NCBI GenBank assembly: GCA_037783415.1
Contig: JAZGTN010000028.1
Span: 887,001 to 951,000, forward strand
Reading direction: 5' to 3'
Length of the DNA: 64,000 nucleotides
Origin: Leptasterias polaris
Lineage: Eukaryota > Echinodermata > Asteroidea > Forcipulatida > Asteriidae
Made by a program: the position numbers and the translations under genes
Notes under the pieces: generated by a model
The model's database searches: none
The model's input: only the letters and a program-made list of their open reading frames with translations
Told to the model about the DNA's origin: nothing
In this document: positions 1 to 64,000 of the stretch, one piece after another
Numbering within the stretch: position 1 is the first letter of the stretch
How the letters are laid out: each line of letters starts with the position of its first letter

Positions 1-1421
1 GAAAGGTTTGTCGGGCATCTTGATAGGATAAAATGGTTTGAAGGGCACAATATGCCGAGTATAATGGGAATTGTCATTTTCTGTTTAGGTAGGTAAGACA
101 ATTCAGAAAAACAAAAATGTTAAGTTAAAATATCAATACAATGTTTGAGGCGTCCGTGTGGAAACAAAGAATCCTCTTTTTGCGTGAACTTTAATATGTT
201 GATTGGATTAGTTCGGGAAGAGGAACTATATCGCATTATACCTGATTGAACTATTCAGGGTGCTTTTCTATTTATCTATAAACTATAACCTCCTCCTTTG
301 GGGGGGGGGGGGGGGCGTCTAGAGAGTGAGATCGGATTTCAAAAATGAATAGTTTGCTGAACATTTTTCTCTGATTTCCGCTTGTATTATTCATGAACAT
401 TCTTTACAGCTCATATAAGTGCTCATGTATAAGTCAACCAATATTTTCCTGAGCTACAGCTAGGTGTTGTATTTTCCTGAGCTACAGCTAGGTGTTGTAT
501 TCCCTGTTGTGAAACAGATGTAAGAAACAGCAATCCCCTTGAAACCAAAAACGTCCCCCGCCTATTTTGTTTTTGCTTATATTAACATATTTTTTTGATT
601 TTTTAAACCAACCCTTGGTTTTCATAAAATATTAAAATGACGGATATACCTAGTAACATGTACTTTATGCAAACTTATTTCTTACTCATTTTGAGAAACT
701 TCTTAGCTATTTTTATGAGATCAAAGTGTCGGGCTGATACAGTTTGGTTGTTGCGCTTTAATGTATAAAGTGGAAAGACATTTATCCTATCTAGCTCTTT
801 GCCAACTTGTCTCATCATGTTTGTTGTCTAGTGATGTCCATTTACCACGCAATAACTCTCTACATTACTTCAGTTTCAATTAAAAACGGAAAGATCTTGC
901 TTTTGATTGTACCGGTTGACCATGATAGCGTTGTAAGTGCATATTGTAAAGACTCGGACTATCAAACGAAACCGCCTCAATGAACACCATCCGTTTCCTA
1001 CAAGAAAACATTTAGAAAGAATGCTAATCCACGCACGGCTTCTTTTTGAAGATTTGTTTCTTTGTTTGTTTGTTTGTTTGTTTGTTTGACTTTGTTTGCC
1101 TTTGTGTTTATTATATATATATATTTTATTTGTTTATTTACTTATTTTTTCCCTCTCTCTTGTTCATCTTTCTTCTTCTTTGCATCTTCTTCGTCTTTTT
1201 CTTCTTCGTTTTTTTTTTTTTTTTTTTTTTTCAAAGTGCGGTGAGGAATTTAAACTCAATGTGTAATGTTTGCCCCGGACATTTGTTATTAAAATTCAAT
1301 ATATATATATGGACAAACTGATCACGGCAATATTCTTCCAAGGGTTATTCTTTATTGTTTAAACATCGCAGATAACTGTTCATTAAGAAAGACGTTTCTC
1401 GAGTTAATTGTTGACGAATTT
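1..1421. other. Intergenic, no gene seen
   Basis: AT-rich sequence with no supportable coding region. It contains a G homopolymer at about 300-316, a perfect 28-bp tandem duplication (443-470 and 471-498), a TTTG microsatellite around 1060-1090 and a long C/T-rich tract (about 1140-1235). The open frames across the T-rich tract are low complexity and not credible genes. Confidence 0.8.
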
Positions 1422-1496
1422 GTTTTCAAAAGCAGAAATCAAAACGTCTTCTTTTTAAATCGATTCGATTAAATTAACATTTTAAATAGTATTGTG
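1422..1496. repeat. 75-bp LINE target-site duplication, 3' side copy
   Basis: This 75-bp stretch recurs identically at 11264-11338. The two copies lie exactly outside the 3' and 5' ends of the minus-strand LINE, so they read as its target-site duplication. The length is large but plausible for target-primed reverse transcription. Confidence 0.9.
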
Positions 1497-1548
1497 ATGA
1501 TGATGATGTATGTTACTCCAGCAGTACCATATAGGTTGCTATTGGAGG

Positions 1549-1566
1549 GTACTCTCGCAAGAGTAC
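1549..1566 (-). other. LINE 3' UTR stem-loop
   Basis: A 7-bp perfect stem (GTACTCT paired with AGAGTAC) encloses a 4-nt loop, located between the LINE stop codon and the trinucleotide tail. Some LINE reverse transcriptases recognise a 3' hairpin of their RNA; that role here is inference. Confidence 0.5.
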
Positions 1567-1573
1567 CAGGTAA

Positions 1574-4190
1574 CTAGTTCTTTGGTTTAGGCTTTGTCTT
1601 CTTTGGTTTGTATCTAGGTTTGGGTAAATTGTGAGACATCATTCCCTTGATCATGACATCTCGGGGGATGTTTTTTGTTGCATAACGTTTGACGACTTGT
1701 GAAAGAACTGTGCAGGGATGTGGACCAGGTTTCTTCGATTTCGAATTTTCAAAGCAGCACTGCTTGATCGCACTATCATTATCAGAACGGATGACATGTG
1801 CAATCCATCTTTCTTGTTGATCCTCGATAAATTCTTGTAGAGTTGCTGTGTTGCATTTCTCAAGTATACGTTGGTTTGTATGAATATACCTAAAAATTGT
1901 CTCGGGTGAGGTTTCGGGGTCACCCTTTTTCACACGTTGGAAACCGCCTTTGACCATATGTCGAAGGTATTTGACATACACAGAGTTCATTCTGTCCATC
2001 TGAGTAGTCGTTAATGTCCAGGTCTGAACGCCGTAGGTTAGGCGAGAACGAACAAGTGTATTGAAAAACGACGTACGGATGTGGAGTTGGATACTTCGGT
2101 TGGTGAAGAATGGTTTCATTTCATAAAACTTTGATCTTGCGGAGTTAATTCGGTTTAGGACTTCTTCGTTGCAGGTTCGAGGGGTACCATAGTTGAAAAC
2201 TGAGCCGAGATAGCGGAAGTTCTCAGCATTAATCAGATCTGTGTTTGCTATGGTACACAAAGTGGTCGGGTAGTTCTCGGTTGTATCGGTTAGGAGCATA
2301 GTCTCGGTTTTTGAGATGTTCATTTTCAACCCAAAACTGTTGAGGATCACATGGAGTATTTCAAGATTACGTTGGAGGTCAGCTTGACTATGTGCGAATA
2401 TGACAAGGTCGTCAGCATATCCGATCCATTTGATGAAGGATTGATTCCCGGATTGAGCTAGACGTCGCTTTAACCGATTGGCTCGAGATGTTGCGCTGTT
2501 TGGGATAAGAAATTCGAGTTTCACACCAGGGAGTCCTGCTTCGACGCAACGTTTTTCGAAAATCCTCATGATGTAGTCCATGTAGAGGTTGAAAAGATAA
2601 GGCGACTCTGGGCCACCTTGGCGGACTCCTGAAGATATGCGGAACTGATTTTCAGGGGGATCGCCAGAGATGTGGGCGGCTGTAGACTGATACAGTGATT
2701 CGATGATGTCGATTAGGAGGGAAGGCTGACCATCTTTAGCTAAACGCTGTTTGATTGAACGGAAGAGCCAGTCTCTGTTGACATGGTCGAAAGCGGCACT
2801 GAGATCAATGAACGATGTGAACAAGGGTTGGTTTGTTTTGTGTTGGACCTTTTTTACTGTTTGTAGAATATATGAAGCATCAGTGCAACCGCGATTGCTT
2901 CTGAATCCCATCTGGTATTCAAGCAAACTACTCTCATACCAGCCATCAATTCTTCGTAGTAAAATGCACATACAAACTTTCATAAGAATGGTTCCAATGC
3001 TCAGTCCTCTGTACATGGTCGGATCATTGGGCCGTCCCTTACGCTTCCATAAAGCCGTAATTTTTGCCAGACACCAAGCAGATGGTATTCCACCGAGCTC
3101 CCATACCTCTCGGAAGATTTCAGTCAACTCACGGACAGCAGCATCAGACATAATTGAGAGTTTGAGGATCTCACCAGGGATGTCTGTTGATGCTTTGCCA
3201 TTTTGTAGAGATTTGATAACAGTTACGATTTCCTGTGAGGATGGAGGGTCAGTAGACATTTTCTTGTCAGTGGGGAAGCTCAAGAACGAGATGTCATCGG
3301 ATAGAAGTTCTGGTGGGGTGGGTTTGTTTGAGAAATCAGGGTTGAAGTGGTTTTTAAAGTGGACATCGAGGCCTGGACACTTTATGGGTGGTGGACGTTT
3401 GTGGAGGGTAGTCGCCTGATTTTTGGCACGGATGTAAGCAGCTTCAATCTCTCGAGCTTCGTGAGCGAGGTTGAGAAGTTTTGCTTCTTGCCGGTAGTGC
3501 TCATTCCTGAGATATTTCACCCGATGTCTAATTTTGCGTTGCATCTGGCAGTACCGACGCTTGTCAGAGTTGAGCAGAGATTTTCGATCGGCTAATAGTT
3601 GCAATAAAACTTTGTCGTTGTCCCATGGGTGACTTTTGGTGGGGTTTCGAGAGAGTTTTGGAAAGGTTGCTTCCGCAGCGAATCTGATCGAATCAATCAG
3701 TTGGTCATGTCGTCTATTTAGATCAGTGGGAGTTTGGTAAGCATCGATTGTTTCAGTTACTGCCGCTGTAAAAGCATTCTGAATTGTGGTGTTATTGTTG
3801 TTTAAAGCACTTTTGAGGTCAAGACGCAGGGCTTTATTCTTTTTCATGGTCGGTATAAAACGGGCTGTCTTTGAGCGAGGTGTATGTAGTCGTAGTACAA
3901 GTAGCCGATGGTCGGAATGGAAGTCAAAGCTACATCGAACACGGCAGTCAAGGACATAGCGATGTAAGGTACGTGACGATATAGCCCAGTCTAAAGTTTT
4001 ACAGGTGACGCCGTCATTAGAATACCATGTATCGGTATGTTTACAGGGATGACAGAACCATGTGTTTGTCAAACAGAGCTTGCGGTCAGTGCAAAATTCA
4101 ATGAGCATTTCCCCGTTCTGGTTGTACACAAACTGATCGTTTGGAGAGTGGGGTTCACCTCGGAAGGATTTGAGACCGGTGATAGTGCTG
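1574..4190 (-). CDS. LINE ORF, 3' part: end of endonuclease, reverse transcriptase, C-terminal region
   Basis: This is codons 166-1037 of the LINE protein, which would copy LINE RNA into the genome at a nicked target. It opens in the second half of the APE-type endonuclease, with the SDH motif at about residues 258-260. The reverse transcriptase follows, with the FIDLSAAFD block near residue 628 and the YADD catalytic motif at 757-760 (plus positions 2408-2419). A basic C-terminal tail ends at the stop at 1574-1576. The frame is open throughout. An apparent ATG at 4268-4270 lies in the piggyBac end and is not the LINE start. The 5' part lies at 10653-11149, separated by the piggyBac insertion. 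Confidence 0.88.
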
Positions 4191-4208
4191 TTAACCACTT
4201 CACGTCGG
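4191..4208 (+). repeat. piggyBac left end: TTAA target plus 14-bp TIR
   Basis: TTAA at 4191-4194 is followed by CCACTTCACGTCGG (4195-4208). The reverse complement of this 14-mer, followed by TTAA, occurs at 10639-10656. TTAA duplication and a TIR starting CC are the signature of piggyBac elements. Confidence 0.93.
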
Positions 4209-4500
4209 ATGACGGAAATTTCCGCACAATTCTGCTGAACGGAGATACGGTTGACGTCGACATCCGTCATACAGCTTTTCGAAAATTGCTAACCGTGCTG
4301 CCTACGGACGTAAAAAGACGTCAAATTAGTGCATCCATTTGAGACGGATGACGTAAAAAGACGTACCGCAAAAACATTAGGGCTAGCCGGATGACGTTTA
4401 TAAACGATAAAAAGGTCAGGACATTGCGACGGTTGACGTAAAATTACGATGTAGTGGTTTAGTTCTCAGTCCGGCTGACGTAAAAAGACGTCACAACATC
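4200..4500 (+). repeat. Subterminal TGACGT / AAAAAGACGT repeats of the piggyBac left end
   Basis: About seven short imperfect repeats with the core GG(A/T/C)TGACGT, several extended to TGACGTAAAAAGACGT, lie near 4203, 4247, 4303, 4345, 4387, 4429 and 4472. Two related copies (near 10381 and 10422) lie by the right end in the same orientation. Subterminal repeats are commonly transposase-binding sites, which I infer here. The core also resembles a CRE/ATF site. Confidence 0.7.
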
Positions 4501-4539
4501 GTTGTTTTTACACTTTGGAATTTTTCATTGTTCAAAGTT

Positions 4540-5780
4540 CCCATCCTGTTCGCATAATTATCTATGTGGAATCCCCTTACCTCATTCTCATATTCTTTGT
4601 TGTCATAAAATAAAGATGTAACATAATAAATAAAACTGCAGTCTCATGTTTCTTTGATTTGCATATAAATCCAGCCTACTCCTAACGCATCTTTGTTCAT
4701 GCTGTCCGCCCCAAACAATGAGGATTATCAGCTTATCGGCAGGGGATAACTTTTGCCTGTACACGGTCAACCCCCCAACACCTTTGTTCCATTTGTCTCC
4801 ATTGAAACCCGTAACCCCTAACCCCTTGGTGTCAACTTAGCTGTAACAAAATAAAAAGGGTAAAGTAATAAACACAAGTATGCTATCAATATTCAGCCAT
4901 CCCGGTCATATCCATCGGTACTCGGACGGGTTCAGTAATGCGATGCACGGGGGATAAAACTATGGTCTCATAATTTTTCTTTGACTTGCATATAAATCCA
5001 GCCTACTCCTAACGCATCTTTGTTCATGCTGTATGCCCAAAACAATGAGGATTATCAGCTTATCGTTTTCTGTCTTCATTGTCTCCTTGCTGGCCAACTA
5101 TATACCTATATAAATTTGTACCTGGGCTTGTGGACGTCTTTGCAATTTCAAATACCTAACCCGTGACCCCTTTCTTCTTTATTTGCTCCAGCATGCAAAT
5201 GATTGCACACCTTTGTTCCATTTGTCACCATTGAAACCCGTAACCCCTAACCCTTAGTCCCCTTCTTAGCTGTAACTAAATAAAAATGGGAAAAGTAATA
5301 AACACAAGTATGCTATCAATATTCAGCCATCCCGGTCATATCCATCGGTACTGGGACGAGTCCAGTGATGCGATGCACGGGGGATACCTCACGGCCGACA
5401 CGGTCAACACCTGTCCCAGACTGCCGGGCCCTTCCCTTCCATCTCCAAATGGGGCTAGCTTTTGCCTGTACACGGTCAACCCTTGTCCCCGTACCCCCGA
5501 TTGCGCTCTCCCCTCCCTCTCTATTCTGGTGGGCCTGTCAACGCGTTACACATGGATACTTCATGCCTTGACCCGGTCATCATTTCGGTGCTTTGATCAA
5601 TAATTTGTCTAAGTATGTGGAATCCCCTTGCCTCATACTTGTATTCTTAGTTGCAATACAATCAAGATGTAAAATAATAAATAAATAAAACTACGGTCTC
5701 ATAATTTTTCTTTGACTTGCATATTATAAATCCAGCCTACTCCTAACGCATCTTTGTTCATGCTGTCTGCCCCAAACAAT
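4540..5780 (+). repeat. Imperfect repeat blocks, left side of piggyBac
   Basis: Non-coding repeated blocks. A block beginning TGCTATCAATATTCAGCC occurs near 4879, 5309 and again at 9690. A block containing CCAGCCTACTCCTAA occurs near 4672, 4996, 5735 and 10118. Copies therefore lie on both sides of the transposase in the same orientation. Small open frames here are by-products of the repeats. Confidence 0.75.
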
Positions 5781-6039
5781 GAGGATTATCAGCGTATCGG
5801 CTTATGTCTTCATTGTCTCCTTGCTGGCTGACTACATACCTATAGAAATTTGTACCTGGGCTGATGGACGTCTGTGCAATTTCAAATTCCTAACCCGTGA
5901 CCCCTTTCTTCTTTATGTGCTCCAGCGTGCAAATGAATGCACACCTTTGTTACCATTGAAACCCGTAACCCCTAACCCATTTCCTTTCATTACAACCCAT
6001 TCATGCTTTATGGTTGGAGAAATAACAGCTAATTTTTCA

Positions 6040-6048
6040 TATATAAAG
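6040..6048 (+). promoter_or_regulatory. TATA box of the piggyBac transposase
   Basis: TATATAAAG lies 35 nt before the ATG at 6083, at a suitable distance for a TATA-driven start with a very short 5' UTR. Inferred from motif and position. Confidence 0.55.
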
Positions 6049-6082
6049 CTTGTTCAGTTGGTGGAGTCACACACATCAAATC

Positions 6083-7747
6083 ATGGCATCTTTGCGAGCT
6101 CAACGTGGTCGCAATAACTTTGTTGACGCTACTTCAAGTGGCTCCGAAGAGGAATCCTCTTCTTCAGAGTCAGACCCTGAAACAGATTCAAGTGATGAAT
6201 CAAGTGATGGGTCTTCTGCAAGTGTTCCAGCACAGGCAGCGGCACCAGTGCCTAATCCAGTAGTTTGGGCGGACCGAGACTGTTTTCCTCGCCGTTTTGG
6301 GTTTTCCGGTGGAGACGGTGTCCAAATAAACTTAGATGAGTCCAGCACAAAGCTTGATGTATTTCACGAATTTTTCTCCGAAGAGCAGTTTCAGAACATT
6401 GCCGATGAAACCAACAAGTTTGCCACTGACAACCCGCAAGACAATGATGGCAACCACATAAGAGACTGGTTTGACACGTCTGCCGACGAAGTGAAAGCAC
6501 TAATAATATCGCTGCACATTTTGATGGGTGTCACTACTAAACCAGATGTGCGATTCTTCTGGAGTAGGGAACCCATGATAGAGAGTCCATTTTTTGGAGA
6601 CACAATGCCAAGGGACCGGTTTCTGCAATTGCGAAGTTATCTCCACTTCAACAACAATGACAATGATGATGGAACCGATAGGCTGTACAAACTGCGGCCA
6701 TTCATTGATTCTGTGACTGAAAAATTCAAAACTGTGTATATTCCTTCACAAGATATATCCACTGATGAGTCGCTTTGGAAATTCCATGGGCGACTCAAGT
6801 TCAAACAGTTCAACCCTGCAAAAAGAGCACGATTTGGCATCAAGGTGTACAAGACATGCCAGAGCAGCGGTGAGGCAGCCGGGTACACATGGAACCTGAA
6901 GATCTACACTGGCGAGGACAGAGGTGCTCTTCTGGCAAGTACAAGTGCTGTTCTTGATCTGAACGAAGATCTACTCGACAAGGGGTACAACATCTTCGTT
7001 GACAACTGGTTTAGCAGCCCTGATCTGTTCCTCCGTCTTAGAGCCAGGCGCACCAATGCCTGTGGAACTGTCCGGCTGAACCGAAAGCAGATGCCGGCAG
7101 ACTTGAAAAAGGTCAAATTGAAGAAGGGAGAGATTGCCTACCGCTCCAGTTCAAGAGGTCTACTCGCACTTGTGTGGAAAGATAGGGAAGATGTGAGAAT
7201 GCTGTCAACCATGCACTCGGCATCGATGGAGGAGTCTAGAAAAAGAGACAAGGACGGAATCCCTGTTGAGAAACCTTCTTGCATCCTCGACTACAACAAG
7301 GGAAAGGGAGGAGTAGATCTGTCCGACCAACTTGCATCCTGCCACCGCAGTGTGAGGAGATCTGTGAAGTGGTACAAGAAGGTATTTTTCTATCTTCTTG
7401 ACCTTTGTTTGGTCAATTCATTCATCGTGTACAAGCTGCAGGGCCATGAACTACATTATTACGATTTTAGAATGTCTCTCGTCAGAGAAATTCTAGAGAC
7501 GGTCGCTTTGCCAGTTTATACTACCCGAGGAAGACCTCACGCACTACCCAGTCCAAATAGACTATCGGGAAGACATTTTCCCGTTGGTCTCCCGCCAACA
7601 GCCAACACACCGAGGCCTAGCAAGAGATGTGTAGTCTGCAAAGCATCAAAGAGGAGGAGAGAGACCAGGTACCAGTGTGACATTTGCAATGTTCCCCTAT
7701 GTATTGAGCCGTGCTTCAAGACATACCACACCGAGCGAGATTTTTGA
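6083..7747 (+). CDS. piggyBac transposase (554 aa)
   Basis: Cut-and-paste transposase acting at TTAA sites. The N-terminus is Ser/Glu/Asp-rich (about residues 15-45). The DDD catalytic domain follows, with Asp228 (TDESLW), Asp307 (VDNWFS) and Asp412 (GGVDLSD). The spacings of 79 and 105 are close to those of the cabbage looper enzyme (D268/D346/D447). The C-terminus has a Cys-rich zinc-binding segment starting CVVC and continuing CDIC...C, typical of the family. I chose the ATG at 6083 because it follows a TATA box at the right distance; the frame is open slightly further upstream but without another ATG. There is no internal stop and the length is normal, so the protein is probably functional. 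Confidence 0.94.
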   Translation: MASLRAQRGRNNFVDATSSGSEEESSSSESDPETDSSDESSDGSSASVPAQAAAPVPNPVVWADRDCFPRRFGFSGGDGVQINLDESSTKLDVFHEFFSEEQFQNIADETNKFATDNPQDNDGNHIRDWFDTSADEVKALIISLHILMGVTTKPDVRFFWSREPMIESPFFGDTMPRDRFLQLRSYLHFNNNDNDDGTDRLYKLRPFIDSVTEKFKTVYIPSQDISTDESLWKFHGRLKFKQFNPAKRARFGIKVYKTCQSSGEAAGYTWNLKIYTGEDRGALLASTSAVLDLNEDLLDKGYNIFVDNWFSSPDLFLRLRARRTNACGTVRLNRKQMPADLKKVKLKKGEIAYRSSSRGLLALVWKDREDVRMLSTMHSASMEESRKRDKDGIPVEKPSCILDYNKGKGGVDLSDQLASCHRSVRRSVKWYKKVFFYLLDLCLVNSFIVYKLQGHELHYYDFRMSLVREILETVALPVYTTRGRPHALPSPNRLSGRHFPVGLPPTANTPRPSKRCVVCKASKRRRETRYQCDICNVPLCIEPCFKTYHTERDF

Positions 7748-7883
7748 ACTGTATTGCATTGAACTGTATTGAACTGAACCGTATTGTAGTTGAACTTGTT
7801 TTAGCAAAGATGCCATGATTTGATGTGTAAAATATCTAGGGTACAACCATGTGTAAATATATTTTGGAATAAGAGTTGCCTCT

Positions 7884-7957
7884 GAAAAGAACCGTTGCTA
7901 AGATCTCAATATTTTTACTGGGGCAAAATATTGAGACCTTGGCAACGGCTCTTTTTA
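7884..7957. repeat. Hairpin 1 in piggyBac 3' region
   Basis: Imperfect inverted repeat with arms of about 30 nt built on AAGAACCGTTGC and GCAACGGCTCTT. Outer arms around it (about 7850-7880 and 7970-7996) also pair. Confidence 0.75.
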
Positions 7958-8201
7958 GGGCCAATTGTCCTTCCAAAATATGTTTACACATGGCAGTACC
8001 CAAAAATTTACTAGTGATGCCATGATTTGATTTGATTTGATGTGTATCAACTCTAGGGTATAACCATGTGTAAATATATCTCGTACTCCAATTCCCACTA
8101 CACCGTGCGCCCGGCCGACCACGCCGTGGCCCACGGCGGCTTTCACGCCTTCGGAGCCCTCCTTATGTTTTTCATTGTTTTCGCCGACTTGTACTTTTTC
8201 T

Positions 8202-8274
8202 GAAAAGAACCGTTGCCAAGATCTCGATATATTGACAGGGGCAAAATGTCGAGACCTTAGCAACGGCTCTTTTT
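8202..8274. repeat. Hairpin 2 in piggyBac 3' region
   Basis: Second copy of the AAGAACCGTTGC / GCAACGGCTCTT inverted repeat, within unit 1 of the duplication. Confidence 0.75.
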
Positions 8275-8489
8275 GTGCCAATTGACCAGAGATGTAATGC
8301 GAAGAAAGTCATATTATTTTATCTTGGCATTTTTTTCCTTGTCTTTATTTACATGCATTTGAAATTGGGACATACCACACCGAGCGAGATTTTTGAACTG
8401 TATTGCATTGAACTGTATTGAACTGAACTGTATTGTAGTTGAACTTGTTTTAGCAAAGATGCCATGATTTGATGTGTAAAATCTCTAGT

Positions 8490-8676
8490 GTAAAATCTCT
8501 AGGGTACAACCATGTGTAAATATATTTTGGAATAAGAGTTGCCTCTGAAAAGAACCGTTGCCAAGATCTCAATATTTTGACTGGGGCAAAATGTTAAGAC
8601 CTTGGCAACGGCTCTTTTTAGGGCCAATTGTCCGTCCAAAATATATTTACACATGGTTGTACCCTAGAGATTTTAC
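8490..8676. repeat. Long palindrome (hairpin 3) with 41-nt perfect outer arms
   Basis: Positions 8490-8530 are the exact reverse complement of 8636-8676 (41 nt). Inside them lies the third hairpin copy (8546-8619). The whole could fold into a stem of more than 70 bp with few interruptions. Confidence 0.88.
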
Positions 8677-8828
8677 TAGTGATGCCATGATTTGATGTGT
8701 AGAAACTGGTACAACCATGTGTAAATATATCTCGTACTCCAAGTCCCACGCCACCGTGCGCCCGGCCGACCACGGCGGCTTTCACGCCTTCGGAGCCCTC
8801 CTTATGTTTTTCATTGTTTTCGCCGACT

Positions 8829-8898
8829 TAGCCGTTTGCTAAGATCTCGATATATTGACCGGGGAAAAATGTCGAGACCAATAGCAACGGCTCTTTTT
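8829..8898. repeat. Hairpin 4 in piggyBac 3' region
   Basis: Fourth, somewhat degraded copy of the same inverted repeat, in unit 2 of the duplication. Confidence 0.65.
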
Positions 8899-9059
8899 GG
8901 GCCAATTGACCAGAGATGTAATGCGAAGAAAGTCATATTTTGTTTGTCTAGGCATTCTTTTCCTCTTGTTTATTTTATTTACATGCATTTGAAATTGGTA
9001 ATGTCAATAAATTTGTTTATTTTATTTACATGCATTTGAAATTGGTAATGTCAATAAAT

Positions 9060-10630
9060 ATTCTGTTCCTTGTTTTACTTGTAAATAGAAACACAAATGT
9101 AAACCCACACTTTTGTGTTTATGTGAATACTTCTGATGGAGGAAAACCAATAAATTATTTTGTTCCTTGTTTACTTGTATATACTTTCTTGGTTTTGTAT
9201 TCGGGAGTCCCCTAACCAGTCATTGACTTGCATACATCTACCAGACACCTAACCATATTGTTCATGCTGTCGGCCCCAAACAATGATTGGACACCTTTGT
9301 TTCATTTGTCTTCATTGAAACCCATAATCCCTTGGCTGTGTTACAACAAAAGTATAAAATGTAAACATTGAAGCATGCAAATGATTGGACACCTTTTGTT
9401 CCATCTGTCTCCATTGAAACCCCTAATCCCTTGGTACCATCTTAGCTGTAACAAAATAAAAAGGCTAAAATAATAACGGGTCCGGCAATGCGTTTCACGG
9501 GGGATACCTCATGGGCTGACCCGGTCAGCACTTGTCCCAGTACTCCACTCCCAGGCCCTTGCTTTTTCCTGTACACGGTCAACCCTTTTCCCCCATACTC
9601 CCCACCCCCCCCACACCTTTGTTCCATTTTTCTCCATTGAAACCACTAAACCCCTTGGTACCAACTTAGCTGTAACAAAATAAAAAGGGTATGCTATCAA
9701 TATTCAGCCATCCCGGTCATATCCATCGGTACTGGGACACGGGTCCAGTGATGCGATGCACGGGGGATACCTCACGGCCGACACAGTCAACTACTGTCCC
9801 AGTACTCCACTGCCGGGCCGGGCCCTTCCATCTCAAACGGGGGCTAGCTTTTGTCTGTACACGGTCAACCCTTGTCCCCGTACCCCACGACTGCGCTCTC
9901 CCCTCTATAAACTGGTGGGCCTCTCAACGCGTTACACATGGATACTTCATGCCTTGACCTGGTCATCATTTCGGTGCTTTGATCAATTTGTCTATGTGGA
10001 ATCCCCTCGCCTCATACTTGTATTTGTATTTAGTTGCAATACAATCAAGTTGTAAAATAATAAATAAATAAAACTATGGTCTCATAATTTTTCTTTGACT
10101 TGCATATAAATCCAGCCTACTCCTAAACGTATCTTTGTTCATGCTGTCTGCCCCAAACAATGAGGATTATCAGCTTATCGGCTTCAGTCTTCATTGTCTC
10201 CTTGCTGGCCGACTACTTACCTATAGAAATTTGTACCTGGGCTGGTGGACGTCTTTGCAATTTCAATTACCTAACCCGTTTCCCGGGGATACTGCTTGCC
10301 AGCACCACCACGTCTTCCCTTTCTTTGTTCCACATGTGTCTATTGACGACCGCAATCCCTGAACTACACATCGCTTCGGGACGGTTGACGTCCGTTTTGC
10401 AATGGACATTTGTTCCACCCTGCCGGTTGACGTAAATTTCAGTCCGCGAACGGCGAAATGAAAACGCCCGCCACGGGCGTTCTATCGAAGGAATTTTGAA
10501 AATTCCGACGCCAACATTCTTGGCATGGGTGTATTGATCTATTATCGAGGAAAAAACTTTAACCTTTCGCCGGGGAAAAAACCCTAATTTTTTTCCAAAA
10601 ATAATACCGCCCAGAGGCCCAGCATTTTTT
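9060..10630. other. piggyBac right arm, non-coding
   Basis: No gene seen. Positions 9690-10260 are repeat copies of the blocks found at 4880-5780. The TGACGT motifs near 10381 and 10422 match the left subterminal repeats. Confidence 0.7.
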
Positions 10631-10638
10631 TTATAATA

Positions 10639-10656
10639 CCGACGTGAAGTGGTTAA
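10639..10656 (-). repeat. piggyBac right end: 14-bp TIR plus TTAA
   Basis: CCGACGTGAAGTGG (10639-10652) followed by TTAA (10653-10656) is the exact inverse of the left end at 4191-4208. Confidence 0.93.
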
Positions 10657-11149
10657 GGTCGCCGAGAATGAGTAACTGTTCTTTGCTTGATGGAGTAGAC
10701 TGTTTTTTCAGTTCGCGCCAAAAAGCAGACTTGGCCCATTCCTTGGCATCTTCTGTCGGTCCGTAGCATGATACAACCTTGATTTTGTATCCATGTATTT
10801 CAATGTTGGCTGTCATCAGTCTTTCAGAGTGATACTCAACATTGCTGACTTTTATGGATTTAGAGCGGTGGATAGCAATACCAACGCCATATTCTTTTTT
10901 GTAGGCAAAACCTTTCCAAAATACATCATAATTCCCAATCGTAGCACTACCGCTTCCAGGGCGACGCATTTCTTGAAGTGCACAAATGGATAAGTTAGCT
11001 GATTCAATTTCGGTAATAATGTGGGTGAGTTTTATGTCACAGCTGGCAGTACGTACATTGATGGTACCACATTTCCAGGAACAGTTAGGAACTTTCGTAG
11101 TATGATTTAGCTGACGGGAATTAACATGCATGGCAGTTTGTGTAGCCAT
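10653..11149 (-). CDS. LINE ORF, 5' part: start of APE-type endonuclease
   Basis: This is codons 1-165 plus two bases of codon 166 of the LINE protein, starting at the ATG whose first base is 11149. It holds the first half of an exonuclease-endonuclease-phosphatase fold: the LQE motif with a candidate catalytic Glu at residue 60, the YGPTED stretch around 130, and GDLN at 163-166. This domain nicks target DNA to prime reverse transcription. The frame then hits the piggyBac TTAA and resumes at 4190 in phase. The two parts together give 1,038 codons including the stop. Confidence 0.87.
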
Positions 11150-11263
11150 GTCTTGTGAAGTTAGCTTTAACTAGTAGAGCCAAGTTACTAGTAAGGCCAA
11201 GTTACAATGCGTAAACGCAAGAAACTAGTCTTGAAGAATCGAAGTAAGACAGGTGGTTGATCA

Positions 11264-11338
11264 GTTTTCAAAAGCAGAAATCAAAACGTCTTCTTTTTAA
11301 ATCGATTCGATTAAATTAACATTTTAAATAGTATTGTG
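11264..11338. repeat. 75-bp LINE target-site duplication, 5' side copy
   Basis: Identical to 1422-1496; marks the 5' boundary of the LINE. Confidence 0.9.
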
Positions 11339-12420
11339 GCAACAGTGTTGTTTCATAATGCAACTTTTATTCCAAGTTTTTGTCCACAGAATTAAAAACT
11401 TGTGTAGTTTAATGGGAGGGTAATGATTATAATTGAGCTGAAGAAAAATAATAACTGTGTGAGATGGATGATACCGGGAGAAATCTATAAGAAAGCAAAA
11501 TATGAAGATGGAATTCAAAAAAATTTGAAGTAGAAATTGATCGTGATTATTTTTATTTTTGGGGGGAATACAGTTCAATTTTGGAACCTATAGGCCTATT
11601 GCAACAACTTTGTGCATTTTGCTGTAAATAGGAATTCACGATTTCAGCAAGGAGGACGGAACCTTCCTCCGTGATGATCTCAATAACATAGCCTGACATT
11701 TAGAACTTGACGATTTGCATTAGAAAGCGAATCATCAACAGTATTAATTACAAGTTGATCATTTTCCTTTGAATAGTTGTTAGTGAGTGCACGAGACCAT
11801 GAAACGATAGTCGAGGGATATGGGAAACAGATTGTCATGTACGATTGTAAGATAGGTCTTCATACAGATTGAAGCTATAACTATAGTTTCACACAAGAAT
11901 GTAAAGAGCAAAAAGTCACTATGCAAACTCCTTCTTTGCCGTGGTAAGGTACCACCGAAAATGTTCAGTTTAAAATGGGGCCTTAATGTAAGTTACCTTT
12001 TTACTGTAATGTGATATATCTTCCTCCGATTTTTTTTTCTGCATTGACTGAAAAAGCACGATGCTTCCTTCATCTGCAACTGTGGTCAACAAATGTAGTT
12101 TTAACTATAAGATACCCGCGGCTGGCCCAAGGTCTTTTATCAAACATTGCTGGTCGAATCTCACAAGGAAAGTTTGACACTCAATATAGTTGAGTGCGAA
12201 TTGTTTGTTGTTGTTTTTTGTTTTTTGTTTTTTTGTTTGTTTGTTTGGGGGGGGGGGGGGGGGTTCTGCATCTGTGCCCAACCTGTTATCTTCTAATTAC
12301 ATCAAGATTCTTGAAATACTGTAAATACGAACGAGACCCTGCTCCCATGGAACTCGATCGGAGAGGTACAAGTTTTCTTAATTAATGTTTTGACTAGGCC
12401 AATATATTTTTGTTTTATTT
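11339..12420. other. Intergenic, no gene seen
   Basis: AT-rich single-copy-looking DNA. A G homopolymer lies near 12247-12263. No coding signal I can support. Confidence 0.7.
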
Positions 12421-12429
12421 GTTTGTTAT

Positions 12430-12560
12430 TTATTTCGTTCTCTCGAAATGTGATTTAGTTCCCCCGAAATACTTTTTCGTTTCCTCGAAATATAAGTTCG
12501 TTTCCCCAAAATATTGATTCGTTCCCACCAAATAAAATTTCGAGGGAGCGAAAAAAAGTG
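12430..12560 (-). repeat. Array of about 24-bp TTTCGAGG(G)AA(C)GAA units, left arm
   Basis: Diverged tandem units resembling CGTTTCCTCGAAATAT on the plus strand. The same unit in the opposite orientation fills 15670-16050. The two arrays form an inverted pair about 3.5 kb apart. Confidence 0.65.
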
Positions 12561-13004
12561 GTTCTTTTACGGCCTCCGTGTGTTCCGATGATATAAAAAA
12601 AACGTCCTCTAAAAGAAATCACGCGCTAAAATCAGTCCAACTATACATATGATTAAATCGCAAAGATTGTTTTTTAATCTTTTCTTCTTCTTCTTTTTCT
12701 TCTTTTTAAAATATTATTTTTGATGGATGTTTTTTTAAGTTAGATCGGCCTTCGTCGTTCCCCTAATGGATTCATGTCAAGACTAGTTTGTAATGCGGAG
12801 TGAGCCTCTCTCAGTTTGTTTGTGTATATATTTTTTGTTTCCTCTTCTTCGTTGTTTTTGTTTTTCCTTCTTTTTCTTCTTCCTTTTCATTTTTCTCTTT
12901 TATTTTTTAATGAAAACCCGTTTTACAGTCGACTTTCATTTCATTGTAAATGTATCTAGATGAGGAGATATGTTAATTTGTTGGGCCGTCTTCAACTCGA
13001 GCCA

Positions 13005-14078
13005 TCATATAGGTTTTCTCGGTCAAATTCAGCAAAGGAGCAGCCGATTTCATTTTCGTGCGTTCGAATTAAAGCTATTTTGCCTCTCCAGTTGTTACTG
13101 CGTTTCAAATTCAGAATTCGGCCATTCAATTTAGTTTTGAGGCATTCAAATTCCTTTAGCACTGTGTTCAATTTAGCATATCGTCATTCTTTTTCGTGAC
13201 ACTAAATCATCATTCAATTTAGCAAAGCTGGTTCGACTGGAGTTTTTTACTGATATATTTTTTTCAATTTCGTAAAGAGCCAATCAATTTCGCTAAATGA
13301 GAATTCAAATAAGTACGACTTAAGAAATACAAATAAACAGATAAACTTTAATTCACTTTAATTCAGGCAAACCTTATTTTCTTTAGTTAGGCCTATGTTT
13401 CCAGTACACTTTACATGGGGCCCTTGAGGTTTTTTTTCTTCTTCTTTGTTTTCTTCTTTATTTTATTTTTATTTTTATATTTTTTTGGGGGGGGGGGGAT
13501 CTTTGGTTAACTGACCGAGACCTAATTTGTTTTTGTGTCTGAATGGGTTGTTTCTTTATGTTTTAATTTTTTAATTTTTTGTTTCATTGTTGATGTTGTT
13601 TCTTCCTCAACCATCAATCTGTTGGCGTGCCAGACATCTTGGCGTAGGCCCTATATGTTTAGGTATGGTTGTACCACAAGCTGCAAGCTTATTGAAATAT
13701 GCGTGTAAAACTGTAGCAAAAGCTCGTCTTCGAAGTACAAAGTGACTCAAGTGCAAATAAGTGAACCGTATATGCCTTATTAACAAAGCGTTTTTTAGAT
13801 TGTACAAATTCCAGAAATGACTGCCCATAAATGAATTTGAATGACTAAACACACGCTTCAAAAAGTTCCTGCGAATTTGAATGCTGCTTTGCTGAATTGT
13901 TAAATTGAAAGATTATTTGGTTAAATCGAATGACACAACAGAACATTTGACTAGTCATAAAACGAAATCGAATGACCCTTTTCAGTAGCATTCGATTTCG
14001 CGCGAAATAGAATAGCGTCGTGGTTAAATTGGCTGCTCATTTGCCGAAATTGACCGAGAAAACCTATATTAAAAGGGA
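13005..14078. mobile_element. Fold-back type inverted repeat with internal subrepeats
   Basis: The left arm starts near 13008 (TATAGGTTTTCTCGGTCAAA). The right arm ends near 14073 with its imperfect reverse complement (AATTGACCGAGAAAACCTAT). Both arms continue inward as diverged tandem copies of a roughly 20-bp CATTCAAATTTAGC-like motif. No coding capacity seen. It may be a non-autonomous fold-back transposon nested between the arrays at 12430 and 15670. Confidence 0.6.
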
Positions 14079-15660
14079 AACACACACAAATATTATGCGG
14101 TTTCTCTTGGAATAAAAAAAATAATGTAAAAGTTCTGTTTGTCCTTTTCTCCACGCCTGCGAGACGAAAAAGTGCTTACATGTTGGTTTATGCACACATT
14201 TGAACTGAATCTCTACCAGTCCTTTAGCTTTTTGCAAAAACAGCAACCAAGTTGTGGAATTGAACAATGTCCGGTAGTTTAAGAAGATAAATAGCATGTT
14301 AATTAAAACCTTACCGGTGGTCGTTTTATACCACGTTTTATTCAATGATTTGACCTAAAGTCCCGATTACCGAAACGTTTCACAAGATAAGTCGCTAAAC
14401 AGTCATCGTCCGAGTTTCACAATCCGAAAAAAAAATGCGAACATTTCACAGACTTCTCTCCAATCACTTTATAAAGCTACAGGCCTTTATTAAAGTCACA
14501 ATTCAGGGTACACAGGTGCGACTAATTACATCTAGGTCGAGTTACCAACAATTTATCCCGATTTGGTTACCTTCTCCGGGCAATTTTAATTTCAACACTG
14601 TTCAGAAAAATTGGAAACACTTCTGAACAACTTCATCTCGGCTGCAGTGTCGACCGTCGGGTCGCATGTTATTCCCGGTTCGGAGAGAGATCTGTTCAAA
14701 TTGACTTCACTTGAGTCAAACAAAATATCAAATGTATCCGGTTTTATATTGCGCCGAAGGTTTTTGTTTTCAAATGACCACATTGAGGTTTTTGGTCCCA
14801 TTATAGCTCTGTTTGTGTGTACAGTTGATTTTAAAGATGGTGTTGTACATGGCATGGTTTATGACGATTCTAAAGATACAATGCCCGTGGCTTGGAGGGC
14901 AACACCCCCGACTCCAAGGTTCGTTCTTTATTGTAGAATAAGGCGTTGACTTCCATCTGCTAAATGTGATTTCATTTTAGTTTATGTCGACCTTAGACTT
15001 GTTGACAAGTCGTTAATGATGGTCGCGGTGGGTCGAGTCGCGTGTGGTGCTGTAGCGTAATGAAGAATGCTCTCGCGAGATCACTGCTCTCGCGCGAAGT
15101 TGCTGGCTGCCAACTCTTCGTCATTAACGACTTGTGAAAGCCGAATACTGTACGTATTCATTTATTCAGGTACGAACGCAGTATACATTACGGTTGATGT
15201 AGAGACGATCATTGAGACGAGTCCATTTTATCTGAGGGTAGTACTAATTTTAGTTACTGTAAATGCGATGAATGCTTGCACTTGAGACATCTGTGAGTGT
15301 GTTTTCTGTGTGTTAACTCCATCAATAATTTAGTAACTAAAGACATAAAGTAAACTTATCTTAAAATGCATTATTATATAATTGTTTAAGATGTGTGTTT
15401 TGCCTCATAAAAATAAATAATGCCTACCGTGAATAGTTACTGATCCGCTCCAGTCCTTTAACCCGATGTGTTCTACAGTGATTGTGTGTATTAAGTGTGT
15501 ATAAACAACGGACACGGAAACCAGTCAACTCGCCCCCTAGCAAAGTCGCCAATTACAAAAAACACATGTACAAAGTCACCAACTACAAAGTCGCCCCCTA
15601 GCATACAAACTCGTCCCCTCTCATAGTCGCCCCTCACAAGGGAATTTAACAAATTTGTGT
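14079..15660. other. No gene seen; one long-armed hairpin
   Basis: Open frames here (for example 14611-14949 plus) lack recognisable domains. A 15-bp inverted repeat (ACAAGTCGTTAATGA near 15003 and its complement near 15120-15134) encloses about 100 bp rich in CTCGCG. Confidence 0.5.
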
Positions 15661-15669
15661 GATTGGACT

Positions 15670-16050
15670 TCAGGCCAACGAAAGCTATCTTAAGGGAACA
15701 AAAGCTAGCTATCTTGAGGGAACGAAAGAGGAATTTTGGGGAACAAAAAATTTAGGGAACGAAAGCATATTTCGAGCGAACAAAAGTATACTTTGTTCGA
15801 ACAAAATCATATTTCGAGGAAACGAATGCGTATCTTTCAGGGAACAAAAGCGTATTTCTGGGTAACAAAATCGTATTTCGGGGAAAAGAAAGCGTGTTCG
15901 AGGGAACAAAAAAGTATTTTCTAGGAACAATCTATTTCGTTACCTAGAAAAACACAACTTTGTTTACAAATTAAAAAAATTATATTTTGATTGAATTAAA
16001 TAATATTTTGAGGAAACGAAATTACTTTGTTGGAATTTTGTGTGTCGAGA
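15670..16050 (+). repeat. Array of about 24-bp GGGAACAAAAGCGTATTTCG units, right arm
   Basis: About a dozen diverged units of GGGAACAAAAGC(G/A)TATTTCGA. They are the inverse of the array at 12430-12560. The open frames on both strands across this array are repeat artefacts. Confidence 0.7.
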
Positions 16051-16533
16051 GATGGAAAAAGAAATTCCGAGTGAGAAATTTGTTTCCACCTTTTAATTTG
16101 TAATTTCTTTTTCACCTGTTCCTTCAGGGGCTCTGGTTTTTTGTGGTTTGTTTGGTTTTTTTGGGGGGGGCTCGTTTTTGTAATTTGTGGCACAAATTGT
16201 TTAACCAAATTGCACCGTCAATATAAGACTGGTATTCCTATTTATTGACATAATTCTTATTTAATTTCCAAATCGGGGGAAGGAACGTACACCGAGCATT
16301 GAAACGTTGCGATTTTGAAACAGCGGATTCGATCAGCGAGGTTTACCGACTAACAAACCCGCAATGACAAGGTAGTTGGTGGTCTGGCTCCCTACCCCTC
16401 CCACATGTTCATGAGCTTCCAGGTACAGCTATCTCTTGGCTAGGGGGTTTCCGTCGCGCTGAGCCCCGCCGATTTGCCCCTGTGTTATACGTACGCGCGT
16501 GGCTAGTCCCCACAATATGGAATTCCATATCTG

Positions 16534-16636
16534 CCGTCGTGCGTCGTGCGTCGTGCGTCGTGCGCCGTGCGTCGTGCGTCGTGCGACGTGCGACGTGCGC
16601 CGTGCGTCGTGCGTCGTGCGTCGTGCGTCGTGCCTC
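16534..16636. repeat. 7-bp GTGCGTC minisatellite
   Basis: About 14 copies of a 7-bp unit (GTGCGTC with variants GTGCGCC and GTGCGAC). It ends about 40 bp outside the left end of the P-like transposon. Confidence 0.85.
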
Positions 16637-16670
16637 CTTGTCGTATTAAATAAGTACTGTAAATAAATAA

Positions 16671-16677
16671 ATAAAAC
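16671..16677 (+). repeat. 7-bp putative target duplication, left of P-like element
   Basis: ATAAAAC directly precedes the left TIR and recurs directly after the right TIR (22011-22017). Confidence 0.7.
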
Positions 16678-16712
16678 CAAAGATACTATAAAAGGAAGAT
16701 AGGACACTGTCG
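16678..16712 (+). repeat. Left 35-bp TIR of P-like element
   Basis: Starts CAAAGATACTATAAAAGG and ends GACACTGTCG. Exact reverse complement at 21976-22010. Confidence 0.9.
16687..16695 (+). promoter_or_regulatory. TATA box inside the left TIR
   Basis: TATAAAAGG lies within the TIR, about 170 bp before the transposase ATG. It could drive the transposase from within the transposon end. The right TIR carries the same box pointing inward on the minus strand. Confidence 0.5.
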
Positions 16713-16864
16713 TGCGCAAACGTGAAACGCAAAATGGCGGGAGCATGGAAGTGCGCCCGCTATTGTCGGGTAAGTAAAACCAAAGTCGTCTGCTCTGTGC
16801 ACTGCACTATGACTATGGAAAACTTACAACCAATAGGCAGCAAATAACGGCGAACACAGCAAAC

Positions 16865-16950
16865 ATGTGGTGCTCTGCCGTAAATTGTGTGAACAATTCA
16901 CAACGGAATTGTGATCTTCACTTCTACCGATTTCCAAAGTGCAAAGAAAG
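16865..16950 (+). CDS. THAP9-like P transposase, exon 1 (THAP domain start)
   Basis: Encodes residues 1-28 plus two bases, with zinc ligands Cys3 and Cys8 (C-x4-C) and the FYRFP motif typical of THAP DNA-binding domains. The donor is AG|GTAAGG. Two ATGs further upstream (16734, 16745) precede a strong donor-like CG|GGTAAGT near 16770; they may belong to an untranslated or alternative first exon, but no in-frame join to exon 2 is evident. Confidence 0.85.
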
Positions 16951-17516
16951 GTAAGGCGAATTTTATGGCAGAACATTTTGATGGAATAATGACATTAACA
17001 TCAGCACTCCAGGCAGAAATTGGGTGGAGTTGTTTTCTGCAAAATGTTACACAGGCATGACACATGCAGACATGATACATTAGGCTACTCTACATTGTTT
17101 TTTCATAGGATCAGGAAACAAACATTCATGACCCCAGAGTGCAGAATGGAGTAGCTGTGTGTGTGAGGATCATGTAAAATAGTTGTATCCCTCCCTTTTA
17201 CTCTTAAGAAAACAATTAAGCAGTGTTCCCTTTGTATTTATTCAAGCCATTTATGTTTTTATTTTGTAATTGACTTGGTCTTGGACTCTTGGATACTGGG
17301 CAGTGAGTGGGTGTGTAGAGTCATGAATGATGATCGCCTTAACATTTATAAACACTTAATAATTTATTTGTAATGTTTTGATAAATCAGGTCCACCCAAA
17401 TGACCCATCAAGATGGAGGTGTTTGTTTTTAACTTGGCCTATAGTATTTGTTTGGTCTGCACAGATCACATGGGTTTATTATGATGTTTTTGTTTATTTC
17501 ATTTGTGGTACCACAG

Positions 17517-17755
17517 ATCAGACCGATGGGTTCAATCAACAAGAAGAGAAGATCTCCGGAACAAGTCACCAAAATACTTACGCAATAATTGCAGAATCTG
17601 CTCAAAGCATTTTGAGCCATCCCAGATTTTGTGCACTGGTAGACTGGTTTGGAATGCGGTCCCTACAATTTTCAACATACCAAATCCACCAAAGAAGGTG
17701 ACTTTGAAGCGGAAACTACCCAGCAGACATGTCTCCATAAAAAGATCTAAGACAG
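17517..17755 (+). CDS. THAP9-like P transposase, exon 2 (rest of THAP domain)
   Basis: The acceptor after CCACAG joins exon 1 in frame. It supplies the rest of the C2CH THAP zinc finger: Trp33, Cys57 and His60 in the CSKHF motif, and the AVPTIF motif at 76-81, followed by a Lys/Arg-rich linker. This domain should bind the transposon ends. The donor is CAG|GTATTG. Confidence 0.88.
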
Positions 17756-18055
17756 GTATTGTTTTGTTGAACCTGCTTTGTTGAAATTTTTTTAATTTTT
17801 GTCTTTTCCAAATTTGTGAACTACATGTCAAATTAAATTTACTTATTGGAAAAATTGATGTTGACAGAATTAAGATGAGTGGGTGACAATCGAGTTTGAA
17901 GTTACTATTACTGGTTGTCATCCACAAATCTATTATTATTAGCTATGCAGAAATAATAATGGTGCTTGCCCAGGTGACAAGAAAAGGAGGAAAAAATGAG
18001 TGAAGTATTTTATATGTTGATTTAAATCAAGCTTTTTAATTTTTCATCATAACAG

Positions 18056-18229
18056 TTGAAAACGATTTAGCTTCTGGAGGAGAACACAGTGGGGTAAAGG
18101 CAGACCACACCTATGCAAAGAGAGACAATGTACAGCGCAAAGTACCACAACCAGACACTCAAGATCATGTGGACATCACAGACCAAGAATCTGATGTAGA
18201 CCACATTAGCTCATTCTATAATGAACCAG
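18056..18229 (+). CDS. THAP9-like P transposase, exon 3
   Basis: Acidic linker (Asp/Glu-rich) in frame with exons 2 and 4. The donor CCAG|GTAAAG is at 18229/18230. The following 210 bp (18230-18439) has intron borders but no stop in frame. Confidence 0.8.
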
Positions 18230-18439
18230 GTAAAGATAACATGCAAATGATATCCATACACATTCAATCCAGTAGACCCTTTTGGCTAGGAAATGCCCAC
18301 TTCATCCCTGTAATAAAATATTACAAAGAAACTATTGCCTTTTGTTTGCATTTTAAGTCATACTCAGTTGGCTTTGATACCTGGATTTGGATTTCCATAA
18401 TCTCAGCCATGTTTCATTCCATTTTTCTTAATACTTCAG
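18230..18439 (+). other. 210-bp intron without in-frame stop
   Basis: GTAAAG donor, pyrimidine-rich TTAATACTTCAG acceptor, and length divisible by three with no stop, so retention would add 70 residues without a frameshift. Its translation is hydrophobic and unlike the flanking protein, which favours an intron. Confidence 0.65.
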
Positions 18440-20658
18440 TGGAGGATGTAAAGCCTGGTCCAGATACTGCAAAAGAGAATGCTGGTCAACGTACAAAACC
18501 CAAAGTGTCTACACACAGAGTAAAGATTCACAGACTAAAGGGGAAGATCAAAACACTTACAGCATCATTAGAGAAAGCTTCCAAGTCTGGATCAATCAAT
18601 AACATCATCAAGAATGCAAGTACATACCTGGACACAAGCACTTTAGATTTCTTTGCTAACCAGCTTAGAATAGGTAAGCAGCGTTTGAAGGGCAGACGAT
18701 ACACAAACAAGGATAAACTCTTTGCCTTTGCCCTGCACTACCAAAGTCCGAGTGCTTATAGGTTTTGCCGCAAAAATTTTGCTTTGCCATGTGAGAGATC
18801 TCTTCGAAGATGGCTGGAAAAAGTGAGAGTACAGCCTGGCTTTAATAACACAAGCTTTGAAATATTGCAGCGAAAGGCTAAAACTATGTCCGAAAGAGAT
18901 AAAGTTTGCGTATTAACACTAGATGAAATGAGTCTTAAGTCAGGGCTGTACTATGATTTGCAAAAGGACATCATTGAAGGAATGGAAGATTTTGGCTCTC
19001 TTGGCAAGTCCAAAAATTTGGCAACTCAAGCACTTGTATTCATGGTACGAGGCCTTGCATGTAAGTGGAAGCAACCAGTGGGTTATTTCTTGGCTAATGC
19101 AGCTACACCTGGCAGTAAACAAAAGGTTCTCTTACTTGAATGCATTAAGAAAATAGAAGATGCAGGCTTCACTGTAAAGGTAGTCATTGGGGATCAGGGA
19201 TCAAACAATCGAAAAATGTTTCGTATGATGGGTGTGAATGCAGACAAGCCATTCATTGAGAGAAAGACAAGTGAAGGTAATGTCCAGAAGGTATACTGCA
19301 TGTTTGATCCACCTCATCTGTTGAAGAGTGTCCGCAACAACTTGAAAAAGCACATTTTTGTAGTGGATGGACACGAAGTTCATTGGAATTACATTGTTGA
19401 GTTTTACAATCATGACTCCAAGTTGCCTCTCAGAATGGCACCCAAGTTGACAGCCAAACATATAGAGCTCCCACCATTCACAAAAATGAGGGTTTGCCTT
19501 GCTTCCCAGGTCATGAGCCATAGCGTGGCATCTGGGATACTAACCTACTCTTCACTTGGTAAATTACCATCAGAAGCAGTGTATACTTCTGAGTTTCTAG
19601 AGAGGATGGACAAACTTTTTGATTCCTTTAATTCAAGAAAATTGAGGGAAACTAAAATATACAGAGCAGCAGCAACACCAAGCTCAGTTCATGTTAGCTT
19701 CTGGAAAGATTGTATTGAATGGATAAAGAAATGGAAAGTAAAAGAAGGGTCTACAAACAAAATTGCTTGCATTCAGGGATGGGTAACCACTATCACAGCT
19801 GTTGTCCAATTGTTTAATGAGTTGACCACTGGGGACCAGTTCTCATTTCTCCTGACAAACAGGCTTAACCAAGATTGTCTGGAGAATCTATTCTCGATTA
19901 TCAGAAGCAGGGGAGGGCATAGAGATAACCCCACAGCAAATGAGTTTAGAGCAGCTTTGAAACAAGTAATGTGTAGTAAAATGATGGCCCCTCTGGGAAA
20001 TCAAAATTGCGAATCAGACAGTGATAGTTTTCTGGACTTGACAGCTCCTTTAAAATCACAGGGAAATTCTGGAACCTCTGAGGGGTCTACAGAAAAGAAT
20101 GATGACCATTTCAATCATATCTGTGATAACTTGGATAAAATGATAGACGAACCTCAAAAAAATGTAATAGTGTATGTGGCTGGTTATCTGGCCAAGCAGA
20201 TACTTGCAAAGCATCAAAATTGTCAGATTTGTAAAAATGCATTGTTGAAAACCACTGCTGTAGGGGGCATATTCATGGAAGATCCATCTGAACTACTATT
20301 ACATTATAAGGCCTACTGTGTTGAGGAATCAGATTTTGGTGGTTTAACTGCTCCTAGTGACAATTTTTCTGACTTTGTTGTTGTATGTGAGAAAGTGTTT
20401 GTCAAATGTTTTAATGATTATTTCCACATCAATGCTATCGGCAAAAGGATTGTAGAAAGAATCCGTATTGGTTTAACTAATAATAATCTTCATCTTGATT
20501 TGTGCAGTAGTGAAATGATAACATCGTTCATCTCTTTTTTTGTGAGATTTAGGTTGCATGCTGCGGTGAAATTTTATAACAAGAGCTTGCTTACAAAAGT
20601 TGGGGACAAGAAAGTGAAAAGGAAGACTAGAAAGTTGGTAAAAATTTCTCATCTGTAA
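18440..20658 (+). CDS. THAP9-like P transposase, exon 4 (catalytic domain)
   Basis: Encodes the bulk of the 905-aa protein (human THAP9 is about 903 aa). After a basic coiled segment (Lys-rich, about residues 180-220) come the P-transposase hallmarks: Asp328 in TLDEMSLKSGLYYD, Asp418 in IGDQGSNN, Asp456 in FDPPHLLKSVRNN (the insertion/GTP-binding region follows), and the NQDCLENLFS block with Asp645 and Glu648 followed by RSRGGHRDNPT. The acidic residues fit an RNase H-like catalytic core. The stop TAA is at 20656-20658. There are no frameshifts. The enzyme would cut and paste this element; in THAP9-like host genes the same fold persists without TIRs, but here TIRs are present. Confidence 0.92.
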
Positions 20659-20689
20659 TTCCTGTAATCTATAATCGATAACCCATGAC

Positions 20690-21180
20690 GGACAAGGCTA
20701 GTAGTGGGGGGGGGGGGGGGTCACTGGTTACGCCACTGTTGATTAAGTAGTAATATTTATATATATTATTATTATTATTATTATTATTGTTATTATTATA
20801 TAAGATTATTATTAGTTAAACCAATATGGATTCTTTCTACAATCCTTTTGCCGATATATATATATATTTCATTGGATATATATATATATATATATTTCTT
20901 TAACATATCTATATGTTTATTTATTAATATGTATTTATTGTTTACAAATAACCAGACTTTTTTTGGGGGGGGGGGGGCGGCAAGCGGGACAAAGACATAA
21001 TTTGGAGGGGGCTGTTTAATGTATCAAACCATTCATTTGTTCATTTGTTAAGTAAAGTAAGTAATAACAAGGACTTAATATATATGTTTATTAAATATAT
21101 ATATAATATATGTATGTACAAATATGTATATATCTACTAATTCATATGTATTTATTGTTTACAAACAAATGGGTTAATCA
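20690..21180. repeat. Microsatellite-rich 3' region of P-like element
   Basis: G homopolymers near 20705 and 20965, ATT repeats around 20765-20790, and TA repeats near 20855-20895 and 21095-21120. Confidence 0.75.
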
Positions 21181-21535
21181 ATTACAGATGGGTCAAATTG
21201 CATGGCTCTGCTTACTGCAGAATTTTGCATAAGCAGAGCCATGGATTTGGTCCCAGCTGGTCATTAATTGAACCTTCTTACTGTCTGTAACAAACTTGCA
21301 AGTGATGATTAAAAGTGATTGATGCACAGGATACAATGTCATACTTTTGCACTTTGTTGGTTTTTAAAAGATCCAAGTATTCAGTATCCCCATCTCACCA
21401 CATTTACTATGAAATTAAAAGCTTTTGAAAACTACCTAAAATATATTGGTATAGGAACCCTTTCCCCCAGCCAGGCAGGGACAAAAATAAAATAAGATTA
21501 AGGAATCAAAGATTGCCACTTGTAGACAATTGTGC

Positions 21536-21740
21536 AGAAACACCCCTTTGAAATCCTTAAGAAACAACCTTTCAAATCCAAGAAACACCATTTTAAATCC
21601 ATGAAACACCCTTTGAAATCCAAGAAACACCCTTTAGAATTTTTAAGAAACACCCTTTTAAATCCAAGAAGTACCCTTTTAAATTTTTAAGAAACACCCT
21701 TTTAAATCCTTAAGAAACACCCTTTTAAATTCTTAAGGAT
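21536..21740 (-). repeat. 25-bp AAGAAACACCCTTTTAAAT tandem array
   Basis: About eight diverged units of AAGAAACACCCTTTTAAATCC inside the P-like element, 240 bp from its right TIR. Confidence 0.8.
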
Positions 21741-21975
21741 TTTTTTTCATATCATTCTAAGATGGATATTATACAGTATGTATAATTTCAATCACAGTTA
21801 GTCTTTTGGACCTTTGTTTTGAACGCAAATTGCCAATTTGCCATGACCCTCCTATTTATTTCTATACTGCGTTAACGTCGTCTGCTTCGTTTTACTTGCC
21901 CACCGGGTGATGGCGCCCTTCCCCATGTTCCAATTGTGCTGAGTCATCGCGTTACAACGGCTGTGTGCAAAAAAG

Positions 21976-22010
21976 CGACAGTGTCCTATCTTCCTTTTAT
22001 AGTATCTTTG
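21976..22010 (-). repeat. Right 35-bp TIR of P-like element
   Basis: Exact reverse complement of 16678-16712. Followed by ATAAAAC (22011-22017), matching the 7 bp left of the element. Confidence 0.9.
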
Positions 22011-22099
22011 ATAAAACTCAGCGGTAGATTGTATTTCTAGGCATAACTCATAATTATTGTGCACAACCATGACAACAGGCCTTGTATGATGGTCAGAAT

Positions 22100-23460
22100 A
22101 CATACATAGTGTAACCTCCAGTTATTAATTGAGGGTCATGTACACAATCTGACCCAGGAGGCTACATCGGCGACTAACCTCATTAAATACGATTTTTTTT
22201 CGCACAAATTAAGCAGACAATCTTACTGATGCATTTTCGTTTCACTTAACCTGTTTTTTGTGTTTTTTTATATCATATTTTCCTAAAAAGTATAAATTGT
22301 TCACCCGAAAAAATAACGTCCTTATCATGTTCAATAAAAAACCATCAGTAGTGCCTCCTGAAACACACGATTTTAGGATTTTTAACTTGAAATTGAAGGG
22401 TATCAGTGAGGATGCCTGCTTCATTCTAAAGAAAAAGAGAAAAAAATTGCCCAAAATTGAAAAAATCACAACGATTAAGAACAGCACTTTCATTAATTTA
22501 GGGCCGTTTAAAAAAAGTGTTTTTTCTTTTTTTTTAGCATTGTTTAGTATAGGCACTTTCTATGACTTTAGGTTTTAGTTGCCAGACGAAAAGGATGTGT
22601 ATTTTAGGCTGTTTTTTTTAATGGAGCTTTCCCGTAATGTCATTGAACTTGACAAGGATACTAGCTTTGTTCTTGGAAATATTGAAATTTTAAAGAAAAA
22701 TATGATATTATTTTTTTGAAAATCCTTATTATTTTGGATGAAAGATGCTATAGGTTAAGGCCAGCCTGGTTCTAAAGCAAAAATCCTACTTGAAAATTTG
22801 GCAAAGAAATGAAAAAATCACAAGGGTAAGTCAACCATTATCATCAATTTTTGGCCCTTTTTTGAAGATTTTGTTAAGGTGTGATTATATTCTTGACAAT
22901 GATGCAGTAGGCACTACTGGTGGCTTTTGATCGAACTTGTTAGGATGCCTGCTTCATTTTTGAAGCAAAAAAAAATCAAAAAACGGCTTAAAGCATTTGA
23001 GCAAAAATTGAAAAAAAAATGTCAATCGGTTAGACCAGCACTTTCTTATATTTGGGGCCCTATTTGTGATTTTGATGCTTTAATATGATGCTGTATGCAC
23101 TATCTATGACTTTTACTTGAACTTGATAAGTATATTGGCTATCATTTTGGAAATATTGATATTTTAAAGAAAAATACGATATTTTTTTTTTTTTTTTTTT
23201 TACACCATGAAAAATCTGTCAGTGAGGATGCCAGCAAAAAACATTTTTTAATCCGACTTGAAAATTTGTCACAAAAATGACAAAATCACCAGGGGTAAGT
23301 CCTGCAAATTTGGGCTTTTTTGGAAATTCTTTTGAAAGTGTTATTTTATGATTTAATATGATGCAGTAGGCCACGTTTCCTCGTCGGATTTTTTGCTTCA
23401 AAATGAAGCAGGCACCCTCACTGATGCATTTTCTTTTGACTTAACCTGTAGCATCTTTCA
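22100..23460. repeat. Complex repeat region, no gene
   Basis: Diverged repeated phrases include GGATGCCTGCTTCATT-like copies near 22410 and 22942 and the inverse near 23400. ACTGATGCATTTTC plus CTTAACCTG recurs near 22226 and 23420, with a partial inverse near 22740-22760. It looks like rearranged copies of one inverted-repeat element. Confidence 0.5.
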
Positions 23461-24950
23461 TGTCTTGTTCCCCCTCGAGGGAGGAGGGTGTGAGTAAACT
23501 CTCCCGACCAAGTAGGCTCAATCACAGCCCTTGGTGCCGACATTTTGGTTTTCTTCGACGCAAAATAGTGTGAACAAACCATTTGGGAATGGGAATTATA
23601 GTAATTGTTGGCATTTGGTATTCAGTGAATGGCTGACAATGATGAAAGTGTGATTATGATATTAGAATTCGGCACCGGATTAAACAACTCCCCCCGAGTT
23701 AGTACCCTAGCCATGAAAACATTACAATTGCAAACAAGGAGAAACTTCTGTTTCCTTCTTTCATCTTCAAAGTGTCATTTAGTTTTGTTATTTTTAATTG
23801 ATTATTTAACGTCTGACATTGTCAAAATAAATTATATTCATTATTACATACTTTCACATTATCTGAAACGTTTTAATTTTAAAAAAATGTACTTTTATAA
23901 TTGTTACTTGTTTTTTATATAGCCTAGTTATTTTCATTATTAAATATTATTTCAATTCTAACAATGATGGCTTCTTACTGTTGTCACTACAGCTCCACAT
24001 GTCTTACAGCATATTTGTCACAATACTATTGATAAAGAAATGGAGTTTAACGGGGTTTTGTTTAAATCTAATGATTTTGAGCAATGTTGGATTGAACAGT
24101 TTTGCACGGTGGAGTGAGATATGGTATGTACGCACCACAATGCACATCTTTCAACCATTGTCTTCCTTTGACATGACTGAGGGCGCTGTTTGAGTTTGCA
24201 AGGTCTAAGTTTCGTAAAATGCATCCACTTAGTCAATTGCTGGACTTGGTTTTTCAGTATGTGTTGGGCCATGGGACATTTGTGGGTATGCTTTCTTTTG
24301 ATTTATCCAATCATTGGCGGTCTTGTCACTTTGCCCTCAGCATCCAGGAAGATGTTGACCCGATCCGTTCGGTAGTCACAGGTCACACCATGGTCATGTG
24401 GCACAATGTTCACCTGAAATGCAAATAACATTTCCATATTTTACTGGTACCTATCATTGTAACTGAACTCAGTTGAGACATCAGACGCCTTTAAAGACCT
24501 ACTAGTACTTGAACCAAAACGGCAACAAGGGATCTTTGCTGAAATTCATTTAAAATGTTTTCAATCTATAGGGAAATTGAGTTCATATGAGATTAAACAG
24601 ATTTTAATTGTATCAAAGAAATCATTTTAAATACCCTTCTCCGGTGCGTTTCACTCATGTTACGTCATGTGTGGGAGATTCGTTTTGTATAGCCGCTTTG
24701 TTGCAACATTGAGGTATAACAAAAAAACTCCCACGCATGACGTCAAAAAGAAGTATTGTCCTTTGATGATCCGTCAACGGCAGAAGTGTTCTAGTTTTTC
24801 AAAACGTTTAGGTTGGGGCCTAATTTTTTTTATTGATAATTACGAATAATTCAGAAGCGTAAAAATATCAAAACTACTTTTAAATGCTAAACAACACATT
24901 TATAAACAAGTTTAAAAAGCCTTTCAGTCAAAAAGATTTCGCTCTAAACG
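23461..24950. other. Intergenic, no gene seen
   Basis: Short open frames only, with no domain or splice pattern I can recognise. Confidence 0.6.
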
Positions 24951-25132
24951 GGGCCCGGTTTCATAGAGTAGCTTAAGCTGAAAATCGTGCTTAACTTCTT
25001 CTTTTTTATCAGCTACACAAGTGGTACATGTTGAATTGTAGCGTTGGCTGATAACCTTAATGTGGTAAGCATAACTGGTTTAAGTGCTTAGCTCCGTTTT
25101 GTGTTTATAAGCAGTGCTATGAAATTTGGCCC
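24951..25132. mobile_element. MITE with GGGCCCGGTTTCATAGAG terminus
   Basis: About 180 bp. The left end is GGGCCCGGTTTCATAGAGTA and the right end is the imperfect complement (GCTATGAAATTTGGCCC). Short non-autonomous elements with these ends are familiar in marine invertebrate genomes, from recall. Confidence 0.6.
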
Positions 25133-25310
25133 AGATTGGGACAGTATGGGTGTGGGTTAATGCCTAAGAAATTTGTCTTTCCTAAAAAATTGCTGAAGTC
25201 AATGAGGCTTGACTAATGTTCTCATACAAAAATAGTCTTAGACTTGGCTCGGTTCAAAGTCCAGGGTCATGCTTGGTTTTCTTTTGGAGAAGTCTAATTG
25301 CCACATGCAC

Positions 25311-25416
25311 CAGTGTTGTAGGTCTTGAGATCTGGTCTCCCCCTTTGCTTGAGACCTCTTTTGTGGTCTTTGTCTCAATATTGGTCTTGGATTTCCAGGT
25401 CTCAACTACAACACTG
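25311..25416. mobile_element. Short hAT-like MITE with CAGTGTTGTAG ends
   Basis: The left end CAGTGTTGTAGGTCTTGAGA is matched by the inverse right end TCTCAACTACAACACTG. A CAGTGTTG terminus is hAT-like. No clear 8-bp target duplication was seen. A related sequence lies around 44470-44590. Confidence 0.5.
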
Positions 25417-26339
25417 ATCTGGGTATCAGGCTTATAAATTATCATGATAAACATAATTGAAGGTGTGTAATATGAAATGGAAGACGTGTAAACAGTTGTC
25501 TTACATTGAGGGAGGAGTTGTCTTTCTTGATGTGTTCCTTTGCCTCTTCTCCACTCTTGAATAATAAATAAAGTGATTTCAAAGTCAATCCAAAAACATC
25601 ATCAGTATTTACACTAAAAATACAAATATACTTGATGTAGAGCCTGCTGCATGCACAGTCTGTCCAGATTACCCAATTCAGATTACCTCTTTTATTCAGG
25701 GAAAGAACAAGGTGACAAGTTCTCAAAAAGACACCCAAACATCCATCTGACTTAAAAACTATGATGCCCCCAAACAAAAATAAACAAATAAATTATCAAC
25801 AACAATAATAATGAATTTATAAAAAAAAAAAAAAAAATTAACAATATATTACATATCAGTTAACTGACCCCAGCTTAAAATTCAAGATTTTTCAACTGGA
25901 AGTGGAAACAGCTGTGATATGATGAGGGATTCCACTTATTCAAGAATCTATGCAAGTAGTACTCTAGGTTAGACCTATACTATCGCACAGGCTACGAATA
26001 CTCAAAAAAATAACGTTAAAAATTATAACTAATAATTGGTGACCCGGCTAATAATTGACTTTGATGGCCCCTTAATTATAATAAAGCCATATCGCTATAA
26101 TAATCGTGCATAAGAGCACATTTATTACAATGTCAATGACTACTGATTCATTTCTTAAACTTTTGTATAGAATTAATTCAAAGTACAATGAAGTGTATAC
26201 TTTCGATAGAACACTTAGAGTGACTGTGTGGTTCCCCCCCCCCCCCCCGCCCCCGCCCCCTCCCCACGACGAACTAAAAAAAAATGTAATCTAATAGCGC
26301 CCTCTTTTGAATCAACTTCAACCAGCCCAAATTACGGGA
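25417..26339. other. Intergenic, no gene seen
   Basis: Contains a poly-A tract near 25819 and a C-rich tract at 26233-26265. Confidence 0.6.
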
Positions 26340-26494
26340 CACCGGTGTGCGAATTTTTTTTTCCCAGCGCGGTAAAGACCATTCTGTGCAGGTGCTAGTT
26401 GATATTGTAATGAAGCTTGGGACGTACGGATCCCAGTGAGATATATGCACAGAATGGCCTTTACCGCGCTGGGAAAAAAATTTCGCCACCGGTG
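26340..26494. repeat. Hairpin with about 49-bp arms
   Basis: The left arm (26340-26390) and right arm (26446-26494) are imperfect reverse complements sharing TTTTTTTCCCAGCGCGGTAAAG and CATTCTGTGCA. Loop of about 55 bp. Probably the ends of a small inverted-repeat element. Confidence 0.8.
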
Positions 26495-26530
26495 TGCCGG
26501 TGTATGAGATTCTGTCCCCCGGACACCTGT

Positions 26531-26587
26531 CGTCCCCCCGTCCCCCCGTCCCCCCGTCCCCCCGTCCCCCCGTCCCCCCGTCCCCCC
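26531..26587. repeat. 8-bp CGTCCCCC minisatellite
   Basis: Seven perfect copies of CGTCCCCC in tandem. Confidence 0.9.
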
Positions 26588-26599
26588 TCCACCCATACG

Positions 26600-27599
26600 C
26601 CGAACTGTGTAGAAAAATCAGATTTCGCCCGCTAAACTTCCATCAGCCTGTGTTATTTTACCTTATTGGGGCAAACACGGGGGAAAAAATCGCATTTGAC
26701 ACCGGACAGAGCAACAACTAACACACGGACACAATGGTCAACAAATAGTTATATTTTATAACCTCACCTTTCCGACAAGTGATGGCCAAGATTGCATTTC
26801 ACTCATTGTGACTCGCCTTCTGGGAATTCGGAGAAAGGGCTTCGATTTACAAAACCGTAACCAATGGCCAGCAACAGCAACAGAACTCACTTCGTGATCT
26901 ATGATTTAATATGAACACTCGCCGCACAATCAGAGTCACAGAATTGCTAACCCGGAAGTCCAATGTAAACAGAGGTGTGTAAAACAAACCGCACTTTGCG
27001 GCACAGTCGAACAACAGCGCCACCAATCGAGAGTTGCAATTTCCAGACTGAAGGAGGCGTGGTTAGGATGTTCGTTGCACCAAGCTAAATAAACTCCCAT
27101 TGCCAGACGGCGAGTCGCGCTGCCAGGCACGATGTAATTATTTATGGCAAATGTAGAGAGCGCCCTCAATGGAGCACTGCAGGTTACTCTATCGTACGTT
27201 CCCGGTTGGAATGCGGGATACTGAATAGTCTTTTGTTTTTTTAATCACTTCTTTTCATTTTACGGCCATTACATGAAGTCAAGCAAATTGTTTGATTTCC
27301 AGCATTCACATACTTGAGTAGCGATTGGGGAGTGGTCATTTTCAAAGTCAGCGTTGCAGCGAGTAGATGTAATTTTAAGAGCTCTTGCTCTATCAGTAAG
27401 TTTTCCTGAACAACGGCGCCATAGCTGGTTGGGTTCCTTTTTCATAGTTGGACCTTCAAGGTCTAGAGTTAAGGCATGAGAGGCAGAGGCTGCAACAGCT
27501 GGTGAGTACCCTTATTAATATTAAAGGATGTTCTACTTATTTCATAGAACCAAAAGCATTTTTATGTACACATTTAGTGGACGACAATTCTCCACTTTG
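26600..27599. other. Intergenic, no gene seen
   Basis: No domain-bearing frame seen. The sequence precedes the left LTR. Confidence 0.5.
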
Positions 27600-28349
27600 T
27601 CACTAGATTTCTCCTTCCGTTTGGTTAAGGCTAAACATGTGCTCTCATAAACAATTTTCATGTAGCCTGTACGGACTAGATACTTTTTACTCCTTTGGAA
27701 ATCGGCTTCAAGGAATCTCTACTATTATTTGCCGACACTTAAATAACCAGGCCTTAAGATATGGTTATGGTCTTTTTAGTCACTAATTAATCACTGTTTC
27801 ATAAAAAGAATATAGGGATCTAGGTTTGCCTATATATACTTGTCCTTCTAAATGTCTATTATTTATTTCTTGTGAATAATTTATTTTACAGAACTACTTT
27901 TATCTCTTGTTCATCCTGTGCTAAGGACAACTTCCTTGCAAGAGCCGAGGGCTTTTATTATTAGGTATGTGCCATTTGGCTGAAGTAGATGTTTTAATAT
28001 TCTTACGGTCAACACTTAACATTTTGCCGTTGATGAAAGTAATGGAATATTGGAATTTAAAAATGAATGAATTGTATATATAGAATACAGAGCTTTACTT
28101 CAATATGGACCATTGTTAAATCATTGTCTAATTATGATTTATATTTTTGTTCCTTATATTACAGGTCCTCCAATTTTGTAGTGACTGTCAATTGTCGTTT
28201 TTATATATATATATATTGCATTAGTAATTGCAAATACAACTTTTAAGAAATTGCAATTAAAATAATAAACTTATGCAGTAACTAAAACGTGTCAACTGTG
28301 ACTTTCTTGGCGTCTAGAAATTTAACCTTACCAACCACATCGGGTACCA
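27600..28349 (+). repeat. 5' LTR
   Basis: About 750 bp, nearly identical to 30288-31105 except for a short (TA) tract near 28205-28220. It ends close to CATCGGGTACCA. Confidence 0.72.
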
Positions 28350-28552
28350 TAAAAATGGCATAGTCGGCAAACATCTAAGGAAGAGGGTAAAAATGGCGTA
28401 GTCGGTTACATAAAAATGGCGTAGTCGGTTACATAAAAATGGCGTAGTCGGTTACATAAAAATGGCGTAGTCGGTTACATAAAAATGGCGTAGTCGGTTA
28501 CATAAAAATGGCGTAGTCGGTTACATAAAAATGGCGTCGTCGGCAGTCGCCA
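28350..28552 (+). repeat. 23-bp minisatellite built on a TGGCGTAGTCGG primer-site-like motif
   Basis: Seven tandem copies of TAAAAATGGCGTAGTCGG plus TTACA, preceded by a variant copy, start just after the 5' LTR. TGG directly after an LTR is where a tRNA primer-binding site belongs (complement of a tRNA 3' end ...CGCCA). The site seems to have been amplified. Confidence 0.7.
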
Positions 28553-29690
28553 AAAGTCAATTTTTTACAAACGACAGTCACTACTTTTTATTGTACATCT
28601 GGGAGTCTTTTACACTTCATGTACCATCTGGGAGTCTTTTACACTTCTACGTGCTTCGCTGAACTCACTTTGCTTTGGGAGCCATGCCAGTGGATGTTCC
28701 GGGTTCTTCCACAAGTTTCAACTGTGTTGCTGTAGACACTACCTTTCAAGTTACTTCTGGGAGTCTTTTACACTTGGAGTTTGGAGTTTTAATTTCAAGT
28801 ACAGCTATGGTATCTTCGCTACACTTGACCAACATGAACATTTCATCTTGAACATTTGAACATTAGAGTGGACACTCTGTTGGTGGTGGTATACTTTATT
28901 TTCATACCAGATTTGAAATTGTTGTGCCCTACATTGTTGTTGGTGGTATACTTTATTTTCATACCAGATTTGAAATTGTTGTGCCCTACACAAAAATATT
29001 AAGGATACAGTTTAGTGTCCAATACAATTTTAGACAAATTGTTAGAGGTGTCTTTACTCTTCACCACTCATCAGTATATGGACACACTGAACACTCATTG
29101 GCAACATTATTTGTCAAAATTTTAAAAGGTTTCCCTTGAAATTGTTTAAATACATAATTATAAAAGAGTGTGGTAATACTTGTGTTTCAACGCTTCACCT
29201 GAGACCAAAAGTCTTAGTACAAAATGTCTGTGCATATTGATCCATATGCTGAAACACTATTTTAGTGCATACTTTGCATGCAATTTTTTGGGAAGAAATT
29301 AAGATCCATGAGTTGGTAGTTTTACTTGGTTTTAATTCAGCCTTACACAGTACAAGCATTCGCTTGCATAAATTGGTTGTTAGTCTTTGAAATAATGCGG
29401 TTGTAGTTTGGTGGGTTTTTTTCCCATTCTGCAGGTACAAGTCAGACTGTTGAAGCTTCTGCATCTCATGCCACCTCCGACCTCCCGTTCTACACTTGCC
29501 ATCACTACAGAGAGACTACTAGTTGCTACTCACAGTACCGTGATGCAATTCAGAAGTAACGCCTAAAAAAAAAACGTTGCCGGTAAAGCGCAAGTTGAGG
29601 TAATGCGTACTGTTTGCTTGCTTGCACAGTGCTGTATGCTAGCATTATTTTGTTTTCATTGTTGTATACTAACTTTCACTCCACGTGATC
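28553..29690. other. Internal LTR-element region, non-coding
   Basis: Three copies of CTGGGAGTCTTTTACACTT (near 28598, 28627, 28757) and a tandem duplication of about 60 bp (28880-28990). No gag or other gene recognised. Confidence 0.6.
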
Positions 29691-29692
29691 AG

Positions 29693-30287
29693 CAGGTAAC
29701 TTTGTATTAGAATGTGTAGATTATCGTCATCTTAATTTAAAAACTAGGAAAGATGCCTTCCCTTTACCTAGAACAGCAGAATTTCTGGATGCTGCAGTTG
29801 GTGCAAAATTTTTCACATCACTTGATCTAGCGAGCGGATACCATCAAGTGAGGGTTCGAGAAGATCGAGAGAAAACTGCTTTTATTACTCCCTTTGGCTT
29901 GTACGAGAATGTCCGCATGCCTTTTGGACTTTGTGGAGCCCCAGCCACTTTCTAGCGTTTAATGCAACGGTGTGTTGGTGATCTAACATACCAGATGTTA
30001 TTTGTTTATTTTAATGACATTTATTATGTGTCTATTTTCCAACTTTTGAGGATCATCTTAAACATCTCGATCTTGTCTTTATACGGTTGAAGCAACATAA
30101 CTTGAAACTCAAACCATCGAAATGTCATTTGTTTTGTAAGGAAGTTCGCTATCTTGGTCATGTTCTGTCTGAGAAAGGCATTTCAACTGAAGAGAAGACG
30201 AAATCTGTTTGTGATTGGCCAGAACCACGTAGTGTGAAGAATCTTCGTTCTTTCCTTGGGTTTGCTAGTTATTATAGACGATTTATT
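29693..30287 (+). pseudogene. Broken Ty3/gypsy reverse transcriptase fragment
   Basis: Remnant of an LTR-retrotransposon pol gene. A conserved RT block with DYRHLN and LDLASGYHQ, and then PFGLYENVRMPFGL, is readable from 29693. An in-frame stop follows near 29955, the YxDD motif is degraded, and a frameshift lies before the segment around 30087-30287 (KPSKCHLF and FLGFASYYRRF). The fragment runs straight into the 3' LTR, so RNase H and integrase are absent. Not functional. Confidence 0.85.
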
Positions 30288-30888
30288 TCACTAGATTTCT
30301 CCTTGCGTTTGGTTAAGGCTAAACATGTGCTCTCATAAACAATTTTCATGTAGCCTGTACGGACTAGATACTTTTTACTCCTTTGGAAATCGGCTTCAAG
30401 GAATCTCTACTATTATTTGCCGACACTTAAATAACCAGGCCTTAAGATATGGTTATGGCCTTTTTAGTCACTAATTAATCACTGTTTCATAAAAAGAATA
30501 TAGGGATCTAGGTTTGCCTATATATACTTGTCCTTCTAAATGTCTATTATTATTTATTTCTTGTGAATAATTTATTTTACAGAACTACTTTTATCTCTTG
30601 TTCATCCTGTGCTAAGGACAACTTCCTTGCAAGAGCCGAGGGCTTTTATTATTAGGTATGTGCCATTTGGCTGAAGTAGATGTTTTAATATTCTTACGGT
30701 CAACACTTAACATTTTGCCGTTGATGAAAGTAATGGAATATTGGAATTTAAAAATGAATGAATTGTATATATAGAATACAGAGCTTTACTTCAATATGGA
30801 CCATTGTTAAATCATTGTCTAATTATGATTTATATTTTTGTACCTTATATTACAGGTCCTCCAATTTTGTAGTGACTGTCAATTGTCG

Positions 30889-30975
<87 letters not shown>

Positions 30976-31105
30976 CATTAGTAATTGCAAATACAACTTT
31001 TAAGAAATTGCAATTAAAATAATAAACTTATGCAGTAACTAAAACGTGTCAACTGTGACTTTCTTGGCGTCTAGAAATTTAACCTTACCAACCACATCGG
31101 TTACA
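30288..31105 (+). repeat. 3' LTR with expanded (TA)n
   Basis: Matches 27600-28349. The TA tract at 30893-30973 has about 40 repeats versus about 8 in the 5' copy. Ends ATCGGTTACA. Confidence 0.72.
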
Positions 31106-31257
31106 CTAATGCTAAATATTTAAACATACTCAAACGGTTCTCTCAGCCTCTTGAGAAACAATCAAATATATTTTCGAACAACTAAACTTCAGATTTCATT
31201 TCAATTTTGGCAGGTCAACCGTTTGACAATTTGCTAATCACCCCAGTACTTCAAGCC

Positions 31258-32310
31258 TAAAGGGTGTGTACAACATTGGTAAGATTGAAAATATAAATGT
31301 TCACAGATTTCCACATAACTTACATGGTATAAAAACCGGTCATGGTGGAAAACTTCCCTTGATAGTTTTGCTTGAAATGCCATAGTTTTTAGGAAATGAG
31401 TAAAACAATAGTCTTTATCCTGCAGGATAAAATCCGATGTTTGAAAAAAAGTTAAAACATATAATGGGGTTTTTCCACTGTTTTCTCATGACTCCGAAGA
31501 CCGATTGAGCTTAAACTTTCACAGGTTTGTTATCTCATGTATGTTGGGTCACATCAAGTGTGGATACAGGTCTTTGGCAATAGACTGTGCAAGTCTCGCG
31601 CGTATCCGAACGAGAAAACACGTCAAACGAAGAACATTTTTATTTCTGAAATTAAATCTTTGTTTTAAATTATATCTCATGACAAAATCTGAACAACAAA
31701 AATTAATCATTACAATTTTATGAAAAGGTTTAGCTTTTGAAAAAAAAATCACAATAGTGTGTATATTATTATTGAAAACAAATTAAAACTCTGGGACAAG
31801 GATGCCTATTTGATGTTAACTTTTTAGAAACCCCTTACGCGGATTCGTGAAGGTCAAACGGGTCTTAAATGGACCCGTATCGCAGTTTAAAGAGGATGCT
31901 GACGCCTCAACACCATAGACTGCAATGAAAAGGGTTTGCTTTGCAATTACAGCATCTGGCGATTATAATTGCGCATCCAAAACAAGCGTTTACGTAAGTT
32001 TTATGATCGGAGGCGAGCACAAAATTCTTAATTTTTTGCAATAACCGGAAGCTGAGGTCAAGTTTAATTCTTGGGTTTTCTTCGTTATATTGTTGAATTG
32101 GTTTTACTTTCATATTTTGTTATCACTTAGTATTACATTCCAACAACATGTATACTTTTCTAGGTCATCCCCTACGTTAAACTAAAATAATTGACGAAAC
32201 AAAATCTCGCCCACGTAAAACTCCATATGGTTGGGACCACTATGGTCCCGGAAGTTCGAATGCGCGCGAGACTTGCACAGCCTATTACCAAAGTGGTACA
32301 CACCCTTTAA
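31258..32310. mobile_element. About 1.05-kb non-autonomous inverted-repeat element
   Basis: The left end AAAGGGTGTGTACAACATTGG and the right end (inverse: AAAGGGTGTGTACCACTTTGG) are imperfect TIRs. No coding capacity. A relative in reverse orientation lies at about 42230-42475. Confidence 0.6.
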
Positions 32311-35300
32311 AGGGAAGGTATGCGTTTGGTAATCACGTTTATTGGCACTGAGCGTATTGCTTATTAAAGAAGCCTACAGCAGCGTTCGATAGTACACACC
32401 CTTTAAAACAATAGTCAAAAGGGGGATTACGTCGTTTTTTATTTTAAAATGCAGTGATATTGGGTTTTTCATACTTTTATTTATTTATTTTATTTATTTT
32501 ATTTATTTATTTATTTATTTACTAAAACATATTTATGCAGGATACAAAAATCAGCTCAGACTCAGAGGCTGTTTTATATAATGGTCCTGTTCAAAAAGTA
32601 ACATGCAACAAACTAGCAAAAAATACAAAGGAAACACCCAAATGGAATATGGAAAGGAAAAAATTGATACATAATACATGAACTATTTACAAAAAAGAAC
32701 AAACTACTTAACACTCCGTGACATCATCAAAAAATAATTACACGGTTACACCATTGCCCACTTTTTTAGTGACAGTTTGGTATTTGCGTGTAATACATTT
32801 TTGGGAGAACATAATCACTTATAAATCGCCCAAACCATTAGATATAGACCCTTGTGACTAAATAAAATAAATTATAGCCAAATTTCTTTGAAATTAGCCC
32901 ATATTTGTCTCTATTTATAGTTTATACAAAATGGTTCATTTCACCAATTAGTGGTAATTAGGTCCAAGGTTAAGTAAATGCTTAATTACAATTCCTAGCT
33001 GGTCCTTGGTGGATTTTTGTTTTCAGTAAAAAACAACCCCGATGGTAACAAGACAGTTGGCATGCTATTCGGCTAGGTGTAGTTGGGGAATATGGATTTT
33101 TTAGAAAGGAAAAAATGGCGGAGTACTGACTTTTTAATTAAAAACTGTTACTCAATAAGTCCACCATGGCACAGTGCAGGGTTAAAATACACCTTCTTAT
33201 ACACAATTTTAAAGCTACCAAAAGAGGGGGCATTCTGGATGTGAGTAGGGATTATTTTGTTCCAAACAGTTTGGCTTAGGAACAACTAATATTGAGAGAA
33301 TCGGCGTTCCTTGTATTGAAGCCGTGCCTATCAAAATTCATTTCAATGCTAGCCCATGAATACATTCGTACATAATACAGGCGAAGTAAAAAGTCCCTTC
33401 TGTGGTCAAAGGTCAGCAAAGAAAGTACCCTAATGATGTCTTAATTTACCTCGAGAGTTGATGTAACCGGCAGAAATGGTCCACGCGGTTAATTAACTAA
33501 AATAGCTTTGGGAGAGCTTACCTATAAATATAATGTTCGAGTAGGATCCGTCGCGAAATGTTTTACACAGTTGAGACCAAAAAAATAAGAGTCTAAAAGA
33601 AAATATCAGTTTTATACTATTTAATGAGCCAATCAGCCTGACAAAAAAAAAATTGCAACAAGGAATACAAACAATTTACACTGAGAATTTGGAGAGACGG
33701 GATATAGAATTTTGCACCCACAAAAAGATTTTGTAACAAAAATAAAACAAGGTTGAATGCAACAACAAAAACCGAATAAATAAACAAACTATAAAAACCC
33801 AACACAGCACTAATGAAGGTCACTCAAAAAAAGTACATTCTCAACATAACTTGTAAATACCTGTAAATACAAAAAATACAAAGGAGATAAAGATTAGGAA
33901 CACATACTAATGAAAACTAAGAAAGATACATGAAAAGCAAAAACCAAAGTCGTACTTATCAGAAACTATGCAGAGGTGACTTAATACAAATATTACACAC
34001 CTCAAGAACTCCTGAAATCTAGTTACTAATGAAAGCGTCAATCTATGAATGCATGAACCATTAGACATCTACATGTATAAAACTGGCAAGTAAAATTATC
34101 AAGAACAAAATAAGTATCGAGTCAACCTTACAAAAGTGTGGAAAAGTTAAAAGAGAAAAGAAGTTAGGCAAAACAGGTTTCCAATTCAAGTGATGATATG
34201 TGAGCTATTTACACAAAGAACTCCCTTATTATTGTCTAGTGTCTAATCACATATAAAACTAAAGCAATACATAATAAATAGGAGACTGGACAGTGCCAAA
34301 CCACACATGGATTAAAAATAAACAGCACAGAAGGTCAATGTATATTCATGAACTAACTATGTTGACCAGACAATGGTTCCAAATAAGCATATTCATTAAC
34401 AATGCATATTCATAAATTAGCCACCAGCTAGGGCCTGGACGGAGATAACTGCTCTACCAGAAGATTGGAATGCGAACTAGATTTAAGTGGATTTTCCCAC
34501 AGTGGCTTATGTGTGCAGATTATATAGAACACAACAATTATAGTAAATTTAAAATAAAAATGAAAAGTTTGATCACAACACTTTTAATCAGTGCTTCCAA
34601 ACTAAACAAATCTGACAACTTGAACTACAGTAAATAAAGTACAAATGATAATACAACTCAATCAAAGGGCTATAGCAACAGCACTGTGTGTGGGCTTCTC
34701 ACCCAGTTATCAGAAAATAAGCAGAAGAATACATTTGAAAACTTAAAAAGAAAGCTAAATCATCTCTGTGACAAATTCTCCTAAACTCTTCATAAAGGGG
34801 AATCTAATAAGGCACTCTAGTAAAGTAAAATCTTCAAAAACAACTTCAATCACTGAAAAAAATGTTAACAAAAAGAAAACTCTCCAAAAGTTTTGAGCTG
34901 ACCCCAAGGCAAAACAAAAAAAACATATTTCTCATGATAATACACATTATAAAATAAAGATTCACTTAAAGAGCGGCTACAGGATGCTCTCAAAATTGCA
35001 CTTATTGCCTTTTTATGGTCGAATATACATTGTAGTAACTGGTTAATAACTATTTTACACATAACATTTGCATTTATTAATAAAGAATTCAAGTCAAAAA
35101 TGCACCTCTCCGCGCGGCTTTTTCAGCCGAGAGTCAAAAACTGCTTATCTATGTTAATGATATGCAATGACCCCTTGACGTCACCGGTGGCTAAAAACAC
35201 ACGGTCGGCATTTGACACACACACACATAAACGTCTCTTTTGGGGGGAAACAAAACAAGAAGCAACACTATCATTATACATTAAAATAATCTTACTGTCA

Positions 35301-35380
35301 ATCCAGGGTATCCTTCAAATTCATTGTTGTAAAATGAAGCCTACATGGGGTAGTTAGTTCCAGGCCTAGAAATCCAATGC
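32311..35380. other. Intergenic, no gene seen
   Basis: A TTTA microsatellite at about 32478-32522. The rest is AT-rich with no coding pattern I can support on either strand. Confidence 0.65.
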
Positions 35381-35385
35381 GAATC

Positions 35386-35401
35386 CGCGAATCGATTCGC
35401 G
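35386..35401. repeat. 16-bp perfect palindrome CGCGAATCGATTCGCG
   Basis: Perfect palindrome in a cluster of GCGAATC / GATTCGC motifs (35378-35450). It could be a dimeric protein-binding site or a decayed repeat. Confidence 0.6.
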
Positions 35402-35568
35402 CGAAGATTCGCACTCGACGGAACACCGCGAATCTCAGTAGATTCGCGTGACAGTGCCAGCATTCAGAAGCACTGTTTCGGTTGAATTTTTGTCATCGGT
35501 TAACACTGGCCAATGACCGAACAGTTATTGGTTCCAGCCGCAAAAACGTACCCCAGGTCAATCTTTTC

Positions 35569-35964
35569 TATCCTGTCCACGGATTGGTTGATAGCGCGAA
35601 AGATCCCGTTTTTCAACCAATAGTCTTCCTGTATAGTATTAGTAAGCTCACGGCAACAATCTGCTTTATACACGTGGTTACCATGTACCTAGATAGTCGA
35701 TTTCCCAAGATTATCGCAATATTTATTTTCTTTTTGTTTCTTTTTCTTGACTTCAGTGTATTCTATAAAAGTCAGAAAACATTGAATAATGATAATGTAT
35801 AACCAAATAGTGAACTTTTATGACAAATGATATGATTCTCAAAACATTTTGTGGCCAAATCCAAGCAAGCGTACATCGCTGTAACAATTACGCTTACAGT
35901 CGAGGAAGACTATTGGCTCCTAAATGGAATTTTTTGCGCTATCAACCAATCCGCGGACAGGATA
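35569..35964. repeat. Inverted repeat with about 62-bp arms containing CCAAT motifs
   Basis: 35569-35630 and 35903-35964 are imperfect reverse complements (TATCCTGTCC, CGGATTGGTTGATAGCGC and AGTCTTCCT shared), about 270 bp apart. Probably ends of a small element. Confidence 0.65.
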
Positions 35965-36399
35965 AAACCCCTTTGAGCTGGATGGATTTATGTAGACGGG
36001 TCCTCATGCCTCGCCATAGTAATAACATTTACATAAACAAAGTACCAGTCTAATGTGTAGATCGATGTACTCACAAATCAAGCCGAGCTGCGGAATCGCC
36101 ATTCCTATTCAAAGAACGAAAATCCCTAAATCACAAATCCGTTGTAAAATAGCTTGCAGGTTTTTAACCTGTTGGATCGTCCATTGAAGAGTCACATTTG
36201 CGGCCGTATTGATTGCAAATGGTGGAGCTTGGCGGTTTATATTGCGTTAGCTCCGTACATTCATATAGGCAGGTCCAAACTACTTGCCGCCGGTGACGTC
36301 ACGAATCCTGTTACGCGTGGTTTGTTTGACCTCGCGTTTTCAGATTTTGGGCTGGGAGTGTTTCGAGGAAAAGACATTTTTACTCTGTTTTAGCGTGAG

Positions 36400-37030
36400 G
36401 TAAGGGACTCGTAATAATTGTTTCTATTTCTTGGGGACTCCAATTGGAAATATGTGAAAACTAAAAAATTCAGAGCATTCTGTAACCGCTCTTTAAACCA
36501 TACAACAAATTAAAAAGTGCAACTTATGACAAGAACTCACAAGATTATTGAGCAGGTCACGGGAAATTAGGCAGGTGGTGTCCAATAGGCCTAACTATGT
36601 ATTTACTCTTTGCTGCGTAACCGCTCACTGACAATCTCAAGTTGGTCAGTGCATGACAATGCAATGCTCAGGCGCCCTTAGAAAATTAACTATGCATTGG
36701 ACTAAATGAAGTGCGGGTACCACTCAACTATAGGGGTGCCACTCCAAATACTGAACAAACTAGGGGAACCCCTATGATGCACATTTACATAACATAAGGT
36801 ATGGCTAAATTCCCTTCTCCTACATTGACATAATCAAAATCATCCGCAACAATCCTACGGTTTACACCAAAAAATGTCAACCTCTGCAAATGGCTTTCAT
36901 AGAGTGTTTTGCAAAGATTTGGATGTCTTCCAAATCAACTTCTGTATCAGTTTAAGAACTGTAGTGGAGATCTTTACATCTGTTTAATATTCTTTGTTAA
37001 TTTTAATGAAATTATCAACATGTTAATATT
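36400..37030. other. Intergenic, no gene seen
   Basis: No supportable feature. Confidence 0.5.
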
Positions 37031-37033
37031 GTC

Positions 37034-38385
37034 TTACTTAGGTAGTGACCAAGGATCCGAAGTGAATGGTGGAAGTTCAGACAGCTTCTTGTATTGCTCA
37101 ATACATTTTCTAACAGATTCCCTTGAAATCACTACATCCGGTTGCTTTTTTGAAACAGCCCAACCAGTGAACGTCCCTTCTTGGGAATCACGACGTAATG
37201 CCAACGCCATGTCTTCAACACAATGTCTCAACACAGACAGGTCACACTTATCCAAAATAGTCCCACTAGTGTTCCTTGAGTGTTAGAAAGGAGGTCTTCG
37301 AAACTCGCTGAGAATATATTACAGCCATTTTGTCTGAGTTTGAGATATAAGCGATACCACATTGCCGTTCGGAGACAGTGCGTTTCAAACTCATTCAAGC
37401 CGAGAATGTCTTCATTGATACCGTCGTAAGCAAACTTAAAGTCTTCCCCGTAACACGCTTCCAAGATCTTTCTCCTATCGATCCGGAAGAGCTTAGATAA
37501 GGGTATTTCTGAACCGTGTATTCTTTCTGAAAAGAGAACGAGGAGGTGAAGATTTTCATGCGGGACTTCAGATGGGGGAAGGGTTTCCGGTACATCAATA
37601 CTTGCTGAAAACACGGGAACTCTCCGCTGATACTCTGGGCCATAGATAACCAATTTATGTTAAAGGTTTTTATGCAGATAAGGGAAGCATCAACCTTGCA
37701 GATTATTCGGAACATACTCCTCACTCTTGCAGTGTACTCATCGCTGGGCAGAATATCCCTCAAGTGGGAAATATTTAGGGACCAGTGGGGTTCGCTCATA
37801 CAGACAGACCCGGAGAGACGATTAAGCATTTGCATCAAGAGAGTTCCTCCGCATCGCCCAGTGTGATGGATAAAGAGAACCTTCTTGTGTCTTGGTGGGT
37901 CTCCAATTTTAGCAGCTATGCGATGCAGGGAGGCAGTTGGTAGACGAATCACGCGTACAGCATGCTGCATCTGCGCCTCGAAGAGAAACGGATGGCGTCT
38001 TGTGTCAAACATGTCCTCGTGTTCTGCAACTTCGACAAACACAGCCTCGTCTTGTGAGATAGAATGCAATGAAACATTTGGTTTTAAAATGTACTCTGGA
38101 CTCTCGAATTGCCGATGTGTTGCGATGAAATCTAGCGGGAACTCTCTTTCCGTGACGGCACAATCTGGGCGGACTAAGACGTCCAAAACGTGGGCCGAGT
38201 TTCTATAGTCCTGTCCCGATTTGATTCTCTGAAGTCGTAGACCTATTCCATTGCAAGCCCACAAGCATTTTTTTGTGAGAGTCACCATGAAATACACAGC
38301 CTGGTGCACCATTAAAAAAAAATGCGTCACGTAATTTCAGTCCCATGGTTTCTGTTGATAAAAAATGATTTGTTTTCTTCGGCAA
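37034..38385 (-). pseudogene. Sulfotransferase-like gene with frameshifts
   Basis: Reads from about 38385 down to a stop near 37034 but uses different frames. The longest frame (38330 to about 37590) contains VLFIHHTGRCGGTLL, which resembles the PAPS 5'-phosphosulfate loop of P-loop sulfotransferases, then MSEPHW and LMYRKP. A second frame takes over near 37600 (AMWYRLYL and SFEDLL, resembling the family's C-terminal region). A third near 37255 continues to the stop. The start is also uncertain because a run of T on the coding strand (38312-38320) separates two candidate frames. No GT-AG intron explains the shifts. Either a single-exon pseudogene or a sequence with indel errors. Family assignment rests on motifs only. 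Confidence 0.55.
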
Positions 38386-38836
38386 GCTGGCTAAAGAAAG
38401 TGTTTATGTGTGCTATAAAGCAAGTGACCTTCTTCACAGTTTAATGCAGTCAAAAATCCAACGTATGACTGCACTGAAGTGGAATTTCTATTGGTTTTTG
38501 TACAGCATGCAGTGGCAAGTAAACTGACACAATAGCCGATTACAGCCGTTCCGATCAATGCTTGCAAATAAAAGCTCTGTCACGTCTCTCTTCTTGATAT
38601 TTGCCATTGGTACTGTTTGCCTTTCGGACGAGGTCGAAAAAACATTTAGAAGTTTTAAAAACTTTGATCCCGATGCATTTTTGAATGACCATTTAATGGG
38701 ATCCCTTGGTCAACTTTAAGAGATATGAAAAATGATCCTGACATTGCCTGAAACATTTTCCACAATTTGTTTAATATCATCTACAATTTGTTTAATATCA
38801 TCTGCAATAAGAATGCTCATTTTGTAACAAGGCGTT

Positions 38837-39234
38837 TTAAAGGCACAGTACACGTTTGGTAATGACTCTGAAAATTAATGGCAATAAAAACTTACTTGGT
38901 AAGAAGTACAGCAGCTTTGGGTAGTATAATGAATTTTGAGAAACTTTTAACTTCGAAGTACTACGGTTATGGAAAAATATATCACTTTTTATTCCCCAAA
39001 ATTTGAATCTGAGAAGCGGTTCTGTCATAAACGCTTCTCAGACTGTGTATTCGTATGGGGAATATTCTTCCTGCGTGGAAATATTCGCTCCGGTTTTTCG
39101 GTGATATCTCAAAAACGCGACCACCTTTTGAAGTGAAATTTTCACAGGTTAGTTTTATTGTATGTACCCACATTTATGTAGGATTAACACAATCAGTAGG
39201 CTCCAATTACCAAACGTATGCAGCACCTTTAAAG
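38837..39234. mobile_element. About 400-bp MITE with TTAAAGG...ACGTTTGGTAAT ends
   Basis: The left end TTAAAGGCACAGTACACGTT matches the inverse of the right end (TTTAAAGGTGCTGCATACG) imperfectly. A perfect 10-bp internal hairpin CTGAGAAGCG/CGCTTCTCAG lies at 39009-39041. A partial relative is visible near 32310-32340. Confidence 0.65.
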
Positions 39235-39295
39235 CTAATTTACCTAAATGCCTAGAAAACAGAACTGGCATTTTTCATTTAATGCATGAACGATT

Positions 39296-39876
39296 GAACG
39301 GGATGTAGCCAAAAATAAAGCTCGGAAAACTAAACTAAAAGAGGACTGGGATAGTGCTAAGAATTTGAGAAATGATGTCACTAGGCTTTGTAGAACTGCT
39401 AAAATTGATTTGTATCAAAATTATGTTTGCATTAATCAAAATAACAGCAAGAAGTTATGGTCAGGAGTAAGAGGGATTCTCCCTAATAAGAAAAACATTA
39501 ATCTTCCCAGATTTTTCATTATCGATGACGAGGATGTTACAGATCCACAAACCATAGCAGACAGTTTTAACAATGTTTATGTAAACATGTATTGTTAGCT
39601 AATATCCCAAATGACGCGGATCAAGATCCGTGCTCTTATTTAACTCGTTGCTCTATCAGTTTTTCATTTTGCAGAATTGATCCAGATTTCGTTCTTAAGG
39701 AGATTACTGGGCTGGATCCTGTAAAGTCTACTGGTCTGGACAACATTGATGGGAGGCTCTTAAAGCTGGCTGCGCCTGTCATTGCTCTCTTGACACACAT
39801 ATTAAATTTAAGTCTCTCAAAATGTACCTTTCCCCAAGCCTGGAAAATAGCCAAGGGGGCCGCTCGTATCCTTTAA
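39296..39876 (+). pseudogene. LINE reverse-transcriptase fragment (CR1/Jockey-like)
   Basis: Translation from 39296 gives a segment like the region just before the RT domain of CR1/Jockey-type LINEs (KLWSGVRGIL, then TIADSFNNVYV). After a frameshift near 39592 it gives the first RT block (STGLDNIDGRLLKLAAPVI and FPQAWKIAK). It stops near 39870. The rest of the ORF is absent. A dead fragment. Confidence 0.8.
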
Positions 39877-39879
39877 TTC

Positions 39880-41750
39880 ATGTTTTTAATCTCCAAATTT
39901 GTGTGTGGTTGGCTGTTAGTGTGTTTTATTTCGTCCATTTGTCCTTTTATGTTAGGCCTATTGTTCATTTTCAGTTATTATCCCCCCTTTTTACGCACCT
40001 TCTGCCAAGTTTTGTTGCTTTTTGTATTTTATCTTTGATGTATTTTTATTTAATGTGAGGGCCCCAAATGATGATACCAAGTCTCCAAAAATAATAAGCA
40101 ATGTGGTTTATTTCTATAACCTTTCAATGAATCACTTTTAACAACAGTTTAACCAGTAGCTACAGGTAAACCTCACCTGTTTCTTTTTAAAGTACAAGTA
40201 CGTAACTATAATTATAGGATTGATTGATACTTACTCGCGATGCTGTTAGTTCCCTGTTTCAGTAAGTTTTTGTGTTTTGAATGCAGAACAAAAAATTGAG
40301 TAAAAAAAAAGAAGGAACAAAAAAGAGAGAAGTTTATGGGAAAATTAATATATTATATACATCGGGGAGGCAATAATATGGAGTGACCAACCTCAAATCA
40401 TGTGACATTTGTACACTAATTTTTGAAAATTGTAAGTCTGTGACTCTTTAGTCTGTCAAACACGATGGATGGATGAAAGTTCATCGCAGATTTGGACCGA
40501 AAATTACTGCTTTGCTCAAAATAGTAACAAACACAATCGAACCTTTCAATATGGACCGTGTGCATCTCCGGTGTTTTTCAGCAACTTAAATGTCCCACAG
40601 GATTAAAAACCAGAGATAAAACTCAATGAGCAAAAAACTCTGGAAAACCTTGTGGCTATCAGCAAATTGTAAGGTTTGCTTTTTGATACTAACAAACAAA
40701 TTCTGACTGTTTTCAAATGCATTCCAATGTGTTCTAAACTGAACCGAAGTCGCAAGCTAGAATGATCAGCTACGCTACCTCCACATTCTTCAAAAAACAA
40801 AATTCCAAATACCTACTTTTGTTCCTCGCATACCAACCTTTCGGAATGCTTTTGATAACCGATCAGACACATTTTGCCTGCTATACAACCGTAACGCAGG
40901 CAAATAAACTTCGTTGCGCATTTCCCGAGGACACCTTTCTAGGTCTTTAATGTATTTCTGCTCCGAGTTGACGACATGCCATTTTAACGAGCTGGTTGTT
41001 ACCGGTTTCCTCCATCGTTTTAATAATGGTTAAAACAATTTAATGAAAAGACTCTCCACATAATACCATTTGTACCAATTGGTAGACATTACATTTTATT
41101 ATTTTTTCAAACTTTTATTACTTTTTTTCCGTTCAACTGGATATGGTCAAATACGACCAAGGTTTAAAAAGAACATCATTTATATGAAATTGACTGATTA
41201 CAAATCTAATAAGTAATACTGCAGTTTAATCGAGTTTAACAATTTTGAGGACAAAATTGTGCTGTATGTCGTATCTTTGTAATTCGGCATCTTAAACACC
41301 TGATCATCGATTGGGCTTTCAATGACATCACATTAATAATACTTAACTTGTTAAACAATTTCACTATGGAAGATTACATCATTACGAGGCTCAAAATGCA
41401 GTTCAAGTGGCATTTTTGATAATCACCTAAAATTGCGTCAAACACTAAGCACTGAAAACTGAACACCACTGGTTTAGGGGAAAGCACCCCATGCACTGCA
41501 GTGCATCAGTGAAGGTACCATGTAATAAGTTAGCAAACCTGTTTTCTGAAAACAGTTTGGGGCAGAAAATATGAGTGCCTTCATAGTTATTCATGCTTAT
41601 TTCTATTTGGCCATTAGTTAAAAAGACATTTTGTGTTTGGGGACGATTTCCTGGCAGATGGCAAAGAGTGTTTGTCGCAAAACAGGCCAAAGTGAGGGCG
41701 CTGTTTGAGCTTGTGACATCATACAAGGTTTAGTTGGTACAAGTGTGAGT
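39880..41750. other. Intergenic, no gene seen
   Basis: AT-rich. No exon, repeat or RNA gene I can support. Confidence 0.6.
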
Positions 41751-41754
41751 TTTT

Positions 41755-41875
41755 TCAAAGTGAGGCCATGTCCAAAAAAGCGACTTTGGCAGTGGCTATG
41801 GCTACCTAGTTGCAAAGGCTACTCTTCAGCATTGTCGCTGCTGCTAGCGGCCAAAGCCAAAGCCGAATAAGCTTC
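41755..41875. mobile_element. Short GGCTATGGCTAC-type repeat, copy 1
   Basis: About 120 bp with GTGGCTATGGCTAC on the left, TCTTCAGCATTGTC in the centre, and GCGGCCAAAGCCAAAGCC on the right. Related copies at 44,578-44,720 and 60,005-60,130. Confidence 0.5.
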
Positions 41876-42229
41876 ATTCAGATTTTGGTGGATTTTTTTA
41901 TATATTTTTATTTACTTACAACCATTTCTGTATCATACATTTAATTTAAATATACACTTGTAAAATCTTAAAGGATGTCAAGTAAAAAGTAATAGGATGT
42001 TGCTTCACATTCCAGACAGCCCAATACCACAGCGCTGAGATGCAATGAGTTTAAACAAAGATGGCTTTACTTGCCCCCAAAGACACAAGAAATGGCAAGC
42101 AAAGTTCATTCTGCAGCACAATGGCTTTAAAGTGGGCCACATTGGTAATTGTCCAAGACCAGTATCTATGCTTTATGAAATCCAACATGTAGGCCTACAT
42201 GAAATAGTAAACATGTGAAACAAAGTTTT

Positions 42230-42475
42230 AAGCACTGGGTCACCAGAGTTGCGAGAAAACGGTGAAAAACTATGATGTCCTCACTATTTTCAAAGATCGA
42301 GTTTTGGACTAGTGAGATCAAAACTAATTGTTGAACTCAATTCTCAAAAACTTTAGCATTTCAAGCAACACTATTATTAACCGAAGTTTTCCACAGTGAC
42401 CTTCTTCATTTCATGTTGCGTGCATAAATCTGTGAACATTTATAATTTCACTGGTACCAATGCTGTGCACAGCCT
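42230..42475 (-). mobile_element. Relative of the 31258-32310 element (partial)
   Basis: On the minus strand it shares ATAAATGTTCACAGATTT, GTGGAAAACTTC and TTGCTTGAAATGC in the same order as the left part of 31258-32310. Confidence 0.6.
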
Positions 42476-42479
42476 TTAA

Positions 42480-45400
42480 AACGCAACACAAATGTTGTGT
42501 ACTGGTACCTAGCTATGGGTGGGTCAATCAAAAATACAGCCTAAATATTAATTTTTTTCAAACCAATATTGGCAGAGAACAAATCACAAGTATACAACGC
42601 ATGGCCATTCTAATAGTTTTCTGTCTCACAACACCTTTTCTTTCTTAGGGCCTTGAACTGACATGTTTGAAAGCAGCAAACAGAAATACAATGTCTATGA
42701 ACATAGGTGTGCAATTTCCTAATACCCATTGAACTTGTTAAACATAATTCTAAAACATTTGGAGGCAAACAAAGAAACACTTTGAAAGATTGACAGATTT
42801 GTTTTTCTTCTAACGTTGACTTGCTATCCCTAAGAAAAATGTATGAAAAACTGGAACTTGAATAGTTGTTCAGTCTTATTATTTGGGATCAAGACACTCT
42901 ATAGGAACAAATCGATATACAACAATATTTCCCCTGGCTGTTGAACAGGGCGAAGTGTTAACAATTCAAATTGATGATTGAGGCAAAGTTTGCACAGTCT
43001 GCTTACTTACAAGAATGCTGCGCTCACACAAAAGTGTGCAGTGACTCCATCTACATAACCACATTGTGAATTCATGATAAACATAGGTTAAGGAAAAGTT
43101 CATAATAATACACAAAGACTATTTGTCGATTAGGATTAAACTTTGGGCAAATGTTCATATCGAGGTGGCGATACTGGCCCCCCAAAACCACTTATAGACA
43201 ATCCTGTGACATCACATGTTTACAAAAGAGCCACAGAGCCTGGAATTTCTGCAAGTACAATTTGTACATAGCCCAGTGGAAGAAAACATACTCAGAACTT
43301 ACAATTTATGGAGATTGCACCGCATGTTTTGCTGTTTAGCATTTGGTATAAAGAATGGGGCACATCTCAAAACTTGCCCAGTTGTTATTTTTTGACAATT
43401 CTTTGTTTTTATGTGACAATTACAATAAATGTTTCATATTAGATCAAAATTGAATCACGAACATGACAATGTCTGAATGGACTCTTTGCAATTAATGTTT
43501 CACTCTTCAATATCATGGATAACCTCGAAAAAATAAACACACAAAGAGTTTGTACTAAATCTAATACTCCCCAGTTATTTTTTTGTAAATTTCAAAATGG
43601 CAGCATCCATATTTCAGTTTACTCACATGCAATTGCAATTAGTGGCGGTTATTCATTAATATTGGTTCAATCTACATAATAAGAATCACCATTGTGTATA
43701 CCTTCACTGGGCTGAGATGGACATTGTTTGATTTTCTCTTCATGGATTTTGTCAAGCACATTAATGTTTAACATTTATAAAGCCAAGTACAAAACAATAT
43801 TCACTACAACTTGATCTGACGTAATGTGGATTCTTGTATTTAACCAACTCCTTGAAGCTCAAAATGAGAATGATCTTGGAATTTTCTAGCATCTTACATT
43901 TTTTTAAATGAGCATATTGAACTCATGTTTCACTTGTGGTGAAAATAACAGGTAGGAGTTTCATAAAGCTGGTTGGCTAGAAGATCTTACAAAAGCCATC
44001 CTCTGCAACCCATGAAAATCCAAAACGGGGGCCAAAAATATCCCCCATTCAGGAGAGCGTTTCCCAATTTGGCTATATATCAATGTAAGAGAGTTTTTGG
44101 ACACCAAGTGGCAGCACCATGCTCAGAATAGCCCCCTTGCATATGACGTCACAAGCTCAAAGAGCGCCCTCAATGAGGTTGTGTGTGGCGCGTACACGCT
44201 TGCATGTTTCATTGTTTTACCTCAACAAGGAGCCTATTACATATAATTTATAGCTAATATGTGTGCTGGCATCTAGCATTCAAAACTCCCCTATTGGGAT
44301 AGTTTGGCAGAAAACAGTGTCAGCATCATGTACAGGGCAACCCCGATTGGGACCAATTTTATCTCATATACCATTTGCGACTTAGATTTGAATAATGTCT
44401 GGTACAAAGCCTCACTCGGTCACCAACTAAAATTCCTCAGACTCAAACCAGTGTTGCATTGTCAGGCCATATCTGACAGTGTTGGAGTCAAGACTTTAAA
44501 GTCAGAGACAAAGAGCGAGACCTCATCTTCCAAGGGGGCGACTGAGATCAAGATCAAATCTTGACTTCAGTCGAGACCTCCATCACTGCTATCCAAATTG
44601 GCAATTGCGGCTATGGCTACGACTGTTGCTAAGGATGTCCTATACTTCAATGCATGATGATGTAGCGATCTAGCCACAGCTGAAGCCATAGCCACCAATT
44701 CGTATGAAGCCTTACATGATTTGTGGCAATCTTTTGTACTGCAACCTTCAGATAGCCAAAGATTTATACCCTTGTGCCACAAATGTCATCGGAAGTTGTT
44801 CCCGGCTGTGGCTCTCATGTATTCATACAGCCAACTGCATGTCCCAAACCATGTGAATTCCAGATGTAGTCGAAGGAATTCAAACTGAGCATTTACTTGT
44901 AACCAAGCCAGGTCTTGCACCCAGACACCATTCAAAACAAACTCACAAATGGCATACTAGCAGACATGGGTACCCAACTGCAATAGTTTGGGTGACAACA
45001 CACTGTAATCGAAAAGTATTGTGTAACTTTATATGCTAAGCAGATTTTAATGGGGTTTACCGGTGAGGAATGGTGTATAAAACAGCTGGCGTTTTAGCTG
45101 GTAACTAATTTCTGCTAAACAACACTTTTCAGCGCTTAGCCAATCTGTCAACAGCTCTATGGATGTTTCCCATGGTCGAAACACACAACTGGAAAGAACA
45201 TGCCTTCAATTTCGCCCATAGGGAAAAATGTGCTTTTGTATTCAGTCATTTTCACTTAGTATACGAAAGGCTTCTTTTAAAAATACTTTTTTAAAAACAA
45301 AACTATCACTTTTGTACAAGTTCAGTACTATGAATTTTCCTTTGTACTGCGGCACTTTTCAACATCAGATTTGTTGTTTACACTTGTAACACGTTAAAGC

Positions 45401-48400
45401 AATCTGCAGTCAGTACTTCAGTAGTACAGTACGGCACTTTAAAAAGTTGTTATTTACACACATGGAGATTCTAAAGCTCCTTTCTCAGGCTAACGTCGTC
45501 TTGTACTCTTTCTCTCGTTGCGTGTTCCATTTATTAAATCAGTGAATCTTTTCGCATCCTATGAGATTAAAGTATCCAGTCCAAGACTGAGCAGAATCGC
45601 ATTTTAATCCAATGAAAATGAAAGAGATGATGGTGTTCAAAAATGCATGGAAGTTCTTTCTACTGGCCTTTGGCCTTTGGCATGACCCTAGGAAGAGCAC
45701 TCTCGCATAGCGTCTTGTCTCTGTCCACCGAACTGAAGCATTTGAATTGTTTCCAAACGACAGTCTTAACATTGAGACTCACATCTGCAACATTGAACCA
45801 ATCAGCCTTGTTTTGATGCACTCCAACTGTCCAATCTCTGCATCAGCTGTACTCTTCACCTCAGTTGAATTCAGGGCTTTATCCAAATCAAGACCGCAGC
45901 ATAAGGTCTAGCTGGGGTTCTCTCAACCATGTCAGATCTAAACTAAACTGTCTTACTGGATGCAAACACCATGGGGTATCACGGCAATTTAATCATAGTA
46001 AAGCCCAATCCAACAGTTTATATTTGACACCTATCTTCTCCATGAGATGCTGCGACAGCAAAATGCAGTGTGAAAGCACAGTGACGTGAATGCTGATATC
46101 ATCTCTTAGCATCCACTGCAGGAGAGTGACTGGTAGTGGTATGTCTTAGCTTCCATTCTAGAGAAACACTCTCCCCTGAATTCTACATTAACTCCTTTAA
46201 AAAAATCCAAACAGGAAGCTGATTTGATTTCGTTGAAACGTCTACAGTTTCATTCACTCTGGTTATAACTCAAGATTCTGACAAGAGCAGGCCAGCACTT
46301 GGCCCTCAATCCTGGCTTCTTTCATACAAGTCTTTGCTTCTTGGCAATAAAGCAAGATGCACTGATTGTTGTTTTACAGAGAATAATCTTGACGTAGATC
46401 GAAAATTATGTTGTAGTGGTTCTATGTGCATGGTCGATTTGATTTGGAGTAAGGTTTTCTCCTTATAAGCTGATATTAAACCATTTTCTCATTCTCATCT
46501 TGACAGCCAAGACTCCTTATTCCTTCAGACACATCAGATATTAAGTTGAAACACGTGCAACTGGTTCACAATACAACAGCATCGTAATTGCCTGCCCACT
46601 CCATCAAGAAAGGCGACTACAAATTCAGTTTGACTAGAAGTCTTCAAGACCACATGAGTATCCTCAAGATATGATCTCTGCTGCTGTACAAACAACTCCT
46701 GGTTGCATAAATTCAAAATATGCAGATTATCTAAAAACCAATGCTGCTGATTTCGTGAGAGAAACAAAAGTTTAGTGATTCTGTGTTGCAGATAATTTTT
46801 TGAAAAAAATTGTCCTCAATCCTACACTCTGCTTGGGGTTAATAACATTCTCTTCTTCCCTGTCAGCTGGACTTCAAATTCAAAGAGAACCTCACATTTC
46901 CCATCTCCAACCATCCTTTCCATGTCTATTTCTTGAAACCATCCATTTTCTTTTTCCTTCCTACATTAGGCACTTCACGAAAAACTGTTTGGTTAGCACC
47001 AGGCACCATTACAAAGTCTCTCACACTTGTTGACAGGAAACACCTGTCTCTCTTTTCTTTAAACCTTTTCCCACAGATAATGGAAGCTGAATCACTTTTA
47101 CTCAGCATACATTTCACGGAACAAGGCGGTGATTTTCGGCCCTAATAAAATTGTAATTAACAAAATCTCCCTTCTCTCAGTCTCTGTACAAAGTTCACAA
47201 ATCATAATCCCGCTGAAAGCTCACCAGAGAAAGTCTCAATGAGGCATCATGAAGGATTAATAGAAATTGCAAAAATTACTGTTACTATCTTACAATCCAT
47301 TGCCTTATCGGAAACAAAAGGAAGGTATCAATTAAAATCGACTGACAATAATTACAAATATAAAACTCATGGAAGATACCTGGTACAAGTGGTGTTTAGA
47401 TTACTTCATAATGGTTTGACCCTCTTCCGCTTGCCAAGCTGATCTAACTATAGGGGGCGCCCTGTATGGACAGCAAGCCTATTCACTGGCACAACACTTA
47501 AATACCTGACCAAAAGTGGTGAAGTAAATGTCCATTCACCCGACAGATTTTATCAGAAAAGTGTTAAATAAATGCCAGTTGAGATTGTAGTTATTTACTG
47601 TTTTTGTATAAAATACTTATAAACCTTGAGATTTCATATAATAATATTAACCTTGCACCAGATGAAAATGATCCTAATTTGTCCTAAAACAGGGAAGATG
47701 GTTAGTCTAGAAATTAGGGTTCGGATAAATACAATATAACCATCACATGACAACTCAGTTGCTATGAAACACGGTTCTTTTCAGAACCACCATAAGAGAG
47801 ATGATGTCACAACAAACCTTGCAGCTTGTTCCCAATCACACACAGTTTTAAATCTTACTTCAGGCATTTTCCTAGTTTGCCAACAACAAGAGGAAAGTGC
47901 CAGCAAAACTTTGGTACTGTTCTGTTCCCGGGTTTTTTCCAAGAAACTAAAACAGAGAAAATCAGCAGATCAGCTGAAAAGGTGCATGCCTGCTACTTAA
48001 GATGAGTTTTGACACTAAAAGTACAATCATTGAGGTCAAGGAACCAGACATGCATTACAGCTACCTACTTGAGTTCAATTCCACAACCTCATTCCCAAAA
48101 GTGTAAAAATACCTTGCTCGATTATAACCCCTGGAAGTGTGACTTTGATTTAGGTACTCAGGTATGGTAGCCTGCAAATGAGGCGTCAAGTCATAGAGCA
48201 ACTGGTCCCCTTTCATTCCTCTTTTATCTAGTGACACATCTAACTCTTTGCAGTTTAGGGTGGCTGTGTAAAAACGTGATTCATGTAAAGAGGGTAGTGT
48301 TGAGATTTTTGCATTTTGACATGCATGTACTAAGTGCCCTGCAAGCACCTTACAAGCACTCGAAATGTTGTTAACAAGAGTGAACGCAATGCAGTATTTT

Positions 48401-49190
48401 TGGGTAGCCAATCAGCGTTGTTTTTCAGTGCTTCCCTTCCAGGGGTTTGTGATGAGAGGTATCAATATGGCACACTGCCCATGGTAGCGAGGCTGATTTC
48501 GCAAGCAATTCAGTAGGTCAATCTAAACTCTACTGTATTGAAGGTTTGGGCCCATGTGGGACGCAAACACCAAGATCAGTATCCCAAATGCATAAATTAC
48601 GTCCTACATATTTTGCTTGGGAGTTCCCAAAGACTGGAGGCCTAGGGTAAATTTAGGACAGTTCTTTTGGCAAGAACAATGAGGGAGTTGTACTAAAGGA
48701 TCATTTTCAATGGTGTATCTTAAAGTTTAGTTATCAATCTCTACAAGGTGCACATTTACTGTATCTCTATCAATTTACGTTTGACTTTTTTCCAATCCTT
48801 TCAGTTGAAGTAAAATTTACTGTACAAAACAAACACATGAAGTTGACACCCCAGTTGTTGTTGTCACAATGAGTAGCGAGAAATTCCCTTCAGCGAATGC
48901 AACAAAGATGCGAAATGGCTAGGCTTATATAATACAAGTGCAATGCCAAGCAACAGCATACAACCGCGGTGGATGGATATCAACGGCTTTCTTCGGTGTT
49001 TCTTCGACATATACATCCGCACTATTCAACAGCAACCTTTTTGTTGCAGGGTTCAAAAACAAAAGCCATCGGTGTTTGTTGTCTACAACTTTTAATCGTG
49101 ACACAGATGTATTTCCATGACAATGGTGGGCGGCATCACAGAGCCGACATTTAAAAGGTTACATGCTTATGAGTACCTTTCTTGTATGGT
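42480..49190. other. Long gene-poor stretch
   Basis: No coding exon recognised on either strand. The longest open frame (about 116 codons, 48061-48411 minus) shows no domain. A hAT-like repeat fragment lies at about 44470-44590 and a GGCTATGGCTAC-type repeat at 44578-44720. The stretch could include long 3' UTR or regulatory DNA, but nothing in the sequence shows it. Confidence 0.5.
44578..44720. mobile_element. Short GGCTATGGCTAC-type repeat, copy 2
   Basis: Contains GCGGCTATGGCTACG and, inverted, GAAGCCATAGCCACC, with a central GATCTAGCC. Related to 41755-41875 and 60005-60130. Confidence 0.45.
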
Positions 49191-49194
49191 AATT

Positions 49195-49850
49195 GTTCCA
49201 TAGGCTCTAGGCACCAGGGATCTTTAGGCCCTAGGCACCAGGGATCTTTAGGCCCTAGGCACCAGTATTCAATAGGTCCTAGGCACCAATGTTTCGTATC
49301 CCCTTGGCACAAGTGTTCCGTAGGCCTTAGTCACCAGTGTTCCAAAGGTCCTAGGCACCAGCGTTCCATTGGCCCTAGGCATCAGTGTTTGGTTGGCCCT
49401 AGGCACCAGTGTTCCGAAGGGCCTAGGCACCAGTATTCCATTGGCCCTAGGCATCAGTGTTTGGTTGGCCCTTGGCACCAGTGTCCTGTAGGGCCTAGGC
49501 ACCGGTATTCCATTGGCCCTAGGCATCAGTGTTTGGTTGGCCCTAGGTATCAATGTTTCGGAGGTCCTAGGCACCAGTGTTCCACAGGTCCTAGGCACCA
49601 GTGTTTCGTATCCCCTTAGCACAAGTGTTCCGTAGGCCTTAGTCACCAGTGTTTCACAGGTCCTAGGCACCAGCGTTCTATTGGCCCTAGGCATCAGTGT
49701 TTCATGGGCACTAGGCACCAGTGTTTTGTAGGCCCTAGGTATCAGTGTTTTGTAGGCCCTAGGCACCAGTGTTTCATAGGCCCTAGGTATCGGTGTTCCA
49801 TAGGCCCGAGGCACCAGTGTTCCATAAGCCCTAAGCTCCAGGGCCAAGTT
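49195..49850. repeat. 24-bp minisatellite (AGGCACCAGTGTTCC...GGCCCT)
   Basis: About 27 diverged copies of a 24-bp unit built on GGCCCTAGGCACCAGTGTT. Because the period is a multiple of three, both strands read open for 145 and 194 codons as 8-residue repeats. I do not regard these as genes. A single related sequence (CCATAGGCCCTAGGCCTAG) lies at 50026-50044, just downstream of the PAN3 stop. Confidence 0.9.
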
Positions 49851-49994
49851 CATAGTGATTTTAAGTGCTGGATTTGACTACAATGTATTACACGTATTGA
49901 AGTTTGCGGTAAGCTTTGTTCTAGTCTGAAGCTTAGCCAAAGTCCAAACAGACACATTTCCTTTCTTGTGTGTGTATGTGTGTGTGAGTGCCCT

Positions 49995-50000
49995 TTTATT
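49995..50000 (-). terminator. Candidate PAN3 polyadenylation signal
   Basis: AATAAA on the minus strand, 66 nt past the PAN3 stop codon, followed by a TG-rich tract. A downstream GT-rich element after AATAAA is the usual arrangement. Confidence 0.55.
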
Positions 50001-50065
50001 TATATTCGTAGGCTTTCAATTTTTTCCATAGGCCCTAGGCCTAGTGCCTACTGAACAACGTGGAA

Positions 50066-50224
50066 CTACTGCTGCACCACTGCCTCAGCGGGTGCACTCT
50101 GGCTGTGTTGGATCTCTTCAAAGGTAGTCTCAAAGCAGCGTTTGAGATCGGCATACGAGACCACCAGGATGTTCTGTTCATCACGAGACATCAGGGTAAC
50201 CTTCTCAGGTACTCCAGAATCCAA
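50066..50224 (-). CDS. PAN3: PAN3 last exon (knob domain end, stop TAG)
   Basis: 53 codons including the stop at 50066-50068. Encodes LDSGVPEKVTLMSRDE, then SYADLKRCFETTFEEI, the C-terminal PAN2-binding knob, with a short divergent tail. The acceptor is ATTTATAG. Confidence 0.93.
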   Translation of the reverse strand: MDSGVPEKVTLMSRDEQNILVVSYADLKRCFETTFEEIQHSQSAPAEAVVQQ

Positions 50225-53200
50225 CTATAAATCAGAAAGAAAACAAAGAACAAAAGTACTTGACATGAAATTAATCATTTCGTAGTTTGACATGCCTCCA
50301 TCATTGGACTACTGCACCCTCGAGTGGAGGTCAAAAGGAGGTGGCTCATTACAGAACGTTGCAAAATTAAACACACAGAATTCTACCCCAGCTTTAATCC
50401 ATTCCTGACTATTACCTACTCCTATGCTTTGATTTCAAAATGGCACTCAAGTCATTTCTGAAACTACATTTTAGTTATAAAACCCCTTATTTTGAAGCCC
50501 TGTCAAAAGGTTTCATCCTTAACACAGACCGGCATAATCCGAGACGTTTTCGCTCAAGGAAGCTATGGGTCTTTTCAAAGCCTCGGCTCCGGTTCTATCA
50601 TCAGTTTTGGGGCAGTGTACATTTTGCATGATGTTTCCATCATCAAACAGAGCCCAGAGCCTGAGATGGAGCCTCAGCGAGGCTTGGAGAAAAGCCCTAG
50701 TTCCTTGAAAACCCTTTTGCTGAAGGGGTAACACTTGCATTATCCACCATTTAGAAGCACTTAAACATGTACAAGGCTTCAAAAATATAGTTGACAGAGA
50801 CATGAGCCAGTGCCGCAGCAGAATGTGTGGTGTGCATTTTGCCATGAAGCACTAAAAGACACACTGTTTATTTCTCTTTCTTTGGGAGAGTCAAGACATC
50901 ATTGATTGATGTCAAGGATGTACGTTGCTTCTTCCATTTTGCTCTCTATCACTATCAGTTATCTCTCTTTCCTCCTCACAAGGTAAGGTACTGGGCTCAA
51001 GCTAGAAGCCCCTTCACATGTACGAGGCTACAAATTATAGTTGACTTGGGCACGAGAGAGTGCAGCAGCAAGGTGTGATTTATATTTAAAACAAATTTAG
51101 AAGGCTCTTGAAGGAATTCTGACCTTATTTAGAGACTGTACAATGTGAGCCATGTCGATCCATGGTGCGCTATCCGATGTGACTTGATGGAACAGGTAGT
51201 CTCTGTACAGCTTCAGGAGGTAACGGTCCCCGGTCTCTGCCCATGTTGGATCACCGTTAAACCTTAATACAAATCACACAAAGAAAATCATCAGAGGCAA
51301 TGTACAGGATTCGGTGTTGATTAGTCACAATAATAATCAGTTTTAATAAAGCACGTCACCTGGAAAGACCATGTACACAACAATGACCTGTATGGTGACC
51401 TTCCGCGTATCTCAATAAAGATCAGGGAGAGGAGGATGGGTCTGGCAGGCCACTTCATTCGACACCCGGAGCTGGCAGCCCATCACACCATCTTGTGGGA
51501 GCCAAATCAGGGAACTGGCAGAAGGGGACGGCGTTGAGCCACATTCATCGACACTTTGCGGCGGGATGTTGGCCTCAGTGACACAGGGGAGATGAGGACC
51601 CTAATGCTGGACAGGGAAGAGTGGATAGACTACGCCCTCGCATCGCAATAAAGCACATTATTTATGGGCATCTCAATGCACTGAGTAAACGACAGGTATG
51701 CTTTTATTTTGTTTTGAGATTTTGTATATGAGACCTATTTATATAGCACCATGTAAGGGTTAACAAGGTGATGTCAACTATGCTAGCAACACCAAGACGA
51801 ACCCCTTCTCTTAGCAAGAAGTGTACTGGGTTCTTCTGCATGCATTACACAACACACAGGACCTACATACGGCTTTACATCCTACCCTAAGGACGAAGCA
51901 ATAATGGTTAAGTGTCTTGCTTAAGGACACAAGTGAGATGACTAGGACTTGAACCCACACTCTGCTGATCAGAAACACCAGAGCTAGAGTCCAAGGCGCT
52001 TGACTGCTCAGCCACGACGCACCGTAGATCCAACCTGAAAGCCAAAAGCTCATACTAATCCTCCAGAGAAATATTTCCATCTGAAGTACTGTCAAAGTCA
52101 CTTACTCTGGTCGCTCGTTCATGGTGCCCATCTTACACAACAGACGGAACAATCGCCCATTGTTGACCTCTTTTGCCACCTCTTCCTCCAATACATCCCC
52201 TCTCATTTGAGCAGCGTCCAGCTGGGTGTAGAACCGTGCCCCGATCATCGGCATGATCTCATTGACGGATCGCGGCCTGGGCTGAGTGGTCAGTAGATAC
52301 CTGTAGATGAAATCAATAGTTGGAAGTTAATACTAATTGAAAAAGTTAAATAACTATCCCCAATGGGTGCTTCCAAATCCATCAAAATCCTTCAGCATAG
52401 TACCGTAATCTTTGGAATATAGGCCGCGGCTTATACATTGATTTTGGCCCTTTTCAACATTTCGGCGGCTTATATGCCGGGCGGCTTAAACAATGACGCA
52501 TAAATCTCGTTTTAAAAAGATCGTTTGTAAAATATTTCTGAAACGAAACAATTTTCTGAACCGAAAAAAACCCCAAAACAAAACTTGGCCTGTGTGGTGT
52601 GATGGTTTTGACGAAATGTTGTTGAAAATCCCAGCTCATCTTTCGAGCTGAGCGGTCGTGAAACTTACGCCCACCGTGCTTGCTTCGATTATGACTTTCG
52701 CTGGTGACCGCTTGCTTGTACCGTACTTAATGCCGTGAAGAAGCAGGTGACCAGTGTGGTATCGCCATGCAGTCGTTTATTAACGTTGTTACAATTTTTT
52801 CCATAAATGTCACATGAACGTGCGAGTTGATTACGAATCTCTGTTCTAACTACTGTTAGCCATACAGTTGTTCAGTTGTTCTAGCCATGGTTGTCTTTCT
52901 TCATATCGCTCTGCACAGGCCGCTTACCATTTGGCCGAATGACGTAATGCTTCTCATAGCACTGCCATCCCATAGTATTCATCACCTCGATCCCGCGGAT
53001 GTGCTTGCTCCTAGATACTTTATTGTCAGGGGATGAAGAAACGGCATGTAGCCGTGGGAGCGAAGGTGCAAGGGAAATTCCCTTAGTGAGAAATCACCGC
53101 GTGTTCGGGAAACGTCACGTGCACGTGTATAAGAATACAAATCGAGGCAGCAGCTTCAGAGATCGCGCGCAACGTTCGGGGCTGGTCGGCACTAACCAGT

Positions 53201-56200
53201 CCTAAAAAATCCCGACCGGCTCTCAAGCAATGTTACGACATTGCCGACCGGTATTTTTTTCTACTAAATAAGCTTAAAATAATACTAAGGAATTCTTCTT
53301 TTGTAATTGAAAACTATCAAAATTAAAAGTGTTGTTAAATCTTGGCCTCGACGATCACGATTGATCAATTCTTGTTGTGTCATTTTTATTTCAAGTCGAA
53401 TGTTTGATGCAGCGATGTTTCCCCTTTCTATGCTAGTAGAAACAAATATATTCTCACAGCGACGGTCTGTTTGCTGCCGCATCCTATGAGTAAAATAATA
53501 CAAAACCTAGGAGCCAGACTATAGTAGAACGTATAGCTCTACGTTATGCATCGAGTATGTGTCTAAATGGTTTATGTATTAGTGTACCACGTAGCCAGAC
53601 TTCCTCCTGTAAGACGTTCTGTTTTCATGGAATATGGATATTAAATTCAGTGCTTTTACCTCAGCAGTTTATCAATACAGTCAAGTCTTGTTTGTTTATA
53701 ATTGCTCACTTCCTCCCTGCGATAAAACTGTTTTTCCGCGTTCGAAAAAAACTTAATGAATATCGAAATATCGGCGATATTTACCCGACGATATATCGCC
53801 ATTCAAAATTTACGAAAAGAAAATAGACCCACTTGACTGCAGACCATTCTAGTAAAATGATTTAAATAACGATCGATGGTGTTAACTTCAGTACATTTTT
53901 ACTTAAATGCAACGCAACACGCACTTTGTGGCGATGTACAATGACTGTCGTGCCGCCCGCTAGTCGCTGTACATCACCACAGAGGACCGCAAACACGCAC
54001 GGCCCCCCTGTGTGTGCGGTCATTACTGCGGCTTATACGCCGGGCGGCTTATACACTGACGCATAAATCTTGTTTTGACAAATTCTTGGCATAGCGGCTT
54101 ATACCGCGGGCGGCCTATATTCCGAAGATTACGGTACTTGAGACTTTGGTAAATCTTTAAAGAGCCACTTGGCAAAAAAATCAAAACAAAACGATGGGTA
54201 ATTTAAAAGTCCTATGAAGTGGTATATTTTCACATTTTTTTGGGGGGGGGCTTAATTTATCCCTAAAAGTTTGCATTATCCATTTCCATATCGCCTGGTG
54301 CCGTGCTTTCATGACATAGAATGCTAATGTAAAGAAATAGTGATAGTGCTGCAGCCATCTGAATTCATCAGTATTTCATATCTGATGGGAATCTATGTAG
54401 ACTGACACCGTCTTTAGTATTGCATCACTACACATTGACAGAATTTTCCTGAACAAAAACCAAATATCAAGAGATTTGTCCAAAGAAACGAAGTGCATGA
54501 AGTTACATAAGGTTGCATGTTGCATCATATCCACATACTTTGAACGCTGCACGGGGCATACAAACATTATTAATGGCTAGGTAAAAATGGCTTTTTGACT
54601 GTTAATCACAAAGCGAACCGGTTAAGAATACGACACCTTGGCAAAAACGGGCAGCTCACCACAACAAAACTGTGTAATGAAATGATGGGCAACTTACAGA
54701 ATGAGATTTTTGAGATCACTGGAGAAGTTGTGAGCAACCAGCTCCAAGGAGGCCTGGATGTGCTGCCGTTGAATACTCTGTACTGAGTTACAAGCTAAGA
54801 CCAAGACCACTTTGCCAAGGGACACTAAATCTTCTTGCTGTAATAAGAGAATAAACCGACCAGTTTACAGGAGAAACGCAAGAGATAGATAAATGTGGTT
54901 TACCTAATAAATGTAAAATATGTAATACCAATTGTAAGAATTATTCACATAGTGTAATTCCGCCAACATTACTAATCATAAAATAGACATGTAGTTCACA
55001 CAATAAGTCTAGTATGCAATGTACAAATTCCAGACCTTTCAGGTTCTGGCCTATTTGGAAGAAACTGTTATTAGAATCCAAAGCACAGGACTCTTCTACA
55101 TTCTAAAAGCGTACTACATTTTGACTTCAATTTAAGTTACAACATAAATTACTTTTTGACTGTCAATCCCAAAGTGAACTGGTTAAGCATAGTTGCCTCT
55201 GAGAAAATCCTTTTCTAAAAGTTAATCTTTCTTCTTTCTATACATGACCTATACTCATTTCTCATCTTGCAAACATTCATCATCTTTCATGAAAGCATGA
55301 ATTAAGACAAGTAGACCACACTCAGGCATGTGATTTTTCAGGACTTATCTGATTTCACGATTTTGTCAAAACCTCCTTGAGCCTAGGCGCTGGACAACAT
55401 CACAATAATATCGTCACAAAATGGTATTGAGAACGATATCATCAATACCGATGATGGTTTTGAAAAGATCAAAATATGGATAGACTATGGCAATGACATT
55501 AAGAAAAAAATGAGGAAATTAGCTGATCAGCTGAGAAGTTCCATACCTAAAAGATTCATCTTAAGATGACTCGGCAAACCATAAATCAATCTTAATTGCT
55601 ATTAGGTAAGAAAGTGTGATATCAAAACACAAATTACTTTGGCAATAATAACAAATCATCTTCAAACAACTCTTTATCTCTCTGTGATATCAAGAAAAGA
55701 TCTCCTAAAAGTCCTCAGTCATAATCCAGAAAAACAAAAACAAATAAAATAAAGTCAGTCGAGATGATTTACCTGATACAGAGAGATCATGGCCAATGGG
55801 TTATTTCCCCCGTCAAATGTCAACACATCAAATATCCCCACACAATTGACACGTAACCTGGACTTCCCTGTCACCAGGATCTTTGTGGGGTCCATGACAC
55901 GACAGGCCAGGCCCGCTGCGTGGATTGTCCTCAAGGCAGAGGACAGCTGAACAACGTACGTCCAGATGAGACTCTCTGGAAGGAGACCAGCTCGTTGCTG
56001 GGGACCATTCATACCTTTGGGGTGGGGAGGGGATTAAAAGATCAAACTTGTCATTGTCTTGGAATGGCATGAAAAAAAATAGGACAACTCTAAGGAATAC
56101 AAGGGCAGACCCATGTCCATGGTACAGGCTTTTATAGATTTTTTCTGGCTCTTTAGTAACAGTTTTGCCAATTTTTTGAGACCAAATTTGGAAATTAGAT

Positions 56201-59200
56201 TAAAGTAGGAAGAATATGCCCGCTTTGATAACAACAATAATAACCCGTGTGATTTGCCTGTGGATTTTTTTCACAGAACTCGGGAAAGTACTGAGTATAC
56301 AGTGCTTAACACACATCGGTGTAAAGGTAAAAACCAAATTAAAACAATAATAACTAGAGATAGTGATTGTGAACAATCACAGAGCTGTTCCGGTAATTTT
56401 TGTTAATTTCAAGCCTTCTAAGCTGCAAGAAATCACAAACATTACGACCTTATGACATGTGGTTCAGGAGATAAGAATATCTCAATTTTTGAGCTTCCTG
56501 TTTAGACTGGAAGTAAAGGTCAAAATAAGGTCATTTTTTAAATAGAATGTCGCAATTGTTGCAAGCTACAATACAACACAGACATTAAAACTTTATGACA
56601 TGTGGTTCAGGAGATATGATTATCTCAAGTTTTGAGCTTCCTGTTTAGACCGGAAATAAAGGTCAAAGTAAGGTCATTGTTTTGAATAAAATGTCGCGAG
56701 TGTTCTAAGCTACAATACAACACAAACATTACGAATTTACGACATGTGGTTCGGGAGATATGATGTTTTCAATATTTGAACTTCCTGTTTGGACTGGAAG
56801 TAAAGGTCAAAGTGGGGTCATCTTGGTTAAGAAAATTTTGCAATTGTTAAAAGTTACCATACAAAACAATATTACAATTTTATGACTTTTGGTTCAGGAG
56901 ATATGATTTTGTGAGTAATAAACTTTGAATTACCGTAATTTGACACCTGATGACGTCACAGTAAAAAAAATATGTTTTTAGTACTAACAAATTTGATAAG
57001 GAACACAATGATATTCAACTTATTCAAATTTAATTTATTTGAAAAATATTGCGTCTTTTACCAGCAAAATACTACATTTATAGCACAAAAAGTGACGTCA
57101 TGATGACGTGACAGGTAATGTTAGGCCAGAACTAACATCTACAATACAAGACAAGTCCATAACTGAAAAAAGTTTGAGGATCGGATGTATACTTCTTGAG
57201 ATATGACAGAAACAAGTTTGGCTAATTAAAATTCACACCACTGTCACGTGAATAACTAATTAAGATTGTTTGTCAATAACATCTAAGGATTACTTCTGGG
57301 AGAACTGAGATAAGTCCCATTCTTGATTGGCTTTCTCAGTTCCCTAGCCATTTTCCAGGCTAACTGAGTAATTGTAGGTGACTGGACCTAATCAAATAAG
57401 CACAGCGTTGTAGCCAAGGTTTGTGTTTTGAACCATCTAAACGTTTCAAAACATTTGTGTTTGTACACAAAAAGAAAACACGCCTACAAATGACGTCATG
57501 ATGACGTGACGGAAAATATTAGGCCACCAGGCAAATCTAAAATACAAGACAAGTCCATAACTGAAAAAAGTTTGAAGATTGGATGTATACTTCTTGAGAT
57601 ATGGTTAGAACAATATTTGCTAATTAAATATTCACGCAGCTGTCATGTGAATAATTAAATAAGAATTTTAATCTAATTACATCTCAAATTTAAGTCAGGG
57701 CATAATCTTTAATATGGTATATGATTTGTTAATTTTTTATAATTCTAAGAGGGACATAATGGCTTTTGAAAAGTCACATGTTAAGTCAATACGATTTTTG
57801 GGAAAGAAAGAATAATACAAAAATTGGACGATTTCAAAAGCTGTTCCGACTGAAAGTTCGGAACAGCTAATAATAATAATAATAATAAAAAAATTAAAAA
57901 TCTGGACGAAAACAATAGCTGTTCCGACAGAAATAGTCGGAACAGCTAATAATATAAATTAAAACATGCAGAAAATGGAAGAAAAACAAAGATTACAAAA
58001 CAAAATGGTCACCAGGCCAGACCAGTGGTAATCAATGTTTGGACTAACTACCAAAGGCAGAAGCTCCCTTTAAGTGCTAGGTAAGGCTACTTTTGTGCTT
58101 AACCAGCTCTATGGAACTGGCCCCTGTTAAAGCACAATATTTTGAGACTGACCTGTGTGGTGTGGGCCCATATTAAAGCCACCTCCGCCCTTATGTTGGC
58201 CCTTCCCGAAGCTACCTGAACCCCCACTGAAGCCATTAGACTGGGCACCAGGTCCGCTGAAATGTTTGTTCATCATAGTAAGGGCAGTAGGGTGGAAATC
58301 ATGAACAAACACCGTGGCTGATGGGACAGAGGAGAGAGATCATGTTTGGTAAGAATAAAGTAGCCTGTTGGTAAAGTCATTATGTTAAACACCACATTGG
58401 TGCTCGATATGAAGCAAGGTAAGTTGCTGACCTGTAAGTTAATGAGCAGATTATCACAGCCATCAAGTGCTACAAGTGTAAATACCGCCTGTTTAATTTT
58501 GCGTACCGCATTGCATCAAAATCAGCACATCATGATGGTTTGGCGGTATTGCTTGGACTCAAATTTTACCCAGGATCCTTTGCAAGCCGGTCATGTGCAT
58601 AAGGATATATAGGCTGTTGTGGTGTGTTGTATTATTTTTTAAACTCAGGATGGTTCTTGTGAAAGAGAAGGGGGCTTGCCCTGGTGTTTCTGGCAGTGGC
58701 AGCAAATTGTACCACAGTGGTTCAGACAAAATGGGGAAATTATCACACATAATTGAACTCATTATTGTATACATATTGGTTACACAGTAATCCTTTAGAG
58801 GGAGTAGAATACCGTTCAAGAACAAAACAAATAAACAGATAAAGAACGTCCTTAGACATAGGTGGAAAAGGTTGATCCACATTTTGAAATTGTACATCAT
58901 ACACAACATTTAGAAAATTTAAAAACGGATTGCACGGTATTTTTGTTTAAACATATTGAAAGTTGCAACACTTATCTGCTTGAATCCAGAATCTACACAG
59001 ACAGGTTCCGTTTAAACTGTAACCAAAGTGCACTAACTGAATAACTGGCAGTCAGGGTACCAACTTACAATGTTCTCCAAAGGCTTTGGTGCTGAAAACT
59101 TCTCGAAGGGTGACTATGTTGGAATGCTGAAGCTTTTTCCACTTGTCCACAAGAACCATCCATTGGGTGTTAGTCATCCTGAAACCTGGGATGGGAGAAT

Positions 59201-62200
59201 AAGATTATGATAACATTAATGACAGGAGGTGAATTCTGATAACTTCATGAGTCACAAGGCATGACACAAAGTTTGTGAGGTTTAAGAGTGTATTAATGAC
59301 TTCAACCAAAGTTGTCTGACCTTGATGTGGATCAAAACGTCTGTTGATATTCAAGTGAATTGTGATGTCAATATGGATTTTTCTGTTAAGTGTATTTGTT
59401 TCTTTTGATAAAAAAATAAATACAAAATGATTGCATCTAATAAAATGTAATGAAGAGTTGCACTTCTTTTAACCCTCCTCCTGTCTGACCATTCATTACT
59501 ATCCACATCAGGGTTCTCACCAGGATTTTTAAAAGTTGGGAGGCATTCTGAACCCAAGCTCCTGAAGTTTGGCCAAAGTACGGTGAATTGAAAAAAGGTC
59601 CTCAGAATAATTTTTACTTTGTGTTTATCTTTGGTTTTAAAACTAATACTGTGCAATCTGGGGAATTCTAAATAGTTCTTATCTTGATTTCATGTGAGTT
59701 TCATCTGGAGTTTAAACAAATAATAACACTTTAAACAAAATGTTATCGGCTGCAATCTGCACGTATCGGCTCCATATGCTAGCTTGAGCATGGGAAGAAC
59801 CCTGCCATTGTCTTGAATGAATGATGCCTACACCACCCGCCTGCAGTATGCTATCAAATGGTGAATGCAGATCTACACAGAAACACATAGTTTTGCACAC
59901 AGTGTTGCTACCACCCACAGTTCAAGCTGAATAGTTTTAAATAGATAGTCACTTGGTTGGATGACTACAAACAAAGCCTTCTCTGAGGTCTATTTCTATG
60001 GAACTAAGGCTGTGTCTAAACTAATGGCTTGCTAGTGGCTACGGCTAGATCGCTGAAAAGGCCTATTCTTCAGCATTGTCATTGCTGCTATCAGCCATAG
60101 CCATAGCCATATCACTTGATTCAGATACGACCTCACTGAGCCAAGCAAGTCAAAGGTTAAATTTCAAGGCAGTGACCTGTCGACACAGCAAAGGTCTGAA
60201 ACCTTTAAGACATTCTCATGGCCACATGGCACAGTAGCATGTGTCATCAAAAACAAAGGTTTTTACCGCTCAGATATCATTCCGTTAAGCTTGACTTTCA
60301 TGATCTATTCTCAAGACAGTGTCATGTGAGATAAATAAGATCAGGCATGTAACAGTCTTATAACAACATCATTCCATTCCCAGGGTCCAATAAGGCAAGT
60401 CACATCTTTCAGGCTTGTACATTTCACCACCTGTGTATAGTTCTATCTTTGATCAAGGACAAACTTAAACATCTACCCAATATCTTGAATGGGTTCCAAT
60501 TTTGGGAGTGTAACAAAAATTTAGGGGAAAAAAATATATCATGAAATCCAAAAAAGAAAAATACAAATCACACATCTGAAAATGTTGAAAGACAACCCCT
60601 GTATGAGGTTACGCCAAGAGGCTTGGACACAAGTTGACATCTTTTTGAAAGTTTAGAGGCAAAAAAAATACCTTTGAGGTAATTGATAAAAAAGACATGC
60701 ATACAAAGACTGTACAAATCACATTTGCGAAAAGTTGAAAACTTCAGACGACCCCCGTAGAGGTTTAGGCCCTTGTTGCTTCCAGTGTCTGGCATCTGAC
60801 TCACCGTGTATTCTCCTCAGGCAGTAGAGTTTGTTGTCCTTCTTATTTATGGCCTTGTAACACGTTGTGGTGTAGCCAAAAGTACTTGATTTCTCCAACG
60901 GACTCTTGGGTGGGGGCTCCAGGGGGAAGAGAGTGTGGTACTTGTCAACTTCCCGTGGAATGTCTGTTGGGAGGAAAAATTGATCCCAGAAATTTAACTC
61001 TTAAGCCTCGCTTATTTTCAATCTCTGTAATAACCTCATTCTGCAGCTTGTTGATTTCTGTTAGTTTCCTCAGCTATTTTGTTTACCTTTCTCATGAACT
61101 ATACAAACAAAACTGCTTCTGTTAATGTACTCTTTTTGTAGTTTTGTATCTTTGTAACTTGGTGCTGTTGCCATGGTTTTACTTAGTAGTTTGAAAGGAC
61201 AACAGCATAGCACTTAGAAATACAGTATTAAGTCCAGTATAAATGTATTTTATTTGTTATTATTAGTAGTAGTATTAATATTATTACTATTATTAAAGAC
61301 TAGGCACTTTTGCTATCATGTGGTCTCAATCCTCCTATATCCTCTTCTCCTATGTCACTCCACACCAAGTTGTTTGGACTTGGATAAGATTGGAATGCCT
61401 GACCCAGTGATAAGCATTTGTTATTTAGGCCTACTGGCCCTAGTCCTTCGGACTCCTTTGAGACTGTGGGGTTTTTTTAATTGGAAACAGGTGGTATTAT
61501 AAAAACCTGGATACATGTACGAGTAAAATACTGTTGAATGTAATTATGGTTATTTTTGCATTCACAGAAACATTTGAGGAGTTCTTTACTTTAAAACTAA
61601 CTAAAGGTTTTCACAGTAAGACTACAGTGAGATGTACATTATACTTCCTGTTTTTGTTTGTTTTGTTTTGTTGTATCAAGTAATAAACCACAAGGGAAAC
61701 TGACTGTGTAAATTTTAGATAATTTTGGGTAAACAAAAAAATTTTACTAGAGCAGGATTTGAACCTAGGACCTCCGGATTAATGTGCCGGCACTCTACCA
61801 ACTGAGCTATATAGCTGGCGGTCTCCCTTTTTTGCCAATATCTTTGTTCGTGGGTGCCGGTCAAAAACCATTCACCTTGTAACAAGCTTTTAGCCAGGAT
61901 TTGAAAATAGGGTGTCCAAATTTGACTGGATTGAAAAACAGGGCGTCCAAATTTTGGGGGTAAATTTTCAGCAAGCATTTACCACCAGACCACAGAACTA
62001 TTATTGCATTTACTGTGTACTCAACGTATGCTTTGGGTCTGGGCCGGCTAAAGGGTTAAAAAAAAAAAAAATCAGCACCATACAGCCCTAATAATCGTAG
62101 TATTTGGCGCTGTTTCATTATATGTTACTATTATTTTTAAAGTTTGGGCGGGGTCACGACTTTTTCATATTGATTTCCCCCGTACTAAAGTTGCGGTATT

Positions 62201-63958
62201 CTACACATAGCCTGCGAATTATATACGAACGGAACAAAAGTTTACATTTCAATGTAAATATCGTACATGTACATGTACAGTGTACTACGAAGAAGTACAT
62301 GTACTTTAATGGTACGATGTGCAGTGAGCATTCTTTATTAACTTGCATTACCCATACTCATGGTGGGAGGTTCACACATACAAACAGACACGCACGTTTT
62401 GACTCATATACTGCTCATGTGCGATGTTCTGCATACATTAATATGCACTGAAAGGTTGCGGCAACCAGAAAAGAGCTGGAATGACGTGCCCGGAATTGTG
62501 CGCAGTTTATTGCCTGATGGAATTAATGAATGGAGCCAACACATTGTTATCAACTGTTTTTACTTTGAACCTTGACAGTTAATACTTTTAATTATAAATA
62601 AGTTTTGATAAGTTTGCTAAGTTACAACATCAGCTGTACAACATTGACCGATCCACGCATACCACCTGGTTAAAATGCTGCAAACGGTCATAGATAGAGT
62701 GCTATCTCACAACACAGACAATAGTCTAAAAATAACACATAGTATCCATAAGAAAAAATCACGATGTCCATCCACCTGCAAAGGTTCAAAGGTCGGAAGT
62801 CCTATCGCCATTGTGTGCACGCCGTGAAGCCGCAACAAGTAGCTGTTTTTTCTCTGTGTGGTGGGTGCAAACCGTATCATACCATAGAGGTAGAACTACC
62901 TCCATGATCATGTACCATCCACGTATCACACGTGAACTTCCGCTTCTTTCGCGATAAAATTATTGATGTTTTTACACACGGAATACCGTGATTTGATAGG
63001 ATTTTTTCAAAGGGTTTGAGGTACAGAAGTTATCTGTAGTGAGGATCGAGTGAATGGCGCTCCACTTAATATATTGTGTGAGTGCTAAAGGGTTAAGCCC
63101 CGCCCATCATAGCAACTGCAGAACTCGTGGAACAACACGTGTGTCTCGAGCGCTGCCGATCTATCACACAACCCCGGTGTAGGTACACGACATGTACATG
63201 TACATACACAACGCTTTTTACGATGACTTATGTACGTGTATTTTGTAAACTTTTCTACTGCGTGGCGTTTCACCGCTAGTTTCTAAAGCCTTTGCGATTC
63301 AAGCCTTCGCACTCGGGGGCACTGTCTGATGTTAAATTTAATCCCTTTGTCGGTAAACAATGAATGGGCGATCAGTATATTTAAGATAAATTGGTTGTAT
63401 CTTGCATAAAGTTACCTTCACTGCAGCTGGCAGATAGTAACAGTTTTGGATTTGCGTTCGTTTTGCTTACAATTTCAGGTATTCGAATGCAATTTTTTTT
63501 TTAATGTCTAAAAAACAGGGCGTCTTCAAGGGCGTCCGACAGTTTTTCGGGGCGTCCAAAAATAAAATAGTGCGTCCAAAAGACGCCCGGACGCATCGCT
63601 GGCTAAAAGCTTGCCTTGTAACTGCAGTGTAGTCAGGGAATCACATCCAAGTTTACAATACAACTGTTAAAAAGTTGCATCCCCTTAAGGTGATTCCTAT
63701 GCTGCCACTTCCCAGGTTGTTTCGTACACTTGGGTGTGATCCCTGTGCTATAATCACATGCATATATAGGGAACCAGACCAAGGCAGCAGCTTACCAGGG
63801 TTGTCTGCAGGGTCAACCTGTGCCATGGAAGCTGCTTGCTTGTTATAGATGTCCATCTTCAGCTCTTCACTGACAAAGAATGTAGGAGCGTTGGGTTTGG
63901 GCTTCATGTAGGCAACATGGGGAGGCATGGAGTGATACATCTGGAAGTTTGGATATAC
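50066..63958 (-). CDS. PAN3: PAN3, PAN2-PAN3 deadenylase subunit (5' partial, nine exons)
   Basis: PAN3 recruits the PAN2 nuclease to poly(A) tails bound by PABP and so starts cytoplasmic mRNA deadenylation. Exons in coding order: 63958-63796, 60963-60805, 59185-59069, 58317-58153, 56014-55773, 54837-54698, 52300-52106, 51262-51124, 50224-50066. All borders are AG/GT and the phases match, giving 492 residues and a TAG stop. Domains in order: end of the N-terminal linker (KPKPNAPTFF), a pseudokinase (degenerate VAVK-like CLRRI, HRD replaced in IHAAGLACRVMDPTK, DFG replaced in FDVLTFD), coiled coil, and the C-terminal knob (TGDRYLLKLYRDYLFHQ, SYADLKRCFE). The N-terminal CCCH finger and PABP-binding motif, about 390 residues in human PAN3, lie beyond the right edge. 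Confidence 0.95.
51124..51262 (-). CDS. PAN3: PAN3 exon, knob domain
   Basis: 139 bp. Encodes FNGDPTWAETGDRYLLKLYR and PWIDMAHIVQSLNK. Donor AAG|GTCAGA, acceptor TATTAAG. Confidence 0.93.
51353..51647 (+). mobile_element. 5'-truncated LINE fragment in a PAN3 intron
   Basis: The plus strand encodes a broken C-terminal tail of a LINE protein (RISIKIRERRMGLAGHFIRH, one in-frame stop, then RRDVGLSDTGEMRT and LDREEWIDYA). It is flanked by the 10-bp direct repeat AATAAAGCAC (51344-51353 and 51648-51657 approximately), which I take as the target duplication. Opposite in orientation to PAN3. Confidence 0.78.
51770..52024 (-). mobile_element. tRNA-derived SINE in a PAN3 intron
   Basis: Minus strand. 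A-box-like GGCTGAGCAGTCAAGCGCC (51995-52014) and B-box GGTTCAAGTCC (51945-51955) are followed by the conserved-looking central motif CCTTAAGCAAGACACTTAACC (51907-51927) and a 3' tail region. Head and core arrangement fits a tRNA-derived SINE, probably from a Ser/Leu-type tRNA with a long variable arm. Confidence 0.75.
52106..52300 (-). CDS. PAN3: PAN3 exon, pseudokinase end / coiled coil
   Basis: 195 bp. Encodes YLLTTQPRPRSVNEIMPMIG, ARFYTQLDAAQ and the coiled-coil segment through LFRLLCKMGTMNERPE. Borders ATCTACAG and CAGA|GTAAGT. Confidence 0.94.
52403..54134. mobile_element. 1.73-kb non-autonomous TIR element in a PAN3 intron, TA flanks
   Basis: The left end CCGTAATCTTTGGAATATAG and the right end's inverse CCGTAATCTTCGGAATATAG differ at one base. 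TA lies on both sides (52401-52402; 54135-54136). Subterminal GGCGGCTTATA motifs repeat at both ends (near 52464, 52480, 54030, 54046, 54093). No transposase seen inside. TA flanks suggest a TA-targeting superfamily, not determined. Confidence 0.72.
54698..54837 (-). CDS. PAN3: PAN3 exon, pseudokinase C-lobe
   Basis: 140 bp. Encodes QEDLVSLGKVVLVLACNSVQ and ELVAHNFSSDLKNLIL. Acceptor TTATTACAG, donor CT|GTAAGT. Confidence 0.93.
55773..56014 (-). CDS. PAN3: PAN3 exon, pseudokinase core
   Basis: 242 bp. Encodes AGLLPESLIWTYVVQLSSAL, the degenerate catalytic loop region, and FDVLTFDGG. This is the most conserved part of PAN3. Acceptor CCCCAAAG, donor CAG|GTAAAT. Confidence 0.95.
56383..57947. 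mobile_element. Composite repeat block bounded by GCTGTTCCG hairpins (PAN3 intron)
   Basis: It begins AGCTGTTCCG (56383) and ends with two hairpins, 57839-57868 (11-bp stem) and 57917-57947 (12-bp stem), both made of AGCTGTTCCGA(C) and its complement. Inside: a tandem repeat of about 144 bp (copies of ATGTGGTTCAGGAGATA near 56456, 56600, 56743, 56888), and two copies about 394 bp apart of a block with GACGTCATGATGACGTGAC (57087- and 57484-) and AATACAAGACAAGTCCATAA. No coding capacity. Confidence 0.65.
58153..58317 (-). CDS. PAN3: PAN3 exon with Gly-rich insert
   Basis: 165 bp. It starts TVFVHDFHPTALTMMNKHF, matching the pseudokinase hinge. The remainder is a Gly/Ser/His-rich loop (GFSGGSGSFGKGQHKGGGGF) where the vertebrate protein has a charged loop. 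Borders CCATCAG and ACAG|GTCAGT; phase fits both neighbours. Confidence 0.92.
59069..59185 (-). CDS. PAN3: PAN3 exon, pseudokinase N-lobe
   Basis: 117 bp. Encodes FRMTNTQWMVLVDKWKKLQH and SNIVTLREVFSTKAF. Borders CATCCCAG and CATT|GTAAGT. Confidence 0.94.
60005..60130. mobile_element. Short GGCTATGGCTAC-type repeat, copy 3 (PAN3 intron)
   Basis: Has GTGGCTACGGCTAGATCGCTG on the left, TTCTTCAGCATTGTC in the middle, and CAGCCATAGCCATAGCCAT on the right. The same order is seen at 41755-41875. Confidence 0.55.
60805..60963 (-). CDS. PAN3: PAN3 exon, start of pseudokinase
   Basis: 159 bp. Encodes IPREVDKYHTLFPLEPPPKS, then FGYTTTCYKAINKKDNKLY and CLRRIH. Acceptor CCCAACAG, donor CACG|GTGAGT. Confidence 0.95.
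61744..61818 (-). mobile_element. tRNA-like SINE head or tRNA pseudogene
   Basis: Minus strand: A box TAGCTCAGTTGGTAGAG (61793-61809) and B box GGTTCAAATCC (61755-61765) at normal spacing. The anticodon loop lacks the usual T before the anticodon and the acceptor ends do not pair well. I call it a SINE head or decayed tRNA rather than a working tRNA. Confidence 0.65.
61875..61882 (+). repeat. 8-bp target duplication, left
   Basis: CCTTGTAA, repeated at 63614-63621 just outside the other end of the element. Confidence 0.88.
61883..63613. mobile_element. Non-autonomous hAT-like element (1.73 kb) in a PAN3 intron
   Basis: Perfect 15-bp TIRs (CAAGCTTTTAGCCAG at 61883-61897; inverse at 63599-63613) and an 8-bp direct duplication CCTTGTAA define exact ends. 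An 8-bp duplication suggests hAT (or P). Subterminal repeats of GGGCGTCC(A/G) occur at both ends (61911, 61941; several between 63520 and 63595). A GTACATGTAC cluster (62262-62310; again near 63191) lies inside. No transposase frame. Confidence 0.85.
63614..63621 (+). repeat. 8-bp target duplication, right
   Basis: CCTTGTAA, identical to 61875-61882. Confidence 0.88.
63796..63958 (-). CDS. PAN3: PAN3 exon, most 5' in the window
   Basis: 163 bp. Encodes VYPNFQMYHSMPPHVAYMKP and NAPTFFVSEELKMDI, then MAQVDPADNP. The acceptor TTATTGTAG at 63959-63960 shows that upstream exons lie beyond the window. Confidence 0.93.
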
Positions 63959-64000
63959 CTACAATAACAAACCAAAAATCACCATCTACAAATTAGAATC

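Follow-up and report, generated by a model that had tools for sequence, protein, structure and literature searches.

A complete multi-intron transposon of the P superfamily is present in the genome of the sea star Leptasterias polaris, at positions 16678-22010 of the window (the whole stretch of DNA that was analysed, 64,000 nucleotides of contig JAZGTN010000028.1), confirming what an initial annotation had read from the sequence alone, including its placement of the element outside insects. We are highly confident that this is an autonomous-type cut-and-paste element, and that it has been mobile in the recent past. The observations behind this explanation are the ends of the element, its target-site duplications (TSD), the empty sites of one copy, near-identical copies dispersed in the genome, the domains of the encoded protein, and its catalytic and GTP-binding residues.

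The element is bounded by 35-bp terminal inverted repeats (TIR) at 16678-16712 (+) and 21976-22010 (-), which match each other at 35 of 35 positions. Directly outside them lies the unstranded direct repeat ATAAAAC, at 16671-16677 on the left and again at 22011-22017 on the right; both the identical TIRs and the 7-bp repeat had been reported in the initial annotation, and both hold. An 8-bp TSD with a shifted TIR was considered and discarded, since shifted registers of the window sequence give no direct repeat. In having TIRs flanked by a TSD in the 7-8 bp range, the element conforms to the P superfamily. Further inside, segments at 16747-16783 (+) and 21886-21922 (-) are 70% complementary over 37 nt and constitute a candidate subterminal inverted repeat; by eye, a GGCGCCCTTC block resembling the right arm can also be recognized in four diverged ends elsewhere in the genome (L018-L021, see below). 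The 3’ region includes a minisatellite (21544-21740, +; self-repeat family D1) with units of approximately 21-23 bp, within which the window copy is 42 bases shorter than three other copies (C219, C150 and C6) in the copy alignment. The stop codon is enclosed by a hairpin, with one 55-nt arm in the coding end (20436-20490, +) and the other 3’ of the stop codon (20802-20856, +). The arms are 98% complementary, their RNA fold has a z score of -11.7 against shuffles, and the hairpin was found in all four copies that extend that far. This inverted repeat could be a source of double-stranded RNA within the element’s own transcript.

The gene lies on the + strand, and consists of four exons with GT..AG introns that join into one frame of 905 residues, as the initial annotation had proposed. 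Exon 1 (16865-16950) encodes the start of the THAP finger (C3, C8), exon 2 (17517-17755) the rest of it (C57, H60, AVPTIF), and exon 3 (18056-18229, with AG/GT borders) a linker in the joined translation, while exon 4 (18440-20658) carries the helix-turn-helix (HTH), the RNase H residues D328, D418 and E648, the GTP-binding insertion, the C terminus and the stop codon. Intron 3 (18230-18439) is 210 nt long, in frame and stop-free, inside a continuous open reading frame (ORF) at 18040-20658, so that its retention is predicted to yield 975 aa. We infer its removal from its splice sites and from the segment having no counterpart in any of the seven homologues compared. In Drosophila P, retention of the third intron produces a shortened repressor, unlike the stop-free intron 3 of the sea star element.

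Pfam domains are found in the order THAP (PF05485, residues 3-81, E 1.2e-13), P-element HTH (PF12017, 4.5e-12), RNase H N, GTP-binding insertion (PF21788, E 3e-21) and RNase H C. The protein thus has the two P-superfamily traits of an N-terminal C2CH THAP finger, whose full extent the initial annotation had rightly recognized, and an HTH. In a five-row alignment, residues W33, C57, H60, F61 and P78 of the finger are invariant; C3 and C8 are present in the window sequence, but their columns are not invariant. The label “THAP9-type” fits the protein by domain order. The closest match among solved structures is Drosophila P transposase (6p5a, E 2.5e-45). By alignment mapping, D328, D418 and E648 correspond to D230, D303 and E531 of 6p5a, which we take to be the catalytic positions of Drosophila P transposase; all three are thus kept, and the acidic blocks of the initial annotation stand up to a residue-by-residue check. 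Seven of the eight GTP contacts of Drosophila P, as listed in PMC7776569, are identical, with the exception of K400, which maps to R517.

To place the element in its genome (629,726,417 bases in 334 contigs), we searched for further members of its family, hereafter family A; the copy counts of this search are lower bounds. The 83-bp left end occurs at 100% identity in at least five places (8 of 8 candidates scored), well beyond what chance would give. The five copies (the window copy, C219, C150, C6 and C58) lie on different contigs with different flanks, and the GT donor of exon 1 is retained in all of them. Three copies have both ends, each with a perfect 7-bp TSD of its own: CTGCTAC in C219, ACACTAC in C6 and ATAAAAC in the window. 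The right end is wholly or partly lost in the other two, C150 having a right TIR without its outer 12 bp, and C58 ending at element base 3774, which cuts the frame. The full frame and splice sites are found in four of the five copies, encoding 905 aa in the window, C150 and C6, and 907 aa in C219 owing to 6 extra nt in frame. Over the first 3,774 nt, substitutions relative to the window copy number 4 (C219), 3 (C150), 5 (C6) and 3 (C58). Several almost identical copies in one starfish genome indicate that the element jumped recently.

The C219 copy sits inside a repeat whose uninterrupted copies represent its empty site. When its flanks were joined with a single CTGCTAC and used as a query (40 of 45 candidates scored), the best uninterrupted match elsewhere was 100% identical over 300 of 300 bp; of the 40 matches listed, 28 had at least 90% identity over at least 286 bases spanning the junction. 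The insertion of C219, and the 7-bp duplication that came with it, are therefore well supported. These copies bear directly on the alternative that the locus is a domesticated THAP9-like host gene flanked by repeats through chance, as the initial annotation had allowed for a single-copy locus with coincidental TIRs. An intact frame with introns and a THAP9-like domain order would suit such a gene. Against it, the sequence occurs in five near-identical copies, spread over different contigs and all sharing one left end; three of these have both TIRs and a TSD of their own, and empty sites are known for one. A domesticated single-copy THAP9 gene lacking TIRs is thereby ruled out, and we consider a domesticated host gene extremely improbable. 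Among other matches, nine right ends were listed with 71-80% identity to family A; four of these (L018-L021) were examined as possible family A insertions and rejected, since they have flanking letters in common and no TSD, and appear to belong to a different repeat.

Recent mobility does not by itself imply present-day activity, for which family A is only a candidate. One substitution is common to all four other copies, and is thus private to the window copy: it gives the HTH its N279, a residue that is I in the other copies and in two database homologues (P0001 and P0002), so that the window copy itself may be impaired. The “candidate active” label of the initial annotation can then be kept as a candidacy, with recent mobility added to it and with this private HTH residue as a caveat on the window copy. 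A family that was recently mobile and is now dead, leaving young relics that are silenced or disabled (for instance by N279), would be compatible with our preferred explanation, and we regard it as a real possibility, if somewhat short of an even chance. The finding of just five copies, two with a damaged right end, and the private N279 of the window copy are in its favour, whereas frame and splice sites are whole in four copies and both TIRs are intact in three, the fourth full-frame copy having a right TIR that is truncated on its outer side.

A related family in the same genome, family B (L027-L044, L054 and L055), has 45% amino acid identity to family A. Searching the genome at the protein level, with 50 of 220 candidates scored, gave 18 long copies (L027-L044), whose alignable segments have 99.7 to 100% identity to L028, taken as reference. 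The element is approximately 6.5 kb long, with identical 53-bp ends and a THAP exon, and its TIRs have the CAAAGAT tips and AAGATAGG in common with those of family A. With 40 of 69 candidates scored, at least 25 left ends are 100% identical over 200 bases. Of the two families, B is thus the better candidate for being mobile today.

The two families allow a comparison of target duplications. The initial annotation passed over the 7-bp TSD as ordinary; it is instead unusual for P/THAP9 elements, as Drosophila P and the zebrafish element Pdre2 make 8 bp. Family A departs from this 8-bp trait in all three copies with both ends. For family B we examined 22 sites, chosen from a larger number because both ends fell on one contig. 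The duplications were perfect at all 22, measuring 8 bp at 19 and 7 bp at three (GTTGTAC, ATTATAC and GTAGTAC). Position 2 is T and the penultimate position A in 20 of the 22 targets, with a full GT..AC in seven. At the 19 8-bp sites, the third base beyond the duplication is T on the left side in 13 and A on the right side in 17, and the target palindrome measures 14 bp. In family A, the left flanks end in AC in 5/5 copies, while their first two bases are CT, AC, AT, CC and GT.

Since 7 bp makes up 3/3 sites in family A and 3/22 in family B, the spacing of target cuts seems to differ between these related families of one genome, despite their common TIR tips. This could reflect sampling, if 8 bp were the norm in family A too, with occasional 7-bp events as in family B: family B has 7 bp at some of its sites, and family A sites with both ends are only three. 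The difference in proportions speaks against it (one-sided Fisher p = 0.0087, from a small sample and with a test picked post hoc), and we consider a sampling effect unlikely. We lean neither way on the broader proposal that cut spacing in the P transpososome is easily shifted, family A giving 7 bp on targets constrained just to ..AC and family B mostly 8 bp with slips to 7 on GT..AC, that 7 bp is consequently no marker of the Galileo/1360 branch, and that both families may still move.

We also built a tree of 38 rows, with Galileo, 1360 and vertebrate THAP9 left out. It places family A together with P0001 and P0002 (93% and 87% identical across approximately four fifths of the window protein), joined next by families B and D with support of 82/64. 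All of these lie inside a group of 12 that includes a brittle-star protein; Drosophila P sits on a very long branch, and its position is unsure. Of 135 proteins, 120 were listed, mostly unnamed, and none of these carried a vertebrate THAP9 or Galileo name. Family D (L046) lacks the CAAAGAT tip in the DNA examined. The genome also has a third P-transposase family, family C (L057; contigs C2, C22, C37, C38 and C57), with approximately 31% identity and an open frame of approximately 817 aa in several copies; no TSD was seen at the one inverted repeat of family C examined.

Other sequences were noted in passing. In the window, 6050-7744 (+) is an open 565-aa frame for a piggyBac-type transposase (DDE_Tnp_1_7, E 8e-84), adjoining repeated inverted arms at 7827-8737. 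An open 903-aa frame at 1577-4285 (-) has a reverse-transcriptase domain (RVT_1, E 9e-32) and is probably a non-LTR retrotransposon, and a degenerate short-repeat frame (LVPRAYGT-like) at 49272-49874 (-) that matches a cornifin model is probably a coding-looking minisatellite. Read with the echinoderm code (TGA Trp, AAA Asn), 447 residues of the mitochondrial COX1 of this genome are 100% identical to Asterias amurensis in a database clustered at 90%, and the next named rows are the sea stars Zoroaster ophiactis at 98% and Meridiastra gunnii at 97%, which marks the host as a sea star but does not fix its species. In addition to the COX1 match on C334, contig C318 has a full-length match and several partial ones; those on C318 could be either concatenated mitochondrial DNA or a nuclear insertion.

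For transposition of family A, we envisage the following course. The spliced 905-aa protein would use its THAP finger and HTH to bind subterminal DNA, and GTP in the insertion domain would allow the two element ends to be paired. D328, D418 and E648 would then cut the DNA. The ends would be joined to the target across a 7-bp stagger, and repair would leave the 7-bp duplication.

Family A resembles Drosophila P in its HTH, its D/D/E split RNase H, its GTP-binding insertion and its THAP finger, and the TIR lengths are similar, at 35 bp and 31 bp (PMC7776569), although sequence identity between the proteins is low. The TSD differs, being 8 bp in Drosophila P (GTCCGGAC, PMC3276498) and also in Anopheles P (PMC1562414). 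Family B and Drosophila P both have a GT..AC palindromic target consensus, with a motif length of 14 bp reported for Drosophila P (PMC3276498); relative to family A, family B has 53-bp instead of 35-bp TIRs, and an 8-bp TSD at 19 of 22 sites instead of 7 bp.

Galileo (GTANTAC, PMC4168063) and 1360 (GTTNAAC, PMC3276498) have 7-bp TSDs that end in AC, like the NNNNNAC of family A. Galileo has long Foldback-like TIRs, in contrast to the 35 bp of family A, a comparison made by description only; in D. willistoni its TSDs are mostly 7 bp, with 8 bp in three copies (PMC4168063). The disagreement between the 8 bp of Drosophila P and the 7 bp of 1360 has been remarked upon, with no explanation given in the available portion of that report (PMC3276498). 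Families A and B, related, both young, of different modal spacing in one genome, and with B flexible, offer natural pairs for mapping the determinants of spacing.

Zebrafish Pdre2 (zfTHAP9) is, like family A, a P-superfamily transposon from outside insects with TIRs and TSDs. It differs in its 13-bp TIRs, its distant 12-bp subterminal repeats and its 8-bp TSD, and the available part of its description reports excision but not integration (PMC10983969). With this element already published, the novelty claimed in the initial annotation was too strong. A sea-cucumber preprint describes THAP9 orthologues with a P-transposase domain and echinoderm “THAP gene expansions” (PMC13228809), some of which may be transposon copies. 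No mobile P element of echinoderms or sea stars appeared in titles or the beginnings of abstracts among the open-licence papers listed. Intact, recently mobile P elements of echinoderms add a source of transposases to those of flies and fish. P elements outside insects being already known, what is new here is a recently mobile sea-star member and, next to the 8 bp of Drosophila P and Pdre2, the contrast of 7 and 8 bp between its families.
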